A DNA stretch of 33,430 nt from Acidithiobacillus sp. (GCF_023256195.1 NZ_JAGDWX010000028.1:1-33430); one strand, 5' to 3'; numbered from the stretch's first letter, positions 1 through 33,430 are shown. Notes: generated by a model not told the origin, from the letters alone. A program made the numbers and translations.

Positions 1-145
1 AGATCTGGGCACCCGGCCAAGGACCAAACTCTGCCGGCCGCTGGGACAGTACGCGATCGGGACAAGTCACGGCCCATGCCGACGCGGAACTCAGCATCGT
101 CCCCATCAGCAGCACCCCAGCAACACCACAGGATAAGCAGCGCAT
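1..145 (-). CDS. Secreted protein of unknown function, 5' part only
   Basis: The first 48 codons of a minus-strand gene lie here; the rest is beyond the left edge. The ATG at 145-143 has a strong ribosome binding site (AAGGAGG) about 5 nt upstream on the minus strand. The N-terminus begins MRCLSCGVAGVLL, with a hydrophobic core and small residues (SSASA) near residue 23, so a Sec signal peptide is likely. The visible mature part (from about VTCPDRVLS) contains one Cys and resembles no family I recognise. It lies on the side of the integrase where the body of an integrated element would be, so it may be cargo of that element. The reading frame is open to the edge. Confidence 0.6.
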   Translation of the reverse strand, partial: MRCLSCGVAGVLLMGTMLSSASAWAVTCPDRVLSQRPAEFGPWPGAQI

Positions 146-465
146 AATTCCCTCCTTGTGTGGACAAGAAGATAAAAGACTCGCGGTATTCAGGCAATCA
201 TGGGCGTGACTGCGGAGGGACGGAGTCCCAAGCATCCGTGATACGGCCGCCTCCACCCAAAAAATATACCGTTTGCTTGCCCGTGGTGCTCGATTTTGAG
301 CAATGGACGAACAAGCGGAGCACCGTGGGGATTTTGAGTGTGCGGGCGATGTATCGCAACGGTTTTCCATAACACATTGATATTTATGACACATACTAAT
401 AGTAAGGGTCGGCGTTCGTCTGACCTGGTGTTGAACACTGGGTCTTGAGAAACATTGGGGTACGC
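146..465. other. Intergenic stretch between partial secreted gene and integrase
   Basis: I see no convincing gene in these 320 bases. The open frames on both strands are short, lack a ribosome binding site and resemble nothing known. The stretch has an inverted repeat GGTGCTC/GAGCACC around 283-320 and an AT-rich patch at 372-402. It probably holds the promoter of the leftmost gene and the 3' flank of the integrase gene, but no clear -35/-10 pair can be assigned. Confidence 0.4.
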
Positions 466-1467
466 TCATCCCATCCGCTTTGCCAGATCCTCAGCCCGCA
501 AGTGGGTATACCGCTTCAACATCTGCAGGGTCTTGTGTCCAGTGATGGCCGACACTTCCATGGGGTTGAAGCCTTTCTCGAACAGCCGACTGGTGGCCTC
601 ATGGCGCAAGTCATGGAAGTGCAGATCTTTGATGCCGGCGCGCTCGCAGCATCGCGCAAAAACTTGCGTTACGGTATCCGCTTTCACATCCCATACCAGC
701 CCATCCAAGCGTCTAGGCAGCGCAGCCAGAACAGCAACGGCAGCCGATGACAGCGGCACCCTGCGAGCATTGCCGTTTTTCGTGTCCGGCAACAGTGCCA
801 CCCTTCCGGCCAGATTCACGTTCTCCCAACGCAAACCGCAAATCTCAGCTCTGCGCATGGCCGTTTCGATGGCGAATTGCACAATGGAAAGTATGTCTGG
901 GTTTTCATCTTGGCGGCATGCTTCCAGTAGTCTTGCCTCTTCATCGACGATCAGCCGCCTTTCGCGGCCTTGTGGGAGCTTTGGCTTGCGCACCGCTTCG
1001 ACGGGATTGCTGATCGCTTCCATGCCCCACTCGGTGCGGGCAACCTTGAACAAATGACTCAGGACAGCGAGATGCAACCGGATGGTATTGCCGCTCTTGC
1101 CTTCCCCTTCCATATCCTTGATCGTCTCGGCCACGTCGCGACCGCGAATGGCGGACATAAATCGCTTCGCGATGGGACGTCGCAGCCACTGCCGTAGCCT
1201 GAGTTCTTCTGGGTGCCCATTCTTCTTCCCGGGGGTGACTTCGGCGAGGTATCTCTGAATACACTCCTCAAGCGTCGTGCTCTCGGACTCGGAGCGATCT
1301 CGCCAAAGACCGCGCTCCATCTCAGACTCTATGAGTCTTGCCCAGGCTTCCGCATCCCGCTTCCGACGAAACGTCTTGGTTTGCGTCGGATACCCGCGCT
1401 TCCGAACATGCACTTGATAGCCGATCACGTTCCCGTCTTGATCTTTTCTAGGGGTGATGGTCGCCAT
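466..1467 (-). CDS. Site-specific tyrosine recombinase (phage/genomic-island integrase)
   Basis: 333-residue tyrosine recombinase that would catalyse integration and excision of a mobile element. The start at 1467 was chosen because AGGAG sits 8 nt upstream; an in-frame ATG 13 codons further out lacks one. Residues 1-55 look like the arm-type DNA-binding region, 65-160 the core-binding domain, and 175-325 the catalytic domain. Catalytic residues visible are Arg205 (AMRRAE), Lys230, His285 and Arg288 (HDLRH), His311 (ITGH) and the nucleophile Tyr320 (KRYTHL), so the enzyme looks intact. It reads away from the 3' end of tRNA-Leu, 127 bp away, the usual position of an integrase that uses a tRNA as attachment site. 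The matching second attachment site is not in the window. Confidence 0.93.
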   Translation of the reverse strand: MATITPRKDQDGNVIGYQVHVRKRGYPTQTKTFRRKRDAEAWARLIESEMERGLWRDRSESESTTLEECIQRYLAEVTPGKKNGHPEELRLRQWLRRPIAKRFMSAIRGRDVAETIKDMEGEGKSGNTIRLHLAVLSHLFKVARTEWGMEAISNPVEAVRKPKLPQGRERRLIVDEEARLLEACRQDENPDILSIVQFAIETAMRRAEICGLRWENVNLAGRVALLPDTKNGNARRVPLSSAAVAVLAALPRRLDGLVWDVKADTVTQVFARCCERAGIKDLHFHDLRHEATSRLFEKGFNPMEVSAITGHKTLQMLKRYTHLRAEDLAKRMG

Positions 1468-1480
1468 GCGATGCTCTCCT

Positions 1481-1532
1481 GATGCACTCCCGATGCACTG
1501 AATCAAGCCTTAAGTGCATCATGTTTGCATCA
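1481..1532. repeat. Short repeats upstream of integrase (GATGCACT family)
   Basis: Two direct copies of GATGCACT (1481-1488 and 1492-1499) are followed by one inverted copy, AGTGCATC (1513-1520), and a partial copy, TGCATC (1526-1531). They lie between the integrase start and the tRNA 3' end, where arm-type integrase sites or an autoregulatory operator are expected. Their function is inferred from position only. Confidence 0.45.
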
Positions 1533-1593
1533 TTTATTCAAGTGGCGATAACAAGAGGCTGGGCTATTTTTTTGCAATCCATTGTTTTATATG

Positions 1594-1678
1594 TGGTGCC
1601 CAGGGCCGGACTCGAACCGGCACGGCATAAGCCGAGGGATTTTAAGTCCCTTGCGTCTACCGATTTCGCCACCTGGGC
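1594..1678 (-). tRNA. tRNA-Leu (anticodon UAA)
   Basis: On the minus strand the 85-nt sequence folds as a class II tRNA. The acceptor stem is GCCCAGG/CCTGGGC, the anticodon stem-loop holds TAA within GGGACTTAAAATCCC, the long variable arm contains CGGCTTATGCCG, and the T-arm carries GGTTCGAGTCC. CCA is encoded at 1596-1594. The anticodon and long variable arm identify leucine, UAA. The integrase gene begins 127 bp past the 3' end, making this tRNA the likely attachment site of an integrated element. Confidence 0.97.
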
Positions 1679-1858
1679 GGTGCGGCCTGCGTCAGCGTGC
1701 GGGGTCTGTCTCGCCAAGATCGGCAGGACGCCGCGTACCGAGCGTTGCTGATGATGACAGACCGCAATCTCCTTTCCAAGAGTGGATGTTGCAGCACCCG
1801 GGATGGATCCTGCGCCCGCATACCTGCTTTATGGGGTGTTTGCGCGCTTCCGGCACGC

Positions 1859-1889
1859 TTGAGCGCGTACCAAGGTACGGTGATATCAC
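1859..1889 (+). promoter_or_regulatory. Candidate MerR-controlled promoter of merC
   Basis: A -35-like TTGAGC (1859-1864) and a -10-like TATCAC (1884-1889) are separated by 19 bp, the unusually long spacer typical of MerR-family promoters. A perfect dyad CGTACC-AA-GGTACG (1866-1879) lies in the spacer, where MerR binds between -35 and -10, and resembles classical mer operators of the GTAC-N4-GTAC type. merC starts 31 bp downstream. No merR gene lies within the window, so the regulator must act from elsewhere. Confidence 0.6.
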
Positions 1890-1920
1890 TAGGGCTTCTG
1901 TAGTCCGTGGGAGTATCGTC

Positions 1921-2355
1921 ATGTCTGTTATGTCGCGTATCGCTGAAAAAACCGGAGTCATCGGTGCGGTGGTGGGCAGCTTCAGTTGTGCTGCGTGCTT
2001 TCCCGCCGCGGCAAGTCTGGGCGCGGCCATTGGTCTGGGTTTCCTGAGTCAGTGGGAGGGGCTTTTCATGCATTGGCTCATTCCCCTTTTTGCTGCACTG
2101 GCCTTGCTGGCCAACCTTCTCGGCTGGTTCTCGCACCGCCGCTGGCAGCGTACCTTTCTCCTCTGCCTGGGCCCGAGCCTCGTGCTTCTGGGAGTTCTGG
2201 GTATGACTCAACATTTCCTGGTCCGGGATTGGTCGCGAGGGATCTTTTATGCAGGTCTGGTCCTGATGGTCGTGTTCTCCCTCTGGGATCTCTTCCGTCC
2301 TGCAAGTCCACGCTGTGCGACTGCGGCTTGCCAGGAGCCCAAGCCGTCGCACTGA
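1921..2355 (+). CDS. merC: Mercuric ion transport protein MerC
   Basis: 144-residue inner-membrane protein that carries Hg(II) into the cytoplasm, normally for reduction by MerA. Four hydrophobic segments are visible at about residues 12-35, 45-67, 76-95 and 103-122. The family signature is clear: SFSCAACFPAAASLG, with the paired cysteines that bind Hg(II) in the first helix region, followed by GLGFLSQWEG. A Cys pair near the C-terminus (RCATAAC) is also typical. A GGGAG ribosome binding site precedes the ATG. No merA, merR or merT is visible, so this is an isolated merC, as is known in Acidithiobacillus. The promoter just upstream fits MerR control. Confidence 0.93.
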   Translation: MSVMSRIAEKTGVIGAVVGSFSCAACFPAAASLGAAIGLGFLSQWEGLFMHWLIPLFAALALLANLLGWFSHRRWQRTFLLCLGPSLVLLGVLGMTQHFLVRDWSRGIFYAGLVLMVVFSLWDLFRPASPRCATAACQEPKPSH

Positions 2356-2699
2356 AAGTTGTACCTGCCGCACTCTGTACTCCCGCCTCGTGCAAACCTG
2401 CGTCTACCTGCGGCCGGACCCTGCATCAGGAACGAGGCTGGGGTGCGGGAGTTTCATGTCTTGCCAAATCGTCCTCCCCATGGGGCGTATCCTCCTGCGC
2501 TGTCGGCTGCTGTCTGTCGTCCAAGGAGTGACAGAATTATTCCTTGTCTATCCATGGTTTATTTAAAAAAGGCCATCCAAGTGTAGTCAAAAGGTGACAT
2601 CGGCTATGCCGAAGGTCCCGGAGATACTGATCCGTTGACTGCGCATGAATTGTGCTAATTGACTTGGTGCTGTTTCCAAATCCTAATGAGGAATTCCAA
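2356..2699. other. Intergenic stretch with an unexplained Cys-rich open frame
   Basis: These 344 bases lie between merC and the next secreted protein gene. The only notable content is an open frame, +1 relative to merC, that ends in TGA at 2529-2531. It encodes a Cys-rich peptide (...CTPASCKPASTCG... and ...SSCAVGCC...) but has no ATG or GTG start after merC; only a CTG at about 2350 would serve. The remainder, 2532-2690, is AT-richer and probably holds the promoter of the following gene. TTGACT at 2635 and TAATTG at 2656 are only 15 bp apart, so I do not call a promoter. Confidence 0.35.
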
Positions 2700-3224
2700 A
2701 TGAAGACGCGCACTATCGCTACCGCCATCGGTTCTGCTGTGCTGTCCTTGACCTGCAGTTTGGCCATGGCTGCGACCCTTCCCGCTGCGGGCACGCTGCC
2801 ACCACCGCCCTCTGGCGCCACGCCGCCGCCTCCAGGGCCCCTTTCTGGTGGACCCGCGCCCACGGCCGTGCCCCCGGCTCCTGGTGCAGCCCCGGCGCCC
2901 ATGCCCTCCGGCTCTGGCAATTATGCGGCGACGCCCGCCACACCCAATGGTCCCGGCGTAGCCGCCACCCCCGCCACTCCCGGCAATCCCAACGCCTACA
3001 ATCGGGTGATGGAACACCGTCGGGGTTATGATGATAATGCCGGCGAGATGCACGGGCACAGGGGGCACGGGCATGCCATGCGGCCCGCGGGAATGATGCG
3101 ACCAGGGATGGGCCGACCGGAAATGGAGCGGCCAAATATGGAGCGGCCCAACATCGAACGGCCCAACATCGAACGGCCGGAGATTGAACGTCCCCACATC
3201 CAGATGCCGCACTTCCCGCACTAA
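2700..3224 (+). CDS. Secreted Pro-rich protein with ERPNI-type pentapeptide repeats
   Basis: 174-residue protein of unknown function. A signal peptide is clear at residues 1-24 (basic start, hydrophobic core, cleavage after SLAMA). The ATG has GAGGA about 6 nt upstream. After the signal comes a low-complexity Pro/Ala/Gly stretch (about residues 25-100), then a His/Gly-rich part (HGHRGHGHAM), then about seven five-residue repeats of the form (E/G)RP(N/E/H)(I/M) at 3111-3200. The mature protein is probably unstructured, periplasmic or surface-exposed; the His cluster could bind metal, but that is a guess. It precedes two other exported proteins on the same strand, possibly one unit. Confidence 0.75.
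   Translation: MKTRTIATAIGSAVLSLTCSLAMAATLPAAGTLPPPPSGATPPPPGPLSGGPAPTAVPPAPGAAPAPMPSGSGNYAATPATPNGPGVAATPATPGNPNAYNRVMEHRRGYDDNAGEMHGHRGHGHAMRPAGMMRPGMGRPEMERPNMERPNIERPNIERPEIERPHIQMPHFPH
3111..3200 (+). repeat. Tandem 15-bp coding repeats (ERPNI repeats)
   Basis: Six head-to-tail 15-bp units encode GRPEM, ERPNM, ERPNI, ERPNI, ERPEI and ERPHI. The central units at 3141-3155 and 3156-3170 differ by a single base, pointing to recent slippage or duplication. Copy number may vary between strains. Confidence 0.8.
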
Positions 3225-3242
3225 GCGCGAGCGGGCAGGACC

Positions 3243-3266
3243 GAAGGGTGCGCAGAGGCACCCTTC
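3243..3266. terminator. Hairpin after the Pro-rich secreted gene
   Basis: A perfect 9-bp inverted repeat GAAGGGTGC/GCACCCTTC with a 6-nt loop lies 18 bp after the stop codon and 34 bp before the next start. No T-run follows, so it is not a canonical intrinsic terminator. It may attenuate read-through or stabilise the upstream mRNA. Confidence 0.5.
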
Positions 3267-3300
3267 CCGTTGACACCATCAATAATCAGGATAAACCCTC

Positions 3301-4092
3301 ATGACCAATATTGGCATACGTGCGCTCGGTCTGGTCGCCGTCTTTGGGATATCGACCGTCGCCGCAGCAGAGGCCGCTCCGCAATTCACCATCGGTGATC
3401 TTCCGTCCTTCTACCAGGGCAGTTTCGGCACCGGCAGTACCCTCAATATTTTCTATAATGCGACCTACCTGCAGTACCAGCAGGATCGTCTGCGCCTGAA
3501 GCTGACTTTGCCGGAGCTTTCGGTTTCCGGTTTGCCGAACGGCGCGGTGCTGTCCGGAGGCAATGTGATCAGCCGGAAATCCGCGGCGACACAGACGCAC
3601 AGCGCAAGCGGTATCGGTGATATTTGGCTGGCCGCACACTACACCGCGCTGCCTGCGCAGGGACTGATGCCGGCGATCGTGCCCTTCGCCAAGGTGAAGT
3701 TTGGCACGGCGTCGGCCTCGCAAGGATTGGGCACCGGCAAGAACGACTACGAACTGGGCCTGGGTCTGGACGAGACCATCGGTACACGCATTTTCCCTTT
3801 CGCGCACATTGCGTACCGCTTTGTTGGGAATCCGCCCGGAGACAATCTGCGTAATATCTGGACGTACGATCTGGGTTCGAGCTTTGCGCTGGACCATCGC
3901 AATATCCTCACCGGCATGTTTTCTGGAGCGCAGTCGGAACAGCCCGGCTACAGTGGTCCGGCGGACCTCATCGTGGCGTGGAATTACAATATCACGTCGG
4001 CGGGTACGGGGCTGCAGCTATTCGTCGACAAGGGGCTGAGTAACGGTAGTCCCGATTATGGCGTAGGCTTAGGTGGTCAAGTCGTTTTCTAA
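3301..4092 (+). CDS. Outer-membrane beta-barrel protein, MetA-pathway/transporter-like
   Basis: 263-residue exported protein. Residues 1-26 form a signal peptide (hydrophobic core LGLVAVFGIST, cleavage near AAAEAA). The rest alternates hydrophobic and polar residues with many aromatic ends, and closes with GGQVVF, the terminal Phe expected of outer-membrane barrels recognised by BAM. General style (GIGDIWLAAHY near residue 102, a predicted barrel of 10-12 strands) resembles the Phenol_MetA_deg family of small barrels, but the substrate cannot be told. It lies between two secreted Pro-rich proteins; the downstream gene begins 14 bp after its stop codon. Confidence 0.75.
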   Translation: MTNIGIRALGLVAVFGISTVAAAEAAPQFTIGDLPSFYQGSFGTGSTLNIFYNATYLQYQQDRLRLKLTLPELSVSGLPNGAVLSGGNVISRKSAATQTHSASGIGDIWLAAHYTALPAQGLMPAIVPFAKVKFGTASASQGLGTGKNDYELGLGLDETIGTRIFPFAHIAYRFVGNPPGDNLRNIWTYDLGSSFALDHRNILTGMFSGAQSEQPGYSGPADLIVAWNYNITSAGTGLQLFVDKGLSNGSPDYGVGLGGQVVF

Positions 4093-4105
4093 GGAGGGCC
4101 CAGAT

Positions 4106-4432
4106 ATGGCCAAACCGATACAGAAACTGTTGACGGTTGCCGTGGTCGCTAGTGCGTTGCTGCTGGGGTGGATGTCACCCGTTCAGGCGGACGACGACGA
4201 TGGCGACGGCTTGAATTTTTCCTTAGGTTTCGGGGTTCCTGGACTGAACGCCGAGGTCAGCAATTACCCGCCGGTCTACTATGCGAGTCCCGGTTACTAT
4301 TACGCACCGCCGCCACCGCCCCCACCTCCGCCACCTCCGGTGGTGGTCTATGGTCCGCCGGCGCCGGTGTATTATGCGCCTCCGCCGCCGCGCCGCGGGC
4401 CGCCGCCGTGGGCCGGTGTCTGGCGTCACTGA
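4106..4432 (+). CDS. Secreted proline/tyrosine-rich protein
   Basis: 108-residue protein of unknown function. A signal peptide covers residues 1-29 (LLTVAVVASALLLGW core, cleavage near VQA). The mature N-terminus is acidic (DDDDGDG), followed by a short GLNFSLGFGVPGLNAEV segment and then a Pro/Tyr-rich tail with a run of eleven prolines and YYAPPPP motifs. The ATG has an excellent ribosome binding site (AAGGAGG at 4091-4097). The 14-bp gap from the barrel protein suggests co-transcription. Such tails occur on envelope proteins that span or bind cell-wall layers, but no specific role can be assigned. Confidence 0.75.
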   Translation: MAKPIQKLLTVAVVASALLLGWMSPVQADDDDGDGLNFSLGFGVPGLNAEVSNYPPVYYASPGYYYAPPPPPPPPPPPVVVYGPPAPVYYAPPPPRRGPPPWAGVWRH

Positions 4433-4880
4433 CAGCCTGGGCGCAGGTCTTTCTACAGGACATTCGGCCCGCCGCAAGCCTGTAGCGGTGCCGGCTTTCG
4501 GGGCTGGCTTGCCGGCAATCCTTGGTCTTCGCGTCGTGCCAAGGATTAGAGCCTGGATTTTGGTGAACAGCCAGGCGCGTCGACCGCTTGCCCCGGTCGG
4601 GGGCAACGCGGTCTTTGCAACGGACTACACCCTCGCCACTATGCCTGATCAGGCTACTGGCTAACCACCAACAGGGCTGAGCCTCTGGTGTGAGCTCGAT
4701 CCTTCCCAGTGAACGTATCTCTAGCCGTCTGCGCCGCCCGCTTGGAACTGCACGCCGGGCTTCGGACTCGCATCAGGGGCGCTGGCAAAGGAGTTTTCAT
4801 CGCGGGTGGAGGGGATGTGTGGCGATCTCAGGGGCGGTAAAGGGCGCAGGGGGCATGGCGGAAGGACGCGGGGTATTCCC
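4433..4880. other. Structured intergenic region, no gene seen
   Basis: No supported gene lies in these 448 bases, but several inverted repeats do. AATCCTTGG/CCAAGGATT (4517-4525/4539-4547, 13-nt loop) is a perfect 9-bp pair. ACCGC-T-TGCCCC pairs with GGGGCAACGCGGT (4583-4612) around a very short loop and is followed by CTTTG, a terminator-like arrangement. GCCTGATCAGGC (4643-4654) is a perfect palindrome. The first two probably end the upstream transcription unit. The segment before 4881 gives no clear promoter. Confidence 0.5.
4583..4612 (+). terminator. Terminator-like hairpin after the secreted-protein unit
   Basis: A G+C-rich stem of about 11 bp (ACCGC..TGCCCC with GGGGCA..GCGGT) closes around a short loop and is followed by CTTT. 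It lies about 150 bp after the last upstream stop codon. The weak T-run makes the call moderate. Confidence 0.45.
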
Positions 4881-6005
4881 ATGAAGGCGAGCGCAGCATC
4901 GGCGGAGTGCGTGATTGTTGGCGGTGGAGTGAGCGGTCTGTATGCGGCCCGCCTGCTGACCAAGCTGGGTATCGATTGGTGTCTGCTGGAGGGACGAAAA
5001 ACCGCCGGCGGTCGGATACTATCCCCAGCGGCTCCTCAGGCCACCGCTAGCCATCGCTCCGTTCGGAGAGGAGGCTTCGATCTCGGGCCCTCCTGGTACT
5101 GGCCAGAATATCAGAGTGATTTGGCTCGCCTCGTGGAACATCTGCGGCTTGAGGCTTTTCCCCAGTTCGAGCTGGGCGATATGGTGGTGGAGCGAGCCGC
5201 GGCGGGGTCGCCGTCGCGCCTGCCCGGCTACCGTTCCGTGCCGCAATCCTGGCGCTTGGCGGGTGGCATGGGGGCATTGGTGGAAGGACTGCGAGGAGGC
5301 CTGGACGCTGAGCGCATCCATTTCGGGCAGGTGGTGCGCCGGCTGGAGATCCACGCCGGGCAGATTCTCCTGATCGCTCGGGACGAGAGGGGAGAGACGA
5401 CGCTGTGGCAAGGAAACAAGGTTCTGCTGGCGCTGCCGCCGCGCCTTGCGGCCCAGAGTCTGGTCTTTGAACCTGCGCTGGCCGAGCCTCTGTTGAGCGA
5501 CTGGTCTGCGGTACCGACTTGGATGGCGCCCCAGGCCAAATATCTGGCCGTCTACGAAAAACCCTTCTGGCGCGAGCAGGGTTTATCCGGAGAGGCCCGC
5601 AGTGCTCTTGGACCGCTGCAGGAGATCCACGATGCTTCCCTGCCAGATGGGCCTGCTGCTCTATTCGGTTTTTTGGGAATGTCCGCGCGGGATCGTCGTC
5701 GTTGGCCTGAGTCGGACCTGTTGGATGCCTGTCGTGAGCATCTGGGTCGCCTTTTTGGCGCCCCAGCGGCGGCACCTCTGGCACAGTTCTACAAGGATTG
5801 GGCGATGGACCCACTCACCGCCACCGCCACGGACGCGGATACGATCGCGGATCACGTGCCGGCGCCCAGTGCGGCACCCGATGTTGGTCCTTGGGCGGGG
5901 CGTATCCAGGGCATCGCAAGCGAATGGGCGAAGGAATATCCGGGCTACATTGCCGGTGCGCTGGAGAGCGCGACGGTCGGGGTTAGGTCGATCTCCAGGA
6001 GTTGA
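4881..6005 (+). CDS. FAD-dependent amine-oxidase-type flavoprotein
   Basis: 374-residue cytoplasmic flavoprotein of the flavin amine oxidase/monoamine oxidase superfamily. The N-terminus has the dinucleotide-binding fold VIVGGGVSGLYAAR (residues 11-24), the acidic residue after the second strand (LLEGRKTAGGR, Glu37) that binds the ribose, and the family GGR motif. Near the C-terminus, EWAKEYPGYIAGALESA matches the second FAD-binding motif of the superfamily. Start 4881 was preferred over an upstream in-frame ATG (4806) because the fold begins 10 residues in. The substrate is unknown. The protein ends a little abruptly (VGVRSISRS) and a degraded transporter begins within about 15 bp, so its last residues may derive from a deletion junction. 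Confidence 0.82.
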   Translation: MKASAASAECVIVGGGVSGLYAARLLTKLGIDWCLLEGRKTAGGRILSPAAPQATASHRSVRRGGFDLGPSWYWPEYQSDLARLVEHLRLEAFPQFELGDMVVERAAAGSPSRLPGYRSVPQSWRLAGGMGALVEGLRGGLDAERIHFGQVVRRLEIHAGQILLIARDERGETTLWQGNKVLLALPPRLAAQSLVFEPALAEPLLSDWSAVPTWMAPQAKYLAVYEKPFWREQGLSGEARSALGPLQEIHDASLPDGPAALFGFLGMSARDRRRWPESDLLDACREHLGRLFGAPAAAPLAQFYKDWAMDPLTATATDADTIADHVPAPSAAPDVGPWAGRIQGIASEWAKEYPGYIAGALESATVGVRSISRS

Positions 6006-6014
6006 AATCGCGGC

Positions 6015-6691
6015 GATGGTTGGCGCCGGTGTTTCCACGTCAATGTCCCGGTGGGGCCCGTGATGCTGCTCTTGATCTGGCTCTATGTGCCGCAATCTGG
6101 GAGCGCGACGCCACGCCCCATCGACGGGTTGGGCTTTCTCCTCATGACCTCAGGATCGGGCGGCCTGCAGATGGTACTGAGCCCGGGTAGCCAGGACGAC
6201 TGGTTCAGTTCCCATTTTATTGCGGGCACTAACCTGATGGCCTTGCTCGCTCTCACTTTCTTTGTCTGGTGCTGCTTCGAGATTTCCCACCCTATCGCCA
6301 AGTTGCGCTTGCTGAAAGACCGTGCGCTGGCTTTGGGGAGTGCCGGGATCGGCATTTTTGGCCTGGCCCTTTATGGGGTGATGGTCATCCTATCTATTTA
6401 TCTGAAGATCACACGAGCTACGAGGCGGTGACGTCGGCTTATGTCATGGCACGTCAAGCTGTCGGAGCCATGATCTCTATGTGGATGTCGGGGCGACTGA
6501 TCAACCGCGGGGCCGGTGCCCGGTGGATGGTTTTGCTCGGGATCCTTCTTGGGCTTTGGGCGTCCTGGTACACCACTCAGTATGATTTGGATGTCAGTCC
6601 CTGGTGGATCGTGTTTCCCGGGTTTGTTCGTGGCCTGGGACTGGGCCTGATTTTCCATTCCGATCTTCAATTAAATGTTTGGACGGTTTAA
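6015..6691 (+). pseudogene. Remnant of a DHA2-family (EmrB/QacA-like) MFS transporter
   Basis: The translation matches the middle of a 14-helix drug/proton antiporter. The fragment opens mid-protein without a start codon (WRRCFHVNVPVGPVMLL, the conserved WRWIFYINVPVG motif at the end of helix 6) and continues through QDDWFSS and several membrane helices. Near 6395-6410 the frame shifts: the first frame ends at 6431 (KITRATRR), while the homologous sequence (YEAVTSAYVMARQAVG, MSGRLINRGAGARWM) continues in another frame. It then stops after GLGLGLIFHSD, far short of a full C-terminus. Roughly 150 residues or more are missing at each end. It is a truncated, frameshifted pseudogene left by deletions. 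Confidence 0.85.
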
Positions 6692-6746
6692 TCCAACTCA
6701 CCGTATCCCAAGCTGAGGATGCCGGTGACCTTTATGGTTGGGGCAA

Positions 6747-6762
6747 TGGCATCCATATTGCT
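6747..6762 (+). promoter_or_regulatory. Sigma-54 (-24/-12) promoter of first DsrE-like gene
   Basis: TGGCATCCATATTGCT matches the sigma-54 consensus TGGCACG-N4-TTGCW at 10 of 12 defined positions. The invariant GG (6748-6749) and GC (6760-6761) are exactly 10 bp apart. The start codon lies 45 bp past the GC, giving a leader of about 33 nt. A second site with nearly the same geometry precedes the porin gene. Function is inferred from sequence. Confidence 0.6.
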
Positions 6763-6805
6763 TTACAGGATTGCTCGACGATCCTTTCATATTCTGGGGA
6801 AATAC

Positions 6806-7300
6806 ATGAACTTTAGAATATTCGCACTGTATGTTTTGCTCTCTTTGAGTTTCACGACCGGGATCAGTCAGGCGACCACCCTGTCGGACGCGCAGGCTTT
6901 AGCCGGACTGCATTCGGCGAAAGCCGTGTTTCTCGTCAACGTAAAGAACCCCGATGCTGTCGATCATCTGATCAACGTGATCGGCCTCACTCGTCATCAG
7001 CTCCTCCAGCAGAAAGTCACTCCGCACTTTATCGTTGTCTTCGTTGGCCCAGACGTCGCCTTCCTGACCAAGAACCGAAGGGGGATTCCGTATACCGATG
7101 AACGCGCCGTTGCCGGCATTCAGCGTGAGATTGCCAAACTGGCAAAGGACGGTGTCCAGTTCCAGGCTTGTGGCGTCGCTTTGCACGGTATGGACGTGCA
7201 TCCATCCATGCTTATATCGGCAGTTCGACCGGTGGAAAGCGGATTTATATCGGTCATCGCCTATCAGGAAAAAGGATATGCCCTCGTCCCGGTGTACTGA
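6806..7300 (+). CDS. Secreted DsrE/DsrF-like sulfur-carrier-type protein
   Basis: 164-residue protein with a signal peptide (residues 1-23, LYVLLSLSFTTG core, cleavage near SQA) followed by a DsrE-like fold: KAVFLVNVKNPD opens the first strand, FIVVFVGPDVAFL the second, and VQFQACGVAL carries Cys122 at the place of the conserved DsrE active-site cysteine. Cytoplasmic DsrE proteins pass sulfane sulfur as cysteine persulfide; an exported version would act in the periplasm, which is unusual. ATG 6806 has GGGGA upstream. A sigma-54 promoter match lies just before. The neighbours (porin, second secreted DsrE-like protein, propeller enzyme) point to periplasmic sulfur-compound metabolism, an inference from context. 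Confidence 0.82.
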   Translation: MNFRIFALYVLLSLSFTTGISQATTLSDAQALAGLHSAKAVFLVNVKNPDAVDHLINVIGLTRHQLLQQKVTPHFIVVFVGPDVAFLTKNRRGIPYTDERAVAGIQREIAKLAKDGVQFQACGVALHGMDVHPSMLISAVRPVESGFISVIAYQEKGYALVPVY

Positions 7301-7328
7301 CGCTGCCAAAGCAGGCCAGCCTTTGCAG

Positions 7329-7360
7329 CCGGGCGCTAGGTTGGCGACCTGTCTGCCCGG
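7329..7360. terminator. Nested hairpin between convergent genes
   Basis: CCGGGC (7329-7334) pairs with GCCCGG (7355-7360), enclosing AGGT/ACCT (7338-7341/7347-7350). It sits in the 85-bp gap between the convergent stops at 7300 and 7386, where a bidirectional terminator is expected. No T-run follows. Confidence 0.5.
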
Positions 7361-7385
7361 TCTGCCGGGGTCTTCCCGACTTCGG

Positions 7386-7865
7386 TCAACTTGCTCCGGG
7401 TATACTTTTCAGAGCGGAGATGACTGCCGCGTCGATATGTTCTGCGGTGGGTGTGGCTGGAGCATTATGGGTATAGGCGGTCCGTTCAGGGTAGACGATG
7501 GTCGTCGTCCCGTTTCTACCGAATACGGTAAGACCCAATGGGCAAACGGCCGCCGATTGCCACTCGCTATTCAATAACTGACTGAAGAACATGGGGTTGC
7601 AGAAGACAAAAGCTCGTACATCGGTAAACTTACCCTGGTTGAGATTGGGAATATGCAGCTCGCCTTCCTTCGCCTCGAGTCGTTTCAATACGTCCAGATC
7701 CATTACCACCTTGAAGTGATGGGTAGCGAGTGCGTGTTTCAGCTCAGGCAGAACGTGGCTGATGGGTGCTTTGATCGTTTCTACGTACAGGTTGCCAGCA
7801 ACAGCAGCGGGGACTGTGGCTATGGCGGCGATGATACCTGCAAGAATCTTTACAAGACCTTTCAT
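7386..7865 (-). CDS. Secreted DUF302-family protein
   Basis: 159-residue exported protein. Residues 1-23 form a signal peptide (ILAGIIAAIATVPAAVAG). The mature part has the DUF302 pattern: an N-terminal helix with a conserved LATHHFKVVMDLDVL segment, then AFVFCNPMFFSQLL and AVCPLGLTVF followed by a strand resembling TTIVYP. Two cysteines (Cys89, Cys108) occur. The start at 7865 has GGAGGA about 6 nt upstream. DUF302 proteins are small alpha/beta proteins of uncertain function, often found beside redox or sulfur genes and sometimes exported. The gene is convergent with the first DsrE-like gene and divergent from the porin gene, sharing a 185-bp regulatory region with the latter. Confidence 0.82.
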   Translation of the reverse strand: MKGLVKILAGIIAAIATVPAAVAGNLYVETIKAPISHVLPELKHALATHHFKVVMDLDVLKRLEAKEGELHIPNLNQGKFTDVRAFVFCNPMFFSQLLNSEWQSAAVCPLGLTVFGRNGTTTIVYPERTAYTHNAPATPTAEHIDAAVISALKSIPGAS

Positions 7866-8050
7866 TGTTATTCCTCCAGAAAATAAGTAACCGATAATAC
7901 AATTAGGATCTATTGTTCCACTTCGGGCATCGGCCCGGTATTCATTGTGCCATTTGGGTCCTGCCTGAAGATGAACACTCGGCTTTTTCAGATGGCACGA
8001 ATGATGCTCACACGAATGCAGATCAAACACAAGACCAAAGGGGTGATAAT
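7866..8050. promoter_or_regulatory. Divergent regulatory region, DUF302 gene / porin operon
   Basis: The region holds a strong sigma-54 site for the porin side (annotated separately), an inverted repeat GTGCCAT/ATGGCAC (7947-7953/7992-7998), and a short dyad CGGGC-ATCG-GCCCG (7924-7937) that could bind an enhancer-binding activator. On the minus strand, TGGCAC (7952-7947) is a perfect -24 half, but the -12 half reads AC instead of GC. A sigma-70-like TATTAT lies on the minus strand near 7900. Confidence 0.45.
7993..8008 (+). promoter_or_regulatory. Sigma-54 (-24/-12) promoter of porin operon
   Basis: TGGCACGAATGATGCT matches TGGCACG-N4-TTGCW at 11 of 12 defined positions. GG (7994-7995) and GC (8006-8007) are separated by exactly 10 bp. 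The porin start lies 44 bp past the GC, almost the same distance as at the 6747 site. Sigma-54 control of thiosulfate/tetrathionate genes is known in Acidithiobacillus caldus, which makes this plausible. Confidence 0.7.
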
Positions 8051-9409
8051 ATGAAGGCCTCCGTTTCTGCAAAACGGTGTATTATGATTATGGCTGTGGG
8101 TGTGGCTGGTATGCACCTAACTCCGGTGACCGCTGCCAACTGGTTCAAGCTACAGGACACCAACGAAAAAAAAGTCCCTTTGATATCTGGTTTTATCGAG
8201 CCCGACGTGTTTGCGATGGCGGGCACGCCAGTAGAAATATACAATCCGGTCCTGAAAAGATACATCTCGGCTGTACCACATGTGAATCTGGTGGGTCCCA
8301 ACTTCTCACAAAGCACGACCGGTATCATCCAGCGCGCACGGCTGATGATTCGGGGGTGGATCAATCCACAGATCTCCTATTTTTTTGCCGGTGAATTTGG
8401 AAACAATGCCGCCACCAATGTGCGTGGACGCTATCTTCCGCAGTTGCAGGATGCGCGATTCACCTTCAGTGGTTACATACCTGGCGCTCGGATCGAGCTC
8501 GGAATCATCCGTGCTCCCAGCGCCGAAGACGCGATGAACGGCTACATGAGCTATAATTACGTTGTTTTTCCGACGGTTATCAATCAGCTCATGTTGCAGC
8601 CATTCTATGCAGCGCGGCCGTCGACCCTCTATGTCACCGGCCCAAGTGGTTCGGTGCTCATTCCCTCCACCGAGGCGTTGGGGGTGAACGCCTTTCGCTA
8701 TCCGGGCATTCAACTCTTCGACTGGAAGAACTGGGGACACTGGCAGATTGCGTACGCCGCCATGGTCGGCATGTATGGCAGTGTTGCGGCCGGTAACCTT
8801 TCCAACAGTCCTTTGTACGCGGCCAGATTGCAGGGCTCATACATCTTCGGCGGACACGGTCCATTTCGAAGTGATGTCACCGCGTGGATCTGGTATCAAA
8901 ATGCGCAGCCAGACTATCTGGGGCATGCCTATACCATGCAACGGGAGGGCGTGGGGTTCCAGTATCTGCAGGGGTACATGCATCCCTGGGGCCGACGCCT
9001 GAAATTTGAGTATATGCGTGGGAATGGCTGGATTTCGGCGCCGGCGGCGTTCAGCCAGGCTCCGGGACTACAGCCCGCCCTTTATAACAATCAGCTATAT
9101 ACAAATATCAATAACTCGGCGTATGGGTACTACGTCGAGGGTGGATTGTTCCTGACAAAGCGGATTGAGGCCGATGTTCGCTACGATTACTATAATCGTC
9201 TTCCCAATTTGCAAGCCGTCGGCCAAGAGCGGATATTCAAGACCTTGGCGCTTGCTCTGCAGTATCATTTCACGCCCGTCACCAAATTGATGGCGGGATA
9301 TTATTTCCGCACAGTACAGGCTCCGGGATTGGCACCAAACACCCCGGGTGCAGCGGTGAGTGCTGCTACCGATAATGAGTTTGCCATGCAGGCGATGATC
9401 AGTTTTTAA
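8051..9409 (+). CDS. Outer-membrane porin (phosphate-selective-porin-like)
   Basis: 452-residue outer-membrane protein. Residues 1-29 look like a signal peptide (CIMIMAVGVAGMHL core, cleavage near VTA-AN). The body has a porin O/P-like arrangement: RARLMIRGWINPQISYFFAGEFG near residue 96, then DARFTFSGYIPGARIELGIIRAPSAEDA, a motif style common in the OprO/OprP family. Many amphipathic strands follow, and the C-terminus is AMQAMISF with a terminal Phe for barrel insertion. ATG 8051 was chosen over an upstream in-frame ATG because of AAAGGGGTGAT just before it and the signal peptide it gives. It is first in a probable three-gene operon and may admit sulfur oxyanions or release products; the substrate is not visible from the sequence. 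Confidence 0.82.
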   Translation: MKASVSAKRCIMIMAVGVAGMHLTPVTAANWFKLQDTNEKKVPLISGFIEPDVFAMAGTPVEIYNPVLKRYISAVPHVNLVGPNFSQSTTGIIQRARLMIRGWINPQISYFFAGEFGNNAATNVRGRYLPQLQDARFTFSGYIPGARIELGIIRAPSAEDAMNGYMSYNYVVFPTVINQLMLQPFYAARPSTLYVTGPSGSVLIPSTEALGVNAFRYPGIQLFDWKNWGHWQIAYAAMVGMYGSVAAGNLSNSPLYAARLQGSYIFGGHGPFRSDVTAWIWYQNAQPDYLGHAYTMQREGVGFQYLQGYMHPWGRRLKFEYMRGNGWISAPAAFSQAPGLQPALYNNQLYTNINNSAYGYYVEGGLFLTKRIEADVRYDYYNRLPNLQAVGQERIFKTLALALQYHFTPVTKLMAGYYFRTVQAPGLAPNTPGAAVSAATDNEFAMQAMISF

Positions 9410-9427
9410 CCAAAGGAGGTCAACCAG

Positions 9428-9928
9428 ATGAAACAACTGTGGGAACAAGCTCTGAGAAGTCTGCTGCTGGGCACGATGCTTATGGTCTTTGGAACGGGGG
9501 CGGTGCTCGCTGATGTATCGATGCTGCAGGATTTTCATTTCGACCATCCGACGTTCCAGCATGATCACCCCTTCGCCAGTCGCAAGCTCGTGGTTCAGGT
9601 TAGCCAAGATAACCCGGCGCGCTGGGATCTGGTGCTGAATACGACGCAGAATATATTGAATTATTTTGGTCAGGAAAAGGTGCAGGTCGTCATAGTGGCT
9701 TTCGGTCCGGGTCTCAAATTTCTTCTAGCCAACAGCCCTGTGAAACAACGGATTGCGGCTTTGAACGCGGAAGGCGTCGAGTTCGACGCGTGTCACAACA
9801 CAATGCTGCAGTTCCAGAAGAAGCTTGGGCACATGCCGGAGCTGGTTCCGTCCGCGGTCGTTGTTCCGGCTGGGATCGTTCGAATCATGCAATTGGAGAG
9901 CCATGGTTTCGATTATGTAAAGCCCTGA
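9428..9928 (+). CDS. Second secreted DsrE-like protein
   Basis: 166-residue exported DsrE-like protein, 18 bp after the porin stop codon with a near-perfect ribosome binding site (AAAGGAGGT). Residues 1-28 are a signal peptide (SLLLGTMLMVFGTGAVLA). The mature N-terminus is His/Asp-rich (DFHFDHPTFQHDHPF), then the fold begins: LVVQVSQDNPARWDLVLN, VQVVIVAFGPGLKFLL, and VEFDACHNTM with Cys122 at the DsrE active-site position, exactly as in the paralogue at 6806. The order DsrE-porin-DsrE-propeller suggests a periplasmic sulfur carrier partnering the downstream enzyme. The His-rich segment might bind a metal; that is a guess. Confidence 0.82.
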   Translation: MKQLWEQALRSLLLGTMLMVFGTGAVLADVSMLQDFHFDHPTFQHDHPFASRKLVVQVSQDNPARWDLVLNTTQNILNYFGQEKVQVVIVAFGPGLKFLLANSPVKQRIAALNAEGVEFDACHNTMLQFQKKLGHMPELVPSAVVVPAGIVRIMQLESHGFDYVKP

Positions 9929-10037
9929 TCCAAAGCTCTGACCAGATCCACTGGTGGTGTGGGAGCATCGAAAAATAATCCTGTCCCTTCCCCATCACCG
10001 CTACGGCGAGTTTTCACAATACCGAGAGGCTGATTGT

Positions 10038-11483
10038 ATGAAAAATACCGATTCCAGGCTTGCCAGATACATTGATAGGTACGATGCTGGTCGGTTTGCA
10101 TGGGCTGAGAATAGGATTTCGGTGCACAGAAGGTGCGCCTGTGTCTTACTCGGGGCGTCGATCCTCGCGCTCTGGGGTGCAGCGGCGAGGGCGGAAAGTA
10201 CCGGGACACCGCAGCAGTGGACCACCTACGCGCTGCAGTCGTCTCACAATGCCTACTACCCATCGAACTTTCCGGCAGAATCGTGGAGCTTCTCAGTGCC
10301 AGGTGCAAAGGGGATCGATCGGAAAGTGGTGCGTAGCACCACTACCATTCGGGATCTGGTAGGCTTTCCTATTGGTGTGTCTGTGGTCGACGGTGTCGTA
10401 TATGCTCCAAACGATGACGGCCATCTGTACGCTCTCAGGGCGACCAACGGTGCACTTTTGTGGTCAAGCAATGCCTATAACCAGCTTATGACGACTCCTA
10501 TTGTGGTGGCCGTTGGCAACCAGAAAATGGTCTATGTGGGTGCGGGAAACTCGGTTTTTTCTTACAGTCAGGCGAAGAGATTTGGTGTGGCTGGAGCGCG
10601 TGTCATTCGCGGTACGGACGTTTCGGCAATCGAGGCATTCGATGCCAAAAACGGCGAGCTCCGGTGGGTGTATCATACCAAGGGTGAGGATATGCCTACG
10701 CCGGTCTACATCGACGGGAAAATAATCTTTGGAAATGGCGATGGACATATCTATGCGCTGTCCGCTGACAGCGGAACACTGTTATGGAAAAGCGACATTA
10801 GATCGTTCGTGAGTATGTCCTCGGCAACGCCGGCGGATGATGGTAAGGTGGTGGTCATGGGTGGTACGCACCCCAGTGCGATCTATGGGGTCAGCAGCAC
10901 GACCGGAAAAATATTGTGGAAAGTACACCCGCGTGACATATTTTCGAGCAGCGGCGGTGACGGTACCTGGGCGGCGCAGGGGCGAGTCGTGGTTGGCCAA
11001 ATTGAGGTTCATCATCACCGTCAGGCAGCGGGTACGTCCGCGTCGGAAGAGCTTGCCATCGATGCCGAGAATGGGCATGTGATCTGGTCGAAAGAGCTCG
11101 GTTCGGGAAAGACGCCGCCGCGCAACAAGGATGCGGTACCAACCATTGCGGACGGAGTCATATATACGGGCAGTCCGGTAACCCACGAAGAATATGCCAT
11201 CGATGTAGGGTCCGGGGACATTCTCTGGCGCACACATCTGGCGGCGGGAATGAAATCGGCGCCGGTGGTGGTAGGCGGTCACGTCATCCAAGCCCTGGGG
11301 AACGGCGATATCTATGCCCTGGATAGGAAGACGGGCGCCACCGAACACGTCTATCACAATCGTTGCGGAGGCTTCGGTCCACAGAATGGCGTGGTCATCG
11401 GAAACACCTACTTCATCGGTTCCAACGCCGGTTGTATGGAGGCGATACCCGTGCCCGATATCTTGGGTGCGGCGGCAGGGTAG
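10038..11483 (+). CDS. PQQ-type beta-propeller, tetrathionate-hydrolase-like
   Basis: 481-residue exported propeller. A long N-region (about 33 residues) precedes the hydrophobic core VLLGASILALWGAAARA, cleaved near residue 52. At least five propeller blades of the PQQ type are visible, with signatures such as GHLYALRATNGALLW, SAIEAFDAKNGELRW, GHIYALSADSGTLLW, EYAIDVGSGDILW and GDIYALDRKTGAT. Size, export and style match tetrathionate hydrolase of Acidithiobacillus, which belongs to this fold without using PQQ; other members are alcohol dehydrogenases or BamB-like proteins. I see no cytochrome c motif, so an alcohol quinohaemoprotein is unlikely. The start is set by GAGAGG about 8 nt before ATG 10038. 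Placement after a secreted DsrE-like gene and a porin gene favours a role in sulfur metabolism. The exact substrate is not proven. Confidence 0.7.
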   Translation: MKNTDSRLARYIDRYDAGRFAWAENRISVHRRCACVLLGASILALWGAAARAESTGTPQQWTTYALQSSHNAYYPSNFPAESWSFSVPGAKGIDRKVVRSTTTIRDLVGFPIGVSVVDGVVYAPNDDGHLYALRATNGALLWSSNAYNQLMTTPIVVAVGNQKMVYVGAGNSVFSYSQAKRFGVAGARVIRGTDVSAIEAFDAKNGELRWVYHTKGEDMPTPVYIDGKIIFGNGDGHIYALSADSGTLLWKSDIRSFVSMSSATPADDGKVVVMGGTHPSAIYGVSSTTGKILWKVHPRDIFSSSGGDGTWAAQGRVVVGQIEVHHHRQAAGTSASEELAIDAENGHVIWSKELGSGKTPPRNKDAVPTIADGVIYTGSPVTHEEYAIDVGSGDILWRTHLAAGMKSAPVVVGGHVIQALGNGDIYALDRKTGATEHVYHNRCGGFGPQNGVVIGNTYFIGSNAGCMEAIPVPDILGAAAG

Positions 11484-11490
11484 ACGCTGC

Positions 11491-11523
11491 GGGAGTCCCC
11501 TGGGCGCCGGACCTGGGACTCCG
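11491..11523. terminator. Hairpin between propeller gene and sohB
   Basis: GGAGTCCC (11492-11499) and GGGACTCC (11515-11522) form a perfect 8-bp pair around a 15-nt loop in the gap between the convergent stops at 11483 and 11550. It is a likely bidirectional terminator, though without a T-run. Confidence 0.55.
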
Positions 11524-11549
11524 GGGCGGTGCGTGAGAGGTTGTGCGAT

Positions 11550-12545
11550 TCAGGACGGAAGGTGGTTGCCTGTCCCTATCAGGCCGTCCCACGCCTGCTG
11601 TGCGCGTAAGCCCAGACGCTGGGTCCAGGAACCCGGGCCCTGGGCATGTACGGCCAATACGCGTCCGCGGCGCGCAGCCTCTTGGATCACGGCGTCGCTG
11701 GTGGCCAGCCGGTCGACGAGGCCGAGCTCCTTGGCGCGGATGCCGAGCCAGGCTTCGCCCGTCGCCACTCGTTCAAGGTCGAGCTGCGGTCGATATTCGG
11801 CTACGAAGTGTCGGAACAGACTGTGGATGTCCTCCAACTCCTCCCGCAATTTCTGCCGACCGGCATCGGTATTTTCACCGAACAGGGTCACGGTGCGCTT
11901 GTATTTGCCAGCGGTGAACTGCTCGAAGTCGATGTGGCGTTCGCGTAACCAGCGATGGAAGTTGGGGATCTGCGCGACCACTCCGATGGAGCCCACCAGA
12001 GCGAAGGGGCTGGCGACGATCTCGTGGGCGGTGACCGCCATGAGATAGCCGCCGCTGGCAGCGACCTGATCCACCAGCACGATGAGCTGCAGTTGCGCCT
12101 CGCGCAGGCGCAGGAGCTGAGCAGCGGCGAGGCCGTAAGCGTTGACCATGCCGCCCCCGCTGTCCAGGCGCACCAGGACACGATCGCCCGGTCGAGCGGC
12201 ATCGAGGATGGCGCTGACCTCATCTCGCAGGTTGGTGACAGCGGAGGCGCGTAGGTCGCCCTTAAAATCCAAGACAAAAGTGCAGTCACCCATATCCGCC
12301 GCTTCTTCTTTTTCGCGGCGTTTGCGCGCCTTGGCGGCGGCCTTGGCCGAAGCCTTGTCCAGTCGATGCTGCTCGACAAGGACGCCATTGCGGCGATACT
12401 GGGCGCGCAGGTCCGTCACCTGAATCCTCGGCCCGCGTTGCCGGGCTCCTTTACGACTCAGATAGATCACTCCGCCCGCAAGTATCAGTAGAGCAAGCAC
12501 GACGGTGGCCGTTTTTGCCAGAAAGAGCAGGTAGTGGGTCAACAT
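11550..12545 (-). CDS. sohB: SohB-like inner-membrane serine protease (peptidase S49)
   Basis: 331-residue protease of the SppA/SohB family. A membrane anchor lies at residues 8-30, a Lys/Arg-rich charged linker around 62-80, and the protease domain at 85-290. The catalytic Ser164 lies in DQVAASGGYLMA and the general base Lys216 in GKYKRT, with the family's VRLDSGGGMVNAYG segment before and GSIGVV after. Length and single S49 domain fit SohB rather than the two-domain SppA. The protease probably degrades signal-peptide remnants or membrane proteins from the periplasmic side. The ATG has GAGGA 6 nt upstream. It is divergent from the moaD-led operon. Confidence 0.92.
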   Translation of the reverse strand: MLTHYLLFLAKTATVVLALLILAGGVIYLSRKGARQRGPRIQVTDLRAQYRRNGVLVEQHRLDKASAKAAAKARKRREKEEAADMGDCTFVLDFKGDLRASAVTNLRDEVSAILDAARPGDRVLVRLDSGGGMVNAYGLAAAQLLRLREAQLQLIVLVDQVAASGGYLMAVTAHEIVASPFALVGSIGVVAQIPNFHRWLRERHIDFEQFTAGKYKRTVTLFGENTDAGRQKLREELEDIHSLFRHFVAEYRPQLDLERVATGEAWLGIRAKELGLVDRLATSDAVIQEAARRGRVLAVHAQGPGSWTQRLGLRAQQAWDGLIGTGNHLPS

Positions 12546-12671
12546 GGAGTCCTCGCGAATTCAGGGATGCTTGGTGTGCGGCCGAATGCCGGATATCGCC
12601 GGAGCGCTTGCTTGAAAGCTGGCAGGGTAGGGTCTACCATCGAAACCATAGCAAGGAGGTTGCGAGAGTCC

Positions 12672-12911
12672 ATGCTGCACGTCAAGTTCTTTGCCAGCAT
12701 CCGCGAGCGGGTGGGTCGCTCCCAGATGGAGCTGCCGTGGGCGGAGGGCATGTCGGTGGCCGCCGCCCTGCAGGCGGTGGAAGCGTCCTCGGGAGTGGCA
12801 CTGCGTGGGCAGCACTTGCTGGCGGCCCGCAATCACGAGCACGTGACCTTTGACGAGCCTCTGGCCGATGGCGATGAGCTGGCCTTCTTTCCGCCCGTGA
12901 CGGGTGGTTGA
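12672..12911 (+). CDS. moaD: Molybdopterin synthase small subunit MoaD
   Basis: 79-residue ubiquitin-like sulfur carrier of molybdenum cofactor synthesis. It starts LHVKFFASIRERVG and ends PPVTGG; the C-terminal Gly-Gly is what MoeB adenylates and turns into a thiocarboxylate. Family length is about 80 residues. AAGGAGG lies 12 nt before the ATG, slightly far; a TTG four codons upstream would sit directly on it, so ATG is preferred. It is the first gene of a long operon; the stop is immediately followed by the start of moaE. Confidence 0.92.
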   Translation: MLHVKFFASIRERVGRSQMELPWAEGMSVAAALQAVEASSGVALRGQHLLAARNHEHVTFDEPLADGDELAFFPPVTGG

Positions 12912-13382
12912 ATGCAGGTTCGGGTACAAGAGGAAGACTTCGATCCCGCCGAAGTGTTGGCGGAGAAGCTCCCCAGCGCCTGTGGTGCCGTGGTCAGTTT
13001 CGTGGGTACCGTGCGGGATTATAGCGATGCAAGCGATATCCTGGCGCTGGAAATCGAGCATTATCCAGGCATGACGGAGCGCGAGCTGCGGCGCGTGCAG
13101 GAAGAGGCGGCGCGTCGCTTCGATATTCTCGACAGCCTGATCGTCCATCGCTATGGCAATCTGGGTCCCAGTGAGCGCATCGTCCTGGTGGCCGTCTGGT
13201 CGAGTCATCGCGCTGCGGCCTTCGACGCCTGCCGCTTCCTCATCGACGTTCTCAAGACCTCGGCGCCCTTCTGGAAGAAGGAAATCACCCCCGCCGGTGC
13301 GCGTTGGGTGACGGACTGCCCCGGCTGCCGGGCCGGAACCCGTCACGGCCACGTTCATCCCGATGTGTTACAGGAGTCTTGA
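12912..13382 (+). CDS. moaE: Molybdopterin synthase large subunit MoaE
   Basis: 156-residue catalytic subunit that converts cyclic pyranopterin monophosphate to molybdopterin using sulfur from MoaD thiocarboxylate. Active-site residues are present: His99-Arg100 (SSHRAAAF), Lys115 (LKTSAP) and Lys122 (FWKKE). FVGTVRDYS near residue 30 is a family signature. Here the C-terminus extends with DCPGCRAGTRHGHVHP, a small Cys/His-rich tail of unknown meaning that might bind metal. The start codon abuts the moaD stop codon, so the two are translationally coupled and give both subunits of one enzyme. Confidence 0.93.
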   Translation: MQVRVQEEDFDPAEVLAEKLPSACGAVVSFVGTVRDYSDASDILALEIEHYPGMTERELRRVQEEAARRFDILDSLIVHRYGNLGPSERIVLVAVWSSHRAAAFDACRFLIDVLKTSAPFWKKEITPAGARWVTDCPGCRAGTRHGHVHPDVLQES

Positions 13383-13385
13383 AAG

Positions 13386-13871
13386 GTGCCCAGTTTCGAT
13401 GTCGTCTCGGAAATCGACCTCCAGGAAGTGGACAATGCCGTGAATACCACACGCAAGGAAATCGGCACACGCTACGATTTCAAGGGCAGCAAGGCCAGTA
13501 TCGAGCGCAAGGACCACGAACTCCTGCTGCTGGCGGAAGACGAGTACAAACTCGGGCAGATGCTGGACCTGCTGGCGGCCCGTCTGGTCAAACGGGGCGT
13601 GGATCTGAAGGCGCTGGACTATGGACCAGTGGAGACGGTGGGTGGTGGTCTGGAGCGACAGGTGATCCGTCTCAAGGCGGGCATTGCGGCCGAGGTGGGC
13701 AAACGCATGATCAAGCATCTCAAGGATGGCAAGTTCAAAGCCCAAGCCAGTATCCAGGGCGAACAGCTACGCGTCAGCGGCAAGAGTCGGGACGAGCTGC
13801 AGGCAGCCATCGCCGCCCTGCGCAGCGAGGATTTCGGTCAACCGCTGCAATTCACCAACTTTCGCGACTGA
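13386..13871 (+). CDS. yajQ: YajQ-family nucleotide-binding protein
   Basis: 161-residue protein of the YajQ/DUF520 family, with the full family length. It begins [19 protein letters not shown] and contains the [13 protein letters not shown] motif and, near the C-terminus, [17 protein letters not shown], all strongly conserved. Members fold as two ferredoxin-like domains; some bind cyclic di-GMP and affect virulence gene expression, others were reported to bind RNA. The GTG start has AGGAG about 8 nt upstream and lies 3 bp after moaE. Placement between moaE and the glycine-cleavage genes gives no functional hint. Confidence 0.93.
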
Positions 13872-13873
13872 GC

Positions 13874-14587
13874 GTGGACGGTAGCAGCCAGAGTATTCGC
13901 CGTTTCCTGCGCGCGCACTATCAAGGCGCTGTCGCCACTCTGTCCGCCAGCGATGGATTGCCCTACGCGTCGGTGGTGCACTATGCCTGCGATCAGCAGG
14001 GACGCCCTTGGTTTCTCTTCTCGGATCTGGCGGTGCATAGCCACGATCTGGCGCGGGATGCGCGCGCCTCGCTACTGGTGTGGGAGGCGGGGCCAGATCT
14101 CATGGCCCTGCCGCGCGCGACCTTCCTTGGGCGGGTCTGCCGTGCCGATCCCGATCCGGCTCTGGAAGGGCGGCTGATGACCCTGCTGCCGGGTGCCGAA
14201 TCTTATCTCGATATGCCCGACTTTCACTTTTATCGTCTGGAGTGTGCGCGGGTACGCTGGATCGGTGGTTTCGGAGCCATGGGCTGGCTCCACAGTGAAG
14301 TCGATTTCCTCCTGCCGGTCCCACGCGAGCTGGAGTTGCAGGAGGCCGCAGCCGTTACCCACATGAATGCCGACCACGCCGACGCCCTGGCGGATTACTG
14401 GCGCATGGCCTCAGGATCTGAGCCCGCGGCACCGGTACGGCTCCTGGCTCTGGATCCGGAGGGTATGGATCTGGCCTGCGGGGTCGATCGTCTGCGCCTG
14501 GATTTTCCGGCCCCCGTTACCACGCCCCTGCAGTGGCGTGAGCAGCTGGTGGCCATGGCTCGGCGAGCGCGCAGTCCCAGCGTATGA
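13874..14587 (+). CDS. HugZ-like FMN-binding/heme-utilisation family protein
   Basis: 237-residue cytoplasmic protein. Residues 1-150 form a split-barrel of the pyridoxamine 5'-phosphate oxidase type (GAVATLSASDGLPYASVV opens it; SDLAVHSHDLARDARASLLV is a family segment). The C-terminal part carries the DUF2470 signature AAAVTHMNADHADALADYW. This order is that of HugZ-type heme-degrading proteins and of related proteins in tetrapyrrole metabolism. The actual ligand (heme or flavin) cannot be read from sequence. The GTG start is 3 bp after yajQ; the stop overlaps gcvT by 4 bp (ATGA). Confidence 0.85.
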   Translation: MDGSSQSIRRFLRAHYQGAVATLSASDGLPYASVVHYACDQQGRPWFLFSDLAVHSHDLARDARASLLVWEAGPDLMALPRATFLGRVCRADPDPALEGRLMTLLPGAESYLDMPDFHFYRLECARVRWIGGFGAMGWLHSEVDFLLPVPRELELQEAAAVTHMNADHADALADYWRMASGSEPAAPVRLLALDPEGMDLACGVDRLRLDFPAPVTTPLQWREQLVAMARRARSPSV

Positions 14588-15717
14588 CGGCGCCGGCGCG
14601 GGTCACGCCGCTGCATGCCTGGCACCTGGCCCAGGGAGCGCGCATGGTGGACTTCGCGGGCTGGGAGCTGCCGTTGCACTATGGCTCCCAGCTCGCCGAG
14701 CACACCGCTGTGCGCGAGGCCGCCGGTCTTTTCGATGTGTCGCACATGCGGCCGATGGACGTTTCGGGTCCCTTGGCTCGGGAATTTCTCCGCTACGCCC
14801 TGGCCAACGACCTTGCCCGGCTCGATGCTCATACAGGCAGAGCCTTGTACACGACCATGGTGCAGGAGGATGGCGGCATTCTCGACGATCTCATTGTCAC
14901 GCATCGCGGGGTGGAGCAGTACCGCCTGGTCCTCAATGCCGCCCGCGCCGAGGCGGACACCGAGCACTTGCGTCACCTTGCCCGCCAGTGGGCCGCCGCG
15001 GGAGATTCCCGCCTCGCCTTTCGTGAACGCCCCGATCTTGGCATCTTGGCCTGCCAAGGACCTGCAGCGGGCGAGAAGCTGGCGGCCGTGCTCGATCTTC
15101 CCGAACTCTTGGAGTGCAAAGCTTTCCGCACGCTGGAGCGCGATGGGCTCTTTCTCTCTCGTACCGGATATACCGGCGAGGATGGCTTCGAGATCATCGC
15201 TCCCGGCGCCAGGCTCCGGGATCTTGCCGATGCCCTGCTGGCCGCGGGGGTACAGCCGGCAGGACTTGCCGCTCGGGACAGTTTGCGCCTCGAAGCCGGA
15301 CTGAACCTCTACGGACAGGACATGACCGTGGCCGACAGTCCGGCGCGCAGCAATCTGGACTGGACGGTCGATCTGCGGGATGAGACACGGGTTTTCGTGG
15401 GACGGGCGGCGCTTGCCGCCGAGCGTGCGGCGGGACCGACTCAGTGTCTGCGCGGACTCCTCCTCGAGGACGGCATCGCCCGCACCGGCGGCGTGGTCAG
15501 CAGTCCGCAGGGAGTTCGTCTGGGGCAGGTTACCAGCGGCCTCTTTGCGCCAACGCTGCGGCGCGGCATTGCGCTGGCGCGTCTGACGGCTGCGACGCCC
15601 ATCGGCGCCAAGGTATTCGTTTCCATTCGCGGACGAGACCATGCCGCGGTGGTCGTCCAACCTCCTTTCTGGCGGCGCGGCCGCCCCTGTCACGACATCG
15701 AGGAGCTGCTATCGTGA
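14584..15717 (+). CDS. gcvT: Glycine cleavage T protein (aminomethyltransferase)
   Basis: 377-residue aminomethyltransferase. It transfers the methylene group from aminomethyl-lipoyl H protein to tetrahydrofolate, releasing ammonia. Signature segments are GARMVDFAGWELPLHYG and GLFDVSHMRPMDVSG near the N-terminus, DDLIV (the catalytic Asp region), and RTGYTGEDGFEI in the middle, followed by the C-terminal GcvT barrel ending at about residue 370. Length is typical. The start overlaps the HugZ-like gene (ATGA) and its stop overlaps gcvH (GTGA), so it is embedded in a translationally coupled series. No glycine riboswitch is visible; transcription must begin far upstream. Confidence 0.95.
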   Translation: MTAPARVTPLHAWHLAQGARMVDFAGWELPLHYGSQLAEHTAVREAAGLFDVSHMRPMDVSGPLAREFLRYALANDLARLDAHTGRALYTTMVQEDGGILDDLIVTHRGVEQYRLVLNAARAEADTEHLRHLARQWAAAGDSRLAFRERPDLGILACQGPAAGEKLAAVLDLPELLECKAFRTLERDGLFLSRTGYTGEDGFEIIAPGARLRDLADALLAAGVQPAGLAARDSLRLEAGLNLYGQDMTVADSPARSNLDWTVDLRDETRVFVGRAALAAERAAGPTQCLRGLLLEDGIARTGGVVSSPQGVRLGQVTSGLFAPTLRRGIALARLTAATPIGAKVFVSIRGRDHAAVVVQPPFWRRGRPCHDIEELLS

Positions 15718-16100
15718 GCACCATTCCCGAGCATCTGCGTTATAGCACCACCCACGAGTGGGTGGAGGATCTGGGTTCCGGACGGTATCGCGTCGGCATC
15801 ACCGACCACGCTCAGGAGCTCTTGGGGGATCTGGTCTATGTGGAATTGCCGGAGCCCGGTCGTGGCGTCCAGTCCGGCGTGACCTGCGGGGTCCTGGAAT
15901 CCGTCAAGGCGGCTTCCGATCTCATTGCGCCGCTTACGGGGGTGGTGGCGGAGCGTAACGAAGCCTTGGGCGAGCATCCGGAGTGGCTCAACGAGGATCC
16001 CTACGGCCGTGCCTGGCTTCTGGTGTTGGAGGCAGTTCCTGCGGCCACCGCCGAGTTGCTGGATGCGGCGGCTTATGGGCGTCTCATAGAGGGCCAGTAA
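15714..16100 (+). CDS. gcvH: Glycine cleavage H protein (lipoyl carrier)
   Basis: 128-residue lipoyl-bearing shuttle of the glycine cleavage system. The lipoylated residue is Lys65 in GVLESVKAASDL, a near-perfect family motif. The flanking HEWVEDL and GDLVYVELPEPG segments are also typical. The protein carries the aminomethyl group from P protein to T protein. The GTG start overlaps the gcvT stop by 4 bp. Confidence 0.95.
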   Translation: MSTIPEHLRYSTTHEWVEDLGSGRYRVGITDHAQELLGDLVYVELPEPGRGVQSGVTCGVLESVKAASDLIAPLTGVVAERNEALGEHPEWLNEDPYGRAWLLVLEAVPAATAELLDAAAYGRLIEGQ

Positions 16101-17444
16101 GTGCCCTACATCCCTCACGACGAGGAAGAGACGGCGGCGATGCTGGCCGCCATCGGTGTGGACCGTATCGATGCCCTCTTCGATGAGATCCCCCAGCACC
16201 TGCAGACCTTCCCCCAGGGCGTGCCCGAGGGGCTCTCGGAGATGGCCCTGGCGCGAGAATTCGAGGAACGGGCGGCGGCCCAACCGTCGCTGCGCTCTTT
16301 TGCCGGAGCGGGCGCCTACGCCCACCATATTCCGGCCGTCGTGCCAGAGCTCATCGGTCGCGGAGAGTTCTACTCGGCCTACACGCCCTATCAGGCGGAG
16401 GCCAGCCAGGGAACTCTCCAAGTGATTTTCGAGTTTCAGACCTACATCGCCCGTCTGACCGGGATGGAGGTCGCCAACGCCTCCCTCTACGACGGTGCCA
16501 GTGCGCTTTTTGAGGCCTGTCTCATGGCCTTGCGTCTGCGCCCGCAGCAGCGCAGTATCCTGGTGCCCAGGTATCTCTTGCCCCATTGGCGGGAAGTGCT
16601 GGATAGCCTGTTACCCCTACAGGATGTCCGCTGTATCGAGTTGGATGCCGATCCGCAGCGGGGTACCGTGCGCCTGCCGGCCCAGGCTCCGGCCGACGCC
16701 GCCGCTCTCATCATCCCGCAGATCAACGCGCTGGGCCTCCTGGAGGATGTCGATGCCCTGCAGCGCTGGGCCACGGACCAAGGTTTGCTCAGTATCGCCG
16801 TGGTCCAGCCTCTGAGTCTTGCTCTATTGCGGGAGCCTGGGGGTTGGGGTGAGAGTGGCGCCGATATCGTCGTTGGCGAGGCGCAGGCATTGGGGATTCC
16901 CCTCAATGGGGGCGGACCCTACTGCGGTCTTTTCGCCTGTCGTCGGGACATGGTCCGGCAGATGCCGGGTCGCCTGGTGGCCAGGACCCGGGACGCGGCC
17001 GGAAGGGTCGGCTATTGCCTGACCTTGCAGGCACGCGAGCAGCACATCCGCCGCGGTCAGGCCACCAGCAATGTCTGCACCAATCAGGGCCTGATGGTGA
17101 CGGCGGCAACCATTGCACTGGCCAGTCTCGGTGCGCATGGACTGCGGGAAGCCGCCGTCCGGAGCCACCGCCAGGCTCGTAGCCTGCTTGCGGCACTCTT
17201 GGATCTCAAAGCGGTGCGGCGCCCCTGGGATGGTCCTTTCTTCAACGAATTCGTGGTGCGCTTCCCCATATCCGCCGTGCAGCTGCGCGATGCCCTCCTT
17301 GCGGATGGCATCCTCGCCGGAGTGCCTCTGGCCGAGCTCGGTCTGGGGGAGGACGGCGATCTGCTCATCGCCGTTACCGAGAGGGTGAGCGACGAAGATA
17401 TCGACGACTACCGCGCGGCCGTGGGCCGTATCCTGGAGCAGTGA
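16101..17444 (+). CDS. gcvPA: Glycine dehydrogenase subunit 1 (split P protein)
   Basis: 447-residue alpha subunit of the two-part glycine decarboxylase. It corresponds to the N-terminal half of the single-chain P protein and lacks the PLP lysine. Typical features are the N-terminal YIPHDEEETAAMLAAIG motif, FAGAGAYAHHIPAVVPEL and SNVCTNQGLM. It forms an alpha2beta2 complex with the product of the next gene. The split form is found in many thermophiles and in Acidithiobacillus. The GTG start follows the gcvH stop directly. Confidence 0.95.
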   Translation: MPYIPHDEEETAAMLAAIGVDRIDALFDEIPQHLQTFPQGVPEGLSEMALAREFEERAAAQPSLRSFAGAGAYAHHIPAVVPELIGRGEFYSAYTPYQAEASQGTLQVIFEFQTYIARLTGMEVANASLYDGASALFEACLMALRLRPQQRSILVPRYLLPHWREVLDSLLPLQDVRCIELDADPQRGTVRLPAQAPADAAALIIPQINALGLLEDVDALQRWATDQGLLSIAVVQPLSLALLREPGGWGESGADIVVGEAQALGIPLNGGGPYCGLFACRRDMVRQMPGRLVARTRDAAGRVGYCLTLQAREQHIRRGQATSNVCTNQGLMVTAATIALASLGAHGLREAAVRSHRQARSLLAALLDLKAVRRPWDGPFFNEFVVRFPISAVQLRDALLADGILAGVPLAELGLGEDGDLLIAVTERVSDEDIDDYRAAVGRILEQ

Positions 17445-17447
17445 GCC

Positions 17448-18875
17448 GTGGAAAGTATTTTCGATCTGGATCATCATCGCGAGCCGGTGACGGCGGATCT
17501 CGATATCCCCGCCGCCTTGTGCCGACAGCATCCTTTGGACCTGCCCAATCCCAGTGAGTTGGAGGTTCTGCGCCACTACACCCAACTCAGTCAGCGCAAT
17601 TTTGCCATCGACACGCATTTTTATCCGCTGGGCTCCTGCACCATGAAATACAACCCGCGGATAGCCCATCGGTTGGCGAACCTGCCCGGTTTTGCCGACA
17701 TCCATCCGGCGACGCCGGCGCAGGCACAACAAGGTTTGCTGCACCTGCTCTGGGATCTGCAGAACGGCTTGGCGGAGCTCACCCAGATGGCCGCCGTCAG
17801 CCTCACGCCGGCGGCGGGTGCGCAGGGCGAACTGGCCGGTGTGGCCATGATCCGCGCCTATCACCACGCGCGGGGCGATTTTCAGCGCCGGCGTATGCTC
17901 ATCCCCAGTGCTGCCCACGGTACCAATCCTGCCAGTGCGCGAATGGCGGGCTTCACGGTGACCGAGCTGCCCACCCGTGCCGACGGCGATCTGGAGCTTG
18001 CGGCGCTGGAGCGGGAGCTCGGTCCCGATGTGGCCGGGATCATGCTCACCAATCCGTCTACCTTGGGCGTCTTTGAGCGCCAGATCGAGACCATCGCCGA
18101 ACGGGTACACCAGGCCGGCGCGCTACTCTACTACGACGGCGCCAATTTCAATGCCATCCTCGGGCGGGTGGCGCCGGGCCGCATGGGCTTCGACGTCATG
18201 CACCTCAATTTGCACAAGACCTTCGCCACGCCCCACGGCGGCGGCGGACCGGGCTCCGGGGCTGTGGCCGCCGCCGCCCACCTGGAGCCCTTTCTGCCAT
18301 TGCCCCGCGTCCAGCGCGAGCAAGACGGCCGTTGGCGCTGGCTCGGCCGCGCCGATCGTCCCCAGAGCATCGGCCGTCTCAATGCCTACGCCGGTCAGAT
18401 CGGGGTTTTGCTGCGGGCTCAGGCCTACCTGCGACGTCTGGGTCGTGCTGGTGTCAAGCGGGTTTCCAGCTACGCTGTCCTCAATGCCAATTATCTGTTG
18501 AAGGAGCTGCAACGCGTGGGCTATCGGGCGGCCTTCCCGCAGCGGCGCGCCAGCCACGAGTTTCTGCTCACGGTGGAAGATCTCCACCGGCAGACGGGCG
18601 TGCGGGCCTTGGACGTGGCCAAGCGGTTACTGGATTTCGGCATCTACGCCCCCACCATCTATTTCCCGCAGCTCGTCCCCGAATGCCTCCTCATAGAGCC
18701 GACGGAGACGGAAAGCAAGGCGACTCTGGACCGTTTCGTTGCCGTCATGGCGCAGATCCGACAAGAGGCCCTGGAGCAGCCGGAGCTGCTGAAGGGGGCT
18801 CCCCAGCGCTTGAAGCTGGGGCGTCTGGATGAAGCCTGGGCGGCACGCCACCTGCAGCTGGTTCAGGAACGATGA
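17448..18875 (+). CDS. gcvPB: Glycine dehydrogenase subunit 2 (split P protein)
   Basis: 475-residue catalytic beta subunit carrying pyridoxal phosphate. The PLP lysine is Lys257 in HLNLHKTFATPHGGGGPG, and the conserved FYPLGSCTMKYNP lies at residues 58-70 with PSAAHGTNPASA at 153-164. Glycine is decarboxylated here and the methylamine group passed to lipoyl-GcvH. Complete in length, with a GTG start 3 bp after gcvPA. In an autotroph with RuBisCO the system may recycle photorespiratory glycine or feed one-carbon units; this is inference. Its stop overlaps moxR. Confidence 0.95.
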   Translation: MESIFDLDHHREPVTADLDIPAALCRQHPLDLPNPSELEVLRHYTQLSQRNFAIDTHFYPLGSCTMKYNPRIAHRLANLPGFADIHPATPAQAQQGLLHLLWDLQNGLAELTQMAAVSLTPAAGAQGELAGVAMIRAYHHARGDFQRRRMLIPSAAHGTNPASARMAGFTVTELPTRADGDLELAALERELGPDVAGIMLTNPSTLGVFERQIETIAERVHQAGALLYYDGANFNAILGRVAPGRMGFDVMHLNLHKTFATPHGGGGPGSGAVAAAAHLEPFLPLPRVQREQDGRWRWLGRADRPQSIGRLNAYAGQIGVLLRAQAYLRRLGRAGVKRVSSYAVLNANYLLKELQRVGYRAAFPQRRASHEFLLTVEDLHRQTGVRALDVAKRLLDFGIYAPTIYFPQLVPECLLIEPTETESKATLDRFVAVMAQIRQEALEQPELLKGAPQRLKLGRLDEAWAARHLQLVQER

Positions 18876-19798
18876 TGCCCAGCTCAACGGTATCGAATCT
18901 CCCCGAGACACTCCTACAGCAGCTGGCCACTGCGGTCCTCGACAAGGATCGTGCCCTGCGCCTGGTGATTGCGGCCCTGTTGGGGGAGGGTCACGTACTC
19001 CTGGAGGATCTTCCGGGGGTGGGCAAGACGACCCTGGCGCTGGCACTGTCCCGTTCCCTTGGTCTCGACTTCGTGCGCGTGCAGATGACCTCGGATCTTC
19101 TTCCCGGTGACATTCTGGGGGGGACCGTTTTCGATCCCAACGCCCGGCAGTTCGTGTTCCGTCCCGGACCGATTTTTCATTCCGTGATCCTGGTAGACGA
19201 AATCAACCGCGCCTCGCCGCGAGCACAATCGGCGCTGCTGGAGGCCATGGCCGAGGGGCAGGTGTCTCTGGATGGCCAAACCTATTCGCTGCCCGATCCT
19301 TTCTTCGTCATCGCAACCCAGAATCCCATGGAACATCAGGGCGTTTTCCCACTCCCTGAAAGCCAGTTGGATCGCTTCAGCGTGATTCTGTCCCTGGGTT
19401 ACCCATCCGCCGCCGCCGAAGCCCGTCTGTTGGCGGGGGAGCTGACCCCCGTCGAGGCCTTGGCGCCGGTGGTAGATGTCGCTACCGTGAAGGCGTGGCG
19501 ACAGTCGGTGGCGCAGGTGTTCCTGAGCGCGGAGATCCGCCAGATGCTGCTGGATCTTGCCCATCGCAGTCGCGCCGACGGGCGTATTCGTCTCGGGCTC
19601 TCGCCCCGGGGGCTGCTGGCCTTGCGGCGCATGGCGCAATCCTGGGCCTTTCTGGCCGGGCGCGATTTCATCGAGCCGGGCGATCTGCGCGCCGTGACCG
19701 TGCCGGTACTCGCCCATCGCCTCTTGCTTCGGGAGCCAGGATCCTCGGCACAGATGGCTGCTGCCCTGATGCAGGAGTGCTGGGGTTTCGGGCCGTGA
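18872..19798 (+). CDS. MoxR-family AAA+ ATPase
   Basis: 308-residue AAA+ ATPase of the MoxR family, chaperone-like proteins that help mature or activate partner complexes. Walker A is LEDLPGVGKTT (Lys52, Thr53), Walker B ILVDEINRA (Asp109, Glu110), sensor 1 is IATQNP, and the C-terminal lid contains the arginine-rich LGLSPRGLLALRRMAQ. MoxR proteins almost always pair with a DUF58 protein and a transglutaminase-like membrane protein, as here. ATG 18872 overlaps the gcvPB stop. Confidence 0.93.
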   Translation: MMPSSTVSNLPETLLQQLATAVLDKDRALRLVIAALLGEGHVLLEDLPGVGKTTLALALSRSLGLDFVRVQMTSDLLPGDILGGTVFDPNARQFVFRPGPIFHSVILVDEINRASPRAQSALLEAMAEGQVSLDGQTYSLPDPFFVIATQNPMEHQGVFPLPESQLDRFSVILSLGYPSAAAEARLLAGELTPVEALAPVVDVATVKAWRQSVAQVFLSAEIRQMLLDLAHRSRADGRIRLGLSPRGLLALRRMAQSWAFLAGRDFIEPGDLRAVTVPVLAHRLLLREPGSSAQMAAALMQECWGFGP

Positions 19799-20790
19799 AC
19801 TCCGCGCGGCGCGAGGTGCGCCTGTCGCGCGCTGGCAAGGTTTTCGTCGCTTTTACCCTGGCGATCGGTTTCGCCGCCGTCAATACCGGCAACAACATCC
19901 TGTTTCTGCTGGTTTCTCTGATGCTCGCCATCATGATCCTCTCGGGCATGGCGGCTATGGTCAATCTCTGGCGCATCGAGCTGCACATGCCCGCCGGACA
20001 GCTCCTCAGCGCCCATCAGCCTGCGGCCCTGCAGATCGAGCTGCGCAACGAGCGTTCTTGGGGGGCCTGGCTTCTCGAGCTGCAGATGGGCTCGGCGCGG
20101 GCTCGTTGGCCTTATCTGAGAGCAGGGGATACCGTACGCATATCCCTGCCCTGGACCGCCCAGGAGCGGGGCCAGCCGCCCTTGCCGGAGCTACTGCTGG
20201 GTTCTTCCTTTCCCTTCGCCTTCGTTTGGCGCGGTCGCTATCGTGCCATCCCCAGGGCCGATTGGCCCTGGGTTGCCCCGGCCCCCGGCCGCTGGGAGGC
20301 CCTGGCGCAGGCGGACAACGCCGAGGGCGCCAGGCTCGATCCGGGTGCCGGTGGTCAGGGCGATCTCCTCTATCTGCGCCCCCGCGAAGAGCGCGAACCA
20401 CTTCAGCGCGTCCTCTGGCGACGCAGCGTATGGCAGGATCCGACGTCGGGTCTGGGGCCCTACCTGCCGGTGGTGGAGCGGGAGCGGGATGGAGACGAGG
20501 AACTTTGGATCCTCGACTGGGACGCGCTCGCACTGGCCGCTCTGAATAGGGAAGAGCGCTTGCAGGTCCTGCGTGCGGGCCTAGACCTGGCGGTGGCGCA
20601 AGGGCGACCTTGGAGCCTGCGACTGCCGGGTTTTGCCATGAACGGCCGTGGGTCGCTGGGGCAGCTGCGTGCCCTGGAAGCGCTGGCGCGGCAGCGGCCC
20701 TGGCCCGAGTATCCACCGGCTGAGCGCCGACAAGGAGTCTCGCGCTGGTCACGGTCGGCGGCGTGGTGGCGGGGTACGCGTGCGTCCTGA
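19795..20790 (+). CDS. DUF58-domain membrane-associated protein
   Basis: 331-residue partner of MoxR. Two adjoining membrane helices lie at about residues 15-58 (VFVAFTLAIGFAAV, ILFLLVSLMLAIMILSGMAAM), followed by a cytoplasmic or periplasmic beta-rich part and the DUF58 region around 180-260 (LLYLRPREEREPLQRVLWRRSV). The function of the family is not settled; a vWA-like fold is proposed. The GTG start overlaps moxR by 4 bp, and the stop overlaps the next gene by 11 bp, so all three are coupled. Confidence 0.88.
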   Translation: MNSARREVRLSRAGKVFVAFTLAIGFAAVNTGNNILFLLVSLMLAIMILSGMAAMVNLWRIELHMPAGQLLSAHQPAALQIELRNERSWGAWLLELQMGSARARWPYLRAGDTVRISLPWTAQERGQPPLPELLLGSSFPFAFVWRGRYRAIPRADWPWVAPAPGRWEALAQADNAEGARLDPGAGGQGDLLYLRPREEREPLQRVLWRRSVWQDPTSGLGPYLPVVERERDGDEELWILDWDALALAALNREERLQVLRAGLDLAVAQGRPWSLRLPGFAMNGRGSLGQLRALEALARQRPWPEYPPAERRQGVSRWSRSAAWWRGTRAS

Positions 20791-22822
20791 CCCGCAGGGG
20801 TGGGTCACCCCGATACTGGTGGCGGGCATCGCCCTCGTGCTGTTTCTGGCCATTGGCAACGATGCTCTGCAGTGGCCGCTGCTGCTGTGGCTGCCGGCAA
20901 CACTCTGGAGCCTTTGGGCGGGCCCTCGCGACCGGACTTTTCCGCTGTCCGGGCGTCTGCGCTTCCTTGCTCTGCTGTCGCTGATGCTGATGGCGGTGGC
21001 GGTGGCCGGTCTCGGCAACTGGCTGACCATGGCCAGCCAGATCCTGATCCTCGCCTTGAGCTTCAAGGCCTTGGAGCTACGGCAGCTGCGCGACGTCTAT
21101 CAGGTGTCGGCGCTGGCTCTGCTGGGTCTGGGGATTGCCGCCTGGCTGCGAGTGGACCTCGCCCTCGGGTTCTATCTGCTGCTGGAGGTGCTGCTCGTGC
21201 CCCTGGCCTTGCTCTGGCAGGGCTACTGGGATGCCCGACGTGAGCAGGGCGCGCTTCCGGCGTGCCGCGGCTGGGATGGTCTGGCAGCCCTGCGCCGACT
21301 GATCCTCTTCGATCTCGGCTTTGTGTTACTGCTCCTGCCGCTGGTGGTGCTGTTTTTTCTGCTCCTCCCGCGCACGCCCACACCGCTGTGGCACTGGGGA
21401 GCGGCGGCAGGCACGGCGGTGTCGGGTTTTCAGGCGAAGCTCGACCCCAGTGACATTCGTCAACTCAGCCTGGATCCGGCCGTTGCCTTTCGCGCCCGTA
21501 TCCAAGGGACGCTTCCACGCCCCGATGAGCTCTACTGGCAAGGCGCCATTCTCTGGCGGGACGACGGCGGCGCCAACTGGAGTCGCGGACTGCCACCGGC
21601 CGCGGACTTCCCTCAGGCACAGCGTGCGGACGCCCATGGAGATGGCGCCTCCTGGCGCGAAACGGTGTTGCTGAGCCCGGGAGCACACGAGTTTCTCTTC
21701 AGTCTGGGGCAGATGCAGGCGGTGCAGAGTTCGCGTCCGGTGGAGCGCCTGCCCGACGGCACTTGGCGCCTGCGTGAGCCCAGCCAAGAGCCGCTGCGCT
21801 ACACCGCATTGGCGAACCCCGCCGGGGAGTTCTCTCCTCTGCCGGCAAGCTTGCGCGCGGCGGCCCTGCAACTGCCGGCCAAGATCGATCCGCAGGTGGC
21901 CGATCTGGCACGGCGACTGCGCGGGGGAGACTCGCAGGCCAGTGTCGCCAATATCCTGCACTGGTTTGCGAGTTCCGGGTTTCGCTACAGCCTCAAGACC
22001 CCGGCCGCTTATCCCAGGGGACAGAGCCTCAGCGATTTTCTGCTGCGGACCCACGAAGGTTATTGCGAGTACTACGCCGCCGGACTCGCGCTCCTGTTAC
22101 GTCTGGATGGTGTGCCGGCGCGCGTGGTGGTGGGCTATCGGGGCGGTGAGTTCAATCCCGTGGGCGGTTTCTACGTGGTACGGCAGAGCATGGCACACGC
22201 TTGGGTACAGGCCTGGCTGCCGGGGCGGGGCTGGGTACGCCTGGATGCGACGCCCGCAGCGCCGGGCAGCACAACCACGGATTCGGCTGCGGCGGGTCAG
22301 GGCGCGGTGCTGTCCGGTGGCGCCGGCCTGTGGAATTGGCTGCAGTGGCAGTGGCTCAACTGGGTGATTCAGCTGACGCCTGCCAAGCAGCGCAGTCTCT
22401 GGTCTGCCGGGGGGAGTATGCTGCAGAACCTCGGCCATTGGCAGGGTCCCAGGCTGCCGAGGGTGCAGACGCTCTGGCAGCATGGGACCCATCTTGGCCT
22501 GCTGGCCGGAGGGCTGCTGGCGGTTGGGGGTATTCTGCTTCTGCGCATCCTGCGCAGGCGTACTGGGGGTGGTGAAGTCGAGCTCTGGCAGCGGCGTGCG
22601 CGGCGGCGCCTCCAACGAGCAGGTCTCGGGGATTCCCGACCCGGTACGGAATTCGCCGCTCTGGCGCGAGCCGATATCCCGCAAGAAGACCGGCGCAGGC
22701 TGGCAGATCTCATCCGTCGGCAGCGTTACGGACCGCGCGCCGATCGCGCCGGAGACGAGGCTCTGAAGCGGGGATTGCGCGCCATCCGGCGCCGGCGTGG
22801 CCTGGGCATGGGCCGGAACTGA
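20780..22822 (+). CDS. TgpA-type membrane transglutaminase-like protein (DUF3488)
   Basis: 680-residue membrane protein. The GTG start inside the DUF58 gene puts about six helices in the first 200 residues, followed by a periplasmic transglutaminase-like domain with the catalytic triad Cys429 (HEGYCEYYA), His473 (MAHAWVQAW) and Asp489 (VRLDATP), and a last helix at about residues 575-592 ahead of a short cytoplasmic tail. This is the architecture of TgpA/DUF3488 proteins, found beside MoxR and DUF58 genes in many Gram-negatives. TgpA is essential in Pseudomonas aeruginosa, though its substrate is unknown. It is the last gene of the operon; a convergent msbA begins 21 bp after the stop. Confidence 0.9.
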   Translation: MRPDPQGWVTPILVAGIALVLFLAIGNDALQWPLLLWLPATLWSLWAGPRDRTFPLSGRLRFLALLSLMLMAVAVAGLGNWLTMASQILILALSFKALELRQLRDVYQVSALALLGLGIAAWLRVDLALGFYLLLEVLLVPLALLWQGYWDARREQGALPACRGWDGLAALRRLILFDLGFVLLLLPLVVLFFLLLPRTPTPLWHWGAAAGTAVSGFQAKLDPSDIRQLSLDPAVAFRARIQGTLPRPDELYWQGAILWRDDGGANWSRGLPPAADFPQAQRADAHGDGASWRETVLLSPGAHEFLFSLGQMQAVQSSRPVERLPDGTWRLREPSQEPLRYTALANPAGEFSPLPASLRAAALQLPAKIDPQVADLARRLRGGDSQASVANILHWFASSGFRYSLKTPAAYPRGQSLSDFLLRTHEGYCEYYAAGLALLLRLDGVPARVVVGYRGGEFNPVGGFYVVRQSMAHAWVQAWLPGRGWVRLDATPAAPGSTTTDSAAAGQGAVLSGGAGLWNWLQWQWLNWVIQLTPAKQRSLWSAGGSMLQNLGHWQGPRLPRVQTLWQHGTHLGLLAGGLLAVGGILLLRILRRRTGGGEVELWQRRARRRLQRAGLGDSRPGTEFAALARADIPQEDRRRLADLIRRQRYGPRADRAGDEALKRGLRAIRRRRGLGMGRN

Positions 22823-22843
22823 TCCCAGATCAAGGGGTCTGGC

Positions 22844-24532
22844 TCAGCCCTCGTGCGACGGGTGCTCCAGCCGCCGACCAGCCTCCAGATAGATGCGCTG
22901 GTCGGCCAGACGGGTCGTGCGCGGTCGGTGGGCAACGATGATGATGGTCTTTTGGCCGTGCAAGGCCTCGATGGTCTCGGCGATGCGCTCCTCGCTCTCG
23001 CTGTCGAGATTGCTGGTGGCCTCGTCCAGCACCAGGACCGGGCGCTCCAGATAAAGCGCGCGGGCGATGGCCAGGCGTTGACGCTGCCCCCCAGAGAGAT
23101 TGCTGCCCTGACCCTCGATGAGCGCATCGAGTCCTCCTTGGGCGTCCAGAAAATCCCAGGCATGGGCAGAGCGGGCAGCCCGCTCGGCACGGGCGCGATC
23201 GGGCTGGGGGTCGCCGAAGCTGATGTTTTCCAGAGCCGTGCCGGTAAACAACACGGGCTCCTGGGCGACGAAGGCGAAGCAGCGACGATAGGCGGCCAGC
23301 GACAACTGCTCCAGACTCTGTCCCCCCAGGCGGATGCTGCCCCCGCTGGCTGGGATCAGTCCCAGCAGGACGCGGACGAAGCTCGTCTTGCCGCTACCGC
23401 TTGGCCCCAGCAGGGCGACGGTCTGGCCCGGAGCGATGTCCACGTCGAGGCCCCGCAGAACCAGCTCGTCCCCCAGTCGCAGCTGTAGCCCACGACATTG
23501 CCAGTGCCCCCAGGTCAGCGGTGCCGTCTTGCTGGTGTCGCCTTCGTCTGCCTCCAGATCCTGATCGAGCCAGGCAAAGAGGCGATCCGCCGCCGACAAT
23601 CCCTGTTGCAGCTGGTTATTGGCCGAGGACAATTGTCGCAGTGGTTCATAGATCATGCCCAGCGCGGCGAGAAAACTGAAGAAGGCGCCCGCGCTCATGG
23701 CGCCACTGACGACCTGGCTGCCCCCCAGGTAGATGATGGCGGCGATGCCCAGGGCTGCGATCATCTCCATGACCGGCACGCTGGCCTTCTGGATGCGCAC
23801 CATCTGCATCATGAGGCGATAGTAGCGTTCCGCGAGTTGCTGGAATCCCCGCGCCGCAAAGGTTTCGGCGCCGGTAGTCTTGATGACCTCGATGCCACGC
23901 AGACTCTGAGAGAACTGATCCAGGATCTCGCCCATCTGCACTTGCTGGTTTTGGCCGCGCTGGCGCAGTTTCTGACCGAAGCGGATGAGCGGATAGAAGG
24001 CCAGGGGCAGAGTGGCCAGGCTGATGAGGGCCAGCTGCCAGCTCATGTACAGGACCACGCCGATGAGGGCCAGAATCTGAAAGGCCGACAGAAAGAAGCG
24101 CGCCAGCACCGTCAGGCCCTGCTGCAGCAAGGTAAGGTCGAGGCTCATGCGCGACAGGGTGGCGCCGTGGCTCTGCTGGATGATCTGGCCCAGCGGCAGC
24201 CGCAAGGTGTGGTAGAACAGCGCTTCGCGCAGCTGGCGCAGGATCTGCTCTTCGATGCGGGCCAGCACGACGGCCTGGAAGTAGTCGGCGAGACCCTTGA
24301 TGGCGTAGATCAGGACCACGCCCGCCGGCAGCCAGAGCAGCATGTCGGCCTGCCGGTCGATGAAAATGTGATCGAGGACCGGTTTGATGTAGTAGGCGAG
24401 AGCGCCTGTGGCGAGACCCGATATGGCCATGAGCACCATGGCCCCGGCGATGGCACCGCGATGCGGTCGCAGCAGGCCGAGGAGGCGTCGAAAGCTTGGT
24501 GAATGCAGCGCCACAGGCGCCGGAGTGCTCAC
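22844..24532 (-). CDS. msbA: Lipid A flippase ABC transporter MsbA
   Basis: 562-residue half-transporter that flips lipid A-core across the inner membrane. Membrane domain at residues 15-310 with six helices; ATPase domain 335-560 with Walker A GPSGSGKT (376-383), Q-loop Gln424 (VAQEPVLF), signature LSGGQ (479-483), and Walker B VLVLDE (499-504). Slightly shorter than E. coli MsbA (582), consistent with family variation. The GTG start overlaps the stop of fdxA by 3 bp (GTGA), so both are coupled. Another exporter of the ABCB family is the alternative, but length and sequence favour MsbA. Confidence 0.85.
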
Positions 24533-24852
24533 TCTTCCAGCAGAGCGCGCTTGTCTTTCACCTTGGCCCAGTCGTCGGCATCCGCCGGCGCCGCCTTTTT
24601 CTGGATGATGGGCGGCCAGGTCTTGGCGAGGCGGGCGTTGATCTCCAGGAATTCTTCCTGACCTTCGGGGAGATCATCGTCACGGAAAATGGCCTCTGCC
24701 GGGCACTCCGGCTCGCAGAGGGTGCAATCGATGCACTCGTCGGGATCGATCACCAGAAAGTTGGGTCCTTCGCGAAAGCAGTCCACAGGACAAACGTCGA
24801 CACAGTCGGTGTACTTGCACTTGATGCAGGACTCGGTAACCACGTAGGTCAT
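24529..24852 (-). CDS. fdxA: Seven-iron ferredoxin FdxA
   Basis: 107-residue ferredoxin with one [3Fe-4S] and one [4Fe-4S] cluster, like Azotobacter ferredoxin I. Cysteines at 9, 12?17 and 21 ([18 protein letters not shown]) and 40, 43, 46 and 50 ([11 protein letters not shown]) match the family spacing with a one-residue offset. Length is exactly typical. The start was chosen at 24852 because AGGAG lies 8 nt upstream and the [10 protein letters not shown]-terminus is canonical. It would donate electrons in the cytoplasm; partner not identifiable here. Its stop overlaps msbA. Confidence 0.93.
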
Positions 24853-24974
24853 GGATGGAAACTCCTGAGCATGGGCTTGTGCCCGGACCGAACAGCGCGG
24901 CCCGGGTGAGCTCGACATTCTATCCCAAGGGCTGCCCGAGGTGCATCACCCGCCTCGCCGGCCCGCCCCAGCGG

Positions 24975-25337
24975 TCAGTAGTAGACCGGGACCACGCCGC
25001 TGGCGAGAGTCTGGATGGCCTCCCCGGCGCTCACCATCTTGGCCTCGGGGATGAAATGCTCCGCTTCGAGGCCCCGTTTCTTGAAGCAGCCGGCGCAAAT
25101 CCAGATCCGTGCACCGTGATCCACAAGGAACTGCCGCAGCTCTTTCAGGGCGGGGAAGGTGGGCTCCTGCAGCCCGTCCAGGTAGCCGTCGCCGCGGGCA
25201 AGGTGCACCCCATCGAGGCTCAGGAAGAGCGTGACCTCGTGACCTTCGGCCAGGGCGTTCTTGGCCAGAACCATGCCGACGGTGGCGCGGTCGAGATCGT
25301 TGGCGCCGTGGGTGACGTTCACAAAGAAGTGTGCCAT
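24975..25337 (-). CDS. Cytoplasmic DsrE-family protein
   Basis: 120-residue DsrE/F-like protein without signal peptide. It begins MAHFFVNVTHGANDLDRATVG, a common opening of the family, and carries the two cysteines Cys81 and Cys84 in IWICAGCFKKRG at the active-site position. Such proteins take part in persulfide transfer or have redox roles. The ATG has GGGAG about 5 nt upstream. It is divergent from the peroxiredoxin gene across a 124-bp region, suggesting linked control of sulfur and oxidant handling, an inference. It differs from the two secreted DsrE-like proteins in sequence and location. Confidence 0.88.
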   Translation of the reverse strand: MAHFFVNVTHGANDLDRATVGMVLAKNALAEGHEVTLFLSLDGVHLARGDGYLDGLQEPTFPALKELRQFLVDHGARIWICAGCFKKRGLEAEHFIPEAKMVSAGEAIQTLASGVVPVYY

Positions 25338-25422
25338 GGGAACTCCCGATAGGAATGACAAGTGCATTAGAGTAACCTGATGCTTAGACAGCCGCAAGGG
25401 AGACAAAGGCAGGGCTTTGCGC

Positions 25423-25428
25423 TATAAA
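25423..25428 (+). promoter_or_regulatory. Candidate -10 element of peroxiredoxin gene
   Basis: TATAAA lies 34 bp before the peroxiredoxin ATG. A short inverted repeat CAAAG-N6-CTTTG (25404-25419) covers the spacer region and could be a regulator site. No clear -35 is present, so the call is tentative. Confidence 0.35.
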
Positions 25429-25461
25429 TGGAGCTCCCAAAAAATCGTAAGGAGAGTTTCC

Positions 25462-26064
25462 ATGGCAGTACTGGTCAGCAGAAAGGCGCCGGATTTCGTG
25501 GCCCCAGCGGTGATGCCCAACAATGAAATCCAGGAGCAATTTCATTTCTCCCAATACATTCGGGATAAATACGCAGTATTGTTCTTTTACCCGCTGGACT
25601 TTACTTTCGTTTGTCCCTCGGAAATTCTCGCATTCCATCATCGCCTGGCGGAGTTCAAAAGCCGGAATACCGTAGTGGTCTCCTGCAGTGTGGATTCGCA
25701 GTATACCCATCTGGCCTGGAAAAAGACGCCGGAGGCAGCGGGCGGAATCGGCGCGGTGGAATTCCCCATGGTCGCGGATCTGACCAAGAGCATCGCTCGG
25801 GACTACGATGTCCTCATCAATGACAGCGTGGCTTTGCGCGGCTCATTTCTGATCGACCGCGAGGGCATCGTCCGCCATCAGGTGATCAACGATTTGCCAC
25901 TGGGGCGCAACATCGACGAGATGATCCGGATGGTGGATGCCCTGCAGTTCTTTGAGGAGCACGGCGAAGTCTGCCCAGCCCAGTGGGAGAAGGGAAAGCC
26001 CGGCATGACCGCAAGCTCCGAGGGCGTGGCCGAGTTTCTCGCCAAGCACGCCAAGGAGCTCTGA
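25462..26064 (+). CDS. 2-Cys peroxiredoxin
   Basis: 200-residue typical 2-Cys peroxiredoxin of the AhpC/Prx1 class that reduces hydrogen peroxide and organic peroxides. Peroxidatic Cys51 lies in the invariant PLDFTFVCPSE; the resolving Cys171 lies in GEVCPAQW. After it comes a short C-terminal tail without the YF motif of sensitive eukaryotic forms. The ATG 25462 has AAGGAGAG 5 nt upstream and MAVLVSRKAPDF is a canonical start. Thioredoxin or AhpF is the expected reductant; neither is here. Divergent from a DsrE-like gene. Confidence 0.94.
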   Translation: MAVLVSRKAPDFVAPAVMPNNEIQEQFHFSQYIRDKYAVLFFYPLDFTFVCPSEILAFHHRLAEFKSRNTVVVSCSVDSQYTHLAWKKTPEAAGGIGAVEFPMVADLTKSIARDYDVLINDSVALRGSFLIDREGIVRHQVINDLPLGRNIDEMIRMVDALQFFEEHGEVCPAQWEKGKPGMTASSEGVAEFLAKHAKEL

Positions 26065-26102
26065 GCATCGGGCTTCGGCGCTGATCCCCGAGCTCCGCTA
26101 CC

Positions 26103-26765
26103 GTGCTGCTGCTGCGCCGATCTCTGGCGTCGGTACGGGAACCCCGCCTGTACCTCAGTATGGAGCGGAGCTACCTATCTCTGGTCAAATTCCTGTTCAT
26201 TGCCTTTGCCGCTGGTATTCTTGCCAAAAAATTCGCCCTGCTGCTGATGGTGTTGCATCTGCCGGGCCTGCTGCACGTTTTCAACGATCTCTACGACCTG
26301 CTGACCTGGCCGTCCCTCTTTCTGCTGTACACCGTCTTTTTACTATTTGCCTCAGACCTGCGGTATGTCGACCGCGGTGGGGTCGTGGCCGCCCGCGAGG
26401 TAGAGGATCCTCGGGTCTACTGTTCGGCCGAGCGCACGCTGCTGTCTTGGTTGCGTACGGGTATCAGTATCATGGTTTTTGGTTTTGTCATCGAAAAATT
26501 CGACTTCTTTTTGAGTAAGCTGGCCTATATTCTCCACAAGAAAATCGCCATGGCCAGCACCTTTGCAGGCATGGATCTCTTGTTTATCGCTCTGGGGATG
26601 ATCACCTTGATCTGTGGCTTCTGGAGTTTCTTCACTACCCTGGCACAGGTGGAAGCAGGGTTCTACCGTCCCCATTTCTGGATCTACGGTGTCTATGGGC
26701 TGGCGCTGCTGCTGACTCTCCTGGGGATGACACGACTGCTCTGGATGCTGGGTTTTCCTGCATGA
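26103..26765 (+). CDS. Membrane protein with two DUF202 repeats
   Basis: 220-residue inner-membrane protein. The second half is a clear DUF202 domain: EDPRVYCSAERTLLSWLRTGISIMVFGFVIEKF. The first half starts with the related REPRLYLSMERSYLSLVKFLFIAFAAGILAKKF, so the protein appears to be a tandem duplication. I chose the GTG at 26103 because only this start includes the REPRLYLS segment; an ATG at 26160 would cut into it. About five to six helices are visible. Function is unknown; some DUF202 proteins (VTC/YidH type) are linked to polyphosphate metabolism. Its stop overlaps dusA by 4 bp. Confidence 0.8.
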   Translation: MLLLRRSLASVREPRLYLSMERSYLSLVKFLFIAFAAGILAKKFALLLMVLHLPGLLHVFNDLYDLLTWPSLFLLYTVFLLFASDLRYVDRGGVVAAREVEDPRVYCSAERTLLSWLRTGISIMVFGFVIEKFDFFLSKLAYILHKKIAMASTFAGMDLLFIALGMITLICGFWSFFTTLAQVEAGFYRPHFWIYGVYGLALLLTLLGMTRLLWMLGFPA

Positions 26766-27769
26766 GCGCGGTGCCGACGCCATACCCGCCGGCGGCCATG
26801 GCCAAGACCCTGTCCGTCGCCCCTATGCTGGACTGGACCGATCGGCATTGTCGCTACGTTTTGCGTCAAATCTGCCCGAGCTGCACGCTCTACACCGAGA
26901 TGATCCACACCAGTGCACTGGTCCTTGGTCGTCAGCCCGAGCGCTATCTCGCCTTCACTGCGGCAGAGCAACCCCTCATCCTGCAGCTGGGCGGCGACGA
27001 CCCCGAGGCCATGGCCAAAGCCGCAGCCCTGGCTCGGGCCTATGGCTACGCAGGGCTCAACCTCAACGTTGGCTGCCCCTCGCCGCGGGTGCAGCGGGGG
27101 AACTTTGGTGCGTGTCTGATGCACACCCCAGGACTGGTGCGCGAGATCAGCGACGCCCTGGCGAGCAGCGGCCTGCCGGTGAGCGTCAAACATCGTCTTG
27201 GCTTGGATCGGCAGGAGGATTACGCCGAGCTCGCCGATTTCGTCGCCAAGGTCGCTGCGGGGAGTTGCCGGCATTTTGTCGTCCACGCGCGCAACGCTTG
27301 GTTGCGAGGCCTCAGCCCTGCCGCCAATCGCACCATACCGCCCTTGCGCTGGGACTGGGTGGCGCGACTCAAGGAAGATTTTCCGCACTTGCGCATAGAG
27401 CTCAATGGCGGTCTGGATACGGTAGCAAAGGTCATGGCGCAGTGGCCCCGGGTGGATGGAGTGATGATCGGCCGTGCTGCCTATCACCAGCCCTTTTTTC
27501 TGGCGGAGTTGGAGCGTGCCATTGGCCGGCGGCAGAACCTGGCGAGGCGCGAAGAGGTTTTTGCCGCCATTTTGACCTATGCCGAGGACTGGGGCGCGGC
27601 CTTGCCGGCGCCCCGCCTGACCCGCCATTTGCACGGATTCTTCTACGGTCAGCCCGGTGCCCATGCCTGGCGCCAATTCCTCGGCACGGCCCGCCAAGAT
27701 CAAAGTGCAGCGCTTTTCTTTCGCGAGAACCGTGCGCATCTGGCGGCCTTCGGCCTCTCGGCGCGGTGA
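26762..27769 (+). CDS. dusA: tRNA-dihydrouridine synthase DusA
   Basis: 335-residue flavoenzyme that reduces uridines 20/20a in the D-loop of tRNAs. The FMN-binding TIM barrel begins LSVAPMLDWTDRHCR; catalytic Cys118 lies in GNFGACLM after the family motif NVGCPSPRVQRG. Other DusA marks are EMIHTSALV, KHRLGLD and the FVVHARNAWLRGLSP segment, which distinguish it from DusB and DusC. The start overlaps the preceding stop (ATGA). Complete in length. Confidence 0.95.
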   Translation: MSAVPTPYPPAAMAKTLSVAPMLDWTDRHCRYVLRQICPSCTLYTEMIHTSALVLGRQPERYLAFTAAEQPLILQLGGDDPEAMAKAAALARAYGYAGLNLNVGCPSPRVQRGNFGACLMHTPGLVREISDALASSGLPVSVKHRLGLDRQEDYAELADFVAKVAAGSCRHFVVHARNAWLRGLSPAANRTIPPLRWDWVARLKEDFPHLRIELNGGLDTVAKVMAQWPRVDGVMIGRAAYHQPFFLAELERAIGRRQNLARREEVFAAILTYAEDWGAALPAPRLTRHLHGFFYGQPGAHAWRQFLGTARQDQSAALFFRENRAHLAAFGLSAR

Positions 27770-27828
27770 CTCCGCGAGTAGGCCACCGGTATGGACCGGA
27801 GAAGGTCCCTGGCGCAGAATCGCGGACC

Positions 27829-28482
27829 ATGAACGCATCCCTTTCCAGCCCCAGACCCTGGGTGGCCTTCGACCTCGACGGTACCCTGACGCGTCGTGAA
27901 ACCCTGCCGTTTTTTCTGCGCGAGGCGCTCGGCACCCCGCGTTTCCTGGGTGTGGTGGCGCGCAGTCTGCCAGAGCTCGGGGCGTATGGCCTCGGGCGTA
28001 TGCGTAACGATGCCGTCAAGGAGATCGTCCTGCGTCGCAGCCTCGGTGGATGCGCGCTGGCGGGACTGCGTCCCGTGGCGACGCACTTTGCCGAACGGAT
28101 CTTGCCGCATCTGCTGAGTGGACCGGTGTGGGCCCGGGCACAGGAGCACCGGGCCCGTGGTCACGGCCTTGTCCTGGTGACGGCAACCCTCGCTCTCTAC
28201 GCCGAACCTTGGGCAGCGGCGGCCGGCTTCGATGCCGCCATCGCTACCGAGCTGGAGCTGGATGGCGAAGGGCGCATCACCGGTCGTCTGCGCGGTGCCA
28301 ATTGTTTTGGTCCGGAAAAGGCTCGGCGCCTGCAGGAGTTCCTGCGCGGTCAGCCGCTGCTCTGGGCTTACGGCAATAGCCGCGGTGATGCGGAAATGCT
28401 GGATATGGCGGCCCGGCCGGTATGGATCGGTCCGCCGCAGCACCGCGGGCAGAAGCTGCCCCCGCTGGTCTCGACGGACTAG
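27829..28482 (+). CDS. HAD-IB-family phosphatase
   Basis: 217-residue HAD-superfamily hydrolase of the SerB/PgpC-like IB subfamily. Motif I is FDLDGTLT (nucleophile Asp15, acid Asp17), motif II VTATL, motif III the Lys of FGPEKARR, motif IV GNSRGDAEML. A helical cap follows motif I. The substrate is uncertain: phosphoserine, phosphatidylglycerophosphate or another phosphomonoester. The gene is 60 bp after dusA and its stop codon TAG overlaps the convergent cbbR stop within a palindromic CTAG (28479-28482). Confidence 0.85.
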   Translation: MNASLSSPRPWVAFDLDGTLTRRETLPFFLREALGTPRFLGVVARSLPELGAYGLGRMRNDAVKEIVLRRSLGGCALAGLRPVATHFAERILPHLLSGPVWARAQEHRARGHGLVLVTATLALYAEPWAAAAGFDAAIATELELDGEGRITGRLRGANCFGPEKARRLQEFLRGQPLLWAYGNSRGDAEMLDMAARPVWIGPPQHRGQKLPPLVSTD

Positions 28483-29387
28483 GACTGGGGCAGGGATCGG
28501 TCGCGCAGGAGGAAGGAGAGAAAGCGTTCTGCCACGGCCGGCAGGCGTTTGTTGCGGCGGTGGACGACGTGCCAGTGGCGGAGAATGGGGAAACCCGCGA
28601 CGTCGAGGATGGCAACGTCACCGGCGGCCACTTCGGCGGCGACGGTATTGCGCGATAGCACGCTGAGCCCGAGGCCACCGGCCACCAGCTGTTTTACCGC
28701 CTCATTGCTGCTCATGGTCATGCGTACCCGCAGCTGAATGCCGCGCTCGCGAAAGAAATTCTCCGCCGTCATGCGCGTGCCGGAGCCCTCCTCCCGCAGA
28801 ATGAAGGATTCCTCTGCGAGGCGTTCCGGCGCGATGGCCGTAGCCTGGGTCAGGGGATGATCGGCGGGGGCGATGAGGACGATGGGGTTGTCCAGGAAGG
28901 GATAGGCGGTCCCCTGAAAGCCTTCGGGCACCTGGCCCATGATGTAGAGGTCGTCCAGATTCTGTTTGAGCCGTTCGAGGATGCTGTCGCGGTTGACGAT
29001 CTCCAGACGTACCTCGATCCCGGGGTACTCCTGGCAGAAGGCTCCCACCAGGCGTGGGGCAAAATACTCGGCGGTGGTGATGATGGCCAGACGCAGCAGC
29101 CCCCGCTCGACATTGCGATGGGCATCCAGCTCCTGGGTGAGGCTTTCGAGGCGACGCAGGATGTCGCGACCGGCACGCTCCACCGCCTCGCCGCTGGCGG
29201 TGAGAAAGAGTTTCTTGCCCACCTGTTCGTAGAGTGGTGCCCCGGCATATTCGGCCAACTGTTTGATCTGGATGGACAGCGCCGCAGGCGTCTGGTGCAA
29301 TTCCCGAGCGGCGCGGGTCATGTTAAGGTGACGCGCAAGCACCGTGAAGATACGTAACTGGTGCAGGGTGACGTGGCGAAGGGGCAT
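28479..29387 (-). CDS. cbbR: LysR-type regulator CbbR of the RuBisCO operon
   Basis: 302-residue LysR-type transcription regulator. The winged helix-turn-helix lies in residues 7-65 (LHQLRIFTVLARHLNMTRAARELHQTPAALSIQIKQLAEYAG), followed by a linker helix and the effector-binding domain from about 90. It is divergent from cbbL, the usual position of CbbR, which activates CO2-fixation genes in response to metabolites such as RuBP or PEP. The divergent layout identifies it as CbbR; sequence alone says LysR family. The ATG is at 29387. Confidence 0.9.
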   Translation of the reverse strand: MPLRHVTLHQLRIFTVLARHLNMTRAARELHQTPAALSIQIKQLAEYAGAPLYEQVGKKLFLTASGEAVERAGRDILRRLESLTQELDAHRNVERGLLRLAIITTAEYFAPRLVGAFCQEYPGIEVRLEIVNRDSILERLKQNLDDLYIMGQVPEGFQGTAYPFLDNPIVLIAPADHPLTQATAIAPERLAEESFILREEGSGTRMTAENFFRERGIQLRVRMTMSSNEAVKQLVAGGLGLSVLSRNTVAAEVAAGDVAILDVAGFPILRHWHVVHRRNKRLPAVAERFLSFLLRDRSLPQS

Positions 29388-29519
29388 GGTTTTGCTATAC
29401 CAAAAGGTAACGTTAACTTCTTTTTACTTTACCTTAGGGATTGGCCTTTGTACATTCGCTGGTGGATGCAGTTTCGCAGGTCGATTGGATCGATTGGATT
29501 GATATCTTAGGAGGGATCT
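29388..29519. promoter_or_regulatory. cbbR-cbbL divergent promoter region
   Basis: The region includes an inverted repeat AAGGTAA/TTACCTT (29404-29410/29429-29435) enclosing the palindrome GTTAAC (29412-29417). The AT-rich T-N11-A-like pattern near the cbbR start fits LysR-type binding. Nearer cbbL, CGATTGGAT occurs twice in tandem (29482-29499) and the ribosome binding site AGGAGGG follows. Exact -35/-10 elements are not obvious. Confidence 0.6.
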
Positions 29520-30938
29520 ATGGCTGGTAAATATGAAGCCGGCGTCAAGGAGTACCGCCACACATACTGGGCTCCTGACTACGTGCCTTTGGACTCGGAC
29601 ATCCTGGCGTGTTTCAAAATCGTTCCACAGCCCGGGGTCGATCGGGAAGAGGCGGCCGCTGCCGTAGCCGCAGAATCCTCCACCGGTACCTGGACCACGG
29701 TCTGGACCGACCTGCTGACCGACATGGACTATTACAAGGGCCGCGCCTATCGCATCGAGGACGTGCCCGGCGACGACACCGCCTTCTACGCCTTCATTGC
29801 CTACCCCATCGACCTCTTCGAAGAAGGTTCGGTCGTCAACGTCTTCACCTCCCTCGTGGGTAACGTTTTCGGTTTCAAGGCCGTGCGCTCCCTGCGTCTC
29901 GAGGACGTGCGTTTCCCCCTGCACTACGTCATGACCTGTAATGGGCCGGCGCACGGCATCCAGGTAGAGCGCGACAAGATGGACAAGTACGGCCGGCCGT
30001 TGCTGGGCTGCACCATCAAGCCCAAGCTGGGTCTGTCCGCGAAGAACTACGGTCGTGCGGTCTACGAGGCGCTGCGCGGCGGTCTGGACTTCACCAAGGA
30101 CGACGAGAACGTCAACTCCCAGCCCTTCATGCGCTGGCGCGATCGTTTCCTCTTCGTCGCCGATGCCATCCGTAACGCCGAGGCGCAGACGGGCGAGCGC
30201 AAGGGTCACTACCTCAACGTCACCGCGCCTTCGCCGGAAGAGATGTACGAGCGCGCCGAGTTCGCCAAAGAGCTGGGCATGCCCATCATCATGCACGACT
30301 TCCTGACGGGCGGCTTCTGCGCCAATACCGGTCTGGCACGTTGGTGTCGCAAGAACGGGGTGCTGCTGCACATTCACCGCGCCATGCACGCCGTGATCGA
30401 CCGCAATCCGCACCACGGTATTCATTTCCGCGTCCTGACCAAGGCGCTGCGTCTGTCCGGTGGCGACCACCTGCACACCGGTACGGTGGTGGGCAAGTTG
30501 GAAGGCGACCGCGCCTCGACCCTGGGCTGGATCGATCTGCTGCGCGAATCCTACATCCCCGAAGACCGTAGTCGCGGCATCTTCTTCGACCAGGACTGGG
30601 GCTCCATGCCCGGCGCCTTTGCGGTAGCCTCGGGCGGTATCCACGTCTGGCACATGCCGGCCCTGGTCAGCATCTTCGGCGACGATTCCGTCCTGCAGTT
30701 CGGTGGCGGCACCCTCGGTCACCCCTGGGGCAACGCTGCGGGTGCGGCGGCCAACCGTGTGGCCCTCGAGGCCTGCGTCGAGGCGCGCAACCGTGGGGTA
30801 GAGATCGAGAAGGAGGGCAAGGAGGTGCTCATGAATGCGGCACGTCACTCTCCCGAGCTCAAGATCGCCCTGGAGACCTGGAAGGAAATCAAGTTCGAGT
30901 TCGATACCGTCGACAAGCTCGACGTCCAGAACCGCTGA
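29520..30938 (+). CDS. cbbL: RuBisCO large subunit, form IA (carboxysomal)
   Basis: 472-residue catalytic subunit that carboxylates ribulose 1,5-bisphosphate. The activation lysine is Lys193 in [15 protein letters not shown] with Asp195 and Glu196 as Mg ligands; catalytic Lys167 lies in CTIKPKLG; loop 6 and the HIHRAMHA and [10 protein letters not shown] segments are intact. Form IA is indicated by the N-terminus ([19 protein letters not shown]) and the company of csoS2. AGGAGG precedes the ATG. It is the first gene of a carboxysome operon and would be packed inside the shell. Confidence 0.97.
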
Positions 30939-30977
30939 TCGTCCCCATTCGCCTAGCTATTCAGGAAGGAGTTTGTC

Positions 30978-31310
30978 ATGGCCGAAGTGCAAGAATACAA
31001 GCAGGTCCGGCGGTACGAGACCTTTTCGTACCTGCCGCCCTTTTCCGCGGAGCAGGTGCGGGCTCAGATCCAGTACATCATCGCTCAGGGCTGGAATCCG
31101 GCGGTGGAACACATCGAGCCCAACCGTCCCTTTACCTACTACTGGTATATGTGGAAGCTGCCCATGTTCGGCGAGCGCAATGTCGACGCCGTGCTGGCGG
31201 AGCTGGAGGCCTGTCGGCGCGAATACCCCAGCCACCTGATCCGTCTCATCGGTTACGACAATTACACCCAGAGTCAGGGTCTGTCTTTTGTCGTCTATCG
31301 CGGTTCCTGA
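30978..31310 (+). CDS. cbbS: RuBisCO small subunit
   Basis: 110-residue small subunit of form I RuBisCO that caps the L8 core. Family segments are [26 protein letters not shown], the [13 protein letters not shown] hairpin and the C-terminal SFVVYR. The ATG has AAGGAG upstream. It follows cbbL by 39 bp and precedes csoS2 by 67 bp, the standard alpha-carboxysome order. Confidence 0.97.
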
Positions 31311-31377
31311 GGTCACAGGTAGGGGTTGCGGCTAGATTCACCATCGGTGTCCAGCCGCCGCCCAGAAAGGGGGCATC

Positions 31378-33430: not shown

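Follow-up and report, generated by a model that had tools for sequence, protein, structure and literature searches.

What might five adjacent genes for exported proteins do together in the envelope of an Acidithiobacillus species, when two of them encode DsrE-like proteins, one a porin and one a relative of tetrathionate hydrolase (TTH)? The genes lie at positions 6806-11483 of a 33,430-nucleotide stretch of DNA (NZ_JAGDWX010000028.1; hereafter, the window), which belongs to a 1.98-Mb genome of the Acidithiobacillus family assembled in 37 contigs and 99.99% complete.

Gene content of the locus

Gene calls agree with the original prediction of four plus-strand genes and one minus-strand gene, all encoding exported products (Table 1). 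Sec-type signal peptides were judged by eye to be present at the N-termini of all five proteins; that of the propeller has a normal length if translation is taken to start at an alternative GTG at position 10122. The 110-bp gap between the DsrE2 and propeller genes contains no convincing terminator, and the two genes may be co-transcribed. The genome carries one copy of thiosulfate:quinone oxidoreductase (TQO; DoxD) outside the gene set, and searches of it for a classical TTH and for a thiosulfate dehydrogenase (TSD) found neither.

Table 1. Genes and putative regulatory elements of the locus (window coordinates)
Feature	Position	Strand	Description
Sigma-54 -24/-12 element TGGCATCCATATTGCT	6747-6762	+	Exact TGGCA-N6-TTGCT, 59 bp before DsrE1
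DsrE1	6806-7300	+	Exported DsrE-family protein, sole cysteine C122; Pfam DsrE match
DUF302	7386-7865	-	Exported DUF302-family protein, conserved C89 and C108; Pfam DUF302 near threshold
TspR-type enhancer-like site TGTGCCATTTGGGTCC	7946-7961	+	47 bp before the -24 box of the porin promoter; 3 mismatches to TGTCCCAWWTGGGACA
Second sigma-54 element TGGCACGAATGATGCT	7993-8008	+	11 of 12 consensus positions, 58 bp before porin
Porin	8051-9409	+	Outer-membrane porin, distantly related to the phosphate-selective O/P porins; conserved beside DsrE2
DsrE2	9428-9928	+	Exported DsrE-fold protein, sole cysteine C122 within motif F-D-A-C-H-N
Propeller	10038-11483	+	TTH-like, eight-bladed, second clade; catalytic Asp308 by alignment

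Upstream of the module, two overlapping frames (6051-6691) look by eye like pieces of a broken gene for a DHA2/EmrB-like multidrug transporter, the first of which had no Pfam match. A tyrosine integrase gene (466-1506, minus strand; Pfam Phage_integrase) lies ~5 kb upstream of the module and suggests a mobile region. Plasmid carriage of the cluster was not found; the sole plasmid match was a DsrE-family gene on an A. caldus SM-1 plasmid (NC_015853.1, 6252-6668), with 68% DNA identity to DsrE2.

The propeller is a second-clade relative of tetrathionate hydrolase

The proposed resemblance of the propeller to TTH was borne out by both sequence and fold. Its best match in the PDB is the A. ferrooxidans TTH (AfTTH; E = 3e-44, versus 2.5e-12 for the best BamB match), and its AlphaFold model (pLDDT 73.5) aligns with the TTH D325N structure (7cqy) across 379 residues with a Z score of 49.1, against 37.0 for the second-best fold. 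The D325N protein is inactive (PMC10859504), and the residue mutated in it aligns with Asp308 of the propeller; an aspartate is kept at this position in 38 of 38 clade-2 members and 21 of 21 classical TTHs. The propeller and TTH also have in common the pocket methionines M151, M219, and M260, as well as R191 and K364. Grouping with alcohol dehydrogenases or BamB had been named as the outcome that would speak against a TTH relative, and both assignments were rejected: the NCBIfam BamB model scored 96.9 bits (cut-off, 285.2), with weaker sequence and fold matches than TTH, and PQQ_enz_alc_DH scored 58.8 bits (cut-off, 480).

Phylogenetic analysis resolved classical TTHs as a clade of their own (support 97/93), and the propeller was rejected as a classical TTH (AFE_0029 orthologue) because it falls outside this clade. 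It belongs instead to a separate group of ~34 sequences from Acidithiobacillia, Acidiferrobacter-like MAGs, Burkholderiales MAGs, Acidulodesulfobacteriota, and one MAG labelled Actinomycetes. A single very divergent row, L155, lowers the support for joining all clade-2 rows into one group (70/33). The BamB outgroup raised a long-branch warning, and the TTH assignment rests on the structure match and the residues. Within the group, a supported subclade unites the propellers of the window and of two genomes with the same module (G001 and G023) with that of a further genome, G015. Its sister subclade holds all TSD-adjacent propellers, a new observation. The second clade thus described has a testable catalytic residue and extends to many acid-mine lineages, including Candidatus Acididesulfobacter.

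Conservation of Asp325 and of the pocket residues is complete, and the propeller is the only TTH-like gene of a genome that also has TQO; both observations argue against a TTH fold adapted to another substrate (trithionate, pentathionate, or longer polythionates) or turned into an inactive binding protein. This alternative, which we deem possible but rather unlikely, would nevertheless fit the ~30% identity to AfTTH, the missing N-terminal insertion of TTH (DDAPEWIRNGVSWL), and the clade-specific M405 and Q449 that replace TTH residues, as well as the presence of both TTH clades in several genomes.

Elsewhere, no sulfur genes adjoin the clade-2 propellers found in Candidatus Acididesulfobacter and its relatives among the MAGs (L149, L145, and similar loci). 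The same holds for the propellers of Acidiferrobacter-like and Acidulodesulfobacteriota MAGs, at whose loci the shared neighbours are ordinary genes with no sulfur link. A classical-TTH relative and a clade-2 propeller lie within 8 kb of each other in the MAG labelled Actinomycetes (L152).

DsrE2 is related to thiosulfate dehydrogenase at the profile level

DsrE1 belongs to the DsrE family by the Pfam cut-off (23.8 bits; cut-off, 22.7), whereas DsrE2 scores below it (15.2 bits) and is assigned by the match of its family profile to the DsrE-fold structure MTH1491 (1l1s; E = 2.3e-17). Residue 122, the candidate active cysteine originally predicted in both exported proteins, is indeed the only cysteine of each (their export being judged by eye) and is invariant in alignments of 25 DsrE2 and 8 DsrE1 rows.

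A link between exported DsrE proteins and TSD emerged that is new. The NCBIfam TSD model (NF052225) matched DsrE2 at 21.4 bits (E = 1.3e-4; below the curated cut-off of 300 bits), and comparison of the DsrE2 and TSD profiles gave a probability of 94% (E = 9e-8), the match spanning 63 columns around F-x-[AG]-C-H-N. In addition, the two best PDB matches of a TSD model, itself poor (pLDDT 48.6), were the DsrE-fold structures 1l1s and 2pd2, with Z scores of 6.5 and 6.4 (below 8) against 2.8 for the next match. Taken together, these three modest lines suggest that TSD may be a DsrE-fold enzyme. TSD, whose structure and mechanism were called open in a 2019 review (PMC6335251), would thereby gain a fold and a candidate for its active cysteine. 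A TSD profile search of the PDB gave no match. DsrE1 had no match to TSD in profile comparison, and the TSD link is therefore limited to DsrE2. TSD (AFE_0042) is exported, like DsrE2, and holds the F-x-[AG]-C-H-N motif and the C-terminal pattern of DsrE2 in its C-terminal part, but it is longer (~260-280 residues), with an annotated Tat signal and an extra N-terminal region.

Genes for TSD adjoin propellers of the sister subclade in A. ferrivorans DSM 22755, A. ferriphilus DSM 100412, two Proteobacteria MAGs, and one Burkholderiales MAG, and the order at one MAG locus (L132) is TSD, propeller, and DsrE2 relative. TSD was present in each of the five family genomes that lack a close DsrE2, versus 7 of the 24 with DsrE2 (Fisher p = 0.007, uncorrected for relatedness); since TSD presence follows phylogeny, this complementarity is not independent evidence.

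In view of the relatedness of DsrE2 to TSD, simple storage of sulfane sulfur is no more likely than thiosulfate oxidation or thiosulfonate chemistry. In the version of the original prediction, the DsrE proteins are periplasmic acceptors or carriers of sulfane sulfur for the S0 or disulfane products of polythionate hydrolysis and play no role in thiosulfate oxidation. A sole and invariant Cys122 is compatible with such a role, as are the release of S0 by AfTTH (PMC10859504) and the sulfur-carrying function of DsrE proteins, among which Metallosphaera DsrE3A is converted by tetrathionate to a Cys-S-thiosulfonate (PMC4175335). However, one would not expect to find TusA or other cytoplasmic partners in the periplasm, and the thiosulfate-oxidising TSD is the only characterised enzyme with the CHN motif of DsrE2 in this comparison; we regard the acceptor role as credible, though we lean against it. 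DsrE3A and the DsrE of the rhd-tusA-dsrE-hdr cluster resemble the window proteins in family and reactive cysteine, but in that cluster a cytoplasmic DsrE accompanies TusA and Hdr, whereas the window DsrE proteins are exported and accompany a porin.

On sequence grounds, we infer that the DsrE proteins perform cysteine-based chemistry on thiosulfate or sulfane sulfur, possibly in place of TSD. A more far-reaching version, offered tentatively and in our view doubtful as a whole, is that DsrE2, with or without DsrE1, acts in the periplasm as a cysteine-based enzyme, homologous to A. ferrooxidans TSD, that oxidises thiosulfate or transfers thiosulfonate. DsrE-fold proteins would then make up a class of thiosulfate enzymes outside the cytoplasm, exchanged for TSD next to second-clade TTHs under common sigma-54/TspR control.

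DUF302, porin, and DsrE2 make up the conserved core

The gene neighbourhood, whose conservation in relatives had been proposed as a check, is conserved. The full five-gene set occurs in three genomes: that of the window, G001 (same genus, same order), and G023 (another genus), where it is rearranged, with DsrE2 and the porin reversed and followed by DUF302, the propeller, a cytochrome P460, and DsrE1. Rare as the full set with the propeller is, the DUF302-porin-DsrE2 core forms the conserved unit; it recurs at about 15 further loci and is wider than the earlier note could know. By our own count, 20 genomes contain ~30 porin-DsrE2 pairs; DUF302 accompanies 18 of the pairs, and 7 have DsrE1 as well. 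Many pairs are surrounded by housekeeping genes; neighbours in several loci are DoxDA (TQO), a metallo-beta-lactamase-fold gene (Pfam Lactamase_B only; SDO-like in our own reading), and cytochrome P460. DsrE1 of G015 lies ~2 kb from a classical TTH-DoxDA locus.

The DUF302 protein scores just under the Pfam cut-off (22.2 versus 23 bits), and in the alignment of its relatives C89 is invariant and C108 nearly so. These relatives are found beside porin-DsrE2 pairs, inside the sox-II cluster, and beside TSD in A. ferrooxidans, where one adjoins the second TSD gene. The window porin has no Pfam match of its own, and neither its sequence nor its profile matched the PDB; Porin_O_P matched 5 of 14 members of its family (best E = 4.6e-6). 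In A. ferrooxidans, the gene immediately after tth encodes a relative of this porin.

The cluster copy of DsrE2 in G001 (L033 9640-10150) is frameshifted near its start, yet from residue 48 it is 97% identical to the window protein, whereas the propellers of the two genomes are only 69% identical; these are signs of recombination and decay in G001. The frameshifted gene is thus dispensable there, an intact copy being present elsewhere. The unnamed gene of the sox-II cluster (L216 14902-15432) is similar to the DUF302 family and retains C89 but not C108.

Sigma-54 elements precede DsrE1 and the porin, with a TspR-like site before the porin

The sigma-54 link claimed for the locus appears real and is strongly supported by promoter sequences. 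An exact element such as that preceding DsrE1 is expected 0.12 times per window. The whole genome has 11 exact sites versus 1 for a backward control, and two of them belong to this module type: the one at 6747 and another on contig C8 (position 2165), before a second porin-DsrE2 pair. The sister genome G001 has an identical element upstream of DsrE1 (L033 6980-6995). The element before the porin was absent from the earlier note and was found in this analysis. Among relatives, sites scoring at least 10 precede 24 of 35 porins versus 2 of 287 other genes (Fisher p = 1e-25, relatedness ignored), and sigma-54 sites also lie upstream of the propeller in G023 and G015. The -24/-12 element with a GG/GC core before the gene, which characterizes a sigma-54 regulon, is therefore present as an enriched and conserved sequence element.

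TspR-like sites were detected in 8 of 16 DUF302-type porin promoters, the distance to the -24 box downstream of them being either 44-48 or 76-79 bp, whereas shuffled sequences yielded a mean of 0.2 and a maximum of 2. TspR control of the module is thus a good inference, half of these promoters carrying a site against an expected 0.2 in 16, and the regulator is probably of the TspR type. A search of the DsrE1 promoter revealed no enhancer site better than chance. Nine sigma-54 activators are encoded in the window genome; one, with 67% identity to the TcsR encoded beside tth in A. ferrooxidans, adjoins a sox-II cluster (sox genes named by eye) with a DUF302-type gene. The genome has TspSR and sox-II, with a UAS that differs by 1 mismatch from the TspR site. 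The A. caldus sox-II cluster controlled by TspS/TspR (UAS TGTCCCAAATGGGACA; PMC6335251) likewise combines a sigma-54 promoter, a UAS-like site, and a DUF302-type gene, but it encodes Sox proteins, which the window module lacks.

The TspR-type sites also bear on whether the porin-DsrE2 operon serves a general sigma-54 envelope response, such as one to the status of phosphate or nitrogen, and lies close to sulfur genes only secondarily. The similarity to Porin_O_P and the copies amid housekeeping genes could be read in this way, but the excess of these sites over shuffles, the repeated linkage to DoxDA, SDO-like genes, TTH, and TSD, and the porin relative 3' of tth in A. ferrooxidans make it improbable.

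A probable envelope module of the S4-intermediate pathway

We consider it probable that the locus encodes a sigma-54-controlled envelope module of the S4-intermediate (S4I) pathway, likely under a TspR-type, thiosulfate-sensing regulator and made up of the porin, the TTH-like propeller, and the exported DsrE proteins. The porin would be the outer-membrane channel for sulfur oxyanions. Tetrathionate would be formed by oxidation of thiosulfate through TQO/DoxDA, whose genes lie elsewhere in the genome, and perhaps also through DsrE2/DsrE1; the propeller would hydrolyse tetrathionate or a related polythionate through acid catalysis by Asp308. Cys122 of the DsrE proteins may bind thiosulfate as a Cys-S-thiosulfonate or take up the sulfane sulfur released. 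Several observations speak against this reading: the restriction of the full set to three genomes, the frameshifted DsrE2 of G001, the many porin-DsrE2 pairs surrounded by housekeeping genes, the clade-2 propellers that lack sulfur genes as neighbours, and the 3 mismatches of the enhancer-like site.

We read the module as a variation on the S4I pathway and not as a novel type of system. Its predicted chemistry is that of TQO/DoxDA plus TetH; unlike the known pathway, it brings a second TTH clade, exported DsrE proteins, DUF302, and a porin into one set. Similarly, the propeller has in common with A. ferrooxidans TTH (AFE_0029; PDB 6l8a, 7cqy) the eight blades, the catalytic Asp, the pocket Met/Arg/Lys residues, export, and an associated porin, but it differs in identity, tree position, gene neighbours, and the N-terminal insertion. 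No paper in the literature searched brought DUF302, DsrE, porin, and sulfur together. The recurrence of the module in relatives suggests a so far undescribed handling of thiosulfate and tetrathionate outside the cytoplasm, and the exported DsrE-porin pair under sigma-54, undescribed in the same literature, is a near-universal part of the Acidithiobacillia envelope. The exported cytochrome P460 (family F9; L034, L192), which lies beside modules in six loci, is a possible electron acceptor.
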